A DNA stretch of 64,000 bases, taken from contig JAIYDW010000010.1 in the NCBI GenBank assembly GCA_027487315.1, positions 19,933-83,932 of the forward strand. Reading direction: 5' to 3'. Every line of letters starts with the position of its first letter. Positions within the stretch are counted from its first letter, which is position 1. Of the stretch, positions 1 through 64,000 are shown piece by piece. The stretch comes from Verrucomicrobiaceae bacterium (lineage in GTDB: Bacteria; Verrucomicrobiota; Verrucomicrobiia; Verrucomicrobiales; Verrucomicrobiaceae). The notes under the pieces were generated by a model. The model did not search any database, was not told the origin of the DNA, and saw only the letters and a list, made by a program, of their open reading frames with translations. The translations under genes were made by a program, and so were the position numbers.

Positions 1-221
1 CTTTCAGCCAGATGTTCATTCAGACGTGCCTCGCTAATCTCAAAAGGGGCCGACCGCTTGATTGCCGCTTGCGCGAGTTGGTCCAATACCCCTTGCGTCG
101 CTTTGCGTTCACCTTCTTGAGCCTGCAAAGCAGACCTTTGCGCCGGGCGATGCGCTACCCATGCCGCCCCAGTGAGAGCACTGAAAAGCAGAAGCAGAAG
201 ACTGTAGCGAAGAACATTCAC
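1..221 (-). CDS. Small membrane-anchored hypothetical protein (3' end cut by window edge)
   Basis: This gene is missing from the ORF track because it runs off the window. A GTG at 219-221 opens a frame that stays open to base 1 (73 codons visible). The visible product begins with a hydrophobic segment (VLRYSLLLLLFSALTGAAW), a signal anchor or signal peptide, followed by a charged, Gln-rich, probably helical stretch. The start lies about 20 bp after the stop of the fmdB-like gene on the same strand, so the two are probably co-transcribed. No ATG is present in the frame between the fmdB stop and this GTG. I do not recognise the family and cannot infer a function. The reading frame is reasonably sure, the function is unknown. 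Confidence 0.55.
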   Translation of the reverse strand, partial: MNVLRYSLLLLLFSALTGAAWVAHRPAQRSALQAQEGERKATQGVLDQLAQAAIKRSAPFEISEARLNEHLAE

Positions 222-241
222 CGAGAAAAATTCGATCGAGA

Positions 242-535
242 TTAAGTCGTCGCACTTGAAGAACTACTTGTGCCCCCAGAGCTCGCTGCCGCGGTTCCCG
301 CCCCACTACTCGACGACGAATCCTGTTTCGCCGCAGCCTTGTAGGCATCACTGCGATAGTCCGTGATGTAAAAACCAGAACCTTTAAAGATGAAACCGGA
401 ACCCAAACCGATCTTACGACGGACGGGGCCGGCGCATCCAGGTTGCGGGCAGTCGGTCAAATGAGGATCCTTCATGGACTGCTTCGCTTCAAACGCATGT
501 CCACAGGTTTGGCATTGATAATCGTAAGTTGGCAT
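242..535 (-). CDS. FmdB-type zinc ribbon protein
   Basis: A 97-residue protein opening with MPTYDYQCQTCGH, then CPQPGC about 20 residues later, giving the two CxxC-type knuckles of the FmdB/CxxC_CxxC_SSSS putative regulatory family. The middle part (KIGLGSGFIFKGSGFYITDY) matches the conserved GF-F-G-GFY-TDY signature of that family, and the tail is a low-complexity Ser/Ala stretch, also usual there. These are small cytoplasmic zinc-binding proteins; the name comes from a link to formamidase/amidase regulation but the general role is unsettled. It sits directly upstream of the truncated membrane protein gene on the same strand. The family call is firm, the function is not. Confidence 0.85.
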   Translation of the reverse strand: MPTYDYQCQTCGHAFEAKQSMKDPHLTDCPQPGCAGPVRRKIGLGSGFIFKGSGFYITDYRSDAYKAAAKQDSSSSSGAGTAAASSGGTSSSSSATT

Positions 536-724
536 AGAGAGGTCGAAGGTCGAATCAAGGAACTCAGCCGAAACTGAGGGCTGACAGTATAGCCAGCCGC
601 TCTCGCCAGCAATGGGATTTTACCCCCTCCAAACGACGGCCACTTGCCTTAATCGAGGCCCGGCCATTCCCCTCTTCCCAAACCCACCTGTGTTCACCGA
701 CCCGGAAAAGGGAGATGATTTGCC

Positions 725-2233
725 ATGGTCACAAAGTGCCGCTACGTTCCAGTCATGGCTAAGGCCAAAAATCGACACCGTTTTCCCTTAAAAGATGCCC
801 CCCCATCCTCGGCTGATGCTCCCGCAGTCTTGGATGAACCGACGAATCGCATAGCCTCTGAGCCATCAGATGCCCAATCCAGTCAAAGTTCGCGACTGGA
901 ATCATGGCTTAGAAAAGCCCAAGACGGTTGTCTCACCCGAACCGATTCAATTCACTTGGCCAACTTACTCATTGAATCCAGGTCGTGGCCGATGGATAAA
1001 GTAGCAGTCGATCACCTTCTAGCCGAGATGCGTGCAGGCGCCAGCGCGATGACTCGAATGGTGCTGCTTGTCTGGGCAAAAGATGCTCAAGTCCACAGCC
1101 TGGCAAAACTCGCCGATGAAATCATTCGACATGAACAGGAGGTCCTGGCTTCGGCTGAATCGCTTTTTGCAGTGAGTGAACTCTCTCAATTTCTCGGCAT
1201 TGTCCGGCCCTTTCGCTCCAATAAATTGAATCAACTCGCCCAATCTCACTTGCTGAACCACCCGGAGTTGATTTTGCCCGAAGGACTCAAGGAGTCCCTC
1301 GATGAAGCCGAAAAATGGACGCACGTCGGACTCTTGTTAGAATCGAGCAGTTCGACCGAACGCGTTTTCTGGAACAATCGACTAAGGAACCCCGAAATGA
1401 CATGGAACTGGGAAGATCCAGATGCTCGAACAGCTTTGCGCTCTGCCTCCAGCTTTCTTCCCAACGCCCCAATCGCCGTTCAGCAACTCTTCCGTGCGGC
1501 GGTTCCCGATTCTTGGTGGGATCTGATGGAAAAAACCTGCTTGAAGCAAGCCGGAGCAGACGCAAACGAGCTATCCAGTCTGCATCTCTCGAAAAAACTC
1601 CACTCGAAGTCCTGGTTCTCTAAACCGGTCAAAATCGCGGCAATGGTCGCCTTGGTTGGTGCAGTGGGTGCCGCCTTAACCACCGAAAGTTTTGACTTCC
1701 GATCCAAAACGCCACCACCTCAGATTTTGCAAACCCCTTCACCAAAATCAGTCGCGGCACCAGTCAACCCCTCTTTCAATTCGGTCAAACCTTCCCCTTC
1801 CAACCCGCCTCCATCGCCATCGCACACTCCCCAACTCGCACCATGGAGACTCCAGGAGATAGCCGATATTCAGCAGGCGTTCCCTGCTCTTCAGCGCCTC
1901 CAGAACACCCTCCATACAGGAACCCTCAAAGAGGCTGAGCCTATTCTAAAAGGCAGTAGCTCCATCGCCAGCCTTCGAACTCCCTCCTACCAAGCGCTGC
2001 TTCGCTGGGCGATGGTTGATCCACCAGAGGACGCCGCTGTCAGGCGCGCAATCATTCGCGTCTTCACCCTGACCCCTCCCTTGTCAGATACCCTGCCCAT
2101 TCTCGAAAAAGCCGCTGGCGAAGGTGAACCCTATCGCGACGAAATGAAAGAGATGGCCAGCATTGTTCTCAGCGCACGCCCAATGCCTCTCTCAACCGAG
2201 CACGTGGAACGATTGCGCAGAATAGCCAACTAA
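725..2233 (+). CDS. Hypothetical protein with one central membrane segment
   Basis: A 502-residue protein of no family I recognise. A GGGAG ribosome-binding site lies 10 nt before ATG 725 and supports this start over the ATG ten codons later. Residues 1-70 are polar and low in complexity. Residues 70-300 look alpha-helical and charged. A hydrophobic segment (IAAMVALVGAVGAAL) near residues 303-322 is the only clear membrane span. It is followed by a Pro/Ser-rich linker (about 335-375) and a helical C-terminal domain of about 125 residues. The layout (cytoplasmic domain, one span, Pro-rich spacer, outer domain) resembles anti-sigma-like or cell-envelope bridging proteins, but no motif supports either. 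It stands alone on the plus strand ahead of the amidohydrolase-like gene. Confidence 0.6.
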   Translation: MVTKCRYVPVMAKAKNRHRFPLKDAPPSSADAPAVLDEPTNRIASEPSDAQSSQSSRLESWLRKAQDGCLTRTDSIHLANLLIESRSWPMDKVAVDHLLAEMRAGASAMTRMVLLVWAKDAQVHSLAKLADEIIRHEQEVLASAESLFAVSELSQFLGIVRPFRSNKLNQLAQSHLLNHPELILPEGLKESLDEAEKWTHVGLLLESSSSTERVFWNNRLRNPEMTWNWEDPDARTALRSASSFLPNAPIAVQQLFRAAVPDSWWDLMEKTCLKQAGADANELSSLHLSKKLHSKSWFSKPVKIAAMVALVGAVGAALTTESFDFRSKTPPPQILQTPSPKSVAAPVNPSFNSVKPSPSNPPPSPSHTPQLAPWRLQEIADIQQAFPALQRLQNTLHTGTLKEAEPILKGSSSIASLRTPSYQALLRWAMVDPPEDAAVRRAIIRVFTLTPPLSDTLPILEKAAGEGEPYRDEMKEMASIVLSARPMPLSTEHVERLRRIAN

Positions 2234-2287
2234 ACCCAGCCAATCCTGGTCGATCCCTCTCTCATCTTACAACAGCAACTTCATCAA

Positions 2288-3193
2288 ATGCGATTGACTG
2301 CAATGCATCAAAGGTCTCTAGCATTCCTTATTCTAGCAAACGTCAGTTTATTCGCAGCGATTCAAACCGGCCAAGCCCAAACAAGCACTACTCCATTTCT
2401 GGAAGTCCAAGACGGATCCCTGCCCCTCATATTCACGGTCCCTCATGGCGGCTCTTTGAAGCCTGCCGGATTGATGAACCGGCGCTATGGTAGTTTGGCC
2501 ACTGATGCCGAAACAAAAACGCTCGCAGCAGAAATCGATCTTGCCATCAAAACGCGTTTGGGCGCGTCAGCCCATTTCATCATCAACAATCTCCATCGGT
2601 CAAAACTAGACCCCAATCGTGACATCACCGAAGCCGCTCAAGACGACCCCGGCGCCCAAAGTGCCTGGCTCGACTTCCATGCTGCTTGCTCAGCTACCAC
2701 TCAAAAAGTCACCAAAACCCATGGATTGGGTCTATTGATAGATTTGCACGGACATCGACACGAGGAACCCAATGTGGAAGTCGGCATGCTTCTCAATGCG
2801 GCAGACCTTCAAAACTCCGACGCTGAAATCTCATCAAATCCCAGCCTCTTATCGAAGTCTTCCATCAAAGAACTGGTTCAACGCACTGGCAAACCTCTCG
2901 CTGAACTCATCCGTGGTCCATCAAGTCTGGGCTCACTCCTGGAAATTCGTGGTCAGCGCAGCCTCCCCAGTGCCGTCCGCCCCGAACCAACGGCTGGAGC
3001 CTCATACTACAGTGGGGCCTACATCATCGCCACTCACGGTTCCAAAAATGGCGGTAAAGTCAGTGCCATTCAACTCGAATGCCCATGGGAAGGGGTACGC
3101 GACACCGCATCGAACCGGAAACAGTTTGCACAACGGCTTGCTGACGCCCTCGCGGAATTCCTCCTGGTTCACTTACATTGGAAGAGCGAATAA
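2288..3193 (+). CDS. Exported N-formylglutamate amidohydrolase-like protein
   Basis: A 301-residue protein with a signal peptide (hydrophobic core SLAFLILANVSLFAAI, cleavage near GQAQ). The mature part carries the pattern of the N-formylglutamate amidohydrolase family: FTVPHGG near the start, NLHRSKLDPNRD in the middle and a metal-site-like LIDLHGHRHE. The family hydrolyses N-formyl or N-acyl amino acids using zinc. An exported copy would act in the periplasm on peptides or related amides, but the substrate cannot be read from sequence. ATG at codon 6 is an alternative start. The gene ends 9 bp from the convergent exopolysaccharide operon. Confidence 0.7.
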   Translation: MRLTAMHQRSLAFLILANVSLFAAIQTGQAQTSTTPFLEVQDGSLPLIFTVPHGGSLKPAGLMNRRYGSLATDAETKTLAAEIDLAIKTRLGASAHFIINNLHRSKLDPNRDITEAAQDDPGAQSAWLDFHAACSATTQKVTKTHGLGLLIDLHGHRHEEPNVEVGMLLNAADLQNSDAEISSNPSLLSKSSIKELVQRTGKPLAELIRGPSSLGSLLEIRGQRSLPSAVRPEPTAGASYYSGAYIIATHGSKNGGKVSAIQLECPWEGVRDTASNRKQFAQRLADALAEFLLVHLHWKSE

Positions 3194-3202
3194 CTTCGCC
3201 AT

Positions 3203-5581
3203 TCACTCAGCCCGATTGATCACCAAGCCACGCATAGCGGTTGAAGACATCATCGGCTGAAGAAGCGTCATGGCCGCCCGCAGTTTTGCTGGAGTCGCTC
3301 GCGCTCGATCATGAATCATGATCACATCCGTCGCAAGCGGAGCAAGGGGTGCCACATCGGCAAAATTCTTCAGCACCGGCGGACCGTCCAGAATAATCCA
3401 ATCGACCCCCAACCTCGCACGATCAATCCAGGCACGATATCCATCCAACAGTTCGTTCGTCTCATACGCCGGAATATCATGCGCAGGCAACACAAACAGA
3501 TCGGAGTTCCCATAGCGAACATCATCCAATCGACTCGCAAACGAACTGTGGCGCTCCGACTGCGGAAAAAAGTGATGGATCCCCGGCGCGCCAGCATGAC
3601 AATCGATCACCAGCACCTTTCGCCCATGATGAACGAAAGTAGCTGCTAATGCCGCCGCCGCCAGACTCTTCCCTTCTCCCGACTCGGAACTTGAAACAAG
3701 AACCACTCCACCGGGCCCCGTGCGATAAAGCGCCTGCTTCTCTAGCACCCCCGTCAATTGTCGCAAAGAGGTAGCCGCTCCGCGCGGTTCTGATCGCAAA
3801 CACTCCGCAAGAACTTGTGCAGGACCTTCAACCGCCAATATCGGAAACTCCGCCAGTACCGTCGTCCGATTACCCGATCCAAGCGCCATCGGTGGAGGCG
3901 GAGCAGGCAGCTCTGCATTCGCAGGCGATGAAGTGGGTTGAACAGGCGGCACTTCGTTCGCCCCACCAGCCTCGTCAGATTTAACTTCAGGAGCCCTCAA
4001 CAGCTTGATGATGTGGTCATCTGCCAGCCCCCACCCCAATGGCACACCCACAAAGACCAAACCAAAGACCATCATCGACGCCAATGCCGCTAACGTTTTG
4101 TTGGGCTTGAGCGCCTTATCCGGAGGTGTCGCCACGTCCGCGATACGCAAAATGCCATTGTCAGTAAACTGACCCGTGAGATCAGCCTGATTCATTCGCA
4201 TCGAAATATTCTGGTACATTTGCCGATCCAACTCCACCTGATCAATGAGCATCTTTTCTTGAATCTCCTTGTCACCCATGGCTATCACATCACCACGGGT
4301 TCCACTGACCTGGCGTTTGAAATCCTCCAATTGCGCACTCAATGTGCTCACCTCTTGGCGTGCCATGGTCACCACTGATGCGATCAAAGTATTGAGTTCT
4401 CCCTTACGGCCCCTCAGTTCATTAGTCAGTCCTACCACCCGTGGGTGTTTGGGCCCGCAAAACTCCAACAATGGCGTCAGTTGCGCCTCTAAAGCACTGA
4501 TCTCGATGCGCTTCTGCGATACTTGAGGATTCTGGGCCACCGGCTGCACCGTCAGCAATTGAACCACACTTGATCCAGCAGATTCGATCGCCTCCAACTC
4601 ATAACGTGCGCGAGTCAACTTGACCTCAGTTTCCGCCAGCGCCGTGTTCAAGGCAGTAAGTTTCTCTCCTGTCGTATCTTTAACTCCTTCTGTCTTCCTC
4701 ATTACACTCGCCTGTTGCCGATACGCTGCAAGCTTAGCCTCGCTCTCCTGAAGATTCTTTCGCAATTCCACCGCCTTCTGTCCAAGAAATTCCGAAGCTG
4801 CCATCGTTCCGCTCCGTTCCTGCTTGCCCACATAAGCAATGTATTGATTCACATACCGATTTGCCATATCCGCGCAAACCTGAGGTTCTTCTCCCCTCAC
4901 TTGCACCCTCAAGATAAAAGACTCTTTCAAGGGTTCCACTCGAGTCACCGCCGCCAACTTCTTGATGAATACCTCGCGCAAATTTGGGGCAGCCTTCGGC
5001 TTCGAAAGCCCTGCCCAATCCATCACTATCGTCTGAAATGACTTTCGAGAGAGGTCTGGCTCAATGTACTCGTACCGTGTCGCAGTCGGAGTGTTGTCGT
5101 GAAGATACTCCAGAAAACTGCGCGACTTCAGTTCCATTAAATGGTTATTTACCAATAATGGCGCACTAAGTTCGCCGACCGACGATGTTCGCCCCAACTG
5201 CTCAAAGTTAAACACATTTGAGTCCTGAATCCGAAGCAGCAGTTGAGCCTCCGCCTGAAACACCTTCGGCCCGGTTCCCAAGGCAACAAATGCCAACACT
5301 GCCAACGGCAAACCGTACAGAATGCCGCGCCTCCAATTCTGGCGCATGTAGCCCACCAAATCTGCAAGACTGATCACCCCTTCTTGACTGGCAGGAACCG
5401 TGTTTGGAACAACCAAAACGGGTTGGGGAGGCGGCAGCATCGAGGGAGTCGACTGGTAGACTGCCAACGATTGTTCTTTCCCTCCCGCTACGACCAACGA
5501 CCCCGTCGCAGACGAGGCTCCGGATCGAGGACTTAAGGATTCATGGTTCATAGTGCTGTAGGATAAAGTTTCAGGGGCCAT
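3203..5581 (-). CDS. Exopolysaccharide chain-length regulator fused to BY-kinase-like ATPase (Wzz/GumC-CpsD type)
   Basis: A 792-residue inner-membrane protein. After a Pro-rich cytoplasmic leader, TM1 (ILYGLPLAVLAFVALG) lies near residue 90, followed by a long periplasmic region with coiled coils, TM2 (MMVFGLVFVGVPLGWGL) near 505, and a C-terminal P-loop domain. That domain shows Walker A (SSSESGEGKS), a second acidic strand (VLVIDCHAG) and a Walker-B-like WIILDGPPV. Such proteins control polymer length and export in the Wzx/Wzy pathway. The protein ends at MRGLVINRAE, so the Tyr cluster used for autophosphorylation in BY-kinases is absent. It is the last gene of the operon and its ATG overlaps the upstream glycosyltransferase stop region by 11 bp. 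ATG 5551 is an alternative start. Confidence 0.85.
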   Translation of the reverse strand: MAPETLSYSTMNHESLSPRSGASSATGSLVVAGGKEQSLAVYQSTPSMLPPPQPVLVVPNTVPASQEGVISLADLVGYMRQNWRRGILYGLPLAVLAFVALGTGPKVFQAEAQLLLRIQDSNVFNFEQLGRTSSVGELSAPLLVNNHLMELKSRSFLEYLHDNTPTATRYEYIEPDLSRKSFQTIVMDWAGLSKPKAAPNLREVFIKKLAAVTRVEPLKESFILRVQVRGEEPQVCADMANRYVNQYIAYVGKQERSGTMAASEFLGQKAVELRKNLQESEAKLAAYRQQASVMRKTEGVKDTTGEKLTALNTALAETEVKLTRARYELEAIESAGSSVVQLLTVQPVAQNPQVSQKRIEISALEAQLTPLLEFCGPKHPRVVGLTNELRGRKGELNTLIASVVTMARQEVSTLSAQLEDFKRQVSGTRGDVIAMGDKEIQEKMLIDQVELDRQMYQNISMRMNQADLTGQFTDNGILRIADVATPPDKALKPNKTLAALASMMVFGLVFVGVPLGWGLADDHIIKLLRAPEVKSDEAGGANEVPPVQPTSSPANAELPAPPPPMALGSGNRTTVLAEFPILAVEGPAQVLAECLRSEPRGAATSLRQLTGVLEKQALYRTGPGGVVLVSSSESGEGKSLAAAALAATFVHHGRKVLVIDCHAGAPGIHHFFPQSERHSSFASRLDDVRYGNSDLFVLPAHDIPAYETNELLDGYRAWIDRARLGVDWIILDGPPVLKNFADVAPLAPLATDVIMIHDRARATPAKLRAAMTLLQPMMSSTAMRGLVINRAE

Positions 5582-6833
5582 GAGGCAAAGGAGTGGTTAG
5601 AGTTTGAGCACGCAACGCCGACTTGATTCGACTAGGAGCAGCACCTCGCAGTTCCATCGCCCGTAAAATGATGTCATTGACAATCTTCACATCAAAGACC
5701 TCCTCCGCTAGTCGCCGACTTGCCGCACCCATGGTGATCAGCCCCTTGCGATCTCTCAAACAACGCCTCATGGCCTCGGCTACAGCATCGACGTCCTGAG
5801 TGCGTGTCAAAAAGCCGTTTTCACCCTCCATTAAAACCTCACCAGCCTCGCGCTGCGCCTCACCTTGCTCGGTAAGTCGCACGCACTCCTTCGCTCCAAC
5901 CGAGTTTGTCGTGATGACAACCCGGCCCATCGACAAAGCTTCCAAAGTCGCGTGTGGCACCCCTTCCCGATACCAAGTCGGAAGCACAAAGACATGCATG
6001 TCCTTTAGAATTCCGGCGACATCACGCACCATCCCATGATATGTCACCAATCCCTCCTTCACCCATCCCTCTACAGTGGATTCCTCAACACGATTCGGAT
6101 TGGGGTCAAATGGTCCCACCAAATGAAACTCGGCTTCAGGAAACTCTTTCTTCACCTGCCGTGCGGCCTCCGCAAACACCGCTACGCCCTTGCTCAAAAG
6201 CAACCGACTAACCAAGACAAATCGCAATGGCCCTCCCATAGCCACATCAACGTCCTTTTCCAATGGCACATGCGGAAACTCTTCAATATTCACCCCCGAT
6301 CCCGCCGTCACATGAACCGGCACCCCGGCAGGCAACAGTTTCAATTCCTTGAATAGCCGCCTGTCATCCTCGTTTTGCATGAAGATCACATCAGCTCGCT
6401 TCAACGCAAACCGATGCAGCAATTTCGAAATCGCTTGAAGCAACCTACCCTTCAAGGTCGTCTGCTTCACAAAAGTGAAACCCAATCCCGGCAATAATGC
6501 ATAAACCTTGGGAACTCCCGCAAGCCTCGCGATCGGACATCCATACAACACGGACTTAATCGTGTAGGCAAAAAGGGCCTCGGGTCTCTCTCGACGAAAT
6601 AACCGAAACATGTCCAGCCAAGTTTCCCGATCTCGAATCAAGTTCACCCGGGACCGGACCATGCGAATCGGCTCATGCCGCCCCCCCAGTTCACTCATAA
6701 ATTGCCGAACATGCGGATAATCTTCCGCAGCTGCGGTCACTACTTCACACCCCGACTCAGCCATCTCCCGAATGAGATCACCACGATGATAAATGAGTGT
6801 ATTCGCGTCAGCAGTTAGGACGATGACTTTCAT
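5571..6833 (-). CDS. Glycosyltransferase family 4 (GT-B fold)
   Basis: A 420-residue GT4-type retaining glycosyltransferase. The N-terminal half has the Rossmann-like start MKVIVLTADANTLIYHRGDL. The C-terminal half has the nucleotide-sugar-binding region with FVLVSRLLLSKGV and the EX7E-type motif YREGVPHATLEALSMG. It would transfer a sugar from a nucleotide donor to a lipid-linked oligosaccharide at the cytoplasmic face. The sugar is not predictable. The gene overlaps the upstream GNAT gene by 4 bp and the downstream Wzz/kinase gene by 11 bp, so it is firmly inside the exopolysaccharide operon. Confidence 0.85.
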   Translation of the reverse strand: MKVIVLTADANTLIYHRGDLIREMAESGCEVVTAAAEDYPHVRQFMSELGGRHEPIRMVRSRVNLIRDRETWLDMFRLFRRERPEALFAYTIKSVLYGCPIARLAGVPKVYALLPGLGFTFVKQTTLKGRLLQAISKLLHRFALKRADVIFMQNEDDRRLFKELKLLPAGVPVHVTAGSGVNIEEFPHVPLEKDVDVAMGGPLRFVLVSRLLLSKGVAVFAEAARQVKKEFPEAEFHLVGPFDPNPNRVEESTVEGWVKEGLVTYHGMVRDVAGILKDMHVFVLPTWYREGVPHATLEALSMGRVVITTNSVGAKECVRLTEQGEAQREAGEVLMEGENGFLTRTQDVDAVAEAMRRCLRDRKGLITMGAASRRLAEEVFDVKIVNDIILRAMELRGAAPSRIKSALRAQTLTTPLPHGP

Positions 6834-8095
6834 GATTCTGTTGCTCCCCCTGGAAAGACTTTCTCAATGACACGCTTCACCGTTCGGATGGATTGGAAAA
6901 CGCGTGCCCGCACGCTCTGTGGATTAAAGGCCACCAAATCCAGAACTTCGCGAACCTCTCCTGTCCATTTGCTCTTGTACTCCAAGTCGCCCGGCAGCAT
7001 ATCGATCTCCTTGATCCCGTGGGCAATCGCTCGACGAATATTCTCGGCATTTAATAGTTTGGCCGGAGATAGCTCGATATGCTCCAATTTCCACCCTCCT
7101 TGATAGTCCCACATCTTGTCGCCTTCCACAAAAGCATAATTGGCCGCCACGGGCTCCCCAAGGAAATCCATCACCAACAACACAACTCGTCGGTCAGTAA
7201 CCCAGCGTTTCGCCAATTCATGATGGAAGGACCTGGCGCGAGGCCTCAAAAACAGACTCTGTTCTTCAGTCCACCGACCTCCATGTAGATCAAGTAACTC
7301 ATCGACGAACTGATTCACATCATCCTCACCTGCAGGCTCCCGAAAGCTCATCTGAAAATCCGCCGTCGCAGCTGCTGAAATCCGACGAAACTTCTTTCTG
7401 AAGTTTCCGCTTCGTTCCATCAGATACGAATCCCAAGCTTTGTCCCCCAAATGAATGATCGGACTCGCTTGTCGATTCGTGAGTTCATCTCCAATTCCAT
7501 ATTTCTGCAACGCCTGATGCAACGTTCGAAAATAGGGTGAGGATTGATCCGCAAAACCAAAAAACGCCGTGTCCCATTCACCTCGGATTGATTCAAACAC
7601 CAGGCACATCAAACGACTCAGTAAAGCCTCATGACCCGGCAAGGCCATGCAATCCAATCCCTCTGACACCACTTCACCCAATCCCCCAAAGTAAGCAAGT
7701 TCCCGCAGATGCTTTCGAGTCGATGTTTGCCCGGGTCCAACAATGAACGGGACCAGGGCCACCAATCGTCCATCCTCACTCCAGGCGACTCCAAAAATGG
7801 CTTTGTAATCAGACTCAAAATTTTTCCACCAAATCTCCGCCCAATCCCAACTCATGAAGGGAGTCCGGACAGCACTTTTGCTCAACAGGTGGTCCCAATG
7901 GGAAGCCAATCGCTCCATTCCTTCACGATCACGCAGCACCTCCAATCGCAACTCTGCATTCGACGCAGCCCTAACGGCAGGCTTCACTTCCGGTTGATCT
8001 GTTAAGATTCTCGAAAGCAAGCTCCCAGCGCGTGCCACGGTCGCAACTAGCCCCGCACTTCCTGATTCTATCGTGTTGGTTGAAGCTGTGTTCAT
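6830..8095 (-). CDS. GNAT/CelD-like acetyltransferase of the exopolysaccharide locus
   Basis: A 421-residue protein matching the CelD/BcsL-type GNAT family (BioF2-like acetyltransferase domain). The N-terminal half contains TPFMSWDWAEIWWKNF, typical of this family. The C-terminal half has the acyl-CoA-type fold segments VVLLVMDFLGEPVAANYAFVEGDKMWDYQGGW. These enzymes are thought to add acyl or aminoacyl groups to polysaccharide or its lipid-linked precursor. It is flanked on both sides by 4-bp overlaps with EPS genes, which supports a role in decorating the polymer. The acyl donor is unknown. Confidence 0.8.
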   Translation of the reverse strand: MNTASTNTIESGSAGLVATVARAGSLLSRILTDQPEVKPAVRAASNAELRLEVLRDREGMERLASHWDHLLSKSAVRTPFMSWDWAEIWWKNFESDYKAIFGVAWSEDGRLVALVPFIVGPGQTSTRKHLRELAYFGGLGEVVSEGLDCMALPGHEALLSRLMCLVFESIRGEWDTAFFGFADQSSPYFRTLHQALQKYGIGDELTNRQASPIIHLGDKAWDSYLMERSGNFRKKFRRISAAATADFQMSFREPAGEDDVNQFVDELLDLHGGRWTEEQSLFLRPRARSFHHELAKRWVTDRRVVLLVMDFLGEPVAANYAFVEGDKMWDYQGGWKLEHIELSPAKLLNAENIRRAIAHGIKEIDMLPGDLEYKSKWTGEVREVLDLVAFNPQSVRARVFQSIRTVKRVIEKVFPGGATES

Positions 8096-9849
8096 GGCGA
8101 CTCGGCAGATTGCAATGATTCAGAACCTTTTGGCAACTTGCCTCCCAGAAGAGCCCCAAGTTCATGCCTCGCAGCTAGCAGCGCAGGAACATCATCTTTC
8201 CAATCACCAAATCCCTGTGCGAAACCCTGAGTCAACGCCAGTGCCCGCGCCTCCTCTCCCGCTTCCACTGCCATCGTCAGATAATCAAAGTCGTCTGTCG
8301 CATCCCTCAGCCACTTCAAGCGCATCGAAGCAATGGGCCCGTCCACCCCATGCTTCCGTCGTGTCGCCGGATAAATGTAGAATCCATCCCCATTGAAAGT
8401 CTCGCCCCCGCTACGAAAAGTTCCCGCATCCGTCCAAGGATCAACATCCTCGGGGAAATAAAGCAGATCCCAGTAGGCAAGCCCTGTGATGCCATGGGGT
8501 TTCATTATCCACGGCAAGATCCTGTGGTTCATCGGAGGATAGTCAATCATCCAAACCGGCGGATGCCCCTCGCTCACGACCTTCGGAAAGCCATGCCGCT
8601 CTTTCCACTTTTCGCTCAGTTGCACAAGCGCCGCATAAGTCCAAACCTCTTCCCCAGCCGACAAACGTTTTGCAATGTTCCGCTTACCCTTCGGATGCTC
8701 CAAATCCTCATAAACAGAACTGAAATGTGGCACCCAGATATCCGGCGCTCCATCTAGCGAGCCCCATTCTGCCTTGTCGGGCGTTGGCTGTTCGGTGATC
8801 ATCAGCGGTAACCGTATCCCATGTTTCTTCTCGGCCTCGTTGATGAAACTGCCCCACTGTCTAACACGCTCATAGGCTCCCTCATCATTCGGTTCATCCA
8901 GGTCGCCCAAAGCAACATACCCGCGATCTCCACATCGGATTCGATTCAATATCTTCATCCACTCTGCCAGATAACTCTGCGCTTCTTTCCGATCCCTCCC
9001 AAGCGGATCTTCAAATGGCCAATTCGGGAAAATCGGAATCCCCACCGATGCGGCATGCCGATGCAACAAATGCTTCCGCAGGGCACTTTCAACACGGCTT
9101 ACATCCAAATGCCCTGAGTTTGCATCCGGATAGCTCCCGCGCACCTGATCAATACTCAGCCGATGCTCCGCCAGCAACGACTCATAGTCATCAATGATGG
9201 CCTCCAATTTGGCACTTGGCTCACTCGCATCCCGATTAAAGCCGTGCACTTCAGCGATCCGTCTCCATGTCAGCCAGAATGACGACTTCATCTTGGGCAC
9301 CACCGGCAAATCGAAATCCCAAACAACCAGCTTAAAGGCCATTTCATTTCGTCCACCCCGCACCAATTGAATATCCAACCGCCCTTGGTACTCCCCTGCT
9401 GGCGTCGCATAGGGCACAAAAACGTCCACCCAATAGGGCTGATTCAACGTCTCTAGGTTTGGCATCTCTTGCTCTGCAAACGTCTGTGGGACTAAAGCAT
9501 CCGGGTAATCACCCGCTGGTAGCGAAGATTGAGGCGACGACACTTTCACTCGCGTATACTGCTCCCGCAAGACCACTGGCGCTGGAACCGTTGCTCCACC
9601 AGGCCCCTTGAGAGTTGCCCCAGTGACTCGCGCCCCCCGAAGAACCTCAGGCGATCCTGTCAACACCAACTGAAAGGACTCCCACTCACCCCTCGCCGCA
9701 CTCAAAACGGGCTCCACCTGCGGTCGAACAGGTTGCTCACGAAAGACCCTCGTCAGGCTATCCACCGCCCACACTCCCACATCATTGGTTCCCCACGCCA
9801 AACCACACGATGCAATCCAAACCCATGCCGTAGCGGAGTTCACTCTCAT
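8092..9849 (-). CDS. Exported DUF4091 glycoside-hydrolase-like protein
   Basis: A 585-residue protein with an N-terminal signal peptide (TAWVWIASCGLAWG). A beta-sandwich-like region (about 25-190) precedes a TIM-barrel-like domain. The C-terminal signature GDGFYIYP followed by SMRLKWLRDATDDFDYLTM is characteristic of DUF4091 proteins. That family is related to glycoside hydrolases and is frequent in Verrucomicrobiota, Planctomycetota and Bacteroidota. Here it could trim or process the exported polymer in the periplasm, which is inference from its place between two EPS genes with 4-bp overlaps (8092-8095 and 9846-9849). The catalytic residues are not assigned. Confidence 0.75.
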   Translation of the reverse strand: MRVNSATAWVWIASCGLAWGTNDVGVWAVDSLTRVFREQPVRPQVEPVLSAARGEWESFQLVLTGSPEVLRGARVTGATLKGPGGATVPAPVVLREQYTRVKVSSPQSSLPAGDYPDALVPQTFAEQEMPNLETLNQPYWVDVFVPYATPAGEYQGRLDIQLVRGGRNEMAFKLVVWDFDLPVVPKMKSSFWLTWRRIAEVHGFNRDASEPSAKLEAIIDDYESLLAEHRLSIDQVRGSYPDANSGHLDVSRVESALRKHLLHRHAASVGIPIFPNWPFEDPLGRDRKEAQSYLAEWMKILNRIRCGDRGYVALGDLDEPNDEGAYERVRQWGSFINEAEKKHGIRLPLMITEQPTPDKAEWGSLDGAPDIWVPHFSSVYEDLEHPKGKRNIAKRLSAGEEVWTYAALVQLSEKWKERHGFPKVVSEGHPPVWMIDYPPMNHRILPWIMKPHGITGLAYWDLLYFPEDVDPWTDAGTFRSGGETFNGDGFYIYPATRRKHGVDGPIASMRLKWLRDATDDFDYLTMAVEAGEEARALALTQGFAQGFGDWKDDVPALLAARHELGALLGGKLPKGSESLQSAESP

Positions 9850-11120
9850 TTCGCTGCCCCCCCTTGAATCAGATCTTCATACAGCTCCTCGTAGCGATCC
9901 GCTGCTCGCTCCAAAGAAAACATCTCAATCACCCTCTCCCGACACGCCAAACCCATCTGTTGCCGCTCCTGCCTATTCTTTCCAATCAATTCGCTCCAAG
10001 CAAATGCAAGGGCCTCCGCATCACCCGAAGGCACCACAGTCCCGGTCTCTCCAATCAACCGGCCACAGTCGCCAACATCTGTCGTCACACAAGTCACGCC
10101 AGTGGCCATCGCCTCTAATATCGTCATTGGACAAGCCTCTGTTCGCGAAGACAAAGAAAAAACATCCAACGCAGGATAGAACCGTTCAGGGTGACTCTGA
10201 AACGGCAACCAAAGAATCTTCGCCGCGTTTGGCAATGCCTTCACCACCATCTCGCATTCCTGATCTAAGTCCTCCTGCCTGACACCACATAAAACCAGGC
10301 AAGCCTCAGGTTGTCTCGTGCTCAACAATCCAAATGCCCGCAACAGCAAAGGCAATTGTTTCATCTCGTGAAATCTTCCAGCAAATCCAATCAAAAAAAC
10401 ATCCTCCGTAAGACCCATTTGGTCACGCATTTCCTTCCTCGCCGATTCCATTGGCCTAAACCGCTGAGTATCGACTCCGTTTGGAATCCATGTTAGCTTT
10501 TCCTTGTCGTACCCGATCTTCAAATGATCCTCCAGTGCCACCTGCGAGCAACTCACAATGCGACTCGGTAACCAATAGGACATCAATGGCATCAACCGGG
10601 CAAACACCAACGCCTTAACCCTCGACTCCCCGGGTGCTCGCGTGATTTCACGGCAGTGGATCCCCCAGACCACCTTCTTAACCCCAGCCATCCGAGCAAC
10701 CAACCCACCCGTAAAATCCGCATGATGCATCCAAGTTTGCACCAAATCCGGATTCTCCAATCTCATCAGGGCTCTTAACTTGCCCAGGGCCGACTTCGAC
10801 AATAGCGAGGTTTCCTCCAGCACATAAAATGCATCCACCGTGCGTTTCAATGCCTCCCTCTCCTCAGGCCAGGCTTCCGCCTGCATCGCAACCAATACCA
10901 GCCTCCAGCGCCGACGGTCCAAACCACGCAGCAATGACCGCATCATCGCTTCTGCCCCGCCGCCGCCCACTCCATAGATAAAATGCATGATCGTCGGCCT
11001 CACTCGGCTCGTCTCTTCGAACGCCATCGACACCTCAGCATCATCCCCGGCCCAATTCATTCCAGCACGATCCGTCAACGCCAGTTCACGGCGCGAATGA
11101 GAGACGGAATCCAGGTTCAT
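9846..11120 (-). CDS. Glycosyltransferase family 4
   Basis: A GT4 glycosyltransferase. The Rossmann start MHFIYGVGGGGAEAMMRSLL carries the Gly-rich loop of the acceptor domain. The donor domain has FAGRFHEMKQLPLLLRAF and the EX7E motif SRTEACPMTILEAMATG. The ORF track opens the frame at 11255, which would overlap the deacetylase gene by about 120 bp; ATG 11120 (MNLDSVSHS), 14 bp past the deacetylase stop, is the more likely start. An even later start near MAFEETSRVRPT is possible. It acts with the second GT4 in building the repeat unit. Confidence 0.82.
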   Translation of the reverse strand: MNLDSVSHSRRELALTDRAGMNWAGDDAEVSMAFEETSRVRPTIMHFIYGVGGGGAEAMMRSLLRGLDRRRWRLVLVAMQAEAWPEEREALKRTVDAFYVLEETSLLSKSALGKLRALMRLENPDLVQTWMHHADFTGGLVARMAGVKKVVWGIHCREITRAPGESRVKALVFARLMPLMSYWLPSRIVSCSQVALEDHLKIGYDKEKLTWIPNGVDTQRFRPMESARKEMRDQMGLTEDVFLIGFAGRFHEMKQLPLLLRAFGLLSTRQPEACLVLCGVRQEDLDQECEMVVKALPNAAKILWLPFQSHPERFYPALDVFSLSSRTEACPMTILEAMATGVTCVTTDVGDCGRLIGETGTVVPSGDAEALAFAWSELIGKNRQERQQMGLACRERVIEMFSLERAADRYEELYEDLIQGGAAK

Positions 11121-11134
11121 GAGCAAATCAGTGT

Positions 11135-12193
11135 TCACAAGGCGGCTCGACGTTTGAAATGTTGACGCCATTCTTTCACGACTTCGAAAGCTCCCGACAC
11201 GGTTGCCTCCGCCTCGCGAGCCGATCGCGGAGCTCCATAACGTGGCAACGACCACCGACTCACTCCGGGCCTCACCCGACCATTGATCATGCTGAAGGCA
11301 CCCTCAAAGCCCGCTTCCTCCAGCCATACAGCACTCTTGCGCCCATCAAAGTCACCAGGACCGCCGTTTGGATACGCGAACCACCTCGCTTGACGCCCAA
11401 GCATGTGATTCAATCTGTCCGCACCACTCAAAATCTCATCACGCACCACATCATCTTCACATCGACCCAAAACCGGATGCCGATGAGTATGCCCGCCAAT
11501 CTCCACCAAATCACTCGCCGCCAATTCTCGCAATTCCCCCTCAGTCAGCGGCCTCAATGCCTCTGGATAATGCGTCGAAATATCCACCGCCAAAAGCCCC
11601 AAGATTTTCTCCACCTTCCGATTCAACTCCACCCAGGTTAGCTTCTTCAGCGCCGCCAGCAACTCGGTTAGCGCCTTCCGCCTCTGCCCCTCTTCAATCA
11701 ATGGCCAGTCAAAAAAGGCATCGCCAATGGCCACCGTTAAGCGCTCACCGGGAGCACGCTCCAATGCCAGATCCAGCTTCTGAAACCAAAGCAGTTCTCC
11801 GCCGACAAACGCAGTGCTAACGAACACCGTCGCAGGCAACCCAAACTCTTTCAGAATAGGCAAAGCCAACCTGAAATTCGACTGATAACCATCATCAAAC
11901 GTCAGCGCCACCCTGGGTCGGTCGGCACTCTTGCACTGACCAACCTCCCCTACCGCCCGCTCCAAGGTCACTACATCATAGTACCGCGCCAAGTGAGCAC
12001 AAATCCCTCGAAACGTGCTCTCCGTCTCATGCAAACTGCTGTCCAGGATTCCCGGTTCCACCCCATCCCGGCGCAACCCATGAAACGTCAAAACAGCCGT
12101 CTCCCCATGTGTCATCCGGCGTGTCCAGCGTGAAAAGCCGGACTCAACCAGGGCCGTGGCAGCAAGATGCTGGCGACTAAACTGATAATTCAT
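11135..12193 (-). CDS. Polysaccharide deacetylase (NodB-like)
   Basis: A 352-residue carbohydrate esterase 4 protein. Motif 1 is VALTFDDGYQSN, with the catalytic and metal-binding Asp pair. Motif 2 is the His-rich GGHTHRHPVLG, and LKEFGLPATVFVST is the conserved strand between them. It removes N-acetyl groups from amino sugars in polysaccharide; in exosortase/EPS loci such enzymes act on the growing polymer. No clear signal peptide is seen, so a cytoplasmic location is likely. It is the first gene of the EPS operon and lies about 35 bp downstream of a strong sigma-70-like promoter. Confidence 0.87.
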   Translation of the reverse strand: MNYQFSRQHLAATALVESGFSRWTRRMTHGETAVLTFHGLRRDGVEPGILDSSLHETESTFRGICAHLARYYDVVTLERAVGEVGQCKSADRPRVALTFDDGYQSNFRLALPILKEFGLPATVFVSTAFVGGELLWFQKLDLALERAPGERLTVAIGDAFFDWPLIEEGQRRKALTELLAALKKLTWVELNRKVEKILGLLAVDISTHYPEALRPLTEGELRELAASDLVEIGGHTHRHPVLGRCEDDVVRDEILSGADRLNHMLGRQARWFAYPNGGPGDFDGRKSAVWLEEAGFEGAFSMINGRVRPGVSRWSLPRYGAPRSAREAEATVSGAFEVVKEWRQHFKRRAAL

Positions 12194-12226
12194 CGGATCG
12201 GGAAGGTCGTTTGTTTGGGTTCCAGA

Positions 12227-12254
12227 ATTATAACGGAAACCTCAACCTTCGCAA
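12227..12254 (-). promoter_or_regulatory. Sigma-70-like promoter of the exopolysaccharide operon
   Basis: On the minus strand the -35-like TTGCGA (12254-12249) is followed after 16 nt by a perfect TATAAT (12232-12227). The first gene starts at 12193, giving a leader of roughly 25-30 nt. The surrounding sequence is AT-rich in an otherwise C-rich region. It is well placed to drive all six genes down to 3203, which overlap or nearly abut. Confidence 0.7.
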
Positions 12255-12286
12255 TCTATAAAATATGGTATTTATATTAAACGTGG

Positions 12287-14155
12287 CTAATCAATTCCCT
12301 TTACCCGACTACCTTGCCCAGGATCAAAGTAAATCCGCACATCCGCATCCTTCCGTCCCAAAATCGCCTGCGCCCTCTTCAAGGCATTCCGAGTCGACAG
12401 ATTCGGATTCGAAGGACTCCCCAAAAACAGGTTCGCCTTGCCAATCACATCCACCAATCCCGAATCCCTCAAGACTCGATACACATCCTTCATCGCCCCA
12501 CTGACAATCAAATCACGCCCGTCCGCCCTCAGTACCTTGATCAATTCTTCCAACGCCATCACACTCGTCGCATCCAAGTGGCGCGCATTTTTCAGCCTCA
12601 AAATGATCAACCGCAAATTCGGATCCGCACAGGTCCGCTGAATCTGAGTTCGAAATAACTCCGCCGCCCCAAAAAACAAATCCCCCTCCACATGGACAAT
12701 CGAGATCGACGGATTCTGCCGTCGACCCATCTCCGCCTCAGCCAATTGACCCTCCTCATTGAACGCATACTCCACCAACTGGGGCCGGCTCGCCTTCCTC
12801 AGATAAAGCATCACCGAAATGCCGATCCCGGTAAAAATCGCCACATGCAAAGGCACAAAAAGCGTCGCCAAAAAAGTCGCCAAAAACACGATCGCATCCG
12901 ATCGTGTCGCATAAAGACTGACGATCAACTGCCGACGACTGAGTAGAGAAAAGGCTACGCACGACACAAGCGCAGCCAGCGCCGCTTTTGGAATCTGCGC
13001 CACTAGCCCCCCCATTGTCAGCGCCACCACAAGGCAAAGCACACCGCTCACGATACTCGAAATGCCCGTGCGCGCCCCACTGTCAAAATTCAACGCAGAC
13101 CGTGTCAGCGATGCAGAAGCCGGCATCCCACTGACATACGCACAGGCCAAATTCGCCGCCCCAAGACTCAGCATGTCCTGGTTGGCATCCACGCGCCGTC
13201 CACTCCTGCTCGCCAGCGTCTTCGCCATCACCGAATTCTCCAGCGTGCAAAGAAACGCCATCGCCAGCGCCAGTCCAAACAATCGACTCACATTCGGCAA
13301 TGTCGACGCCGAAGCAAAATCCGGAAACTGCGGCAGCAAATCCCGCCACCCGAAGTGCTGATCTGCAAACGTCGCCGGATGAAACCCCAAAGGCGCCAAC
13401 AACGCCACCAAAGCCGTCACCCCGGTCAACGTCACGGCAAACGCCGGCCACCGCGGCCGCCACTTTCGCACCATCCCAAACACCCCAAACACCAGCAACC
13501 CACAGAGCAGGCTGTGCACATTGGTTTCCGGCAAAGCCCTCAATACCCGATAAACCAAACCCGGCAGCGTCACTGGCCCACCTTCATCCTCCTCAGTCAC
13601 CAACGAAATCCCCAGCAATGCCGGCAATTGATTCGCCGCAATCAACAGGGCCGCCCCTGTCACATAAGCCACCACCACCGTGCGACTGATGTACTGAGCC
13701 AAATCCGCCACCCTCAAATACGCCCCAAAAATCAACAACGCAGCCGTCATGAACACCAGCAACGGCATCAACGAAAGCGGCTCCAGCGCCGGATACGAAG
13801 CAAAATACGAAAACACCATGAACGCCGTCGCGTTCGTCGGCCCAAACACCGTGTGCCGTGACGACGCAAGCAAAGGACCAACCATCGCCGCCACTGCCGA
13901 ACACGTGATCCCATAGTGCAACGGCAGCCCCGCGATCACCGCATACGCCATCCCTTGTGGCACCGCCAAGAGCATCACACTCGCCCCCGCTCGCACATCC
14001 GAAAAAAACGACCTCCGACCATACCCTCGCAACGTCCCACGAATCGGCAACGGATCCAGCGACCCGTCCACCAGCAACGCCCGCCCCCCCTCAAGCACCT
14101 GCTTGCTCAGAGACGTCAGACGCTCAATCCAGTTCCCGTGACTTCCAGCGGCCAT
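12287..14155 (-). CDS. SulP family anion transporter with STAS domain
   Basis: A 622-residue inner-membrane transporter. The N-terminal 420 residues carry 10-14 membrane segments with the SulP signature region SVMLLAVPQGMAYAVIAGLP near residue 57. The C-terminal STAS domain (about 485-590) includes SIVHVEGDLFFGAAELF and LKNARHLDATSVMALEEL, where the phosphorylatable Ser/Thr region lies. SulP proteins move sulfate, bicarbonate or other anions by symport or exchange, and the substrate cannot be set from sequence. It stands alone between the EPS promoter and a methyltransferase gene. Its codons end mostly in G, matching the local strand skew. Confidence 0.9.
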   Translation of the reverse strand: MAAGSHGNWIERLTSLSKQVLEGGRALLVDGSLDPLPIRGTLRGYGRRSFFSDVRAGASVMLLAVPQGMAYAVIAGLPLHYGITCSAVAAMVGPLLASSRHTVFGPTNATAFMVFSYFASYPALEPLSLMPLLVFMTAALLIFGAYLRVADLAQYISRTVVVAYVTGAALLIAANQLPALLGISLVTEEDEGGPVTLPGLVYRVLRALPETNVHSLLCGLLVFGVFGMVRKWRPRWPAFAVTLTGVTALVALLAPLGFHPATFADQHFGWRDLLPQFPDFASASTLPNVSRLFGLALAMAFLCTLENSVMAKTLASRSGRRVDANQDMLSLGAANLACAYVSGMPASASLTRSALNFDSGARTGISSIVSGVLCLVVALTMGGLVAQIPKAALAALVSCVAFSLLSRRQLIVSLYATRSDAIVFLATFLATLFVPLHVAIFTGIGISVMLYLRKASRPQLVEYAFNEEGQLAEAEMGRRQNPSISIVHVEGDLFFGAAELFRTQIQRTCADPNLRLIILRLKNARHLDATSVMALEELIKVLRADGRDLIVSGAMKDVYRVLRDSGLVDVIGKANLFLGSPSNPNLSTRNALKRAQAILGRKDADVRIYFDPGQGSRVKGID

Positions 14156-14242
14156 TGCACTTCTCCCGATCCATCGGGAACCGCATCATACCCCCTCATT
14201 CCCCCAGGGCAAGCACCCGCAACTTTCTCCTTCATTGTCCCA

Positions 14243-14830
14243 TCACTCCTTCCTCCGCAAAACCGCCACCCATCGATCCACCGACTTCCCCGGCGCATCA
14301 TTCAAAGCTCGCGACGCCCGATTCCGCCGATTGCTCACCACCTCCAACCCCATCTTCTGCAACGCCTCCAGCGCCAGTCGATGCTCCACATCAAAGTAAC
14401 TCGTGATCACCAGCTTCCCATCCGGCCGCAATTTCGCGATCCCCTGGTCGAAGATCTTCTTCCACAGCTCCTGCCCGTGCCAAAAATTCTGATGCCTCAA
14501 AAACACCACCCCAAAATCCTCCCCCAGCGCCTTGTTCCGCGAAAGCTGAGACGCATCCTCGATCAAAAACTCCGCCGGCAAATGCGCGTGACGCTCCCGC
14601 GCCTGCCGAATCTCCCGAATCCGAATGTCCGCGCCCACCATCTCCACCGCCCCCTTTCCCCCCGTCAATTCCCGCCCCACCTCGACCAACGTCTCCGCCT
14701 CGTCACATCGCCCGCAGGCCAAATTCAAAATCCGCAAGTCCGTCGCAGACGTCACTTCCCCCGCGAGGCCCTGCTTCAACAGGCCCTTCAAACGATGCAA
14801 ATCTTCAGCTATGGGATTCGGGTCAGCCAT
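14243..14830 (-). CDS. Class I SAM-dependent methyltransferase
   Basis: A small Rossmann methyltransferase. The SAM-binding motif I is ILNLACGRCDEAETL, an acidic residue follows in MVGADIRIREI, and the post-motif region LVITSYFDVEHRLAL ends the core sheet. The substrate is unknown. The ORF track starts at 14914, but the first 28 residues (Arg-rich, no family match) look like upstream read-through. ATG 14830 (MADPNPIAEDLHRLKG) is a better start and leaves room for a promoter shared with the divergent gene at 14926. Confidence 0.72.
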   Translation of the reverse strand: MADPNPIAEDLHRLKGLLKQGLAGEVTSATDLRILNLACGRCDEAETLVEVGRELTGGKGAVEMVGADIRIREIRQARERHAHLPAEFLIEDASQLSRNKALGEDFGVVFLRHQNFWHGQELWKKIFDQGIAKLRPDGKLVITSYFDVEHRLALEALQKMGLEVVSNRRNRASRALNDAPGKSVDRWVAVLRRKE

Positions 14831-14925
14831 CTCCTCTTGGCCCACCCTTACCAAATAATTATCTACGCGCAAGCATCCGCCATTTGCCCGTGACCTAGGC
14901 CTCAAATAAGCCACAATGACACCCC

Positions 14926-15363
14926 ATGCAGGAACAGGACCTCATCGACAAACTCCGCAAAATCGAGCGCCTCCACGCCGGTGCCACCACCCCCGGCGAA
15001 CGCGAAGCCGCCGCCGACGCCATCGCTCGCATCAAACGCCGCCTTTCCGAAGTCGAGCGCCTCGAAAAAGCCATCGAGTATCGCTTCAAACTCAACGACG
15101 ACTGGTCAAAGAAACTCTTCATCGCCCTGCTCCGTCGTTACGGCCTCAAACCCTACCGTTACGCCCGCCAGCGCCGCACCACCGTCATGGTCCGCGTCCC
15201 CCGCTCCTTCGTTAACGAAACCCTCTGGCCTCAATACCTCGAACTCAGCACCACCCTCCGCAATTACCTCGAAGACATCACCAACCGAGTCATCGCCGAA
15301 GGCGTCCATGGCGACACCACCGAAGAAGACATCATCGCCGGTGACCTCCCCGGCACCCCCTGA
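14926..15363 (+). CDS. Conserved-looking cytoplasmic hypothetical protein
   Basis: A 145-residue charged protein, MQEQDLIDKLRKIERLHAGA at the start, with an N-terminal helical hairpin rich in Glu, Arg and Ala (residues 1-60) and a mixed domain containing RYGLKPYRYARQRRTTVMVRVPRSFV. The N-terminal pattern (KLRKIERLHAGATTPGER) recalls DUF2786-like helices that precede nucleic-acid-related proteins, but I do not claim the family. It is divergent from the methyltransferase gene and convergent with recQ (8 bp apart). Coding is supported by strong C-ending codon use. Function unknown. Confidence 0.65.
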   Translation: MQEQDLIDKLRKIERLHAGATTPGEREAAADAIARIKRRLSEVERLEKAIEYRFKLNDDWSKKLFIALLRRYGLKPYRYARQRRTTVMVRVPRSFVNETLWPQYLELSTTLRNYLEDITNRVIAEGVHGDTTEEDIIAGDLPGTP

Positions 15364-15371
15364 ATATCCCC

Positions 15372-17558
15372 TCACTTCCGCTGCTTGAATGCCCGATACA
15401 CATGCAGCTTGTCATACGTCACCGCACCACCCAGCGCCTCATGCAGCGGCCCCAGTCGCTCAAAACCATGCTCCGCCGCCGCCGCATCGATCAACCGCTC
15501 TTCCTCCTCCGTGTAAAAATCCCGCGGCTCCGCCTTCAAATCCCCACTCCCAATCGCCATCGCCAAATGCTGCGCCACCGTCCCTCGTGACAGGTCGCGC
15601 TCCTTCGCCACCTCCACCACCGACTTCCCAGCCTGAAACGCTCTCAGCGACTCCAGCGCCGACCCATTCATCGCCCCCTCACTCTTCATCTTCGGCGCAG
15701 GCGGGGGTGCCTTCTCTGCCTCAAACCGCTGCCTCTCATTTCCCGCCAGCCACTCCCCGATCGCCCCCAAAAACGCCTCCCCATAGTCCGCATGCTTCTG
15801 CCTCCCCACCCCGGGGATCGCCAAAAACGCCCGTTCATCCTGCGGATAACTCCGCGCCATCTCCCGCAAACTGATATCCCCAAACACCACATACGGCGGC
15901 ACCCCCTTCGCATCCGCCAAGCCCTTTCTCAGCTTCCGCAATTCCCCGAACAATCCTTCGTCACACGGTAAATTCCCCGCCCGCGACACCTTCGCAGCAC
16001 TCGAACTCACCGCCGCCACCGCCGGAGATCGCGTCAGCAAAATCGGCGTCCGATTCATCAACGCCGCCATCCCACTCCGCGTCACCGTCACCGTCTGAAA
16101 GTTGTCCTGACTCGCCTCGATCAGCCCCAACCTCATCAACTGCCGCCCCAGCATCGCCCACTCCGTCCGCGACACATCCTTCCCAATGCCATACGTGCTC
16201 AACTGATCGTGATACCACTTCCTCACCTTCTCCGTATTCGCCCCTGTCAGTACCTCAATCGCATGATTCAACCCCGTCGCAAAACCGCTCTTCTGCTTGA
16301 TCCGAAACAAACAACTCAACAGCTTCTGCGCCTGCGTCGTCGCATCCCATTCCTCCCTCGGCTGCAAACAAATGTCGCACGACCCGCAGTTGTCCCCCGG
16401 CCACCGCTCACCAAAATAATCCAACAGCGATGCCCGCCGGCACTCCGTCCCCTCCGCATAATCCGCCATCTGCCGCATCTGCCTCGCCGCCACCTCCGCC
16501 GCCTTCGCATCCGTCATCTCATCCAAAAACTTGAGGTTCTTCACCAAATCCCCCCGTGAAAACAGCAGCAAACAATCCGCTGGCAACCCATCCCTCCCAG
16601 CCCGCCCCGTCTCCTGATAATACCCCTCAATGTTCTTCGGCAAATCCGCATGAATCACAAACCGCACATCCGGCTTGTTGATCCCCATCCCAAACGCAAT
16701 CGTCGCACACACCACCCGCGCCTCATCCCGCAAAAACGCCTCCTGATTCGCCGCCCGCTCCTCCGGCTGCAACCCCGCGTGATACGCCACCGCCGATATC
16801 CCCTCCGCACACAGCGCCGCAGCGATCGACTCCGCCGACTTCCTCGACTGCACATACACGATCCCCGCATCATTCGGCCGCTCCCGGATGAACTCATACA
16901 CCTGCCGCGTCGCCTTATCCTTCGGCAAAATCGTGTAACTCAGGTTCGGCCTGTTGAAACTCGCCAAATACACCTCCGGCTCCTCCAACCTCAACTGCCT
17001 CACAATATCCCCCCTCACTTGCTCCGTCGCCGTCGCCGTTAGCGCCAAAAAAGCCACCCCGGGCAAATGCTGCCGAAGCTGCGCCAGTTGCCGATACTCC
17101 GGCCTAAAGTCATGCCCCCACTCACTGATGCAATGCGCCTCATCTACCGCGATCGCCGTCACATTCCACTCCCTCAGCTCCCTCAGAAAACCCTCCGTCA
17201 TGATCCGCTCCGGCGCCGCATACAGCAGCTTGTAGTCCCCTTGCACCAACCCCGCCCGTCGCCGACTCGCCTCCGCCCCCTGCACTGAAGAATTCAACAG
17301 CGTCGCCGGCACCCCGCTCGCCGTCAGCGCATCCACCTGATCCTTCATCAGCGCAATCAAAGGCGACACCACCAGCGTCACCCCCTCCCTCACCAACGCC
17401 GGCAACTGAAAACAAAGCGACTTCCCTGCCCCCGTCGGCAAAATCGCCACCACATCCCGCCCCGCCAGCGTCGACTCCATGATCTCCCGCTGCAGCGGAC
17501 GAAAGGCATCGTAGCCAAAATTCTGTTTCAGGAGCGCGGACAATCGACTGGCAGACAT
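15372..17558 (-). CDS. recQ: ATP-dependent DNA helicase RecQ
   Basis: An RecQ-family 3'-5' helicase for DNA repair and recombination. Walker A is ILPTGAGKSLCFQLPAL, the DEAH box is VDEAHCISEWGHDFRPEY, and motif VI is HADLPKNIEGYYQETGRAGRDG. The zinc-binding Cys set follows (ECRRAS, NCGSCDICL). An RQC-like winged helix, an HRDC domain near residues 540-620 and a C-terminal helix-turn-helix (SVVEVAKERDLSRGTVAQHL) complete the usual long RecQ layout. The ORF track uses a TTG at 17576; ATG 17558 (MSASRLSALLKQNFG) is the likely start. It is convergent with the unknown gene at 14926. Confidence 0.95.
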   Translation of the reverse strand: MSASRLSALLKQNFGYDAFRPLQREIMESTLAGRDVVAILPTGAGKSLCFQLPALVREGVTLVVSPLIALMKDQVDALTASGVPATLLNSSVQGAEASRRRAGLVQGDYKLLYAAPERIMTEGFLRELREWNVTAIAVDEAHCISEWGHDFRPEYRQLAQLRQHLPGVAFLALTATATEQVRGDIVRQLRLEEPEVYLASFNRPNLSYTILPKDKATRQVYEFIRERPNDAGIVYVQSRKSAESIAAALCAEGISAVAYHAGLQPEERAANQEAFLRDEARVVCATIAFGMGINKPDVRFVIHADLPKNIEGYYQETGRAGRDGLPADCLLLFSRGDLVKNLKFLDEMTDAKAAEVAARQMRQMADYAEGTECRRASLLDYFGERWPGDNCGSCDICLQPREEWDATTQAQKLLSCLFRIKQKSGFATGLNHAIEVLTGANTEKVRKWYHDQLSTYGIGKDVSRTEWAMLGRQLMRLGLIEASQDNFQTVTVTRSGMAALMNRTPILLTRSPAVAAVSSSAAKVSRAGNLPCDEGLFGELRKLRKGLADAKGVPPYVVFGDISLREMARSYPQDERAFLAIPGVGRQKHADYGEAFLGAIGEWLAGNERQRFEAEKAPPPAPKMKSEGAMNGSALESLRAFQAGKSVVEVAKERDLSRGTVAQHLAMAIGSGDLKAEPRDFYTEEEERLIDAAAAEHGFERLGPLHEALGGAVTYDKLHVYRAFKQRK

Positions 17559-17625
17559 GCCGCCACGTATAATCAAAACTACTGTTCAATCAAGCAGTAG
17601 TCTTCATCCATCCCCTCACACCCAA

Positions 17626-18924
17626 TCACAAACTCGCCAAAGCAGCCGCAGCCATCTCCGCCGTCTGCAGGATGTCATCCGGCGAATGCGCCAGCGACAT
17701 GAAACCCGTCTCAAACTGACTCGGCGCAAAATACACCCCATGCTCCAGACAGTAGTGAAAGAACTTCCGGAACGCCGCCAAATCCGCCGTCTTCGCATCA
17801 TGCAGATCATGCACCTCCCGCTCCGTGAAGAACAAACAAAACATGCTCCCCTTCCGATACCACCGATACCCCAGCCCCTTCTTCGTCAGCGTCTCCAGCA
17901 CCACCTCCTCAAACAGTTGCCCATTCTCCTCGAGCTTGTCATACCCCTTCTGCTTGTCCATCTCCCGCAACTGCGCCAACCCCGCCGCCATCGCCACCGG
18001 ATTGCCCGAAAGCGTCCCCGCCTGATACACCGGCCCATCCGGCGCTAGCATATTCATGATCTCCGCCCGCCCCCCAAACGCCCCCACCGGTAGCCCCCCA
18101 CCGATCACCTTTCCCATGCAGGTCAGATCCGGCGTGATCCCCTCCAACTCCTGCACCCCGCCCTTCGCCAATCGAAACCCCGTCATCACCTCATCAAAAA
18201 TCAATACCGTCCCATGCTTCGCCGTGATGTCTCGCAGCAACTGCAAAAAGCCCGGCTTCGGCAAAATCAAACCCGCGTTCGCCGGATACGGCTCCACGAT
18301 CAACGCCGCGATCTCCCCCCCGCGCTTCTCAAACAACTCCTCCAGCGCCGCCGGATCATTGAACGGCAAAACCACCGTCAAATCCGCAAACCCCCGCGGC
18401 ACCCCCGCACTATCCGGATTCCCATGCGTCAAGGCCCCGCTCCCCGCCGCCACCAAAAGCGAATCCACATGCCCATGGTAGCATCCCTCAAACTTCACAA
18501 TCAAATCCCGCCCCGTATACCCACGCGCCAGCCGGATCGCCGACATCGTCGCCTCCGTCCCACTGCTCACCATCCGCACCTTCTCCACCGAAGGCACCCA
18601 CTCACAAATCGTCCGCGCCATGTCCACCTCATAAGGATTAGGAATCCCAAAACTGATCCCCTCCTTCGCCGCATCGTGAATCGCCTCCAGCACCACCTGC
18701 GGCGCATGCCCCAAAATCGCCGGCCCCCACGTCCCCACATAATCAATCATCACCCGCCCATCCACATCGTGAATCCGGCTCCCCTTCGCCCGCCGCACAA
18801 AGAATGGCTCCCCGCCCACATTGCGAAACGCCCGCACCGGGCTGTTCACCCCACCAGGAATGTATTGTTTGGCCGTTGCAAAAAGCTTTTGGGAAAGAGG
18901 TCCGGAACTCATAGAAGAATGCAT
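17626..18924 (-). CDS. hemL: Glutamate-1-semialdehyde 2,1-aminomutase
   Basis: A 432-residue PLP-dependent class III aminotransferase-fold enzyme that makes 5-aminolevulinate from glutamate-1-semialdehyde in C5-pathway heme and corrin synthesis. It opens with the diagnostic [39 protein letters not shown] binds the PLP phosphate, [11 protein letters not shown] carries the PLP-pyridine Asp, and the Schiff-base Lys is in [17 protein letters not shown]. Length is typical of HemL. ATG 18912 is an alternative start four codons in. No other heme genes are visible nearby. Confidence 0.96.
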
Positions 18925-19014
18925 TGAATAGCCGGAACCCGGCAGAGGTCGAATAAAAGCTGTCTTTTCATTTCACCCAAACCTGATACGCTCCTCGCGT
19001 CCACCCTTCCGCCG

Positions 19015-19761
19015 ATGAATACGCGCCGACTCCTCATGCCCGCGTTGCTCCTCCTGGGCAGCACCCTCCCCACGCCCTCGGCCGCCCAACTTCCCGCCAG
19101 CAGCCTCAACACCCGCCGCAACACCTCCAAACTCGCCGACGAACCCGGCACCATCACCGTCGAAGGCCTCCTCCCCAAACCCATCGCCGTCAAAATCCCC
19201 GCCGAAGTCACCATCTACTACAACGCCGACTTCCAGCGCCCCCTCGGCACCATGGCCCCGGGCACCATCGTCACCCTCGTCGCCCTGGGTGACTCCGCCT
19301 ACCGCGTCCGTGGCCGCGCCCGCCACGGCGACGTCTCCGGTTGGCTCAAACCCACCGACGTCATCCACCCCGACCCCAACCTCCACGCCAACCTCAAAAA
19401 AGTCTACGACCGCCAGATCCAAGTCGCAGCCCTCATCGCCAAAAACGAAGTCGCCCTCGGCATGACCCAGGACGAAGTCAGCCAGTCCCTCGGCAAACCC
19501 ACCCGCACCACCAGCAAAGTCTCCGCCCAAGGCCGCGACGACACCTTCGAATACGCCGTCTTCGAGCGCGTCCCCCAGACCGTCACCGGCCGCGACGCCA
19601 TCGGAAACATCGTCCAATCCATCGTCTACGTGAAAGTCGAAACCGGCACCCTCAGCATTCACTTCAAAAACGCCATCGTCGACAGCATCGAAGAAAAACT
19701 CGGCCACCCCCTCGGCAACGGCGGCGTCAAAATCGTCGTCCCGCCCGTCTTCGTTTGGTAG
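19015..19761 (+). CDS. Exported SH3-like domain hypothetical protein
   Basis: A 248-residue protein with a signal peptide (LLMPALLLLGSTLPTPSAAQ). The first half of the mature part looks like a bacterial SH3 domain (FQRPLGTMAPGTIVTLVALGDSAYRVRGRA), with a Trp-Leu-Lys ending (GWLKPTDV). The second half (MTQDEVSQSLGKPTRTTSK) resembles the SmpA/BamE-like element in which a Gly-Met-T-x-x-E-V turn precedes a small sheet. Such proteins bind envelope peptides or act in cell-wall quality control, but nothing here fixes the role. It is divergent from hemL, with about 90 bp between them. Confidence 0.65.
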   Translation: MNTRRLLMPALLLLGSTLPTPSAAQLPASSLNTRRNTSKLADEPGTITVEGLLPKPIAVKIPAEVTIYYNADFQRPLGTMAPGTIVTLVALGDSAYRVRGRARHGDVSGWLKPTDVIHPDPNLHANLKKVYDRQIQVAALIAKNEVALGMTQDEVSQSLGKPTRTTSKVSAQGRDDTFEYAVFERVPQTVTGRDAIGNIVQSIVYVKVETGTLSIHFKNAIVDSIEEKLGHPLGNGGVKIVVPPVFVW

Positions 19762-19815
19762 ACTGCACTATTCAGCCCTTGCACCCCCACCCGCGCGATT
19801 CATGATGCTCAGCAA

Positions 19816-21351
19816 ATGGTCGCTCGCACTTACTCCGCCACCCTAGTCGGCGTCAACGCCGTCGAAATCGAAATCGAATCCCACGACGGCGGCGGCACCC
19901 CTCGCATGATCATTGTCGGACTCCCCGACACCTCCGTCAAAGAAAGCCGCGAACGCGTCTCCGCCGCCATCGCCAGTTGCGGCTTCATGATGAACGACGG
20001 CGTCACCACCGTCAATCTCGCCCCCGCCGACCTCAAAAAAGAAGGCCCCGGCTTCGACCTCCCCATCGCCATCTCCCTCATCGCCCACCGCTCCCGCCTC
20101 CCCATCGACGCCCTCGCCTCCTCCGCCATGATCGGCGAACTCGCCCTCAATGGCGAACTCCGCCCCGTCCGTGGCATCCTCGCCATCGCCCTCGAAGCCC
20201 GCGCCCGGGGCCGCGCCCGCCTCATCGTCCCCAAACGCAGCGCCGCCGAAGCCAGCGTCGTCAGCGGCATCGACATCATCGGCGCCGCCAACCTCCAGGA
20301 AGCCGTCCTCTTCCTCAAAGGCGAGCTCGACATCCCACCCGAACCCTGCCGCGCCACCGAGTTCTTCGCCGCCTCCAGCCACTACGACTTCGACTTCGCC
20401 GATGTCAAAGGCCAGCACAACGCCAAGCGCGCCATGGAAGTCGCCGTTGCCGGCGGCCACAACCTCCTCATGGTCGGTCCCCCCGGCACCGGCAAATCCA
20501 TGATCGCCAAACGCATCGTCACCCTCATGCCCCGCATGAGCGAAGAGGAAGCCATCGAAACCACCAAAATCCACAGCGCAGCCGGCCTCCTCAGCGAAGC
20601 CACCGCCTTCATCGCCACCCGCCCCTTCCGCTCCCCCCACCACACCATCAGCGACGCCGGACTCCTCGGCGGCGGCTCCAATCCCGGCCCCGGCGAAGTC
20701 AGCATGGCCCACAACGGCGTCCTCTTCCTCGACGAACTCCCCGAGTTCCGCCGCAGCACCCTCGAAGTCATGCGCCAACCCCTCGAAGACAGCAAAGTCA
20801 CCATCTCCCGCGCCGTCGGCAGCATGACCTTCCCCGCCCGCTTCATGCTCGTCGCGGCAATGAACCCCTGCCCCTGCGGTTACTATGGCGATACCAAACG
20901 CGAATGTCGCTGCGGCCCGCCCCTCATCCAAAAATACCGCCAACGCATCAGCGGCCCCCTCCTCGACCGCATCGACCTCCATGTCGAAGTCCCCCTCGTC
21001 GACTACAAAGCCCTCACCTCCACCGAACAGGGCGAAACCTCCGCCACCGTCCGCACCCGCGTCGAGCAGGCCCGCGCCATCCAAACCGAGCGCTTCGCCA
21101 AAAGCCCCGGCACCCACATCAACAGCGCCATGACCCCGCGACAAATGAAAACCCACTGTCAGCTCGACGCCGAAGGCAGCGCCTACCTCGAGCACGCCAT
21201 GAACGACATGAACTTTTCCGCCCGCGCCCACGACCGCATCCTCAAAGTCGCCCGCACCCTCGCCGACCTCGCCCAAAGCCCCACCATCCGCCCCAACGAC
21301 ATCCTCGAAGCCATCGGCTACCGCGCCCTCGACCGCAACCTCTGGACCTGA
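19816..21351 (+). CDS. YifB/ComM-family Mg-chelatase-like AAA+ ATPase
   Basis: A 511-residue protein of the YifB/ComM family. The N-terminal Lon-like S5 domain ([22 protein letters not shown]) is followed by an AAA+ module with Walker [15 protein letters not shown], Walker [12 protein letters not shown], and the Mg-chelatase-type insert [15 protein letters not shown]. The C-terminal segment includes [11 protein letters not shown] and [12 protein letters not shown]. ComM promotes branch migration during natural transformation in Proteobacteria; in other phyla the role is inferred. The gene starts 54 bp after the SH3 gene on the same strand. Its antisense frames give a 736-residue shadow ORF. 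Confidence 0.93.
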
Positions 21352-21361
21352 TCGCCTCCGC

Positions 21362-21934
21362 TCAGTCGCACCTCAAATCCTCGCGCCGCAATCCCGCCTC
21401 CAATCCGCCAACCGCCGCGGCAATCACCTTTGGTGAGTATCCCTCCCCGGCCAGTCGCTCCCGAGCAGCCTCAACGAGGCAACAGGCGTTCCCGCCACTG
21501 CGCGCCTGCCGCAGCGCCCCGATCATCCGCTTCCCAATCGCATCCAAAGCCGGCCTAACCTTCCCCGCCAAATCCGGCAAAGCCTCCCCCTTAACCTCGC
21601 GCCCCGCGTTCCTCGCCAACCACTCCTCCTGGCACACCTTCGCCGCCCGAATCTGCCCCGCAAAAAAGCCCCGCACCGCCGCGCCCGGCAGCCCCATCTC
21701 CGCACCCAAACCCGCCATCGCGTCCAGCAACGCCGCCTCCCGCACCGCATCTTCCACCGGCAACCCCTTCGCCTGCTTCACCCTCGCCACCTCATCCATC
21801 CACCCCAACCGCTCCACCATCAAACCCGGCAAATCCCCACCCTCCCGCCCAGGCCCAGCACACCCCACCAACACCAGCACCAAAACCAAACACCCGCGTA
21901 TCGCAAACATCTGCTTCATCATCCTCTTCATCAT
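21362..21934 (-). CDS. Lipoprotein with AroQ-gamma (periplasmic) chorismate-mutase-like domain
   Basis: A 190-residue protein with a lipobox (LVLVGC, Cys 25), so exported and probably lipid-anchored. The mature domain follows the exported AroQ-gamma chorismate mutase pattern: ERLGWMDEVARVKQAKGLPV, EDAVREAALLDAMA and FFAGQIRAAKVCQEEW. From memory of the M. tuberculosis enzyme, its Arg49, Lys60, Asp69, Arg72 and Arg134 align with Arg 42, Lys 53, Asp 62, Arg 65 and Arg 136 here, and Glu109 with Gln 102. The reaction would be chorismate to prephenate in the periplasm. The ATG overlaps the stop of the sugar permease by 4 bp, which is an unusual neighbour. A non-catalytic helical lipoprotein remains possible. 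Confidence 0.65.
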   Translation of the reverse strand: MMKRMMKQMFAIRGCLVLVLVLVGCAGPGREGGDLPGLMVERLGWMDEVARVKQAKGLPVEDAVREAALLDAMAGLGAEMGLPGAAVRGFFAGQIRAAKVCQEEWLARNAGREVKGEALPDLAGKVRPALDAIGKRMIGALRQARSGGNACCLVEAARERLAGEGYSPKVIAAAVGGLEAGLRREDLRCD

Positions 21935-23235
21935 TTCCTCACCTTATCCAACAGCACCGCCCCCAGAATCACCAACCCCAGCACCACCTTCTGCGTGTAG
22001 CTCTCCACATTCGTCAAATTCATCCCATTCTGAATCACCGCGATCGTCAACGCCCCAATCAACGTCCCAAACATCCGCCCCTTCCCCCCACTCAAACTCG
22101 ACCCGCCCACCACCACCGCCGCGATCACATACAACTCATACATCGTCCCATAAGTCGGTGACCCGCTCTTCAACTGCGACGCCATAATCACCCCGCCCAA
22201 CCCAGCCAGCAACGCACTCGCCAGATACGTCACCAACACCACCCGCTTCAGTGGAATCCCCGACAAGATCGCCGCCTCCCTATTCCCCCCCACCGCATAC
22301 AAATACCGCCCCAACTGGGTGTGATTCATCACCACATGCGCCACGCCATAGAGCCCAAACATCAGCACCACCGCATTCGGCAATCCAACCAAATCCGCCC
22401 CGCGCCCCAACCACACAAACGCATCCGGCATTGCTGAAATCGACTGCCCATCGGCCAGCAAATACGCCAACCCGCTGCCCACCAGCATCATCCCCAGCGT
22501 CACAATGAAAGGCGGGATATCGAATCGCGTCACCATCAACCCGGAGAAGCCCCCAAAGCATCCGCAAAGAAGCACCGCCACCAAACTGCACCCCACCAGT
22601 TGCCACGTCCCCGCCTCAGCCCCACCTCCATAGTCCCGAATCAAAACGCTCACCAACACCGCCGACAGCGCAATCAAACTCCCCACCGACAAATCAATCC
22701 CCCCCGCCACAATCACCATCGTCATCCCGATCGCCACGATCGCGATCACCGCAATCTGATTGGCAATGTTCAGCAAATTATCCGCCTTCAAAAAACTCGG
22801 AAACCGCGACCGCTGAGGCTTCACCACCCGCACCCCACTCAGCCCTGGAAATGCTTGCCCCACATTTTCAAAAATCAACCACCGCCCTGCCAACTCACTG
22901 CAAGCCACCCCATCCAACTCCTTCCCCTCACTCATCGCCCTCTCTAGCGTCTTACGCGCCTCCCTCGGTCCACCCGAAACAACCTCCATCACCTCCACCC
23001 CACCCGCCCGCAATTGCCGCTCCAACTCCGCCAAAAAAGCCACATCTCCCGTCGTCTGACCACCCACCACCAGCACCCGCTCCCCCGCCCGAATCGCCCC
23101 CGCCACCTGTCCCACCGCAGCCACTCCAGTCGCCGACTGCTCCGTATAGGTCACCACACTGAAAAACACACACAGCAGCAGCAACACCACCACCATGCCG
23201 TAGTCCGTCAAAAACCGGGATCGCTGAGTCTTCAT
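21931..23235 (-). CDS. Ribose-type ABC transporter permease with a large periplasmic insertion
   Basis: A 434-residue RbsC/BPD_transp_2-family permease. TM1 is near residues 13-30 (MVVVLLLLCVFFSVVTY). The conserved core starts near residue 146 with SFLKADNLLNIANQIAVIAI, then GMTMVIVAGGIDLSVGSLIAL and near the end GGSSLSGGKGRMFGTLIGAL. Between them about 108 residues are inserted where usual RbsC proteins have a short loop. The insertion (ERVLVVGGQTTGDVAFLAEL) looks alpha/beta and resembles one lobe of a periplasmic sugar-binding protein. It lies 7 bp after the binding-protein gene and overlaps the lipoprotein gene by 4 bp. No ATPase gene is adjacent. Confidence 0.88.
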   Translation of the reverse strand: MKTQRSRFLTDYGMVVVLLLLCVFFSVVTYTEQSATGVAAVGQVAGAIRAGERVLVVGGQTTGDVAFLAELERQLRAGGVEVMEVVSGGPREARKTLERAMSEGKELDGVACSELAGRWLIFENVGQAFPGLSGVRVVKPQRSRFPSFLKADNLLNIANQIAVIAIVAIGMTMVIVAGGIDLSVGSLIALSAVLVSVLIRDYGGGAEAGTWQLVGCSLVAVLLCGCFGGFSGLMVTRFDIPPFIVTLGMMLVGSGLAYLLADGQSISAMPDAFVWLGRGADLVGLPNAVVLMFGLYGVAHVVMNHTQLGRYLYAVGGNREAAILSGIPLKRVVLVTYLASALLAGLGGVIMASQLKSGSPTYGTMYELYVIAAVVVGGSSLSGGKGRMFGTLIGALTIAVIQNGMNLTNVESYTQKVVLGLVILGAVLLDKVRK

Positions 23236-23242
23236 GCTCGAT

Positions 23243-24202
23243 TCATTTCAAATCCGGGTCCTTCTCCCCGTCCGCCTTCCGATACAACTGCGTCGGAATC
23301 AATATCTCCGGCGCCACCTCTTCCCCTAGTGACCACTTCACAAACGCCTTCACAATCTCCACGCCCATCCGGTCTGGAAACTGAATCGGGTCCGCATACA
23401 TCTTGCCCTCCTTGATCGCCACCTTCCCCTCCTTCATCCCATCGAAGCCAATGATCGCAATCTGATCCGCCTTATTCGCCTTCTCCAAAGCCGCCCGCGC
23501 CCCCAGCGCCGACGGATCATTGATCGCAAAAATCCCCCGCAAATCCGGATGCGCCTGCAAAGCATCTTCCGCTGCCCGATACCCAATATCTCTCGCCCCA
23601 CCCCCATCAATCTCCATCACCAACTCAATCTTCGGCCCTCCCTTCACATTGAACGCATCGATCACCTCCCGAAACCCCTTCACCCGCAGAATGCACGACT
23701 GCGCCTGCTTCAAATGCAAAATCGCCACCTTCCCACCCGACTTGCCCAGCACCTCGATCATCGCCATCCCCGCTTCCCGTCCTCCGCCATAATTGTCAGT
23801 CGCAATCTGAGTCACAATCTTCGCCTCAGGATCAGGACAAGGAATGTCCACAGTGAACACCGGAATGCCCGCCGCATTCGCCTCCTGAATCACCGGCACC
23901 ACCGACTTCGGATCACACGGACTCAACACAATCGCATCCACCCCTTTGACAATAAAATCCTTCACCTGGTTCCCCTGCTTCGCCATGTCCTTGTCCGCGC
24001 TCACAATCAGCGCCTCAAATCCCTGCGCCTTTGCCTCCGCCGCCAAGTGATCCCCGATGATCTTGAAAAACGGATTCTCCAAAGTCAAAAGCGACACCGC
24101 AATCGTCCCTCGCGCGCCCCCCTCGCTCCCGCCCTTCTCGCCGCAGGACACCAAAGTCACCGCAGCCAGAACACCCAGTGTCCATCCGAAAAATCCTTTC
24201 AT
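23243..24202 (-). CDS. Sugar ABC transporter substrate-binding lipoprotein (RbsB type)
   Basis: A type I periplasmic binding protein with two Rossmann lobes. After a lipoprotein signal (LAAVTLVSC), the mature protein begins IAVSLLTLENPFFKIIGDHL, the typical opening of ribose/galactose-type proteins. GVDAIVLSPCDPKSVVPVI, GIPVFTVDI and IAIIGFDGM are the expected sugar-cleft segments. The ligand cannot be deduced. The ORF track starts at 24253; ATG 24202 (MKGFFGWTLG) directly before the signal peptide, with a GGCGGG just upstream, is preferred. It is the first gene of a three-gene operon. Confidence 0.9.
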   Translation of the reverse strand: MKGFFGWTLGVLAAVTLVSCGEKGGSEGGARGTIAVSLLTLENPFFKIIGDHLAAEAKAQGFEALIVSADKDMAKQGNQVKDFIVKGVDAIVLSPCDPKSVVPVIQEANAAGIPVFTVDIPCPDPEAKIVTQIATDNYGGGREAGMAMIEVLGKSGGKVAILHLKQAQSCILRVKGFREVIDAFNVKGGPKIELVMEIDGGGARDIGYRAAEDALQAHPDLRGIFAINDPSALGARAALEKANKADQIAIIGFDGMKEGKVAIKEGKMYADPIQFPDRMGVEIVKAFVKWSLGEEVAPEILIPTQLYRKADGEKDPDLK

Positions 24203-24306
24203 CCCGCCGTTGTAAGACAAACCCCTCCCCTTGTCCATCTCCATCCCAATCACAAACCCACACCCGGGTTTGCGTGCACCTCAATCGTGCCCCAGACTCC
24301 CCCTTC

Positions 24307-25251
24307 GTGAACCCCGCCCCCTCCTCCCGCCCCTCCCCTCAGCCACCGGTGTGGATCACCCCCGCCCAGTTTCAATCCTTCACCGAAACCGGCACCACCG
24401 CCCACCGCCTCGCCTCCAGCCCCGACGGCTGGATCGAACGCCTCGGCGACGACGTCATCCTCTCCCACAAAAACACCACCGCCCTGGACACCCTCCTCAC
24501 CGGACTCGAATCCTGGACCGCCGAATCCCTCTGGCGCCCCGCCCGCATCTTCACCCGCTTTCTCCCCCTCAAAAACGCCGACCGCATCTCCCCCATCCTC
24601 CACTCCGGCAACCCCACTCTCCCCCTCACCACCGTCGTCACCGAATCCGGCGTCCGCTACGGCCTCGACATCGCCGCCGGCTACAGCCACGGCCTCTTCC
24701 TCGACCAACGCGCCAACCGCGCCAAACTCCGCTCCCTTCGCCCCAAACGCCTCCTGAACACCTTCGCCTACACCTGCAGTTTCACCGTCGCCGCCGCCCT
24801 CGAAGGCGCTGAAACCACCAGCGTCGACCTCTCCCGAAAATCCCTCGACCGTGGCAAACAAAACTTCGCCCTCAACGACCTCCCCACCACCAAACACCGC
24901 TTCATCGCCGACGACACCCTCGACCTCCTCCCCACCTTCTACAGCCGCAAAGAACGCTTCGACGCCATCATCCTCGACCCCCCCACCTTCTCACGCGGCA
25001 ACAACGGCCGCCGTTGGCAGATCGAGCACGACCTCGAAGATCTCCTCAACGCCGCCATCGAACTCGCCCTCCCCCAGTGCGCCATCCTCCTCTCCACCAA
25101 CTGCACCAAGCTCGATCCCATCACCCTCGAACGCCGCGCCCGCGCCTGCGCCAAATCCAAACGCCGCACCGCCGACTACATCAGACCCACCCCCCTCATC
25201 GACTTCCCCCCAGGCCACGGCTCCACCACCCTCTGGATGATGCTCCGCTAA
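24307..25251 (+). CDS. RlmI-like class I SAM-dependent methyltransferase
   Basis: A methyltransferase of the RlmI/COG1092-like group. Motif I region is LLNTFAYTCSFTVAAALEGA, with the acidic TTSVDLSRKSLDRGKQN, and motif IV is DAIILDPPTFSRG. The DPPTFS motif is typical of 23S rRNA cytosine-5 methyltransferases and relatives. A C-terminal STNCTKL follows where the RlmI catalytic Cys region lies. The ORF track opens at 24178, inside the binding-protein gene on the other strand; GTG 24307 (NPAPSSRPSPQ) clears that overlap, and GTG 24274 is another choice. An rRNA target is inference. Confidence 0.8.
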   Translation: MNPAPSSRPSPQPPVWITPAQFQSFTETGTTAHRLASSPDGWIERLGDDVILSHKNTTALDTLLTGLESWTAESLWRPARIFTRFLPLKNADRISPILHSGNPTLPLTTVVTESGVRYGLDIAAGYSHGLFLDQRANRAKLRSLRPKRLLNTFAYTCSFTVAAALEGAETTSVDLSRKSLDRGKQNFALNDLPTTKHRFIADDTLDLLPTFYSRKERFDAIILDPPTFSRGNNGRRWQIEHDLEDLLNAAIELALPQCAILLSTNCTKLDPITLERRARACAKSKRRTADYIRPTPLIDFPPGHGSTTLWMMLR

Positions 25252-25403
25252 ACGCCTTCTTATCATGCGAAAATGTGACTTGCACTCAGTCTGTTAAGAC
25301 GGTTTGAAACCCCTGTCCGACAAAACAAACGGCACCCCTTCATCCACCGCTTGTCGCCCTCAAAAAACGCTCCCCTCAACCTCAAAACTCCTCTCACCTC
25401 ATC

Positions 25404-26102
25404 ATGGCAAACATCCACTTCATCGGCGGCGAAAAAGGCGGCGTCGGCAAATCCGTCGTCGCCCGCGTCGTCGCCCAATACTTCATCGATCACGCCCACC
25501 CCTTCCTCGGCTTCGACACCGACCGCTCCCACGGCTCCCTCCTCCGCTTCTACTCCGACTTCGCCTCCCCCGTCGTCGTCGACCGCTACGAAAGCCTCGA
25601 CACCATCATCGAGTCCGCCAATGAAAACCCCGAGAAAAGCATCCTCGTCGATCTCGCCGCCCAAACCCACGAACCCCTCGTCCGCTGGATGGACGAATCC
25701 GGTGTCCTCGAAATGACCGGCGAACTCGGCATGACCATCACCTACTGGCACGTCATGGACTCCGGCAAAGACTCCGTCGACCTCCTCAAAAAGCTCCTCG
25801 ACCGCTTCGGCTCACGCGTCAATTTCGTCATCGTCCTCAACCAACTGCGCGGCGATAACTTCGAGATCTTCGACAAGTCCGGCGAGAAAGAACACGCCCT
25901 CAGGCTCCACGCCCGCATCGTCACCCTCCGCCGCCTGCACGAAACCGTCATCAACAAAATCGACGGTGCCAGCTCCAGCTTCTGGGCCGCCAAAAACAAA
26001 ACCGACTCCACCACCCTCAACCTCGGCCTCATGGAACGCCAGCGCGTCAAAAACTGGCTCAACCACGCCTACGAACAGCTCGACAGCCTCTACCTAGTCT
26101 GA
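25404..26102 (+). CDS. ParA-like P-loop ATPase (orphan)
   Basis: A 232-residue member of the ParA/MinD/SIMIBI group. The deviant Walker A motif is GGEKGGVGKSVVARVVAQY, with the signature Lys early in the loop. FLGFDTDRSHGSLLRFY is the second strand with the conserved Asp, and SILVDLAAQ is the Walker-B-like strand. The C-terminal part lacks the usual ParA dimer features and resembles mobilisation-type or zeta-like nucleotide-binding proteins. No parB, parS-like repeat or mobilisation gene is nearby. The role could be positioning of a cellular cargo. Start ATG 25404 follows a 150-bp leader. Confidence 0.72.
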   Translation: MANIHFIGGEKGGVGKSVVARVVAQYFIDHAHPFLGFDTDRSHGSLLRFYSDFASPVVVDRYESLDTIIESANENPEKSILVDLAAQTHEPLVRWMDESGVLEMTGELGMTITYWHVMDSGKDSVDLLKKLLDRFGSRVNFVIVLNQLRGDNFEIFDKSGEKEHALRLHARIVTLRRLHETVINKIDGASSSFWAAKNKTDSTTLNLGLMERQRVKNWLNHAYEQLDSLYLV

Positions 26103-26162
26103 CCGATTCATCAAAGGCAATCACGAGACACCGCGAAAACCCGTGGTGGTTAGGCGGGCAGC

Positions 26163-26209
26163 GTTTTGAAAGACGGAGTGCACGGTCTGATACTCGACGA
26201 CTTTCAAAC
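26163..26209. repeat. Small imperfect hairpin between the ParA-like gene and the MITE
   Basis: GTTTTGAAAG (26163-26172) pairs with CTTTCAAAC (26201-26209) with a partly pairing interior. It lies 60 bp after the stop of the ParA-like gene and 30 bp before the MITE-like element. It has no U-tract after it, so it is a poor terminator. It may be part of a second dispersed repeat. The rest of the 136 bp between 26103 and 26238 holds no gene I can support. Confidence 0.35.
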
Positions 26210-26238
26210 CAGGCTCAATGCCTCACCATTCGCAACTC

Positions 26239-26406
26239 TAGAGCATTTTAAGAAAAGAGGTGGCCATTGATTTCGGAGCGCCGGAGGTGGAGATGGGTCG
26301 TGGGCACCGCAAGGGCGTATGAGTAAATACCTCCCAAGCTGACGACGGCCCAGATCCGCCTCCACCGCCCCAAAGGGGCGGCTACAGTTTTTCTTAAACT
26401 GCTCTA
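26239..26406. mobile_element. MITE-like element with 18-bp terminal inverted repeats
   Basis: TAGAGCATTTTAAGAAAA (26239-26256) is matched in reverse complement by TTTTCTTAAACTGCTCTA (26389-26406), 17 of 18 positions. Both outer ends are the dinucleotide TA, as expected for Tc1/mariner or IS630-type target duplication. The 168-bp unit has no ORF and can fold as an imperfect hairpin, because GGAGGTGGAGATGGG on the left roughly complements the CCGCCTCCACCGCC region on the right. The right end overlaps the stop codon of the ammonium transporter gene. It is too short to encode its own transposase. Confidence 0.65.
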
Positions 26407-27726
26407 ACTATTGTAGGCAGACTCGCCATGCTCAGCGAGATCCAACCCCTCGCTTTCGGCACCTTCAGACACTCGTAAGCCAATCGTCTTATCGAGACCC
26501 CATAGGACAACAAAACTGACCCCACCTGAAAGCAACGACGTGTACAGAATCGCCAGCGCCTGGGTCTTCAATTGGCTTGCCATCTCAAAGTCTCCCAACC
26601 CTCCCGCAAAAGACTTCGTTCCCAAAACAGCCAAAAGCAACGTCCCCACGATCCCACCGATGCCGTGGACCCCAAAGACGTCTAGCGCATCATCATAGTG
26701 AAACCGACGTTTCAGCTTCGCACAAGCATACCAACACAGCACCGCAGACACTGAGCCAATGATCAATGCCCCCATTGGGCCCACCAGACCAGATGCCGGC
26801 GTGATCGCAGCGAGACCCGCAATCGAACCCGTCGCAATTCCCAGCACACTCGGCTTCCCATTCTTCACCCATTCGATCATCATCCAAACGACCGACGCCG
26901 CACTGGCAGACAGATGAGTGACCGTGATCGTCATCGCAGCCGCACCATTGGCCGCTAATTGACTGCCCCCATTGAATCCGAACCAACCCACCCATAGCAT
27001 GGCCGCGCCGACGAGCGTTAGCACCAGGTTGTGTGGCAAAAACGCAATCGACGGAAATCCCCTCCTCGGCCCAACCATCACGCAGGCCACCAGCGCCGCC
27101 ACACCCGCCGTGACGTGCACCACAATGCCCCCCGCCAGATCCTTCACACCACTCAGCCCCATAAACTCCCCTGCGCGATGCCAAACACCGTAACAGCAGG
27201 GCGCATACACCAGCAAACCCCACAACACACTGAAGATCAAAATCACGCTGAACTTCATCCGCTCTGCAAAGGCACCAATGAATAACCCGGGTGTGATCAT
27301 GAAAAACATCATCTGATACACAAAGTGCAAAACCTTCGGAATCTGCGGGCAGTCGGCGCGCACTGACTCAATCGTCAGCCCACTCATAAAAACCTCCCCC
27401 AATCCTCCAATAAACGCATTCCCATCCGAAAAACTCAGGGAGTAACCACAAACCAGCCACAAAACACTCATGACACAGGTCAAAGCGAAGCACTGCATGA
27501 ACAACGACAGCACATTCCGTGCACCAACTAGACCTGCGTAAAACAATGCCAACCCGGGTATCATCATAAAAAGCACCAGCGCCGTCGACACCAGAAGCCA
27601 GGCCGTATCGCCCGAATTGACAGCGATGGTCGACCCATCAGCGGCACCGGCAGGGGTTGCGAATAGACATAATAAAACACCAGCGAGCAGCATGGAGAGC
27701 CGCCCGCAACAAAGGTTACGGATCAT
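26404..27726 (-). CDS. amt: Ammonium transporter (Amt family)
   Basis: An Amt/Mep/Rh-family channel for ammonium uptake, with a cleavable N-terminal signal (LLAGVLLCLFATPAGAA) and then eleven membrane spans. Family signatures include TAWLLVSTALVLFMMIPGLALFYAGL, GGIVVHVTAGVAALVACVMVG, MLWVGWFGFNGGSQL and DALDVFGVHGIGGIVGTLL. The pore His residues fall in the VHVTAG and VHGIGG segments. The ORF track starts at 27900; ATG 27726 (MIRNLCCGRL), directly before the signal peptide, is correct. No glnK gene is adjacent. The TAG stop lies in the terminal repeat of the MITE, so the original C-terminus may differ from the ESAYNS now seen. Confidence 0.95.
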   Translation of the reverse strand: MIRNLCCGRLSMLLAGVLLCLFATPAGAADGSTIAVNSGDTAWLLVSTALVLFMMIPGLALFYAGLVGARNVLSLFMQCFALTCVMSVLWLVCGYSLSFSDGNAFIGGLGEVFMSGLTIESVRADCPQIPKVLHFVYQMMFFMITPGLFIGAFAERMKFSVILIFSVLWGLLVYAPCCYGVWHRAGEFMGLSGVKDLAGGIVVHVTAGVAALVACVMVGPRRGFPSIAFLPHNLVLTLVGAAMLWVGWFGFNGGSQLAANGAAAMTITVTHLSASAASVVWMMIEWVKNGKPSVLGIATGSIAGLAAITPASGLVGPMGALIIGSVSAVLCWYACAKLKRRFHYDDALDVFGVHGIGGIVGTLLLAVLGTKSFAGGLGDFEMASQLKTQALAILYTSLLSGGVSFVVLWGLDKTIGLRVSEGAESEGLDLAEHGESAYNS

Positions 27727-27728
27727 GG

Positions 27729-27765
27729 TTGGTTGAACTGAGCTTGGTTGAACTGAGGTTGGTTG
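27729..27765. repeat. 15-bp tandem repeat in the amt leader
   Basis: TTGGTTGAACTGAGC (27729-27743) is followed by TTGGTTGAACTGAGG and a partial third copy TTGGTTGG-AAC. On the coding strand these lie immediately before the amt start codon and read as repeated CTCAGTTCAACCAA. They replace any visible Shine-Dalgarno sequence. They could affect translation or simply be a slippage product. Confidence 0.6.
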
Positions 27766-28108
27766 GAACGGCCGTGAACGACTTGTTAGAAACTCACGTC
27801 CACCACCAGCAAAGCAAATCACGGACAAATGCCAAGTCAAAACCACCACTGACCAACCACTACTATCGAAACTCCGACAGGACCTCTTCCACGCATCCAT
27901 TCAGGATACCTCACGCCAACCCACCACTCCTCGCCGACGGCCGGACCGGTTCTCGAATCGATTCTCCATATTGAACCGGCAAGCGCAGCCGCCTCAGTGG
28001 CAAGGAAGTGCGCAACCCGCCTTCAGAACGATAACAGGCCATAGGCTGACGCAGCCAATAAGGCCAGCTCCACCGCAGGGCAATGTGACAAGAATTTCGA
28101 GGACCGGT
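27766..28108. other. Intergenic region upstream of amt
   Basis: About 340 bp with no supported gene. The ORF-track entries here (27657, 27971) have no recognisable composition or motif. I looked on the minus strand for a sigma-54 (GG-N10-GC) promoter, as expected for nitrogen-regulated amt genes, and found no convincing match. A TTGACT near 27840 has no good -10 partner. Confidence 0.4.
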
Positions 28109-28210
28109 CTAATCCCGCTTGGCCTTCTTCTCTGCCTTCGCCAACTTCTTCTCCTTGGGAGTCTTCAAGGGAGCCTTTTTCGTCTCTTTCTTAGCGTCTT
28201 TGGATTTCAT
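28109..28210 (-). CDS. Small Lys/Ala-rich basic protein, 33 residues
   Basis: Too short for the ORF track. ATG 28210 opens a frame ending in TAG at 28109, coding MKSKDAKKETKKAPLKTPKE and then KKLAKAEKKAKRD. Nearly half of the residues are Lys or Arg. This composition, with repeated KK and KAxK blocks, is like histone-H1-like tails or small nucleic-acid-binding proteins. Verrucomicrobial genomes appear to have small proteins of this look, but that is recollection, not a search. It is a free-standing gene about 120 bp from the divergent beta-barrel gene. It is possible that this is a fortuitous Lys-rich frame. Confidence 0.55.
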   Translation of the reverse strand: MKSKDAKKETKKAPLKTPKEKKLAKAEKKAKRD

Positions 28211-28332
28211 AGCAACCCACCATGATACCCCTTGCCCATCAAATCAAGCCACCACTGCTCCCCATTCTGAACTCTCGCATCTCTCCAACTCCTCCCTTGT
28301 CATCCAAGCCAAAACGCTGAATCCTAGAAAAA

Positions 28333-29703
28333 ATGCGTTCTCCCGTCTCCTCCCAGCCCAAAACCCACAGGTTAACGCTCCTAGTCTCCCTCCTCGGTTA
28401 CAGCCTCTTGTCGGCTCAAGAACCCACCATCGCACAAGCCGCCTTGGCCGCGCCGGAGCTTGATGCCACCAACTCAGCCCTCTTCTCGCCCTGGTTAAAC
28501 GCACCACTGGTGGGCGGTAACTGGGAATCAGATCGCGGCATGAACCAAGGCAACTTCTACCTCGTCCAACCTCTTTGGGCACCGCTGCTTGAAGATACAG
28601 CAAACTCCGGCTCGCTGGTCTTTGCGCAACCGGAAGTGACATGGTCAGAGGGTGATCGCTGGTTCGCCTCCATCGGTCTCGGGTTCCGCCACCTGTTCGC
28701 CCCGCCAAAAGAAGAACATGCCGGCAAGTTCCTGAGCTGGCTCTTGCAAGACGGCTGGTTCTTCGGCGCCAACGTCTTCGGTGACATGGGCAATTCCACT
28801 CGCGGCTTCGAATACCACCAACTCGGCACCGGTCTCGAACTCGGCAGCCGCTGGCTCACCTTTCGTGCCAACCATTACTGGCCGCTTGATGACCGAAATC
28901 AATATGCCTCCTTCACCAGATCGGAGGTGATCAGTCGTTCCAGAACCTCATCGGAAGGCTACACTTACACCGTTAGCCCGATTCCAAATCGCACGGACAT
29001 CTCCGATGTGAATGTCTATTGGAACCAATCCTACCGTGCCCGCACGACCACACGCCACACCACCACCAACTTCTTCGAAGCTCCCCAAAAAGGTTGGGAT
29101 GCCGAAGCCATGGCCCTCGTGCCCGGCCTGGATCGCCATCTGGACCTGCGATTGCTGGCAGGCCTCTACGACTACGGACAGGATCTCCTCGGAGCCCGTT
29201 TTGGCCTCGAACTGCGTCCGATACCTGCCCTGGTCTTAAGCGCCACCTGGTTTGAAGACGCCGGCCCCACAAGCGACCACTGGCTGGCAGGAGTCGGTTT
29301 CCAAATCCCGCTCGGTGCGGCGCCAAAAACGCAATTGACACCCCGCAGCCGCACCCTAAAAGAGCGCCTGCTCGAGCCGGTCGCAAGGCAAAACCAAATC
29401 CAACTGGGAGATGAAGAGGAGACGAGCAGCGATATCAGAGAACGCCAACTCGCGAAAAACAAAGTATCAAGCTTCTACGGCCAAGTATGGGCTCAAGCAA
29501 TCAATGGAAAAACCTTCAGTCCAGGAACACAAATCTACGGAACCCGCGCCGATGGGACTCATGTCGTTCTGGAGGTTCAAAATGACGGTTCACTAAAAGA
29601 AGCAACCATACTGCGGCTCAAGATCGTTCCCGAACCCAGCCGCACCCTGCTCCTAGCCCTTGGCATCCTCAGCCTCATCCTCCTCCGCCGCCGTTCGTCC
29701 TGA
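28333..29703 (+). CDS. Inverse-autotransporter-type beta-barrel protein with PEP-CTERM-like tail
   Basis: A 456-residue exported protein. After a signal peptide (TLLVSLLGYSLLSAQ), residues 55-330 show the alternating aromatic and polar strands and motifs of the inverse autotransporter (intimin-like) beta domain, such as WFFGANVFGDMGNSTRGFEYHQLGTGLEL and LAGLYDYGQDLLGARFGLEL. A helical linker follows. The C-terminus is VPEPSRTLLLALGILSLILLRRRSS, a PEP motif, a hydrophobic span and a basic end, as in exosortase (PEP-CTERM) substrates. No exosortase gene is in the window. An outer-membrane barrel with such a tail is unusual. Confidence 0.75.
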   Translation: MRSPVSSQPKTHRLTLLVSLLGYSLLSAQEPTIAQAALAAPELDATNSALFSPWLNAPLVGGNWESDRGMNQGNFYLVQPLWAPLLEDTANSGSLVFAQPEVTWSEGDRWFASIGLGFRHLFAPPKEEHAGKFLSWLLQDGWFFGANVFGDMGNSTRGFEYHQLGTGLELGSRWLTFRANHYWPLDDRNQYASFTRSEVISRSRTSSEGYTYTVSPIPNRTDISDVNVYWNQSYRARTTTRHTTTNFFEAPQKGWDAEAMALVPGLDRHLDLRLLAGLYDYGQDLLGARFGLELRPIPALVLSATWFEDAGPTSDHWLAGVGFQIPLGAAPKTQLTPRSRTLKERLLEPVARQNQIQLGDEEETSSDIRERQLAKNKVSSFYGQVWAQAINGKTFSPGTQIYGTRADGTHVVLEVQNDGSLKEATILRLKIVPEPSRTLLLALGILSLILLRRRSS

Positions 29704-29801
29704 TCACCCACGGCACGCAGTGCCATCCGCCCCCCGTCAGCCTCCTCCCGCGCAGCCATCACCCCCGATAACCAAGTCCCCACCCCATCACCCGCGCGCC
29801 C

Positions 29802-30644
29802 TCACTTCTTCACCGAAGCCGCCCGAAACTGCACATACCCGCTCCGAACCGCCAGATACGGATCAATCGCATCTCGCTTCGTCTCATCATAAAGCGCCAA
29901 TTGGCCAGGCAACGCCCGCAAGGTGTTCACTGATGGAGGGATCGCCGTCCAGTCATGACTACCCGACCAGAACACCCCCCAGTTCACCGGATTCATCGCA
30001 TAGTCGCCAATCAAACCCACCCCGTCCCGCAGACTGCTCGGCCCCATAAACGGAATGACCAAATAGAACCCATGCCCCATGCCCCAATTCGCAAAAGTCT
30101 TGCCCGTGTCCTCATCCGGCAACTCCGCCAACTTGGGAAACTTGTCCGAAACACGAATCAATCCACCAATCCCACCCACCGTGTTCAGCAAAAACTTCTC
30201 CGTGTGCAACCCCATCCGCATGAACTTCCCCTGCAACAAACTGTTCCCCAACCGCACCGGATACTTCGCATTCTCAAACGCATTGAAGATGCCATTCCTC
30301 AACCGCTTGGGAATCACCTTCTCGTAACCCTTCGAGATCGGCCGAAACACGATCAAATACATCTTATCGTTGCACCAAAACGACACCCGATTCATCCGCT
30401 CCAAAGGATCCGCCACATCCACGACCGCATACTCATCCAAATCATCCTCAATCGGCGCCTCCGCCTTCACCTCGGCCTTCTTCTCAGCCTTCACCACCAC
30501 CTTCTCTTCCTTCACCGCCGCCTTCTCCCCCGCTCGACTCAACTCCACCCCGGCCTTCTTGCTCTTCCCCGCGGACGCACACTGCGTCATCAACGGGCAC
30601 ACCAGCGCCAGCACCAAACTCAAAATCAATCGATCCTTCTTCAT
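29802..30644 (-). CDS. mlaA: MlaA (VacJ) outer-membrane lipid asymmetry lipoprotein
   Basis: A 280-residue MlaA-family protein that takes misplaced phospholipids from the outer leaflet of the outer membrane. Signatures include DPLERMNRVSFWCNDKMYL, NAFENAKYPVRLGNSLLQGK, FLLNTVGGIGGLIRVSDKF, and TFANWGMGHGFYLVIPFMGPSSLRDGVG. The signal sequence ends in LMTQC, where Gln before the Cys is not a canonical lipobox. A Lys/Ala/Glu-rich linker of about 40 residues precedes the core. It is the last gene of the mla operon and overlaps mlaC by 4 bp. Confidence 0.92.
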   Translation of the reverse strand: MKKDRLILSLVLALVCPLMTQCASAGKSKKAGVELSRAGEKAAVKEEKVVVKAEKKAEVKAEAPIEDDLDEYAVVDVADPLERMNRVSFWCNDKMYLIVFRPISKGYEKVIPKRLRNGIFNAFENAKYPVRLGNSLLQGKFMRMGLHTEKFLLNTVGGIGGLIRVSDKFPKLAELPDEDTGKTFANWGMGHGFYLVIPFMGPSSLRDGVGLIGDYAMNPVNWGVFWSGSHDWTAIPPSVNTLRALPGQLALYDETKRDAIDPYLAVRSGYVQFRAASVKK

Positions 30645-31225
30645 TCAGAACGCGCGGCTGATTTTTCAAGAGCTGCCAGCACCGCCGACACCCCGCCCTT
30701 TTTGAACACCGGATCAAACTGACTCCTGTAATTCGCCACCATGCTCACCCCCTCGATCACCACATCCGTTGTGTGCCACCCCTCCGCCTCTTCCATCCGG
30801 TAAACCACACTGTACCGACTCCCCTGGTAAATGGTAAAGGTCGAAACGTCCACCCGCCCCGCTGCCGCCTCCGCCGCTGATTGATACTTCACCTCCGGCA
30901 TCTGCCCAATCGTGAACCGACTTCCATAAGACCGAATGATCAATTTCGTAAACAAACCAATCGCCTGCTTCTGCTGAGCCGCGTCAAACTCCCGCCAACC
31001 CGGCCCGATCGCCCGCCTCGTCATCACATCAAAGCTGATGTGCTTCTCCAAAACCGGCCCGATCTGCTTCATCAAAGTTGGCTTGTCAGTCGCCCGGCCC
31101 GCCAGCGCCAACACCTCCCCCACCGCAGCCTTCAGTCGGGTCTGCGCCGATTCCAGCGAACTGGCTCCAAAAGTCACTCCGGCGGTGGTCAATGCTGCGA
31201 ATGTTAAAATCAATCGGCGTTTCAT
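30641..31225 (-). CDS. mlaC: MlaC periplasmic phospholipid carrier
   Basis: A 194-residue exported protein of the MlaC/Ttg2D family, which carries phospholipids between MlaA and the inner-membrane MlaFED complex. The signal peptide ends near TTAGVTFGA. Motifs include HISFDVMTRRAIGPGWREFD and LFTKLIIRSYGSRFT, with the C-terminal DVVIEGVSMVANYRSQFDPVFKKGG that is nearly diagnostic of MlaC. It overlaps both neighbours by 4 bp. Confidence 0.93.
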   Translation of the reverse strand: MKRRLILTFAALTTAGVTFGASSLESAQTRLKAAVGEVLALAGRATDKPTLMKQIGPVLEKHISFDVMTRRAIGPGWREFDAAQQKQAIGLFTKLIIRSYGSRFTIGQMPEVKYQSAAEAAAGRVDVSTFTIYQGSRYSVVYRMEEAEGWHTTDVVIEGVSMVANYRSQFDPVFKKGGVSAVLAALEKSAARSE

Positions 31226-31704
31226 GGCACTGGGGCAGGCTCCTTCGTTTCGTCTTTCTCCAAACTTCCGAATGCCATCTTGCCAATCAATCCCTCAAGA
31301 TCAACCGACGATTCAGTTAACGTAATGCGATCCCCCGCCGCCAAATAAGTCTCATCCGCCCCAGGCGATAACAAAATGTATTTGTCCCCGATCAAACCCG
31401 TCGTCTTGATCGAAGCCATCGAATCCGTCGGCAACTTCAAACCCGCAAGCACGCTCACCGTTACAATCGCACTGTAGTCCTTCGGATCGACCCGAATCGC
31501 CTCCACCCGTCCCACCGGCACCCCCGCCACATGCACGCTCCCACCCACATTCAACCCGCTCGCACTCGAAAATCGCACCTCCACCCGGTAACTGTCACTC
31601 CCCAAAAGCGACCCCGCCCCCAGCTTCACGGTCAAGTACAGCACCGCCGCCAGCCCCAGCAAAACAAAGCCTCCAACGAGATATTCCAACTGCTTTTGCT
31701 TCAT
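31222..31704 (-). CDS. mlaD: MlaD MCE-domain subunit
   Basis: A 160-residue protein with one N-terminal membrane span (YLVGGFVLLGLAAVLYLTV) and a single MCE domain (YRVEVRFSSASGLNVGGSVHVAGVPVGRVEAI). MlaD forms the hexameric ring that passes lipids through the periplasmic side of the MlaFED complex. The length and span/domain layout match the family. It overlaps mlaF and mlaC by 4 bp. Confidence 0.94.
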   Translation of the reverse strand: MKQKQLEYLVGGFVLLGLAAVLYLTVKLGAGSLLGSDSYRVEVRFSSASGLNVGGSVHVAGVPVGRVEAIRVDPKDYSAIVTVSVLAGLKLPTDSMASIKTTGLIGDKYILLSPGADETYLAAGDRITLTESSVDLEGLIGKMAFGSLEKDETKEPAPVP

Positions 31705-32510
31705 GTGTCTTCCGTATGAATGGTTTCACCTCTTCGAATGGATGCAAGCATCTTTGACAGTTCTTTCTCACTATCTCGAAACTGAATCACCATCGCCTCC
31801 TCAGACGCAATAAACTCGCCAGGCGATCCCTGAAAAACCATTCTTCCAGTATCAAGCAAAGCCACCCGATCCGCCGCCACCAACGCTTCCGGCACATCAT
31901 GTGTCACAATCAACGCCGTAAACCCAAACTGCCGCTGATACTTCGCTATCATCGTAAACACCGCATTCCGCCTAACCGGATCCAGCCCCGCCGTCGGCTC
32001 GTCAAAAAGCACCAACTCCGGTCGCGTCACGATCGCCCGCGCCAAAGCCAGCCGCTTCTGCATCCCTCCAGACATCTGCCCGGGATACCGATCCCAAAAC
32101 GCCTCCAACTCCAACTGCTTCAGCGCCTCCAAACTCCGCTCCCTCACCTCACCGGCCTGCAAATCCATCGTCTGCTCCAACGGCAACGCCACGTTCTCCA
32201 GCGCCGTCAGCGAATCAAACAACGCATTGCTCTGAAACAAAAAACTGCACCTCGACCTAAAGTGCTGCCTCACCCCCGCATCACCCCGCGCCAACAGTCT
32301 CCCATCAAACCAGATCTCCCCCGCATCCGGTTCAATCACATCCGCCAAACACTTCAAAAACACAGACTTTCCCGCCCCGCTTCGCCCCAGCACCGCCACC
32401 AAACTTCCCCTCGGCACAGTCAAACTCGCCCCCGCCAAGACCGACTGCTCGCCGAACCGCTTTTGCAGACCCTCGACCTTGAGTAACAAGTCCTGTGATT
32501 CAATAGCCAT
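31701..32510 (-). CDS. mlaF: MlaF ABC ATPase
   Basis: A 269-residue ABC ATPase of the Mla/Ttg2A type. Walker A is VLGRSGAGKSVFLKCLADVIEP, the signature motif is MSGGMQKRLALARAI, and Walker B is LVLFDEPTAGLDPVRR. The LFQSNALFDSLTALENVALPL Q-loop region is typical of MlaF. It powers phospholipid movement with MlaE and MlaD. The start lies 4 bp after the mlaE stop. Confidence 0.94.
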   Translation of the reverse strand: MAIESQDLLLKVEGLQKRFGEQSVLAGASLTVPRGSLVAVLGRSGAGKSVFLKCLADVIEPDAGEIWFDGRLLARGDAGVRQHFRSRCSFLFQSNALFDSLTALENVALPLEQTMDLQAGEVRERSLEALKQLELEAFWDRYPGQMSGGMQKRLALARAIVTRPELVLFDEPTAGLDPVRRNAVFTMIAKYQRQFGFTALIVTHDVPEALVAADRVALLDTGRMVFQGSPGEFIASEEAMVIQFRDSEKELSKMLASIRRGETIHTEDT

Positions 32511-32514
32511 CAGC

Positions 32515-33291
32515 TCAAATCAAAAACGATGTGATCACATAGTCCGCCGCCAGCACAATGATCGACGACTGCACCACCGCTCGTGTCGTCGAAGCACTCA
32601 CCCCCCGCGCTCCCGTTCCCGAACGGCATCGATGCGCATTAAACCCATGGTAGGCGCACAACGTCATCGTCAAAAACCCAAAAGTCACCGCTTTGGTCAT
32701 GCACTCTCGCACATCCGCCGACTCCACCGCCCGCTCCACCGCAGACCAATAAATCCCCGGCTCCAATCCCAACAGCAGCGACCCCGAAAGACTCCCTCCC
32801 CACAGCCCCACACAGCAAAACAACGCCGTCTGCATCGGAAACACCATCAGCGCCGCGATCAATCGGGGCGCCACCAGATACGCATGACTGCTCACCCCCA
32901 TCGTCTCCAGCGCCGCGATCTGCTCCGTGTTCCGCTGAATTCCCAACTCCGCCGCCAACGCCGACCCCGCCTGCCCCACCAGCATCAACGCCGCCAAAAC
33001 CGGCCCCAACTCCCTCACAATGCTCAGCGATACCAGCGTCCCCAATAAACTCTCAGAACCAAACCGATTCAGCACATAGTATCCCTGCAACCCCAGCACC
33101 AAACCCGTAAACAACCCCACAATCAAAATCACCGGCAAACACCGCGCCCCCTGCTCAAACATCGCCCGCACCACCCGCCGCCCCAACTTCCTCGACCCCA
33201 CCGCCATCCGAAACGACCGCCCCACAAACAACGCCACATCCCCCAGCGACTGGACGATCTCAAGAGTATACCTGCCAACAGCGCGAACCAT
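32515..33291 (-). CDS. mlaE: MlaE permease
   Basis: An inner-membrane MlaE/YrbE permease, about 258 residues from ATG 33291 (MVRAVGRYTLEIVQSLGD). The motif GLFTGLVLGLQGYYVLNRFGSESLLGTLVSL and VLAALMLVGQAGSALAAELG with NTEQIAALETMG are the conserved elbow and coupling segments. The ORF track puts the start 15 codons upstream at 33336. It is the first gene of mlaEFDCA. No STAS-domain mlaB gene is present in the run. Confidence 0.93.
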   Translation of the reverse strand: MVRAVGRYTLEIVQSLGDVALFVGRSFRMAVGSRKLGRRVVRAMFEQGARCLPVILIVGLFTGLVLGLQGYYVLNRFGSESLLGTLVSLSIVRELGPVLAALMLVGQAGSALAAELGIQRNTEQIAALETMGVSSHAYLVAPRLIAALMVFPMQTALFCCVGLWGGSLSGSLLLGLEPGIYWSAVERAVESADVRECMTKAVTFGFLTMTLCAYHGFNAHRCRSGTGARGVSASTTRAVVQSSIIVLAADYVITSFLI

Positions 33292-33360
33292 GAATGCCAC
33301 TCTGCTTTCGCCCAAAAACCCCTGTTTGCAATCCAAAAGCAGACACCACGCTTCGACACC

Positions 33361-33990
33361 TCACTTCACCACCCCAACCGCCACCCGTTCCCTCGCCTTC
33401 CTCAAACTCACAACAACCCGATACCCCAGCAAAACCGCCACCACCGCCGCAAACCACAGCGGATAGGTCGCATCAGACTTCACGATCATGTAGTAATGCA
33501 ACACACCGCCAATCGTGATGTAATACGTCAACCGATGAAGCTGCGCCCACCGGGCACCACCCAGCTTCTTGATCATCGCATTCGTCGACGTCACCGCCAA
33601 AGGCACCATCAACACAAAACTAAACATCCCCACCGCAATAAACCGCCTCTTAACCACATCCTCAAAAACCGTTCCCAACTGCCAATCCCGATCAAACGCC
33701 AGGTAAGTCAGCAAATGACCGCAGCAGTAATAAAACGCGAACAACCCCAGCAATCGCCGCTGTTTGAGCAACCAATTCCAGCCCAACAGCTTCCTCAAAG
33801 GCGTCACCAACAAGGTCAGAATCAAAAATACCAGCGTCATCACGCCCGTCGCCCGCGTCACAAACTCCGCCGGATTCACCCCCAACTTCCCACGCCATGC
33901 ATCGAATCCTATCAGCACCATCGGCAACAACCCATTGATGAAGATCAGTTGCCGATGAAATCGCCCGTCCTGGCTCAACGTCACAGCCAT
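33361..33990 (-). CDS. msrQ: MsrQ heme-binding membrane subunit
   Basis: A 209-residue protein of the ferric reductase-like/MsrQ family with about six membrane spans. Heme-ligand His residues are seen in YYCCGHLLTYL and QLHRLTYYITIGGVLHYYM. MsrQ passes electrons to the molybdoenzyme MsrP for repair of oxidised methionine in periplasmic proteins. Its ATG follows directly on the msrP stop codon, fitting translational coupling. Confidence 0.92.
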   Translation of the reverse strand: MAVTLSQDGRFHRQLIFINGLLPMVLIGFDAWRGKLGVNPAEFVTRATGVMTLVFLILTLLVTPLRKLLGWNWLLKQRRLLGLFAFYYCCGHLLTYLAFDRDWQLGTVFEDVVKRRFIAVGMFSFVLMVPLAVTSTNAMIKKLGGARWAQLHRLTYYITIGGVLHYYMIVKSDATYPLWFAAVVAVLLGYRVVVSLRKARERVAVGVVK

Positions 33991-34956
33991 TCAAAAATCC
34001 TCCTCCAAGTTCATCCCCGCATAAAGGTGCGACACCTGGGCCTCATAACCATTGAACATCAACGTCTCACGCGAACCCGCTTCACCAATCCGCCGCTCCC
34101 GCGCCTGTGACCACCTCGGATGATCCACCTTCGGATTCACGTTCGAGTAAAACCCGTATTCCCCCGGATTCGCAAGACTCCAGGTCGTCGGCGGCTCACG
34201 ATTCGTCAGCGTGATCTTCACCACCGACTTGATGCTCTTGAACCCATACTTCCACGGCACCACCAACCGAATCGGCGCCCCATTCTGATTCGGCAGCGTC
34301 TTGCCATACAATCCCGTCGCCAAAAGCGTCAATGGATGCATCGCCTCATCCATTCGCAAACCCTCCACATACGGCAAATCAATCCCCGCCGACCCCGCAT
34401 CCGGCATCTGTTTCAAATCATAGTAAGTCTCAAACGCCACATGCGTCGCCTCACTCTTCGGCTCAACCAGGTTCAACAACTTCACCAACGGAAAGCCCAC
34501 CCAAGGAATCACCATCGACCAACCTTCCACACATCGAAATCGATACACCCTCTCCTCCGACTCCATCTTCAACAAGTCCTCCAATCCAAACACCCTCGGC
34601 TTCCCCACCAATCCACCCACCTCTACCGACCACGGATCCGTTACAAAATCCTTCGCCTTCGCCGCCACCGCCGACTTGTCCGTCGAAAACTCGTAGTAGT
34701 TGTTGTATCCCGCAATCTCCCCAAACGAATTCACCTTCTCATCCGCACCCAACGAACTCTGAAACGTCGAGTCCACCACCGTCGCGATCTCCGAACCCGT
34801 ACTCTTGACGTCAGCCCGAGGACTGAACGCCCGATACATCCCCCCCGTCGCCACAACCGAACCCGCCCAAATCGCCGTCTTCATGAAAAACCGCCGATTC
34901 AGAAACGTCTCCTCTGGCGTGATCTCGTTGGAAGGAATTTTGGAGATCGGGTTCAT
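33991..34956 (-). CDS. msrP: MsrP periplasmic methionine sulfoxide reductase, molybdenum subunit
   Basis: A Tat-exported molybdopterin oxidoreductase. From ATG 34956 the protein starts [18 protein letters not shown], followed by the twin-Arg signal [13 protein letters not shown]. The Mo-binding Cys lies in [20 protein letters not shown], and [22 protein letters not shown] is the conserved C-terminal region. It reduces both diastereomers of methionine sulfoxide in periplasmic proteins. The ORF track extends it to 35028 without support. The antisense strand holds a 574-codon shadow ORF. Confidence 0.94.
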
Positions 34957-35100
34957 AGGAGGTTCAACAACGAATCGACTGTAAGAGTACCTGTAACCGA
35001 TCCTATTCCCAAAATCAAACAAACCCACTCCCTTCCGAAATCAGCCCACCATTGCACCCAACTCGATCGTCGTCTAAACAGCCCCCTCTCCATCCACACC

Positions 35101-35844
35101 ATGATCACACGTCCAATCGCCTTCCTCGTTCTCCTCACCTCCACTCTGGCCGCCGCTGACCTGCCCAAGGTTCCTTCCAAACCCATCGCCGCCAAAAAAG
35201 AACTCCTTTTCTCAGACGACTTCTCAGGCAGCGAACCCGCCAAAGTATGGCACAAAGTCGTCCCCACCTTTGCCATCGAAAACGAAACCCTCAAAGGCAC
35301 CCAAACCCGCGACAAAGACGAACCCTCTGCCGACGGCAAATCCATCTCCAAAGCCCACGCCGCCGTCCACGGCCTCGAAATCCCCACCAAAGACAGCATC
35401 GTCGAATGCAAAATCCGCTTCGACGGCGCCACCATGATCGACATCGAATTCGATGACCGCAAATACACCGGCGCCCACTACGGCCACCTCTGCCGCGCCC
35501 AAGTCCGTCTCAACGGCGTCACCCTCATCGACGAACGCGACGGCAACATGCGCAATGACATCCGCGAAATGCGCAACGATCCTTCCAAAAAAGCCGAGGT
35601 TACCGAACTCCTCAAAGGCCGCCAAGTCACCTACCCCGCCACCCTCAAACCCGGCAAATGGTACGCCCTCGTTGTCGAAACCGTGAACGACGAAATGCGA
35701 GTGACCATCGACGGCAAACCCGCCGCCTACCTGAAATCCTCCGGCATCGCCCACGCCACCAAGTCCAAAATCGAACTCGGTGTCGCAGGCAAAGACGGCT
35801 TCTTTGACGACCTCAAAGTCTGGAATGCCGCACCCGCCAAGTAA
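35101..35844 (+). CDS. Exported LamG/DUF1080-like protein
   Basis: The ORF track gives 34120-35844, but everything before 35101 is antisense to msrP and is Arg/His-rich noise. From ATG 35101 the protein has 247 residues with a signal peptide (PIAFLVLLTSTLAAADLP). A concanavalin-like fold follows: LLFSDDFSGSEPAKVWHKV, IEFDDRKYTGAHYGHLCRAQ, and LKPGKWYALVVETVNDEMRVTIDGKPAAYL near the end. Such domains occur in DUF1080 carbohydrate-active enzymes of this phylum. No catalytic residues are recognised. Its own codons end mainly in C. Confidence 0.75.
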   Translation: MITRPIAFLVLLTSTLAAADLPKVPSKPIAAKKELLFSDDFSGSEPAKVWHKVVPTFAIENETLKGTQTRDKDEPSADGKSISKAHAAVHGLEIPTKDSIVECKIRFDGATMIDIEFDDRKYTGAHYGHLCRAQVRLNGVTLIDERDGNMRNDIREMRNDPSKKAEVTELLKGRQVTYPATLKPGKWYALVVETVNDEMRVTIDGKPAAYLKSSGIAHATKSKIELGVAGKDGFFDDLKVWNAAPAK

Positions 35845-35876
35845 TCCCCTTCGCGCACGTTCGAACCACCTCTCCC

Positions 35877-36686
35877 ATGTCGCTGCTCGAACGCCTGCTC
35901 GCCATCGCCCCCATCCGCAAAGCCATCTGGCAACTGTGGTATCCTTACCTCACCCGCAAGCTGCGCGGTGAGGAAGTCCTCTTCCTCAACTACGCTTTCG
36001 AAACCGATCCCCCTGTCGGCCTCCAGCTCGATCCCTCCGACGAACCCAACCGCGCCTGCATCCAACTCTACCATCACGTCGCCTCTCAAGTCGATCTCAC
36101 CGGCAAACAGGTCCTCGAAGTCAGTTGCGGCCACGGCGGGGGAGCCTCCTGGATCACCCGTAACATGCATCCAGCAAGTTACACCGGCCTCGACCTCAAT
36201 CCCACCGGCATCCAATTCTGTCAGCAACGCCACTCCATCCCCCAACTCCAATTCATCCAGGGCAACGCCCAAAAACTCCCCTTCCCCGATGCCTCACTCG
36301 ATGCCGTCATCAACATCGAAGCCTCCCATTGCTACCCCGACTTCCCAGCCTTCCTCCGCGAAGTCGCCCGCGTCCTCCGCCCCGGCGGCCACTTCCTCTA
36401 CGCTGACTTCCGCTTCAGTGACGGCTTCGCCGCCTGGCATTCCGCCATCCAAAACGCCCCCCTGCAAATCGTCCAAACCCGCGACATCCAGGAACCCGTC
36501 CTCCGCGGCATGGCTTACAACGCCAAACGTAGCGAATCCCTCATCCGCGATCGCCTCCCCGCCTTCCTCCACGGTCCCGCCAAAGACTTCGCAGGCCTCC
36601 CCGGCTCCAGCGTCTACAACGATCTGAAATCAGGCGAGATGTCCTACCGTTCCTGGTGCTTCATCAAAAAAGAATCAAACGCATGA
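35877..36686 (+). CDS. SAM-dependent methyltransferase (Methyltransf_11 type)
   Basis: A 269-residue class I methyltransferase. Motif I is VLEVSCGHGGGASWI, the acidic loop is YTGLDLNPTGIQF, followed by NAQKLPFPDASLDAVINIE and LRPGGHFLYADFR. The layout recalls lipid or glycolipid methyltransferases of the phthiotriol type, with a leading helical segment, but no substrate can be named. The stop overlaps the GDPD start by 4 bp, pointing to a joint role in lipid or headgroup metabolism. Confidence 0.82.
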   Translation: MSLLERLLAIAPIRKAIWQLWYPYLTRKLRGEEVLFLNYAFETDPPVGLQLDPSDEPNRACIQLYHHVASQVDLTGKQVLEVSCGHGGGASWITRNMHPASYTGLDLNPTGIQFCQQRHSIPQLQFIQGNAQKLPFPDASLDAVINIEASHCYPDFPAFLREVARVLRPGGHFLYADFRFSDGFAAWHSAIQNAPLQIVQTRDIQEPVLRGMAYNAKRSESLIRDRLPAFLHGPAKDFAGLPGSSVYNDLKSGEMSYRSWCFIKKESNA

Positions 36687-37486
36687 GATCAATCCTCCTC
36701 TTCACCGCAGTCCTCATGTCCCTCACCCCAACGGCACCCGCTCAGGAAATCGTCGCCCACCGCGGCTTCTCCGCTTGCGCCCCCGAAAACACCCTCTCCG
36801 CCTTTCGCCTCGCCTGGGAAAGCGGCACCGACGCCTGCGAACTCGACCTCCATCTCACCGCCGACCACCAAATCGTCATCATGCATGACGCCGATACCAA
36901 ACGCACCACCGGCATCGCCAAACGCATCTCAGAGTCGACCCTCGCCGATCTCCGCCCCCTCGACGCCGGCACCTGGAAAAGCCCCGACTACAAGGGCGAA
37001 CCCATCCCCACCCTCGCAGAAGCGCTCGCCACGCTCCCCCAAGGCCCTCACCGCTTCTTCCTCGAAATCAAATGCGGCACTGAAGTCGTCCCCGTCCTGG
37101 CTCAGCAACTCGAAGCCTGGAAACCCCGCGCCCAGCAACTCTGCATCATCGCCTTCGACCGCAAAGTCGCCCAGGACTCCAAAAAGGCCCTGCCCTGGCT
37201 TGAAGTCTACCGCCTCTCGTCCGAACAAACCAAAGACAAAAAACCCGTCGACCTTGCCACCCTCATCCAGGACACCCAGGACGATCAACTCGACGGCCTC
37301 GACCTCTCCCGCAAATGGAACTGGACCCCCGAACTCGTCCAGCAAATCCGCAAAGCCAACCTGAAGCTCTTCGCCTGGACCGTCAACGACCCCGCCGAAG
37401 CCCGCCACCTCGCCAGCCTCGGCATCGACGGCATCACCACCGACGACCCCACTGCCACCCGCCAAGCCCTCGCATCCCGACCCTGA
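36683..37486 (+). CDS. Exported glycerophosphodiester phosphodiesterase
   Basis: A GDPD-family TIM-barrel enzyme with a signal peptide (LLFTAVLMSLTPTAPAQ). The catalytic opening is IVAHRGFSACAPENTLSAF, followed by ACELDLHLTADHQIVIMHD with metal-binding Glu and Asp and the catalytic His. LFAWTVNDPAEARHLASLGIDGITTDDP is the conserved C-terminal end. It cleaves glycerophosphodiesters to glycerol-3-phosphate and an alcohol in the periplasm. ATG 36683 is used; the track start at 36656 lies inside the methyltransferase gene. Confidence 0.92.
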   Translation: MRSILLFTAVLMSLTPTAPAQEIVAHRGFSACAPENTLSAFRLAWESGTDACELDLHLTADHQIVIMHDADTKRTTGIAKRISESTLADLRPLDAGTWKSPDYKGEPIPTLAEALATLPQGPHRFFLEIKCGTEVVPVLAQQLEAWKPRAQQLCIIAFDRKVAQDSKKALPWLEVYRLSSEQTKDKKPVDLATLIQDTQDDQLDGLDLSRKWNWTPELVQQIRKANLKLFAWTVNDPAEARHLASLGIDGITTDDPTATRQALASRP

Positions 37487-37487
37487 A

Positions 37488-38297
37488 CTACCGCGTCGCC
37501 GGCAAATCCATCGGCTGCACCGGAGCCACCGGCCCCTTCCCAGAACCCTTCTCCGGAATCCATTGCATGAACGGAATCGCCAGCCGCTTTTCCAACTCCT
37601 TGATCCCGTCAATCACCGAGGGAAACTTCTTCCCATCCCGCTTGTAAGACGCCATCAGCAACTCATAAGACCGCTTCCAAAGCTCCCGATCCGTCGTCTT
37701 CAAATACTCATACGCCGCAAAGCGCCCATACCGCTCCAACCCCTCAAAAGTCGACACCTTTTCGTAAGTCTCCCCAGCCTTCACCGGATCCAACTTCCGC
37801 TTCGAGTAAATGTCACCCAACCGCGACAACAACCTCACATTGTCCGGATTGTAGCGCAGCCCATCCTCCAAAATCCGAATCCCCCGCTCAATGTGGGAGT
37901 GATACAGCTTGCCCCTCATGATCGGCTCCACCCGATCACTGTGCAGGTAGTTCGAAGCCGCATTGTAAGCCATGTGCCAGGCTCCCTCGTCCCAATACGA
38001 AACATCATGCGGCTGCAAACGGCTCGTCAGTTGAAACAAACTGTCCACCTTCGCCCATTCGATGTCTTCAAACGCCACATACGCCTGCATGTAAGTCACC
38101 CCCGCCACCAGCGCCCTCAGCCCCCCCAGCGACGCCGCAAAACCCATCTGTCCCAGGTTCTCCCACAAGCCCAAATCCAAAGATCCTTGCAGCATCCTCG
38201 CCTCCTTCATCTTCGCACTCACCACCTGCTCAATCGGCAGCTTCACCACCCCAAACAGCAGCAGCACCACCAAAGCCTGGACCCGCCGCGACCTCAT
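37488..38297 (-). CDS. TPR-like membrane-anchored protein linked to an ABC-2 exporter
   Basis: A 269-residue protein with an N-terminal span (VQALVVLLLFGVVKLPI) and then a helical domain with tetratricopeptide character (RGIRILEDGLRYNPDNVRLLSRLGDIYSKRKLDP). It would face the periplasm. It overlaps the ABC-2 permease gene by 4 bp and so is probably an accessory of that transporter. I do not recognise a more exact family. It is convergent with the GDPD gene, 1 bp apart. Confidence 0.65.
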   Translation of the reverse strand: MRSRRVQALVVLLLFGVVKLPIEQVVSAKMKEARMLQGSLDLGLWENLGQMGFAASLGGLRALVAGVTYMQAYVAFEDIEWAKVDSLFQLTSRLQPHDVSYWDEGAWHMAYNAASNYLHSDRVEPIMRGKLYHSHIERGIRILEDGLRYNPDNVRLLSRLGDIYSKRKLDPVKAGETYEKVSTFEGLERYGRFAAYEYLKTTDRELWKRSYELLMASYKRDGKKFPSVIDGIKELEKRLAIPFMQWIPEKGSGKGPVAPVQPMDLPATR

Positions 38298-39196
38298 AGC
38301 TCCTTCTCCACAAACAACAGGTGCGCCACCACCAGGTAACCCGCCATGTAAAGCAGCCCCGCCCCCGTCATGAACAAGGCCGCCCCACCCGCCACCTCAT
38401 CTCCCGCCACCACCTGATCGATCACATCAAACAACCTCAAATCAGGCACCAGCACCGCAAACAAACCCGATGCAATCTTCTCCCCCGCTGCATCAAACGT
38501 CCGGTGAAAAAAGAACTCCCGAATCAACTCCTGCCCCTGCCCGATGATGCACACACAAAACGTCGTGATCACCGTGAACAGCGTGCTGCTCGCAAAACAC
38601 GAAATCATCAGCGCCAGCGCCGTCACCACCCCCGCCTTCAAAAACACCGCCAGCACCCCGATCTGCAAACTCCACCCTACCCCCTGCGCCTCAATCCGCG
38701 CCGCCTCCACGGCCAGCTCCTCAGCTGTCGCGTGCCCCTGCTTCAAAAACGCCAACTCCTGTGCCAGCACCAGCGACTGCCTTAAATGCAGCACCGCGCA
38801 CAGCAGAACATCCATCAGGAGAAGCCCCCCGCCAATCAGCAGCATCACCCCAAAAAACTTGCCCAGCAGATACTCCACCCTCGGCACCGGCTTCGACAAA
38901 ATCGTGTACAGCGTCCTGTCCTCAATGTCCTTCGGCAGCAGCAGCGCCGTCGCCACAATCGCCAGCACCAAACTGAAAAACTGCAACGCCCCAAACGACA
39001 CATACTTCAGCATCTTCAACTGCTGCTCCGCACTGAAAACCGGGAACATAAATCCCGCCGCCACCACGATCGCGCTCAACACCACCAGGAACACCAAAAT
39101 CCGCATCCGCACAAGCTGCGTCACCGTCGCCGCCGCCATCGTCCACACTCGGCTCACCGAAAATCCACCGCCGACCCTCTTCAATTCAGTCTCCAT
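38294..39196 (-). CDS. ABC-2-type transporter permease
   Basis: A 300-residue membrane protein of the ABC-2/NosY-like type. Spans are seen at VFLVVLSAIVVAAGFMFPVF, ALQFFSLVLAIVATALLLP, LLIGGGLLLMDVLLCAV and three or so later. LPKDIEDRTLYTILSKPVPRVEYLLGKF is the family hallmark motif. It works with the ATPase encoded directly upstream to export an unknown substrate or to aid in envelope maintenance. Confidence 0.85.
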   Translation of the reverse strand: METELKRVGGGFSVSRVWTMAAATVTQLVRMRILVFLVVLSAIVVAAGFMFPVFSAEQQLKMLKYVSFGALQFFSLVLAIVATALLLPKDIEDRTLYTILSKPVPRVEYLLGKFFGVMLLIGGGLLLMDVLLCAVLHLRQSLVLAQELAFLKQGHATAEELAVEAARIEAQGVGWSLQIGVLAVFLKAGVVTALALMISCFASSTLFTVITTFCVCIIGQGQELIREFFFHRTFDAAGEKIASGLFAVLVPDLRLFDVIDQVVAGDEVAGGAALFMTGAGLLYMAGYLVVAHLLFVEKEL

Positions 39197-40096
39197 TCAC
39201 TTTCCCCCCTTTCCACCTTCGTCTGTCGATTCCAAAAACAACCGCTCCAGCGTCGTCCGCGGACTCCCCGTCCGCACCACCCGCGCCCCATCCCCGCTCG
39301 CCGCCACCATCTCCCGAATCCGCCCCAACAGCGCCTCATCCACATTCTCCAGCACCAACTCCGTCTGATTCTCCACCGCAATCAAATCCTCCAACCGCCC
39401 CTCCTTCACCATCACCCCGTGCGCCATGATCCCCACCCGGTCACACACCTCCTGCATCTGCTCCAGCAAATGCGACGTCACCAAAACCGTCAATCCCCGC
39501 TCCCGAAAACTCAAAATCAAATCCCGGATCTTCCGCGACCCCGCCGGATCCACCCCCGCCGTTGGCTCATCCAGCACCACCAAGCGCGGCTCATGAATCA
39601 ACGCCTGCGCCAGCCCCAACCGCTGCAGCATCCCCTTTGAAAACCCACCCACCCGCCGTCCCGCCGCATCTTCCAAATCCGTCAACGCCAGCATCTCCGC
39701 CGCCCGCTCCTTCAGCCTCACCCCGCTCAACCCGCACAGCCGCCCGTAAAAAAGCAGCGTCTCCAATCCCGTCAAATGCTTGTAAAAATACGGGTTCTCC
39801 GGCAAAAAACCCACTTCGCTTCGGCTCGTCACCTCCTTGCTGTCCCGGCCAAAAATCCGCGTCTCTCCCGCCGTCGGCGCCAGCAACCCCAGGATCACCT
39901 TCATCGTCGTGCTCTTCCCCGATCCATTCGGACCGATCAACCCATACACCTCCCCCGCCTTCACCGTCAGCGACAAATCACGCACCGCCACAAAAGCGCG
40001 CTTCGTCAGCCCGCTCTTAAACACCTTCGTCAGACCGGTCACCGTCACCGCATCCAGCGCCGGGTTGGCTGAGGTCTCAGTTGCAGCTTCCATCAT
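39197..40096 (-). CDS. ABC-2-type transporter ATPase
   Basis: A 299-residue ATPase with Walker A GLIGPNGSGKSTTMKVILGLL, signature motif FSKGMLQRLGLAQALIHEP and Walker B LVVLDEPTAGVDPAG. The extra C-terminal 60 residues are typical of CcmA/NatA-like subunits. It abuts the permease gene and overlaps the acylphosphatase gene by 4 bp. ATG 40093 (second Met) is an alternative start. Confidence 0.93.
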   Translation of the reverse strand: MMEAATETSANPALDAVTVTGLTKVFKSGLTKRAFVAVRDLSLTVKAGEVYGLIGPNGSGKSTTMKVILGLLAPTAGETRIFGRDSKEVTSRSEVGFLPENPYFYKHLTGLETLLFYGRLCGLSGVRLKERAAEMLALTDLEDAAGRRVGGFSKGMLQRLGLAQALIHEPRLVVLDEPTAGVDPAGSRKIRDLILSFRERGLTVLVTSHLLEQMQEVCDRVGIMAHGVMVKEGRLEDLIAVENQTELVLENVDEALLGRIREMVAASGDGARVVRTGSPRTTLERLFLESTDEGGKGGK

Positions 40097-40365
40097 CGCA
40101 CAATCGTAAACCCGCGCTGCCCGGTCAACACCGGAATCGAAGTCTCCTCATGCTCCTTGATGTGCGAACTCAGGCTGCTCTCCAAAATCTCCGCCAAAAA
40201 AGCCCGCACCTCATCCCCCTCCCCCGTCGCCTGCAACTCCACCCGCCCATCCGGCAAATTCTTCACCCACCCGTTCACCTCATACCCCGACGCGATCTGC
40301 CGCGTCGTGAAACGAAACCCCACCCCCTGCACCCGCCCACTGTAAATCACCTGCTTCGCGATCAT
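40093..40365 (-). CDS. acyP: Acylphosphatase
   Basis: A 90-residue acylphosphatase, which hydrolyses carboxyl-phosphate bonds. The signature YSGRVQGVGFRFTTRQIA contains the catalytic Arg, and GWVKNLPDGRVELQATGEG contains the catalytic Asn. Length is normal. It lies 12 bp after the phosphofructokinase gene and overlaps the ABC ATPase gene. Confidence 0.96.
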   Translation of the reverse strand: MIAKQVIYSGRVQGVGFRFTTRQIASGYEVNGWVKNLPDGRVELQATGEGDEVRAFLAEILESSLSSHIKEHEETSIPVLTGQRGFTIVR

Positions 40366-40377
40366 GGCGTCCCTCTC

Positions 40378-41529
40378 CTACCAGTTCGCCAAGTCCGCAT
40401 GCAAATGGTCCATCGCTAGCGATTGCACCGCCCGCTCAGGCATCGCCTCCACCCCGAACGGCACAATCTCCACCCGGTTGTTCCGCAGCGCCGTGATCCC
40501 ATTTTGGCTTGTCGGACTCATGATTTCCTCCCACGCCTTCTCCGCAAACCGCGCCGCCAGCATGCAGTCCGCCGGCGTCGTATGCCCCCCGCGCTGCAAA
40601 TGCCCCAGCACCGATGGCCGCACCTCTAGATCCGGGAAAGGCCCGCCCTCCCGCTGAAAGTACCGCTGAAACGCATCCGTCAAAACATAGGCCCGGTTCC
40701 GCGTCTGCGGCGGCTCCGTCTTGACCCCCTCCGCCACCAGCACAATCGCATGCCCCCGTCCCCGCGTCATCGCCCCCTCAATCTGCGCCGCCAAACTCGC
40801 CATCCGCTCCTCCGTCAGCGGCCCGCCCTCCGGCGTGATCACCATCTCCGCCCCGGACGCCAGCGCCGCCATCCGCGCCAAATCCCCGCTCTCCCGTCCC
40901 ATCGTCTCTAAAACCATCACGCGCCGATGACTCCGCGCCGTGTCAATGAACCGGTCCACTGCCCAAACCAGCGTCTGCACCGCCGTATCCACCCCCAGCG
41001 CCATCTCCGTGAACTGCAGATCATTATCAATCGTCGCCGGCACCCCGATGATCCGCAAATCACTCTCCTTCGCCAACCGATCCGCCCCCGAAAGCGACCC
41101 GTCACCCCCCACCACGACCAATGCCCGCACCCCCAGCTCACCGAGCAACTGAATCACCCCCTGCCGCACCTCCGGCTTGTGAAAATCCAAACACCTCGCC
41201 GACCCCAGCAGCGTCCCCCCCTTGCCCATGATCCCACTCACCGACCGATGATCCATCTGAATCAAATACTGGTCCTGATGAATCAACCCCGCCATCCCAG
41301 GGCGCTGCTCAATCTCCGCCTTCAACTGATTCACCTTCTCCATATCCCCTCCGGTCAACTTCGCCGTCCGAACCAACCCACTGTATCCAGACCTCACACC
41401 CAGCACCGGCACCCCATGCCGATTCAGCCCCAGTCGCACCACCGCCCGCAAAAAGGCGTTCATTCCAGGGGAATCCCCCCCGCTAAACAACACAGCAACA
41501 GGACATTGAGAAAAAAGAGCAGAAGACAT
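40378..41529 (-). CDS. pfkA: 6-phosphofructokinase
   Basis: A PFK of the PfkA family. The N-terminal Gly-rich loop is AVLFSGGDSPGMNAFLRAVV, the phosphate-site region is LVVVGGDGSLSGADRLA, and the catalytic loop is GVPATIDNDLQFTEMALGVDTA, with ETMGRESGDLARMAAL for fructose-6-phosphate binding. GGDGS rather than GGDDT and the lack of PKTIDND favour ATP over pyrophosphate as donor. ATG 41529 (MSSALFSQCPVAVLF) is the likely start; the track start at 41583 adds an unsupported leader. It heads a five-gene run. Confidence 0.93.
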   Translation of the reverse strand: MSSALFSQCPVAVLFSGGDSPGMNAFLRAVVRLGLNRHGVPVLGVRSGYSGLVRTAKLTGGDMEKVNQLKAEIEQRPGMAGLIHQDQYLIQMDHRSVSGIMGKGGTLLGSARCLDFHKPEVRQGVIQLLGELGVRALVVVGGDGSLSGADRLAKESDLRIIGVPATIDNDLQFTEMALGVDTAVQTLVWAVDRFIDTARSHRRVMVLETMGRESGDLARMAALASGAEMVITPEGGPLTEERMASLAAQIEGAMTRGRGHAIVLVAEGVKTEPPQTRNRAYVLTDAFQRYFQREGGPFPDLEVRPSVLGHLQRGGHTTPADCMLAARFAEKAWEEIMSPTSQNGITALRNNRVEIVPFGVEAMPERAVQSLAMDHLHADLANW

Positions 41530-41659
41530 GGGCAAGAAAAAAGCTAACGAAACACCCCCAGTCTTAGCCAGTCGTTTCGCCACCGCAAGCCGCCAACGTC
41601 CCCAAATTCATTCCATCCTTTCACTTGACGACTCCAACCCCAATAAGCGACTATCCCCA

Positions 41660-42181
41660 ATGATGAAACGCACCCTCCTGCTCCTCGCCATCACCCTAAT
41701 AGGTTATACGAATCAGGCCGAGGCCCGCCTGGGAGAAACCGTCCCTCAATGCATCGAACGCTACGGACCCGTCGTCGAAAAACGCGCCGCCCGCATCGAC
41801 AAAAGCGACCCCGAATCCTGCGTCTTCTCCAGAGCCGGCATCTCCATCATCATCGAATACCGCGCTGGCCTCGCCTGGAACATCCGCTACCGCACCATCG
41901 ACCTCATCCTCGCCCAGGTAAACGAACTCCTCAAAGCCAACATGACCGAAGGCGGCGGCTGGAGTGGCGCCTACGAAGTCGCCGGCGTCCAATACCGCCT
42001 CTCCACCGACCGCCGCTCCGTCGCCGCCTACGACCCCGGCAAACGCGGCGACCTCGGCATCCTCGAAATCTCATCCCGCGAATTCAACAAAGCCTGGCGC
42101 GAAATCTACGGCGCCAAACTCAACAGCATCATCCTCGAACCCCAACAAAAAGCCGGCACCAAAGAACTCAAAGGCTTCTAG
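41660..42181 (+). CDS. Exported hypothetical protein
   Basis: From ATG 41660 (MMKRTLLLLAITLIGYTNQAEA), a signal peptide leads into a mature protein of about 150 residues with no recognised family. Segments such as ARLGETVPQCIERYGPVVEK and WNIRYRTIDLILAQVNELLK suggest a small alpha/beta fold with two Cys residues that could pair. The track start at 41528 overlaps the pfkA start on the other strand and is rejected. Strong C-ending codon use supports coding. Confidence 0.68.
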   Translation: MMKRTLLLLAITLIGYTNQAEARLGETVPQCIERYGPVVEKRAARIDKSDPESCVFSRAGISIIIEYRAGLAWNIRYRTIDLILAQVNELLKANMTEGGGWSGAYEVAGVQYRLSTDRRSVAAYDPGKRGDLGILEISSREFNKAWREIYGAKLNSIILEPQQKAGTKELKGF

Positions 42182-42550
42182 CCTGACCTATTCCTAAAAG
42201 CTGTAGAAGTTGGCAGTGTGTCGGTTGGGTTTAAATGAACCTGCGTTCCAACCAGGAATCGACATGAGATTCCAAATTGTTGTTGCCCTGAAAGAGGGGT
42301 GTAACGGTTATTCTGCAATAGACTTTAGCCTTGAGAGAACGGCGAGACATTCTCAAAAAACACCCGAAAATTCGAAACGACATTCCTTTTCAAAACCGAC
42401 GCAAACCGCTCTAAATCACGTATTTTCTGCAGCTCCCGCTCGACCCAAAATCACCACTTGGGATAGAGAGGCGCGGAGACTTGCTTCCAGAATCCTTCCC
42501 GGCATGAAACGAGGTCCGTTTAGAATAGCTCGAGCCGTCCCCAAAAGACC
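42182..42550. other. Intergenic region with AT-richer sequence
   Basis: About 370 bp between two convergent genes. The base composition is less C-rich than that of the neighbours. A 135-codon frame (42210-42617) runs through it and into the tail of the FG-GAP gene on the other strand, but its product has no signal, motif or biased composition. It could be the remains of an older gene or element. No terminal inverted repeat was found. Confidence 0.35.
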
Positions 42551-45283
42551 TCATCGTGTCCGTGAAATCAGTGCCTTGCTGCGGTCAGGAAAGCTAACAG
42601 CGGCGGCAGTGGTTTGATCCCGGCTCAGCACATGGGCCATGCCAGTATTACCAGCACCAGTCACATCACGCACAGTCGCAGGGAAGGAGATCGAAGTGAT
42701 CGTGTCGCGGCCAGGAAGGGATAGCAGGCGCTCTCCTTTGCGCAACCGGGGCGTCGGTAGCCAGGGAAAAAGCTGGCTCGGGCTGCCAACGCTAAAGTCG
42801 CCAGTGAGCCAAACAAGGTTGTTGGCGGCAGTCGCCTCGCCGGCGCTGGCGACGAGAGTCACCAGCACGCCATACGCATTCTGAGTCGCGTTGAAGAAGG
42901 GCATATCTACAAGATTGATCGTGCTGATGCGTGCGCCATCACAACCAGGCGCAGCACTGCCTTCCCGCAGAAGAACGTAAGCTTTTGTCGGGTCTCCAGT
43001 GTACAAAAACACCAGGACGCCATCGTTGGCCGCAGTGACACCCGTTCCGCTGACAGTGCCGCGAATGAACACGTCACCAAAATGGTTGATGCCATAGTCC
43101 ATGAAGCGACTCCATTTGAGGACCGTTCCAGTAATCGTATCCCCTTTGCGTGCCGCCATCTTGGTGGCACCGGTGCCACTGGCGTAAACCCATAGCCCCT
43201 GATTGTTCGCCGTCGTAACACCAGCCCCAGCATCGACCTTAAGCGTGCTCAGAAAAAGCACTCGGTCATTGATCGACGACTCCCCAACGAAGGTTGAGTA
43301 CACAGGCGCACTGGTGGGGCTCGGCGGCAGTAATGATCCTGTGCTGCTGTGCGCGGTGTCTCCACTGATGACGATGGCATTGCCATTCCGGAACACGGCG
43401 TTGGGGGAACCGGTCGCCTGCACAAAGGCGTGAAAGACTAAATTGCCCGCGCTCGCACTCGCCGCACGGGGTGAGATCTCTCCAAACTTAGGCGTTAACG
43501 GCAGCGAGGTATTGGTGACACCTTCTTGAGTCAGCCCCGAACCGCCAAAATAGATTCCCGAATCTGACACTGCGGTGACTGCAGGCGTTCCCGTGCCGAG
43601 CTTCAGTTTTAGGGGTTGCGCAAAGGCGAAGGCATCGGAAATGGCTCGAGTCTCATGCAGTGTCAGCGGCACCGGCCCCCCTGCGTACAGCGCCGTGTTT
43701 GCCGCGATCATCTCCCGCAATCGATTGCCGCTATCAAAGGCAAACAGCGAGGTGCCAGTCGGTTTGGTGCCTTTGAAAACGTAGAAGAAGTCATTGTTCT
43801 GAATGGGCCGGGTCACGTTGCTGACCGTGGCGAAATTGGTGAAGGGCGGCACAGACAAGCCGGTGCTGACACCAGATTGCATGCCCAAAGCGGGTGTCGG
43901 CACTCCCGGCAACCCAGTGGTGCTCCACATGCCTTTTTGACGGCCTCCCGAAGTTCCCGCACCGGATAGTGTTGCCACATAACTGCCGCGTGGCGTGGTG
44001 GCCGACAGGCTGGCACAGATTTCCGAAAAGGCGCTGTACTTCGTTGAGGCTGCACCCGGTGCTGACTCTCCACTTTGAGCCACCACATTGATCTTGCCAT
44101 TCTCTGCCAGGAAAGGCCCCGCACGCCACAACGCCCCGCTATCACTAGTAGGCGCATCGAGATAGTGATCACTCGCAATCACCGTGCCATCGCGTCCAAG
44201 TGCAATAGAATTGCCAAACGTGGATACACCCGAGCTACCCGCTGGCGAGAAGCTAGCGAAAACGGTGAAGTCCGGCGCAGTCAGCCAGACACGACCTCGT
44301 CCAGACAGTGCTCTCGGTGCGCTAAGGGCATACTTTTGATCCTTGGTCGCCACCGAACTACCCAAAAACTCAGAAGCTGCGCCGTCGAGCGCCGCAATAG
44401 ACAGAAAGGGCGTGGCGCTACCAATATTGAACAGGACCACTCGGCCAGCACCTGCGCTTCTTTCCGGTGCACCCACCACCAGTCGCTCGGCGTCCATCGC
44501 CACACTCATGCCAAATCGACCCTGATGACCCGGGGGAAGCGGATCGGACAGTGTGGTTACCAAGGCTAGATTGCTTGCATCAAACAACTGCACCACTCCA
44601 TCCGAGGTCGGCGAACCCGGCGCCCCGGCGGCGATCAATCCTTTCCACACGGCCAGACTGGCACCAAGCCAGCGGTTGGAAATACCGCCTGGGACAATCG
44701 CACTCGTCGTGTTGGTCGAGATGCGATGAGTGAAAATACCCCCGGTGTCCGAACCCGCAGAGCCGTCGTAAGATGGTGCACCAACAACAACCAGATCGCC
44801 ATCTGCCGCCACTGCCGTCCCCCATCCAGAGGCAGGATTTGGAGGTGCTGGGGCATCAATTCGCCGAATCAATGCACCCGATGTTAGATTGTAAAGATAG
44901 ACCGCGCCAACTCCGGAAAAGCCCGACACCGACCGCGAGGGCGCACCCACAATCAGCGTATTTCCGGTGATTGCAACGCTGCGGCCAAAGTCGTCTAAGG
45001 CAACGCCATCAGCCGGATAGATTGCCCGAACGAAAGAACCAGTGATCCGGAACACATACACCCCGCCGCATTGGATGTTGCCAGCCGGGCGGACCGCATT
45101 GTAGCTGCCTATCACCATGTAACCTCCGCCAACGGCGACAGTCTGGTTGCTTCCACTACCAATGATTTCGTTGGCATGATTGCCGGGCGGAACCACATAG
45201 GAGGGCGTTGGTGGCAGAACCGCGATAGCCATTCGCGACGAGAAGACTGCCAGACACAGGAATAAAACGAAACGAGCATCCAT
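42551..45283 (-). CDS. Large exported FG-GAP-repeat surface protein
   Basis: From ATG 45283 (MDARFVLFLCLAVFSSRMAIA) a signal peptide precedes about 890 residues. Residues 30-390 are FG-GAP/integrin-like beta-propeller blades, with repeats such as DDFGRSVAITGNTLIVGAPS, SGWGTAVAADGDLVVVGAPS and GRFGMSVAMDAERLVVGAPE. The second half is a series of beta-rich segments (for example KINVVAQSGESAPGAASTKYSAF) of a type seen in long verrucomicrobial surface proteins. No C-terminal anchor or PEP-CTERM tail is visible. Codon use differs from neighbouring minus-strand genes, with more C/T-ending codons. Confidence 0.75.
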   Translation of the reverse strand: MDARFVLFLCLAVFSSRMAIAVLPPTPSYVVPPGNHANEIIGSGSNQTVAVGGGYMVIGSYNAVRPAGNIQCGGVYVFRITGSFVRAIYPADGVALDDFGRSVAITGNTLIVGAPSRSVSGFSGVGAVYLYNLTSGALIRRIDAPAPPNPASGWGTAVAADGDLVVVGAPSYDGSAGSDTGGIFTHRISTNTTSAIVPGGISNRWLGASLAVWKGLIAAGAPGSPTSDGVVQLFDASNLALVTTLSDPLPPGHQGRFGMSVAMDAERLVVGAPERSAGAGRVVLFNIGSATPFLSIAALDGAASEFLGSSVATKDQKYALSAPRALSGRGRVWLTAPDFTVFASFSPAGSSGVSTFGNSIALGRDGTVIASDHYLDAPTSDSGALWRAGPFLAENGKINVVAQSGESAPGAASTKYSAFSEICASLSATTPRGSYVATLSGAGTSGGRQKGMWSTTGLPGVPTPALGMQSGVSTGLSVPPFTNFATVSNVTRPIQNNDFFYVFKGTKPTGTSLFAFDSGNRLREMIAANTALYAGGPVPLTLHETRAISDAFAFAQPLKLKLGTGTPAVTAVSDSGIYFGGSGLTQEGVTNTSLPLTPKFGEISPRAASASAGNLVFHAFVQATGSPNAVFRNGNAIVISGDTAHSSTGSLLPPSPTSAPVYSTFVGESSINDRVLFLSTLKVDAGAGVTTANNQGLWVYASGTGATKMAARKGDTITGTVLKWSRFMDYGINHFGDVFIRGTVSGTGVTAANDGVLVFLYTGDPTKAYVLLREGSAAPGCDGARISTINLVDMPFFNATQNAYGVLVTLVASAGEATAANNLVWLTGDFSVGSPSQLFPWLPTPRLRKGERLLSLPGRDTITSISFPATVRDVTGAGNTGMAHVLSRDQTTAAAVSFPDRSKALISRTR

Positions 45284-45452
45284 AAACCATGAAGAAGTTT
45301 GAATCATGCCGACCAAATAAGCGTCACCCTTTGGAAAGATGATATGACATATTTAAGCCCAATCGTCCATCCATACTTCGCACGCCCCCAAAAACCACTC
45401 CCCCCAACAGAATCCACCAATTCACTCTCTCATCCCATCGGGCCCCCCCGGT

Positions 45453-45490
45453 CCCCCTTGCATCTTGCCCAGAACGGATGAATAGACAGG
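45453..45490 (+). repeat. 38-bp direct repeat, copy 1 (abcF leader)
   Basis: CCCCCTTGCATCTTGCCCAG and the following 18 bp are identical to 46411-46448. Copy 1 lies 100 bp before the gene at 45591, copy 2 ends 3 bp before the abcF start. Confidence 0.85.
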
Positions 45491-45560
45491 GCACAGGTCG
45501 CACCAAAAAAGCGTTGCCAACGCTCTCAACATCTACCAGAGCGCGGACACGCCGCTCTGA
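45491..45560 (+). pseudogene. Vestigial copy of the abcF 5' end
   Basis: After the exact 38-bp repeat the similarity continues in decayed form: AAAAAAGCGTTGCCAACGCT here against GAAAAACGTTACCAAAGCCT in abcF, and TACCAGAGCGCGGACACG against TTCCAGGGCGCGAACATG. The ATG, several bases and the frame are lost. It looks like the remains of a duplicated abcF start left upstream of the gene at 45591. Confidence 0.5.
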
Positions 45561-45590
45561 GTCTCCAACGGCATTCCAAATTCAAAGAAT

Positions 45591-46376
45591 ATGTTCAATC
45601 AACTGATCCCATTCTTGATCGTCTGGTGCACAGCTCTCACCTCTCGCGCTGACTACCTTCTCATTGAGAACAAGTGCGAATCCAACTTGAGGCTAGCCAC
45701 GCTCTATTTGTATTCCCGGTCAGAGAATCATTTGGATTCATTCTTTTTGGGCTCCATCAAGCAAAACGACTCGCTCCTTTTGACTCTACCCAAGTCTAAA
45801 AAATATGATTTTGACGCTCTGGTTGGGTTCGCTCATCTACATGAACAGTCTTTTAGGACCATCCCACCAGACGATGCCGAAGTTGCTCCCCCATCCCCAT
45901 TGGATGGCAAATTTTTCCGGTGCACCATCCATTCGGACATGACTGCTTCGATTTCAAAAATCAATGCCACCGAGTTCAAATGGGATGGCAAAATGAGATG
46001 GCCAATCGAAAACGTTTCACTTTCTGGATTGGTTCACAACCCGGACGTCGAACGCCTCTTGCCCCAGTCCCTAGCCGAAGAAGATAAACTACTGGAGCGC
46101 CTCCGAAGTCAATGGGAAGTGGCACTCCCAAAAACGGTTGAGTCATTCACATTTGACCAATTCGATCGTTATCGATATGGCTATCGGGTTGGATGGTATA
46201 GCGCTGTCCTTTCCGAGATCGATAAAGACAACTGGGTTTTGGATTCGTTGTACGAAGAATTCGGCGACTCTAGAAAGGATGCGCTGTCGGACTCAACTCG
46301 CACCTCGCTCTTAAGAGCTCTCGAATCAGGATTTATTGATGGTCGCTCATCGGGTCTAAAGAGATTAGGCCGCTAA
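45591..46376 (+). CDS. Exported hypothetical protein lying between the duplicated abcF leaders
   Basis: A 261-residue protein with a signal peptide (LIPFLIVWCTALTSRADY). The mature part has no family I recognise. The N-terminal half is beta-rich (LRLATLYLYSRSENHLDSFFLGSIKQ) and the C-terminal third is helical and acidic with aromatic residues (YRYGYRVGWYSAVLSEIDKD). Composition is AT-richer and codon use less C-biased than in the neighbouring plus-strand genes such as abcF, which is one sign of insertion. It is flanked by a 38-bp direct repeat. Confidence 0.6.
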   Translation: MFNQLIPFLIVWCTALTSRADYLLIENKCESNLRLATLYLYSRSENHLDSFFLGSIKQNDSLLLTLPKSKKYDFDALVGFAHLHEQSFRTIPPDDAEVAPPSPLDGKFFRCTIHSDMTASISKINATEFKWDGKMRWPIENVSLSGLVHNPDVERLLPQSLAEEDKLLERLRSQWEVALPKTVESFTFDQFDRYRYGYRVGWYSAVLSEIDKDNWVLDSLYEEFGDSRKDALSDSTRTSLLRALESGFIDGRSSGLKRLGR

Positions 46377-46410
46377 CTTCTGAATACAACGTCCCACCCT
46401 CCCCCCGCTC

Positions 46411-46448
46411 CCCCCTTGCATCTTGCCCAGAACGGATGAATAGACAGG
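46411..46448 (+). repeat. 38-bp direct repeat, copy 2 (functional abcF leader)
   Basis: Identical to 45453-45490. It includes the region just before the abcF start codon, with a GACAGG that can serve as a weak ribosome-binding site. It sits 34 bp after the gene at 45591. Confidence 0.85.
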
Positions 46449-46451
46449 CAC

Positions 46452-48062
<1,611 letters not shown>

Positions 48063-48065
48063 CGC

Positions 48066-48941
48066 CTACCTCCCCAAAACCCAAAGCAACGTACCCGCTG
48101 CGATCAGCACCGCATCCACACAGCAGCGGTAAGCGATCGCTGACAGCCGTGATCGCTTCCGATGAATCATAACCATCGCGGCCACCCCCACCAAAACCGC
48201 CAGCGCTAGCAGACGCAACGGCCTCACCTCTTCCACCACCGGCAACCAAACCAAGAAAACGCCGCCCACTGTCAAAAAACCCACCAACCCATAGGCATGC
48301 CCCAAAAGCCGGCCCGCCGCGGAATCCACCAACGCTCGCTCCACAATCGCCAAGCCCAAAAGATTGATCGCAAACAACCCCGTCAGTAACGACTGACCTG
48401 TCAAAAACGCCCAATCCGGATAGCGATGTTCACTCGTGTTCACACTCGCGAAGACCCCCAGTGCAAACAGCGCCGCCGCCGCCAGAGCCTTGGGCACTTC
48501 CCTCTCATCCGCCCCCCTTGTCTTCGACCCTAAAATCTGCCACCCCAAATAACCGACCACCAGCCCCCCCACCATCAAACAATGCCTCATCAAAAACTCA
48601 GGCAGCCGAAACATCGCCAGCCACCCAACCACCCCCAAAAAAAGCGGTAACCCCACCCACCCCAACCATCTCTGGTATCGCGCGCAAAACGCATGCCGCG
48701 CCGTCCACGGCACCGCAGGATCCCACCGCCTGGCATCCAGCGTCCGATCCACCAAATAAATCCCCCACACCATCAATCCCAAACCCGCATACACCTCAGG
48801 CATCAATTTCAACCCATGAACCTTCGCCAACGCCCCCAGCCAAACCAACGCCACCAAAGGCGCCTCCAAACTCAACCTCTGCGGCCACTCCCAAATGAAA
48901 ACTGGGGGTGAATCGCTCTGAGCACTTCGATTCTTGAACAT
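48066..48941 (-). CDS. UbiA-like integral membrane protein
   Basis: A 291-residue protein with seven to nine hydrophobic segments. The early YLVDRTLDARR segment resembles the Asp-rich DxxxD-type motif of UbiA prenyltransferases, but the second Asp motif (YxxxKDxxD) is not visible. It could be a degenerate member used in lipid or quinone metabolism, or an unrelated membrane protein. It is convergent with abcF, 3 bp apart, and lies downstream of the sigma factor gene on the same strand. Confidence 0.5.
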   Translation of the reverse strand: MFKNRSAQSDSPPVFIWEWPQRLSLEAPLVALVWLGALAKVHGLKLMPEVYAGLGLMVWGIYLVDRTLDARRWDPAVPWTARHAFCARYQRWLGWVGLPLFLGVVGWLAMFRLPEFLMRHCLMVGGLVVGYLGWQILGSKTRGADEREVPKALAAAALFALGVFASVNTSEHRYPDWAFLTGQSLLTGLFAINLLGLAIVERALVDSAAGRLLGHAYGLVGFLTVGGVFLVWLPVVEEVRPLRLLALAVLVGVAAMVMIHRKRSRLSAIAYRCCVDAVLIAAGTLLWVLGR

Positions 48942-49005
48942 CTCCCACCCTTCCAGCCACCGCCCAGGGATTCAACCAGAACTCCCTCAGCCACCCATCC
49001 TTCCC

Positions 49006-49647
49006 TCAGCCTCCCGCTGCCGCCGCCTCAAACAAGGCTTCCTTGACCAACCGTTCACTCTCCTGTCCACCCGCTTCCAACAAAACAAACTCCCGAAGTC
49101 GTAGCCGGGCCCGGTAAAGCGCCACACGGACCCGCCCAGTCCGCGTCCCGCCTTCCTCAAAAGTGGGCGATCCAAACAAGGCTTCCTCGATCAGACGCCA
49201 TTGCCGCTCATTGACCGTCACTCGAAGCCGCTCCAAACTGCGCCCCAGCAAACCCGTCACCCATTTTCGATCCTGTCTAGAAACTGGTGTCTCATAGGAC
49301 GCCAATTCCTCTCCGTTCTCTATCATGAGGTCCAAAGACGAAGCTGTGTAACCCGCACCACGACCCGCTGATCTCCGATGTCGATGAAAATTGCTCGTCA
49401 TCCATTTCAAAGTCTTCCTCAAAACGATCTTTTGCCTTTCAACCGGCTGGGTGCTCAACATCGGTAGCATGCCCCTCTTGAATAACCTCAAGAAAAGCTC
49501 CTGTACCAAATCCTTCGCATCCTCCAAATCGCATCCCCCACGGATCGCTAGCCCCACGAGGTCTCCATGATGATCCCGATACAACTGCTCCCACCCCGCT
49601 TCCATCTCAGCGGGTTCATCGCGGCACTGTTCAAAAACCGATAGCAT
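49006..49647 (-). CDS. ECF-type sigma factor
   Basis: A 213-residue sigma-70 family protein. Region 2 is seen in LYRDHHGDLVGLAIRGGCDLEDAKDLVQELFLRLF, with the DA-DLVQ-LF core recognition helix. Region 4 is in TGLLGRSLERLRVTVNERQWRLIEEALFG followed by TRTGRVRVALYRARLRLREFV. The domain structure fits the ECF class common in Verrucomicrobiota and Planctomycetota. No anti-sigma gene is adjacent. It starts 35 bp after the stop of the giant surface-protein gene on the same strand and may be co-transcribed with it. Confidence 0.85.
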   Translation of the reverse strand: MLSVFEQCRDEPAEMEAGWEQLYRDHHGDLVGLAIRGGCDLEDAKDLVQELFLRLFKRGMLPMLSTQPVERQKIVLRKTLKWMTSNFHRHRRSAGRGAGYTASSLDLMIENGEELASYETPVSRQDRKWVTGLLGRSLERLRVTVNERQWRLIEEALFGSPTFEEGGTRTGRVRVALYRARLRLREFVLLEAGGQESERLVKEALFEAAAAGG

Positions 49648-49682
49648 GGACCAATCAATTGAAGCTCCAACTTCTCAACTGC

Positions 49683-52600
49683 TCACGGTGCGTCGACGAG
49701 TTCCAACTGGAAGAACTTCGGAGCCGATCCGCTAGCCAGGACACGGTAACGATAAGTCGTCTCACCTCCAGACGTGATCACACTGATCACTTCATAGTCA
49801 GTCCCCTCAACCGCATCCCGCCAGTTCACCAGATTGCCCGTCACCCGCAACACGCCCGAGTAGACCGACGTGCTGTTCACCGCGAACTGCAGCTCCAAGT
49901 CAGGACCATTTTGCACCAGCGCGGGTAGATTTCCTCTATCACCGCCATCATTCGGATTCTGGTTGAAGAAGTACTCAAGGATGTTGGCAGTGCCATCGTT
50001 ATCGGTGTCCCCCACCAAACCTCCAGACGTGTAGCCATTCAAACTGAGCCAAGCCGCGAAGGTGGCGGGACCCTGAAGAACGGTGTCGGTGCGAACAGCC
50101 GTGCTTTGGATACGGGTGTCAAGCGCGGGAGCAGTCTCGGCGATGTCAAAGGCGGTGGCCGGTGTGGCATAGCGGCTTTGCAGGTAGCTTGAGAGAGCGG
50201 CCTGCTCACCGAGGACGTTCACTGGAACGTTAGCGGCACTAGAGAAGTCGAGATCCTCATTCACTGCTGAAGACAGCGATCCGTTGTTCAGCAGGTAGCG
50301 GAAGTTGTCCGCATTTGCACGAAACGGATAGCCGTCTCCGCCTACCGCGTTCGCGCCGCTTGGTGAAGCCGTATTGCCAGCAAGGAAGTTCATCGTCACC
50401 AGGGTGATAAGAGCGGGGGCATCAGCACGAACTGCGCCACCCGAAACCACGCGGCCTGTGATGTTATCGTTTTCATCTACCAACACGATGCTCTGCACGC
50501 GTGAGCCTGCGGTCGCACTCGGATTGTAGGAGAACCGGATGCCACCGACTTGCGGGAAGCGGCCCTGGGTGCCTAACAGGAAAACACCGTGTTCAAGGAT
50601 GGCCTTGAGACCGGCTGGCGTCGTATCGCAGACCATGAGGCTGTTGTTGAAACGAAGCGAGTTCTCGATATCAAGCAGCGAAACAGCTCCGGCGGGTTTG
50701 CTTGCGCTCGGATTGGCAATCGGCGGCGTTTTTGCACCGCTGACCACGTCAACCGCTCCGATGGATGAGCGGATGCCGCCGCCGTTTTTGAATCCAACGA
50801 TGTGTGTTGCAGATGGCAGTGCTGTCCTAGCCGCAGAGATCATCGAGTCGGCCGCGATGTCTCCCAGGTTGGTCTGTTGGTTGCGGATGATGTTACGCTC
50901 GCCTTCGAGGTAAACATCGGTGTAACCACGAACATCTCCGTCTTTGGCGCTGATGACAGCTTGCACGGCATCGGTAAGCAGTTTCACTTTCGTGCCTTTG
51001 GTATTGGCCGCGAACGCGGTGGTAGCCAGATTTCCAACGGTGGTGTTCCAGGCTGCGGCAACATTGGCATCAGTGGCGGCATAAGCACCATTTTCGCCGA
51101 TGTTTGCCGTGAGGTTAGGAACGATCAGCACGCCATCTGCATCGAAGTCTGCGACGAGACGACCGAGGTAGGTGAACTCGTTATCAGTGTTGACGATGAC
51201 GGTTGGCAGGCCATCCGAACCCGCGGTGTAAATCGGGTAGTTGCCAGCGAAGTCAGCGGTGTGCCCGGTGAACAGGGCTGGAACGTCGTTGGAATCGCCA
51301 AGGCGGGTGTTGGAACCAGCAGCAAGGATGATGTCCACACCGTTCAGCAGCGGAGCGAGCTGCTGCTCAAAGGTGATCTGCTGAAGGTGAGCCATGAGGA
51401 TGACTTTATCCACACCTTCGGATTTAAGCTCATCAATGGCAGGTTGAATCTGAGAAGCCAGAAGCGCCATGTTATTCGTCTCAAGGCCGTCTCCCACGAA
51501 GCCTTTCACCTCGACACCGCCTGTGGAAGAGATGCTTTCGAGGATCTGGGTGGTGACGGCAACGAGACCAATCTTTTCACCGCCTTTGGTGATTACCACA
51601 GCGGGTGCGATGCGGCCGTTGAGCGTGTTGGCTTCGGGAATCAGTGATGTCGAGTTACCGCTGAGCGTGTTGGTGAAGCGACCTGAGATATCCGCGTCTC
51701 CAGAGAACTCAAGGTTGGCGGAGAGGTAGGGGAATGTCGCTCCGACCCAGCCACTTCCTGGCTGGAATGCATCGCGGAAGACTCGAGTACCGAGGTCGAA
51801 CTCATGGTTACCGATGGTTGAGGCTTCCACACCGATGAGGTTGTGGATGGCGATGTCGACGGCGGCGGTCGGATGATTGAATGAGGAGAGTAAACTCATG
51901 GTAGAACCCGTGACCGTATTGAGCTCGTCACGCACGGAGATATCGGTGCCGCCCGCGATGAAAGGGCCGGGGATGAAGTTGTCACCACCTGCGAGGATGA
52001 GGGTGTTCGGGTAGGTGTTGTCGAAACCATCCACCAGCGCAGCGAGGTTTGGCGCGGTTTGTGAGGCGAGCAGACCAGCCTCCGCATCGGCGAGGTGGAG
52101 GAGTTGGAGTTTGAAGTCAGTCGGCTGACCGATCTCGAAGATCGTGAGGGTAGGTTGCAGCCCGGTGTCAGCTTCATTGGCGACCAGCAAGAGTGGTTTA
52201 CCAGAGGGACTGTCTGCGGCCTCAATGACGACTAGACCTTCCGGCCTGAAGTCACCCGTCCGTTGGAATCCGGCGGCGAAGGTCGGGGAGAGAGGGTTAG
52301 TGACATCGAAGGCGAGCGTCATGTTCGCGCGCTCCAGGCCGACAAAGGCAAAGGTGCGTGCGCCGATTTTCGCCACGGTGACACCTTCAGGCTCCTGGCC
52401 TTTGGCATCACTGCGTCCGTCATCAAACAGAGCTGGAAACTGCGAAGCGACGATCATTTCGATCATGTCGCCGCTGTCGTAGATGCGTGCGCCTGACGAA
52501 TTGTAGATTGAGAACGAGCGACCGCCGTAGCTGAGGATGCGATCAACATCACCGTCGGGGACAAGGTCTGTATCGCCCCGCAGGCCAGGGAGGTTTGAGA

Positions 52601-55600
52601 CAACCAAACGGCCTAGGCTGGCCGGAGTCTTGAGAGTGCTTTCCGTTGGAAAGGTCGCGTTGTCCAGATCATAACCGGCGGCAGATACCGTGGTCGTCTC
52701 GTTCGGAGCGATGAAGTCATTGCGATCGTCACCTTCGTTGGCGGAGACATAGTAGGTCTGCCCGCCGACTTGGTAAGAGGCAACTGCATCCGGCATGTAG
52801 AGACCGAAGACTGGATTGCCAGTGGTGAGATTAACAATGCCTGTAGTCCCACCCGCTGCGTCCCGGTCGCTGAAATCGTAACTGCCGGTGGAGAAGTCTT
52901 TTTCACCGAGTGCCAAGACGGAATCGAAGGTGGCGGTGGCGATATCGAGGATGGCTACCGCGTTGGCCTCTTGGAGCGTGACCATGGCCTTGGTGCCGTC
53001 TGGCGAAATCGCGAAACATTCCGGTTCAAAATCGGTGGAAGGCACGCCATCATCGAAAATGCGAACGCCAGCTGCTTTGAGTGCGGCGGTTTGCGAATCA
53101 AAGGACGCGAAGTTGGCGGTTTGAACCGTTCCGGGAGTGCCAGCAGCATTCACAGGGATGATGCTCACGCTTCCTTGCGCAGCATCCGGCACAGCGGCCT
53201 CGATGGTAACCTCCGGTGTGGAAAGCTCACCTTCGTTGCAAACCAGCAACTTGGTGCCGTCCGGAGTGAAGGCGATGTGATCAGGAACGACTCCGACAAT
53301 GGCGGAGCCGATCAGAGCCCCAGTCGCAGCATTGAGGAAAACCACGTGGCCGTTGTTGGTTTTAGGATTATTAATGATCGCCGCTGCGAGGATGCTTGGA
53401 TTTCCACCGGTGCCTTTGCGGACGGAGATGGAGGAAACATCGTTGCTGGTCAGACCAGAGACACCAAGCGTGGAGGGCACGATGGTAGAGATGAATGCAG
53501 GAGTGGAAGGATTAATGAGGTCGACCACTTGAATACCAGTGCCCGAAGAAGCAAATGCACGCTTGGAAGCTGGGTCGAAGGCTGGGATTTCTGATCCATT
53601 AAGAGAGATGGTGCCCTTCAGTGTTGCGGTGATAGCGCCGCTCGCAGGATAGGCCACGTCGTCGTTGGTGATCGTGCCCGAAGCAGAAGCCGTCGTCAGC
53701 ACGATCGAGCCGGTGGTGTTCACCACGTTCGAGAGCGTGATCGTGACCGTCTCATTGCTTTCGAAGGTGGTGTCGCCATTGATCGTGATGTCGATATTCT
53801 GCGAAGCGCTGCCGCCATTCGTGAAGGTCAGCGTGCCGCTGGCGAGCGCGACGTAATCGGTGCCGGAGGTCGCCGTTCCGCCTGTGACGGCGTATTGGAC
53901 TGTGAAGGCCGTCGCGGTGTTGGTCCGGGTCACGGGCAGGCTCAGCGTCACCGTGCCGCTGTTGCCTTCGGTAACGGAGGCAGCGGCGATCGAGACTTCA
54001 CCGGGGCTGCCGGTGGTGAACGCTGTGGTGCTGAAGGGTAGGTAGGTCGTGCCGTCGCCGGCGCCGATCGTGTCCCAGTTGGTGGCTTTGTTGGCGATAA
54101 GCGGCAGGTAACCCGAAAACGCCGCCTCGCCGCTGCGCAGGCCTTTATAACGCATGCCGTCGTCGTCGTTCACGAAGATGATCGCCGTGCCCGCGGCTTC
54201 CGACAGACCCGTGCCTGTGATCGAATAGCCGGCACCCGCTTCGTCTTCGTTCGCAATCAAGCCGAGGAAGGTGGCGGGAACGGGCATCAGGTTGCCATTG
54301 ACAACGGCATCGGTCGCCACGGTGCCAGCCAGGGCACCCGTGCCCTGGAAGGCGAAGATCGACTCATCGCTGTTGCCCATGCCAGCGTTGTTGTTCGCGT
54401 CACCCACGCCGATGAGCGTGCCGAGATTCGAGGTCGCCGTCCCGGCAAACACGGTGGAAAGATTGTCGAGAGTGACGATCGTGCCGGCGGCGACGTTGCT
54501 CGTCGCCACCCAGAGGTAGCAGCACTCCGTGTAGGTGGCCCAGTTGGTGCCGTTCCACTCTTCATCGGTGAAAAAGATCACGGTGTTCTGGGGAATGGCG
54601 GTCAGGGCGGCGAAGGCGAGGTTGTCATCGCCATCGGCGTTGAACCCGGTGAATGCGATGGACCCGGCGGCCAGCACAGCGCTTGACTGACGGACGACGG
54701 TGATTGTGTAGGTCTTAGTGGTCGTCGCATCCTGCGCGGTCACCACCGTGGTGATCGTATTGATGCCCTCGTTCAGGGAAATGCCGCCGCTCGGATTGCC
54801 GGAGGTTACCAGGTTGCCTCCAACTGTCACGGTCGCACCTCCGTTCGCCGTTGTCGGCGTCACGGTCAGGGTGCTGGTGGCATTGGGAACCACTTGCACA
54901 TAGGTGAGGACCGCCGGGTCGAACACTCGGGAGTAGGCACCGGTGCTCAACACGAGACTGGTAAGATTCGCGTTCGTGTTCGCCGTGATGTCGCCCGTGA
55001 GACCGATTGGCTGGGTCAGGCTGTAGTTGCCCGCGTTCGCTCCGGCAAGCATGCTGGTCGATGTGACTGCGATTCCGCTACCAGGGCCGGCGGTTTCGAA
55101 ATTGCCCGTGCCGACTAGCGTTACCACGTCCGGCGCAATGACGCCAACGAGCGTGCCGGTGATCGTCGCGGTGGTGGTACCATCGAACGGCTTCGCCGTC
55201 ACTGCGGCGCCCGTGATCGTCAGTGCCTTGGCCGTAATGTCGGCCGTCAACCCGGTTGGCTGCGTCAGCGTGTAGTTCGGTGCCGCCGTGCCCGCGAGGG
55301 TGTAGCCGGTCACAGTGATCGGCTTCGCTTCACCCACGAGAAGGTCGGCAAAGGTTGAGGCCGGCGTGCCAGCCAGCGAGACATCGTCGGAACCAACGAT
55401 ACCGACCAGCGCTGGCGTGCCGGTGAAGGAAGCGGTGTTACTGCGGTCGTATTCCTTGTCCTCACCCGAGAGACCGGAGATCGTCAGGTTCTTCGCAGCA
55501 ACCGTGCTGGGGACGGTCGCGACGTTTACCGAGGTCGCTCCCGTGGTGGTGCAGACGATATTGCCGGAGTGCGGCGAGCCCGTCACCGGAGCCGTCGCCG

Positions 55601-57722
55601 CGAGGCGGACGTAGATGGTCGTCGCAGCGACCGTGCCGCCGCTCTGCGTAAGCAACACCGAGGCGCCGTAGCCGGACCCGATGCTGGTCGAGACTTCATA
55701 GTTCGCAGGAGCCGTCACGGTGATGTCCGACGTGAGGAAAGCACCCGAGGCCGAGAAACTGGTCGGTGTGGCGGAAGGACTACCGTAAGTCGTGTCCACC
55801 GCGACGAGCGCGCCGGTGGTGTTGATCGTCGGGCTCGCGCTCACCGTAATGTCGCCGGGCACGTAACTGATCGGGTCGTAGTTCGATGGCGTGAACGTGC
55901 CGCCGGTCGCGTCCGAGATCGTCACTTCGTCCGTATAGCTGCCCGCCGCGGCTCCAGCCGCCCCACCCGGCCCGTAAGCCACCGTCACCGATCCCACCGT
56001 CTCCGAATTGACCAGCCCACCCGTGGTGAAGTTGGTGTAACCGGTGCCACCGGTAAGCGTTTGACCTTGCGGCTTGATCACGTCATTGGCGGTAATCGTC
56101 AGCGCCACAGCGGTGACATTGCCCGTCAGGCCGGTCGGCTGCGACACCGTGTAGTTCGTTGTGGGTGCCGTGTAGCCAGTCACCGTGATCGTCTTGCTGT
56201 TACCCACCGCCGCCGTATCGAAGTTCGCCACCGCAGTGCCGGTGACCGTGAAGCTCTCGCTATTCTGCAGGCCCACGTAGGCCGGCGTGCCGCTCAAGCT
56301 CGCCGTTGTCCCACCGTCGTAAGGCTTGTTCACGCCGCTCACTCCCGTGATCGTCAGCGCCGCCGCCGTGACCGCATTACCGCTGGCCGCCGTGGTGATA
56401 TTCACCGTCGTCGCACCCGTGCTGGTCAGCGCAACATTGAGCGAATTGTAGCTGCCCGTCACTGCCGCATCGGCCTTGAGACGCAGATGCACTGTCCCAC
56501 TCGCCGTGCCACCGCTCTGCGTGAATGTCGCCGAACTGCCGAAAGTCGTTCCATCGCTGGAAACTTCAAAGCCTGTCGGTGCCGTCGCCGTGATGTCAGC
56601 CGTCAAACTGCTACCGGAAATCGCGAAGGTCTGTGCCGCGGAAGCGGTACCGTAGGCCGTTGTGAACGCCAAGGCCGTCCCGGCACCAGTGATGGTGGCC
56701 GCAGCGACGGGTGCGAAGGCGATGCCTTTGTTGATCTTACCGGCCGGCGCTGTGTAGAGAGTGACATTGCTTGGCGTGCTAATGGCGATCGTGGCGTTGT
56801 AGCCCGCAGTATCCGTGAGTTTGATGACGTTATTCGCCGCCAGTGCACCCTGGCCGCTCGTCACGTAGAGGATGGCGCCGGTGCCGTTGTCTTCCGCCGC
56901 GATGCCGAAGCCACCGAAGGCCGTCGCGTGAGTGCCATTAGCCGTCCATGTCCCGCTAACGAGGGAAAACTTGGCGATCGTGCCCACCGTGTTGCTGGTG
57001 GCCGACATGACGTAAAGCACGTCGAAGGTGCTGCCGTTGTCGCCAGACTGGATGAGGTAGAAATCCTGATGCGCGCTGTTGTTGGCGAGGCCGGGCAGTC
57101 CGGTCGCCGTGCCTCCAGTAATCGCGGAAAGAGTGACGACTTGAATCACCCCAGCCGTGCCCGAGGCCTGCCCGGCATAGACCACGCCCCCAAAGCTGCG
57201 AATCGCCCGGAAGTTGCCCGACGGGCTCGCCGCCGTCGCTCCGTTAGTATAGAGGCCGGCTTGATCGGCGATATACCAGTTGGTGTTGTCGAGGCTGGTT
57301 GCCGAGCGCGTCTGCTGACCGCTGGTTCCGGTGTAGGTCGTCGCGAGCGAGTAGCTGCCCGCGGCATTCACCGCCACGACCGCGCGCGGATTGAGCGTAT
57401 TGACGTTGGAGGAGGTATTTGTGCTGTTGGCCCCCATGAAGGTGAGGAGCGAGCCATCGGCGCTCCGGCCCGCGTAGAGCGTGCTCGTGGCCGAGCCGCT
57501 GAACCGCATGGCATTCGTCCCCGTCCCAACGATCGCGATCGTGTTGCTAGGCGTTTGCGCAGCCGTCGTCTTGTTGAGTTCGATGACACTGGCGGTCGTG
57601 TTAGTGGCCGAGGCATCGGCCTGGACGATGGCGAGGTTCCCCGCTGTGAAAGATCCGGCAAAGGCCGTCGAGTAGAGGAATCCCGCCAGCAGTGCGAGGA
57701 ATTTAGTGGTCAGGAGCTTCAT
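49683..57722 (-). CDS. Giant modular surface protein with 5'-nucleotidase-like and choice-of-anchor domains
   Basis: A 2679-residue exported protein (signal KFLALLAGFLYSTAFA). Approximate domains: 23-340 beta-propeller-like; 340-915 alternating beta-sandwich and MBG/YDG repeats (for example LTITGVSGVNKPYDGGTTAS); 918-1005 cadherin-like sandwich; 1010-1240 a domain beginning SIAFTGFNADGDDNLAFAAL; 1244-1356 Calx-beta (VTEGNSGTVTLSLPVTRT); 1360-1865 choice-of-anchor I-type propeller; 1870-2260 metallophosphatase-like (STIGNHEFDLG); 2260-2525 5'-nucleotidase C-terminal domain (GERNIIRNQQTNLGDIAADS); 2540-2679 a linker with DTDNDGTANILEYF and a last beta domain. Likely an extracellular phosphatase or adhesin. 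Several metal-site residues look changed. Codon use and strand skew differ from the neighbours. Confidence 0.82.
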   Translation of the reverse strand: MKLLTTKFLALLAGFLYSTAFAGSFTAGNLAIVQADASATNTTASVIELNKTTAAQTPSNTIAIVGTGTNAMRFSGSATSTLYAGRSADGSLLTFMGANSTNTSSNVNTLNPRAVVAVNAAGSYSLATTYTGTSGQQTRSATSLDNTNWYIADQAGLYTNGATAASPSGNFRAIRSFGGVVYAGQASGTAGVIQVVTLSAITGGTATGLPGLANNSAHQDFYLIQSGDNGSTFDVLYVMSATSNTVGTIAKFSLVSGTWTANGTHATAFGGFGIAAEDNGTGAILYVTSGQGALAANNVIKLTDTAGYNATIAISTPSNVTLYTAPAGKINKGIAFAPVAAATITGAGTALAFTTAYGTASAAQTFAISGSSLTADITATAPTGFEVSSDGTTFGSSATFTQSGGTASGTVHLRLKADAAVTGSYNSLNVALTSTGATTVNITTAASGNAVTAAALTITGVSGVNKPYDGGTTASLSGTPAYVGLQNSESFTVTGTAVANFDTAAVGNSKTITVTGYTAPTTNYTVSQPTGLTGNVTAVALTITANDVIKPQGQTLTGGTGYTNFTTGGLVNSETVGSVTVAYGPGGAAGAAAGSYTDEVTISDATGGTFTPSNYDPISYVPGDITVSASPTINTTGALVAVDTTYGSPSATPTSFSASGAFLTSDITVTAPANYEVSTSIGSGYGASVLLTQSGGTVAATTIYVRLAATAPVTGSPHSGNIVCTTTGATSVNVATVPSTVAAKNLTISGLSGEDKEYDRSNTASFTGTPALVGIVGSDDVSLAGTPASTFADLLVGEAKPITVTGYTLAGTAAPNYTLTQPTGLTADITAKALTITGAAVTAKPFDGTTTATITGTLVGVIAPDVVTLVGTGNFETAGPGSGIAVTSTSMLAGANAGNYSLTQPIGLTGDITANTNANLTSLVLSTGAYSRVFDPAVLTYVQVVPNATSTLTVTPTTANGGATVTVGGNLVTSGNPSGGISLNEGINTITTVVTAQDATTTKTYTITVVRQSSAVLAAGSIAFTGFNADGDDNLAFAALTAIPQNTVIFFTDEEWNGTNWATYTECCYLWVATSNVAAGTIVTLDNLSTVFAGTATSNLGTLIGVGDANNNAGMGNSDESIFAFQGTGALAGTVATDAVVNGNLMPVPATFLGLIANEDEAGAGYSITGTGLSEAAGTAIIFVNDDDGMRYKGLRSGEAAFSGYLPLIANKATNWDTIGAGDGTTYLPFSTTAFTTGSPGEVSIAAASVTEGNSGTVTLSLPVTRTNTATAFTVQYAVTGGTATSGTDYVALASGTLTFTNGGSASQNIDITINGDTTFESNETVTITLSNVVNTTGSIVLTTASASGTITNDDVAYPASGAITATLKGTISLNGSEIPAFDPASKRAFASSGTGIQVVDLINPSTPAFISTIVPSTLGVSGLTSNDVSSISVRKGTGGNPSILAAAIINNPKTNNGHVVFLNAATGALIGSAIVGVVPDHIAFTPDGTKLLVCNEGELSTPEVTIEAAVPDAAQGSVSIIPVNAAGTPGTVQTANFASFDSQTAALKAAGVRIFDDGVPSTDFEPECFAISPDGTKAMVTLQEANAVAILDIATATFDSVLALGEKDFSTGSYDFSDRDAAGGTTGIVNLTTGNPVFGLYMPDAVASYQVGGQTYYVSANEGDDRNDFIAPNETTTVSAAGYDLDNATFPTESTLKTPASLGRLVVSNLPGLRGDTDLVPDGDVDRILSYGGRSFSIYNSSGARIYDSGDMIEMIVASQFPALFDDGRSDAKGQEPEGVTVAKIGARTFAFVGLERANMTLAFDVTNPLSPTFAAGFQRTGDFRPEGLVVIEAADSPSGKPLLLVANEADTGLQPTLTIFEIGQPTDFKLQLLHLADAEAGLLASQTAPNLAALVDGFDNTYPNTLILAGGDNFIPGPFIAGGTDISVRDELNTVTGSTMSLLSSFNHPTAAVDIAIHNLIGVEASTIGNHEFDLGTRVFRDAFQPGSGWVGATFPYLSANLEFSGDADISGRFTNTLSGNSTSLIPEANTLNGRIAPAVVITKGGEKIGLVAVTTQILESISSTGGVEVKGFVGDGLETNNMALLASQIQPAIDELKSEGVDKVILMAHLQQITFEQQLAPLLNGVDIILAAGSNTRLGDSNDVPALFTGHTADFAGNYPIYTAGSDGLPTVIVNTDNEFTYLGRLVADFDADGVLIVPNLTANIGENGAYAATDANVAAAWNTTVGNLATTAFAANTKGTKVKLLTDAVQAVISAKDGDVRGYTDVYLEGERNIIRNQQTNLGDIAADSMISAARTALPSATHIVGFKNGGGIRSSIGAVDVVSGAKTPPIANPSASKPAGAVSLLDIENSLRFNNSLMVCDTTPAGLKAILEHGVFLLGTQGRFPQVGGIRFSYNPSATAGSRVQSIVLVDENDNITGRVVSGGAVRADAPALITLVTMNFLAGNTASPSGANAVGGDGYPFRANADNFRYLLNNGSLSSAVNEDLDFSSAANVPVNVLGEQAALSSYLQSRYATPATAFDIAETAPALDTRIQSTAVRTDTVLQGPATFAAWLSLNGYTSGGLVGDTDNDGTANILEYFFNQNPNDGGDRGNLPALVQNGPDLELQFAVNSTSVYSGVLRVTGNLVNWRDAVEGTDYEVISVITSGGETTYRYRVLASGSAPKFFQLELVDAP

Positions 57723-58781
57723 GGTTTGGTGTTTGTTGAGACGGAGACCATCAGTGTTTGGTTGGTTGATCGGGATAGAGGGTGACGAGTGGGACGGCTA
57801 TTCCTGGAAGCGGGTGAAAGCAGACGGCGCAAACCGTTGGCAGTTCTGTTAGGTAGCTAGTCAAGGGCATCCGGAATGAGCAAAGGCGCCTTTCATAATG
57901 CAAACGGGCGCAACGCCAAGTGACGAAACTTACACACTCCTTCAAGTCACCCCCGCAAGCCCTGACATCTCAACGGCTCGCACACAAAACCACCCGCCCC
58001 TTTACGATTGTGACGAATTCTTTGCGCTCACTTGGCACGCCAACTCGCTTACCTCTATTCTCAAGTACTGCCCCCCGTCTTCGTGATCTAAACCGCCCCG
58101 ACACAGCACCGACAGTGCAGCCGGAATTCTCGTCACCCCGGAGTTGGCAACCATCCTCCTGATCATTCAGTAGCCGCGAATCCTTCGCCCCCCGCCCCCA
58201 CTCTCACCACAGCGACCGATACTTGATGATGTTCCAGTAATACACCTCGCACTCCTTTTTGTGCATCCAAATCGAAAACCAAAACAAAGGCGGTGGAAGG
58301 GAGAGAATGGAGGAAATGGGTGGAGTTTTCGGATTTCAATTTAAATGACCGATCTGGATGGAAACCGAGAGCAGGCAATCTTCCCGATAAGCGCGAACAG
58401 GTATCAACGGCAAACCAATATTGTTCGGACAATCTCTGAGAGGATCTGCGTGCTGTTCCAGCACACCATGAACTTGCACTTCACCCGACGGACAGCCGAA
58501 AGAGGCAAGCAGGGAGAGGTTCGAGGCGGTGGGCGTTGTGGAACTGCTGCACGCCGCCCTTGTTTCCCAGACACGACCAAATCACCAAGCGGCGTTTTTG
58601 TCATAGCAGTCATCAAACCCAACCCAAAAACTGCGTCCCTTATTGAAAACAAAAGGCCCTCCTTCTGACTCAATTGAAAATGCTCAGTAGATTTTTGACA
58701 ACATATTTGCGCGGAGAAAACACAAAGAATCGGTAATCCCCTCCCCTGAGAACCACTCACTAAACTCAAACTCAAACGAAC
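57723..58781. other. Intergenic region between the motor-like operon and the giant surface gene
   Basis: About 1.06 kb with no gene I can support. Minus-strand frames at 58163-58432 and 58404-58775 code for unbiased products without signal peptides or motifs and overlap each other. A 12-bp perfect palindrome AAAGGCGCCTTT lies at 57882-57893, 160 bp upstream of the giant gene start, and could be an operator. No tRNA or convincing terminator was seen, although ACGCCGC/GCGGCGTTTTT near 58545-58600 could form a weak stem before a T-run. Confidence 0.4.
57882..57893. promoter_or_regulatory. 12-bp palindrome upstream of the giant surface gene
   Basis: AAAGGCGCCTTT is a perfect palindrome about 160 bp before the ATG at 57722. 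Its length and position would suit a dimeric regulator. This rests on symmetry alone. Confidence 0.25.
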
Positions 58782-60320
58782 TCAATCCAGCGACTTCTTC
58801 GGCCCCTTAATCTGAACAGCTGTCCCCGGCTTACGAGGTGCCGCTGCCTTGGCAAATCGCTGAACTTCAAATCCCCGAACCGGCATCGTAAGATCAAGAC
58901 TCGCAAGGGTCTCCCATGTCGCCGCCACCCGATTCTCATCCGCGATGATTCGCGCATCCAGATAGGTCGCAAACGCATCAGGCATAACCTGAAAAACCGC
59001 CACCCCATTCGGATCACCCGCAATCTGACGCAGAGTCCTCTGATAGGCAGATTCAGGCCTCTTGATCGCCTCCAAAGACTCCCCTCCCCCACTCGCAGGG
59101 GTCAGTTTCAAATAGACAAGAGTCTGTCCCGGACGAATCTCGGGCACAAATCCATATGCCTTCGTCAATGACTGATTGGAACTGGCACGCTTAAGAGCCT
59201 CCTGAACCTTGAAGGCATCGTAAATGACAACATCTTTCCCCCGATTCTTGATCCCGTCTTGGTCCGACAACCCCTTGAAGTAGCCCATTATGTCACGTGG
59301 AGTCGCCTTGACGTCTTCCGTCTTCGAACCATAGGACAATGCCAGGCCTCCACCCTTCGACACCGCTTTGATGATCGGCTTCAAAGGATCCTTGCTGGGA
59401 TCGAGAGCGGTCCACTTCGCCACATCCCCCTTGCTCAACGCCGCAACAGCCTCACCCACAGCTCCAAGCTTGGCCCGAATCGCTAGGGAGATGTCTCCCA
59501 ACCCAAACAGCACTTCTTTGCTCGCGGGCAATCCCGCTTCCGTCAAAGCCTTCCAAGCCAGAGCCACTTCCTCCATCTGATAAGTGGCTGCCAACGGTGC
59601 AATGTCTCCCCACGCTTGCTGCGCCTTCTGGGGACTCCCCAAAACTTCAGTCAGCAACTTCGCAAAAGGATCAATCTTGATCTCTTTGTAGGTCAGCTGG
59701 CCACTCAGTTTGGTCAACCCATCCACAAGGGGTCCAATGAACTCAGCCTCGTTGAAGAACAAAACCCCGCCTTTCGCCACAAGCACCCGGGTTTCCTTCG
59801 GCTCAGCCGGATAAGGTCTTGGATTCGGCAACCGCACGACCGTTGCAGGTTCAGGTTTGTATTCGGGCGTCTGGTCCAGAAGTGCCTTCAACCTCTCAAC
59901 CTCCGCCAGCAACTTATCCACCTCCGTCTTCGCAGCAGCGCGCTTCTCTTTGGCTTCCGCCATCTTTTTGCGGAACTCATCCAAGTCCATCATCTTCATC
60001 TGCGACTCAAGCGCTGTCGTATCGATTGTCTTCAGGTCTTCCACCGCCTTTTTGAGCTTCTGTTCCGCGATCTCTTTCGTCTCTTCGATCTTCTCCGGAT
60101 CTGCGGGTGGTGGCGGCAACTGCTTGATCGTCTCTACCATTTTGGCGTGTTCCTCTGGCGTTACCGGTGGCAGATCAGACAAAATCTTCTTCACCGTGCT
60201 CGCAATACTAATCCCCACCATGACCAACACGATGATGAGCACCCCAACAACGTTTGTCATCGTGTCCATGAGGGCCACGAACGGCAACTCCTGCTCTTCA
60301 TGTGGTTTGCGCTTTGCCAT
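58782..60320 (-). CDS. ExbD/TolR-like single-span protein with long coiled coil (subunit 2)
   Basis: A 512-residue protein. The N-terminus MAKRKPHEEQELPFVALMDTM leads into a single span (TNVVGVLIIVLVMVGISIA) with Asp 19 just before it, like the proton-site Asp of ExbD/TolR/MotB. A coiled coil covers about residues 70-165 (KKMAEAKEKRAAAKTEVDKL). The long C-terminal domain (180-500) has VLVAKGGVLFFNEAE early and VAVFQVMPDAFATYLDARII late, segments that match parts of the gene at 60340. No peptidoglycan-binding OmpA domain is seen. It is the last gene of a three-gene operon and follows the 297-residue partner by 19 bp. Confidence 0.7.
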   Translation of the reverse strand: MAKRKPHEEQELPFVALMDTMTNVVGVLIIVLVMVGISIASTVKKILSDLPPVTPEEHAKMVETIKQLPPPPADPEKIEETKEIAEQKLKKAVEDLKTIDTTALESQMKMMDLDEFRKKMAEAKEKRAAAKTEVDKLLAEVERLKALLDQTPEYKPEPATVVRLPNPRPYPAEPKETRVLVAKGGVLFFNEAEFIGPLVDGLTKLSGQLTYKEIKIDPFAKLLTEVLGSPQKAQQAWGDIAPLAATYQMEEVALAWKALTEAGLPASKEVLFGLGDISLAIRAKLGAVGEAVAALSKGDVAKWTALDPSKDPLKPIIKAVSKGGGLALSYGSKTEDVKATPRDIMGYFKGLSDQDGIKNRGKDVVIYDAFKVQEALKRASSNQSLTKAYGFVPEIRPGQTLVYLKLTPASGGGESLEAIKRPESAYQRTLRQIAGDPNGVAVFQVMPDAFATYLDARIIADENRVAATWETLASLDLTMPVRGFEVQRFAKAAAPRKPGTAVQIKGPKKSLD

Positions 60321-60339
60321 AGATGAAAAAAGTTAGAGG

Positions 60340-61233
60340 CTAAGCCTTAGGCTTATCGGCCGACTCAGAGGCTGGATCAGGGGGCGGCGGAACCTTCCCT
60401 CGATACTTTTCAAACAACGCCAGATCAAGCTGACCCCGTCCTGGAATGGGAAGCTTTCCCACCCGAATACCATAATCAGACTCCGCCCGGCCTGCCCCAT
60501 TGTTGAACGCGTTGTATCCGTCATCCCGAATGAGAAAGAGAATGAGCGAGTTCTTGTCCTTTTGGAGCTCAGATAGGAAATGATTGAAAGCTCGATCAGC
60601 CACCACCACTTCAGCAGTGGCACTCAAACGATAATCTTCTTCGCCCCAAGCCTTGAGAATCTTGAGTCCGCCCCCTCCGCACTCAACAAAATAGACCTTC
60701 GTGGACTCCGCCATGCCAGAGCCCGAAGGCTGCACCATAACGGGTGGCACTTTTCGATCCTCAGGCACTTCCCTCTTCTTCAGTTCCGCAATCAACTCCG
60801 CGATACTCTTTTTGCTCTCACCTTCCTGCCGTTTTAACCCGTCAATCTCAGTGAGCAAATCGTCGAGCTCCTTTTGGAGATTCGTTGCAATCTCCTGGTT
60901 CTGCTGTTGCAGCTCTTTGGAACTGCTCATGAGCTTCCTAAATTTCAGAAACCGCTGCTCTTTCTCCAACGCCTCTGCTTGAAGCTTCTCCAAATCAGCC
61001 AGCTTTTCTTTGAGCACCACATCAAGCTTCTCCCGTTCCAACAATTCAGCCTTCATCCGCTTGTGCTCCTGGGCCATCTGAATCTCTTCGGGAGTCCGGC
61101 CCTCCGTCTGTTGCGTCTGCGAAACGCACAGCACCACAATAATCAACACTAGGACCCCGATGAGTGAGCATAAAATATCAAGGAAAGGGACCAGAAGAAT
61201 CTCGTCCTTGGCTCCGTGACGTCGCTTAGCCAT
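60340..61233 (-). CDS. ExbD/TolR-like single-span protein with coiled coil (subunit 1)
   Basis: A 297-residue protein starting MAKRRHGAKDEILLVPFLDI, then a span LCSLIGVLVLIIVVLCVSQ. Asp 19 is at the same position as in the 512-residue partner, and PFLDILCSLIGVL resembles the ExbD/TolR span. A coiled coil fills about residues 50-150 (LEREKLDVVLKEKLADLEKL). The C-terminal domain (170-285) includes VYFVECGGGGLKIL and LILFLIRDDGYNAFNNGAGR. A Pro-rich end follows. It lies 45 bp after the TolQ-like gene. Both B-type subunits share the start MAKR and the same general plan, which suggests an old duplication. Confidence 0.72.
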   Translation of the reverse strand: MAKRRHGAKDEILLVPFLDILCSLIGVLVLIIVVLCVSQTQQTEGRTPEEIQMAQEHKRMKAELLEREKLDVVLKEKLADLEKLQAEALEKEQRFLKFRKLMSSSKELQQQNQEIATNLQKELDDLLTEIDGLKRQEGESKKSIAELIAELKKREVPEDRKVPPVMVQPSGSGMAESTKVYFVECGGGGLKILKAWGEEDYRLSATAEVVVADRAFNHFLSELQKDKNSLILFLIRDDGYNAFNNGAGRAESDYGIRVGKLPIPGRGQLDLALFEKYRGKVPPPPDPASESADKPKA

Positions 61234-61278
61234 TGAATCTTAGTATGCTAAAAATGATGTGGTGTTCCCAACCCAATC

Positions 61279-62715
61279 TTACCGGCTGAACCAGCCCTTC
61301 TTCTTCACTTGCTGAATGAGAATTTGTTTAGAACCCAGGTCCTTGAGCACATCATTGAGACTCTGGATGCCACTGGCGAGCGCCCGATTGTAATCCGTGC
61401 TCTGCTTCACGGCATCCGTAACGGCCGCGGTAAAGTCTTCCCGCATCCGGATCATCGCATGGGAAAATTCAGCATTCACCCGTTCCTGATGGGCCGCGGC
61501 ACGCTTATCCAGATTCTCCGCCTGTTCCTTGATTCGCGCAGAAAGTGCGTTGAGGTCGGTCAAAAACTCCTTCTGTGAGTTTGCCACAGCCTTCACAAGA
61601 ACTTCCATCACACCTTTGGTGTCTCCTCCAGCAATGCTTCCCCCATCATTAAGGCGTGGTAGCAGCACTTCATTGCAGAAGGAGTCGATGTCATTCAGGC
61701 AGTCATCCTCCGAACTCATCATCGAATTCAACGGAAAGTTGAGCGCCAATGCAAAAACGAGACCCAGCAACGTTGCATCAAATGCCGTTCCCAAGCCACC
61801 TGTCACATTTCCCAGCGTTGCTGTGATCTCTTTAAGATCATCCATTCCCGCAAAGTTCATCCCGCTGATTGCGTGCGAAAGCCCAATAACGGTGCCGATG
61901 AAACCCAGGATCGGAATCGCCCACAGGAACGCTCTCAGAAGCGTGTAGCTTCCACCAATCCTCATGCCATCGATGTCAGACTGACTGGAGAGCATGTTGG
62001 TCACATCCCCCACGCTCTGCTTGACTTCAAAAAGCTCCAACGCCTTCCGCATGCGGTTCACCATCATGCTGTCACGCAAACGATGCGGCAGCTTATACAA
62101 ACGATCAATGAACGCTCCAACATTATCGGCATTAATCTCTGCGCCCAATTCCCAAGGTAGCACGTCAATCATTAGAGCCTCCCGCTGGTGGCGAAGCTTC
62201 TTCCATTTGAGATAAAGAATGGCAAACGCCCAGGTGAAGAAGAGCGTGTTCGTGAAGCTCACCAGCATGTGCTTGAAGAACAGCGACGCCACCCACTGCA
62301 TCAAGGTGTAGTCAGCCGCCGAAACTTCCGCCGGAGCCTTGAACGGAAACAAAATCCCAATCAGCGTCAAGAACGCCACGAAACCAATGCTGAAGCTCAG
62401 GAAAGGATTCGGATTCGTCGGATCGACCTCTTCCCATCCTCCACGTTCTGGAGCAGACCCATCTTGATGTTGCGAAAGTCCCGACTGCACGCCCTCGTCT
62501 GCGCGAGCATCTCCATCACGACCCCATGCCCCATCTACTGATGAGGACGAGGTATTCTGGGAAGTGGGCATCCCTGATGGCTGGGGAAGTCCAGTTCCAG
62601 CCGCTTCCATTGGGACTTGTAATTTCGTATTGCATCCAGGGCAGCGCACGACCTTGCCAGCCGTTTCCGGCTCGGCCTTCAGTTGCATATCACATGACGG
62701 GCATTTGAACTTCAC
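61279..62715 (-). CDS. TolQ/ExbB/MotA-like proton channel protein with N-terminal zinc ribbon
   Basis: The track start at 62952 is wrong. GTG 62715 lies 9 nt after a perfect AGGAGG, and gives a 478-residue protein that begins directly with a zinc ribbon (FKCPSCDMQLKAEPETAGKV, RCPGCNTKLQ). A Ser/Asp-rich linker (40-100) follows. TM1 is about 105-125, TM2 150-170, TM3 260-283 and TM4 305-330. The MotA/TolQ/ExbB core is IPILGFIGTVIGLSHAISGM with GGLGTAFDATLLGLVFALAL. A helical, coiled-coil-like tail (380-470) ends at KKKGWFSR. It is the first gene of an operon with two ExbD-like genes, so the three are likely to form an ion-driven membrane motor. Confidence 0.82.
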   Translation of the reverse strand: MKFKCPSCDMQLKAEPETAGKVVRCPGCNTKLQVPMEAAGTGLPQPSGMPTSQNTSSSSVDGAWGRDGDARADEGVQSGLSQHQDGSAPERGGWEEVDPTNPNPFLSFSIGFVAFLTLIGILFPFKAPAEVSAADYTLMQWVASLFFKHMLVSFTNTLFFTWAFAILYLKWKKLRHQREALMIDVLPWELGAEINADNVGAFIDRLYKLPHRLRDSMMVNRMRKALELFEVKQSVGDVTNMLSSQSDIDGMRIGGSYTLLRAFLWAIPILGFIGTVIGLSHAISGMNFAGMDDLKEITATLGNVTGGLGTAFDATLLGLVFALALNFPLNSMMSSEDDCLNDIDSFCNEVLLPRLNDGGSIAGGDTKGVMEVLVKAVANSQKEFLTDLNALSARIKEQAENLDKRAAAHQERVNAEFSHAMIRMREDFTAAVTDAVKQSTDYNRALASGIQSLNDVLKDLGSKQILIQQVKKKGWFSR

Positions 62716-62724
62716 AATATCAAT

Positions 62725-62730
62725 CCTCCT
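62725..62730 (-). promoter_or_regulatory. Ribosome-binding site deciding the GTG start of the TolQ-like gene
   Basis: AGGAGG on the minus strand at 62730-62725, 9 nt before GTG 62715. It is the clearest Shine-Dalgarno in the window and excludes the 79-codon extension in the ORF track. Confidence 0.85.
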
Positions 62731-62860
62731 GAGGGGTTTAAAAACTGGCAACAACCCGCAATTTCGGGTCGGGCACCCACAAAAACCTAGCTTTCCCCAA
62801 CCACAACTGTTTTCGATTGATTTTGACGGTCGAATCTTGACCTCTGACCCCTCCATTTGA

Positions 62861-63874
62861 TCAATCCGCCTCCGGTCTCGGATCACGCCCCAGCAAATCC
62901 CGCATCGCCTTCGCTGGCGCTTTTCCCGCATACAGCACCGCATAAACCTCATCCAAAATCGGTGTCCGCGCCCCCGTCTGCCTCGCCACTTGAAACAAAC
63001 TAGCTGTATTCGGCACCCCCTCCGCCACCATCGTTGTCCGCCCCTGAATCGCCTCCAAACTCTCCCCCCTGCCTAAGGCAACTCCAACTCGGTGATTCCG
63101 GCTGTGTTCCGAAAAACACGTTGTCATCAAGTCCCCCACCCCGCTCAAACCATAAAACGTCTCTGCCCGCCCACCCATCGCCGTTCCAAACCGCACCATC
63201 TCTGCAAGCGCCCGCGTCACCAACGCTGCAATCGCATTGTCTCCCAAATCCAACCCCTTCGCGATCCCCGCCGCAATCGCATACGGGTTCTTCAAAGCCC
63301 CTCCCCATTCCGCTCCGCATACATCATCCGTCGTGTAACTCCTAAACCACGGCAGCGTCAAAGTCTGCTGCAGTCGCCGCGCCACCGTTAGGTCATCACA
63401 GCCCACCACCGCCGCCGTCGCCATCCGCGACGCCACTTCCTCTGCATGATTCGGCCCTGTCAGCACCGCACACTGCACCCTCGGCAATGCTTGCTTCAGC
63501 AACTCACTCATCCTTCGGCCTGAATCGATTTCGATTCCTTTCGAACACGAAACCGCCACCTCCACCCTCTCACCACAAGGAGTCTTCGCAAAGGCCGCCG
63601 CCATCTCATGCAAATACCGTGACGGCGTCACCCAAAAAGCGACCTCCGCCACGCTCAAGTCCCCCATCGCTGGCACCATTTCAATACTCGCAGCCAATTC
63701 AAGCCCCGGCAAATACCGGGCATTCCGCCGCATCACCCTCATCTCCTCCATCAACGCAGCATCCCGCCCCCAAAGCTGCACTTCCACCCCCCGCTCCGCC
63801 AAAAGCGACGCCAAAGCCGTCCCCCAACTCCCAGCCCCCAGCACCACCGCCGATCGATACCCCGCCTCAAGCAT
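62861..63874 (-). CDS. gpsA: NAD(P)H-dependent glycerol-3-phosphate dehydrogenase
   Basis: A 337-residue GpsA, which reduces dihydroxyacetone phosphate to sn-glycerol-3-phosphate for phospholipid synthesis. The Rossmann motif is VVLGAGSWGTALASLLAERG. VLTGPNHAEEVASRMATAAV and VCGAEWGGALKNPYAIAAGIAKGLDLGDNA contain the catalytic Lys and substrate-site residues. GLSGVGDLMTTCFSEHSRNHRVG is the C-terminal signature. Its ATG lies within the end of plsY, with which it shares the start of phospholipid synthesis. Confidence 0.96.
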   Translation of the reverse strand: MLEAGYRSAVVLGAGSWGTALASLLAERGVEVQLWGRDAALMEEMRVMRRNARYLPGLELAASIEMVPAMGDLSVAEVAFWVTPSRYLHEMAAAFAKTPCGERVEVAVSCSKGIEIDSGRRMSELLKQALPRVQCAVLTGPNHAEEVASRMATAAVVGCDDLTVARRLQQTLTLPWFRSYTTDDVCGAEWGGALKNPYAIAAGIAKGLDLGDNAIAALVTRALAEMVRFGTAMGGRAETFYGLSGVGDLMTTCFSEHSRNHRVGVALGRGESLEAIQGRTTMVAEGVPNTASLFQVARQTGARTPILDEVYAVLYAGKAPAKAMRDLLGRDPRPEAD

Positions 63875-64000
63875 CGCCCTTACCTCCCGCCACCTTCATC
63901 TTTTTCCCACCCGATTTCGGCTCCGTCCCCGCAATCAATCGCCCAATGTTGGCCCGATGCCTCAAAATCACCAACAAAGCCAGCACCACCCCAAAACCCA
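63867..64000 (-). CDS. plsY: PlsY acyl-phosphate:glycerol-3-phosphate acyltransferase (N-terminal part beyond window)
   Basis: Absent from the ORF track because it is cut by the window end. The last 43 codons read GFGVVLALLVILRHRANIGR then LIAGTEPKSGGKKMKVAGGK, ending at TGA 63867. LRHRxNIxRLxxGxEPK is the conserved C-terminal motif of PlsY, the membrane enzyme that acylates glycerol-3-phosphate. The gene overlaps gpsA by 8 bp. The pairing plsY-gpsA joins synthesis of glycerol-3-phosphate with its first acylation. Confidence 0.9.
   Translation of the reverse strand, partial: GFGVVLALLVILRHRANIGRLIAGTEPKSGGKKMKVAGGKGDA

Follow-up and report, generated by a model that had tools for sequence, protein, structure and literature searches.

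Organization of the locus

The window, a 64,000-nucleotide stretch of a Verrucomicrobiaceae draft genome, carries on its minus strand an RbsB-type binding-protein gene, a co-directional RbsC-type permease gene and, directly behind the latter, the gene of an exported AroQ-gamma chorismate mutase (CM). The features at the locus are as follows.

23243..24253, minus strand: RbsB-type sugar-binding lipoprotein (Peripla_BP_4, 181 bits)
21931..23235, minus strand: RbsC-type permease, 434 aa, with an extracytoplasmic insert at about aa 30-145 (BPD_transp_2)
21931..21934, minus strand: ATGA, permease stop TGA and CM start ATG, 4-bp overlap
21362..21934, minus strand: aroQ-gamma lipoprotein gene, exported chorismate mutase, 190 aa (CM_2, TIGR01806, AF2 model)
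21860..21934, minus strand: signal peptide with lipobox LVG-C25 (read from the sequence by eye)
21740..21811, minus strand: catalytic residues R42 (21809-21811), K53 (21776-21778), D62 (21749-21751) and R65 (21740-21742)
21629..21643, minus strand: A98, K99 and Q102 at MtCM positions T105, E106 and E109 (AfCMCDT substitutions)
21554..21556, minus strand: R127, equivalent of MtCM Arg134, invariant
21349..21937, no strand: synteny break; blastn homology to congener G001 ends at 21349 (comM 3' end/stop) and at 21937 (permease 3' end)

The first-pass annotation had described a 190-residue lipoprotein and a 4-bp overlap of its start with the permease stop, and both points were confirmed: the open reading frame is as given, its N-terminal hydrophobic segment leads into the lipobox LVGC with Cys25, which by eye constitutes an export signal, and the shared ATGA is present. 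A second ATG lies directly behind the first and would reduce the overlap to 1 bp with better spacing to an upstream GGTGAGG; the CM and permease genes abut whichever ATG starts the CM. On the 3' side comM is convergent, with 11 bp between its end and the mutase stop. Scans for promoters and terminators returned scores at the level of shuffled sequence, and the CM gene may be co-transcribed with the RbsB-RbsC pair that it follows.

The assignment of the upstream protein as a sugar ABC permease of the RbsC type also held, with the BPD_transp_2 model matching the 434-residue protein at 138 bits over aa 153-426. The RbsB-type gene lies upstream of it; its listed GTG start (23243-24253) is probably too early, given that an ATG at 24202 yields a normal lipoprotein signal peptide. 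The RbsB-RbsC operon (window 21931-24253) contains no ATPase gene and is not a complete RbsABC set, the only full-length RbsA-like ATPase of the genome being a lone gene on another contig (G000:C242:13063-14580). Some other families within the order have rbsA next to the permease gene.

The permease insert of ~115 aa (window 22800-23150) lies between the first and second helices and is conserved in 28 sequences. It had no match in Pfam, and was modelled by AlphaFold2 (AF2) as an alpha/beta domain, for which Foldseek returned partial matches to single lobes of type I binding proteins (TorT, AmiC, ribose-binding protein) at a weak E of 0.1-0.5, a probability of 0.98-1.0 and an rmsd of mostly 3-4 Å. 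A resemblance of the predicted domain to one lobe of a sugar-binding protein can be taken as a lead only.

Family and fold of the mutase

The window protein matched the chorismate mutase type II domain CM_2 (PF01817) of Pfam, scoring 39.2 bits where 27 is the cut-off (E 8e-10). In the comparison with the AroQ-gamma family, which had been proposed as a check of the assignment, AroQ-gamma models were the top scorers for the protein, and the score for the NCBIfam model TIGR01806 (65.8 bits, E 4e-18) fell just short of the curated equivalog cut-off of 74.15. Fifteen relatives, 41-52% identical to the window protein, were aligned for analysis of conservation, and all of them match TIGR01806 at E<=1e-5 (best 5.5e-25). 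A profile of these relatives searched against the PDB recovered exported chorismate mutases, including AfCMCDT (E 4e-22) and the Burkholderia protein 6cnz (E 6e-22). The chorismate mutase match of the window protein is far beyond chance.

The AF2 model of the mutase is all-helical (pLDDT 87, pTM 0.79), and each of the 29 Foldseek hits that it gave at E<=0.001 is an exported chorismate mutase, among them 6cnz (E 4.5e-6) and MtCM 2f6l (TM 0.77, target). The predicted structure is thus that of the single-chain, all-helical MtCM type. Taken by profile, fold and kept catalytic residues, the identification of the window protein as an exported AroQ-gamma chorismate mutase is supported.

Active site

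Ten active-site residues are listed for MtCM (PMC10520331); their counterparts in the aligned window protein are R42, K53, V60, D62, R65, L69, A98, K99, Q102 and R127. MtCM R49, K60, D69, R72 and R134 correspond to R42, K53, D62, R65 and R127, so that the catalytic Arg, Lys, Asp and Arg noticed at first pass are indeed retained, together with a C-terminal arginine. Across the 15 relatives R42, K53, R65, Q102 and R127 are invariant, as is A98, while D62 is kept in 14 and is Asn in the G019 protein; a loss of the catalytic Arg/Lys residues in close homologues, named beforehand as a refutation, is not seen among these relatives. The catalytic residues are under strong constraint irrespective of the neighbouring genes, and it is therefore probably the enzyme activity itself that is selected.

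Some MtCM active-site positions are substituted in the window protein (T105A/E106K/E109Q), which is exactly the pattern of AfCMCDT, an enzyme found experimentally to be active with a Km below 7 uM (PMC10520331). Because A98, K99 and Q102 are the residues of this active enzyme, the window mutase is likely to be active as well. These substitutions, along with the score below the TIGR01806 cut-off, could be expected of a non-catalytic accessory protein of AroQ fold with the permease or its ligand as binding partner, a role that had been suggested for it as a structural relative of the mutases. Such a role is disfavoured, and we regard it as very unlikely, because relatives whose gene has no transporter gene nearby retain the core catalytic residues, and identical substitutions occur in AfCMCDT.

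Export and cellular context

A signal peptide or lipobox was identified by eye in all aligned relatives. Twelve of the 15 have a lipobox-like Cys, and the remaining three (G017, G023 and G033), with a plain signal peptide lacking the Cys, fall into a single clade, all three in a PQQ/DUF1015 neighbourhood. Besides the exported protein, the genome has an ordinary cytoplasmic chorismate mutase-prephenate dehydratase (P-protein), and the exported mutase is therefore not needed for phenylalanine. A search across the genome for a periplasmic cyclohexadienyl dehydratase (CDT) partner gave no convincing candidate; the solute-binding protein closest to a CDT domain has just 27% identity, was recognised in a scan as a common SBP_bac_3 protein and was rejected. 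A literature search for chorismate mutase in Verrucomicrobia retrieved nothing relevant.

Gene neighbourhood and distribution

Of 68 genomes in the family, 20 have the mutase gene, and in only one of the 20, the window genome, does it stand beside an RbsC-type permease gene. Its neighbours are a divergent mnmA in nine genomes, PQQ propeller and DUF1015 genes in three, recA in one, rlmI and a polysaccharide-export gene in one, thioredoxin and L,D-transpeptidase genes in one, and other genes in four, and these contexts follow the clades of the gene tree. The insert-bearing permease was found in 28 other relatives from the family and order, with a CM gene behind it in none of the 28; where such relatives have the single mutase gene it is located away from the permease. 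Linkage of the CM to RbsB-RbsC is consequently not conserved (1/20 CM carriers; 0/28 other permease carriers). A search of contigs with one sequence, the part of the linkage survey that reached beyond the phylum, produced one further locus, probably the G458:C202 contig again, as the match coordinates agree. Two candidates were set aside: a permease match near the mutase of G436 (L128), which is a fragment 5.7 kb off with several genes between, and an apparent 4-bp overlap of the mutase and PQQ genes of G023, where the DNA has the ATG 2 bp behind the stop, close but without overlap.

The link to an RbsC-type transporter raised by the first-pass annotation therefore proved unique to the window genome among the genomes searched, an outcome that had been named beforehand as its refutation. 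A functional coupling, in which the mutase would serve the transporter by acting on a chorismate-derived ligand sensed or imported by RbsB-RbsC, would fit the same-strand 4-bp overlap of the two genes and the transporter or solute-binding neighbours reported for exported CM-CDT fusion genes in Proteobacteria (PMC10520331). In view of those fusions, a weak general tendency of exported CMs toward transporter genes may exist. Set against the coupling are the counts above, the sugar (RbsB) type of the binding protein and an intact transporter in congener G001, which has no mutase gene; it is considered highly unlikely. A narrower version, confined to one species, would have the anchored mutase recruited into the RbsBC-type operon, with the insert-bearing permease handling or sensing a chorismate-derived compound, and we give this hardly any credence.

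Of 388 genomes drawn across the phylum, 11 have a mutase match, in 7 of 199 genera, and the family is accordingly patchy. The mutase gene tree has too little resolution to decide between transfer and loss. In the same class, one genome of 384 encodes a CM-CDT fusion (L099:658-1956, G210:C38), an exported protein of 433 aa with Pfam CM_2 and SBP_bac_3 domains whose alignment with AfCMCDT spans the full length (E 7e-82); fusions of this kind had been described in nine beta- and gamma-Proteobacteria only (PMC10520331).

Synteny break behind the permease

Comparison within the genus covered three genus mates that are 85-90% complete. The closest, G001, has a binding protein 92% and a permease 85% identical to those of the window and the same rlmI-ParA-Amt flank. 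No match to the mutase gene was found in its genome; its permease gene is followed by non-coding repeats, the contig ending 250 bp past the permease. On one G001 contig the alignment runs out at the permease 3' end, and on another at the comM stop, after which G001 has different sequence. The mutase gene thus fills the rearrangement break. The sequence at the G001 contig end behind the permease (L072:1-250) consists of short tandem repeats, CTCTCCACT-like, which may mark the site of rearrangement.

That the junction is an assembly chimera absent from the organism, as the draft state of the assembly (256 contigs) and a loss of synteny exactly at both gene ends might suggest, is extremely unlikely, since the junctions leave the CM and both flanking genes intact, with the overlap at 4 bp, and a chimeric join would seldom keep both frames.

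Proposed origin and role

The reading that we consider likely is that of a lipid-anchored exported AroQ-gamma mutase whose gene was put behind RbsB-RbsC by a rearrangement and which has no part in transporter function. A recent, genome-specific rearrangement would have set a patchily distributed gene behind the pair and created the 4-bp overlap; being recent and singular, the junction is poor evidence of function. The gene probably came to lie behind a sugar-transporter gene by chance. The CM-permease operon is incidental and genome-specific, and the protein belongs to an already known family. Of the original proposal, the identity of the exported mutase is upheld and the functional link with the sugar transporter is not.

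The mutase, predicted to be membrane-anchored and to face the periplasm, would turn chorismate into prephenate outside the cytoplasm, using chorismate presumably leaked from its own cell or from lysed neighbours. Since the genome has the cytoplasmic mutase-dehydratase and no periplasmic cyclohexadienyl dehydratase could be recognised in it, the exported enzyme is an accessory one, and its prephenate would be lost, taken up or converted non-enzymatically to phenylpyruvate.

Exported AroQ-gamma mutases, mostly lipoproteins, are thereby extended to a family of the phylum where their occurrence is patchy and their neighbours vary by clade. Mutase function is poorly predicted by gene neighbourhood here, which argues against inferring a role from one operon.

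Comparison with known systems

The window protein shares with the AroQ-gamma exported chorismate mutases (MtCM; Yersinia pestis 2gbb; Burkholderia 6cnz and 5ts9) an export signal, a one-chain all-helical fold, the conserved Arg, Lys, Asp and Arg plus the C-terminal Arg, and coexistence with a cytoplasmic AroQ. It differs from them in its predicted lipid anchor and in an identity of only about 20-28%, and from MtCM in the replacement of Thr105, Glu106 and Glu109 by A98, K99 and Q102. The CM domain of the CM-CDT fusions (AfCMCDT 8cq3, JbCDTCM 8cq4, DsCDTCM 8cq6) provides the best PDB profile match, with active-site substitutions identical to those of AfCMCDT; unlike the fusions, the window protein has no CDT domain, and none was found elsewhere in the genome. 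The adjoining transporter genes resemble the RbsABC ribose-type ABC importers in the tandem of RbsB-type and RbsC-type genes and depart from them in an operon without an ATPase gene and a permease with a ~115-aa insert after its first helix.
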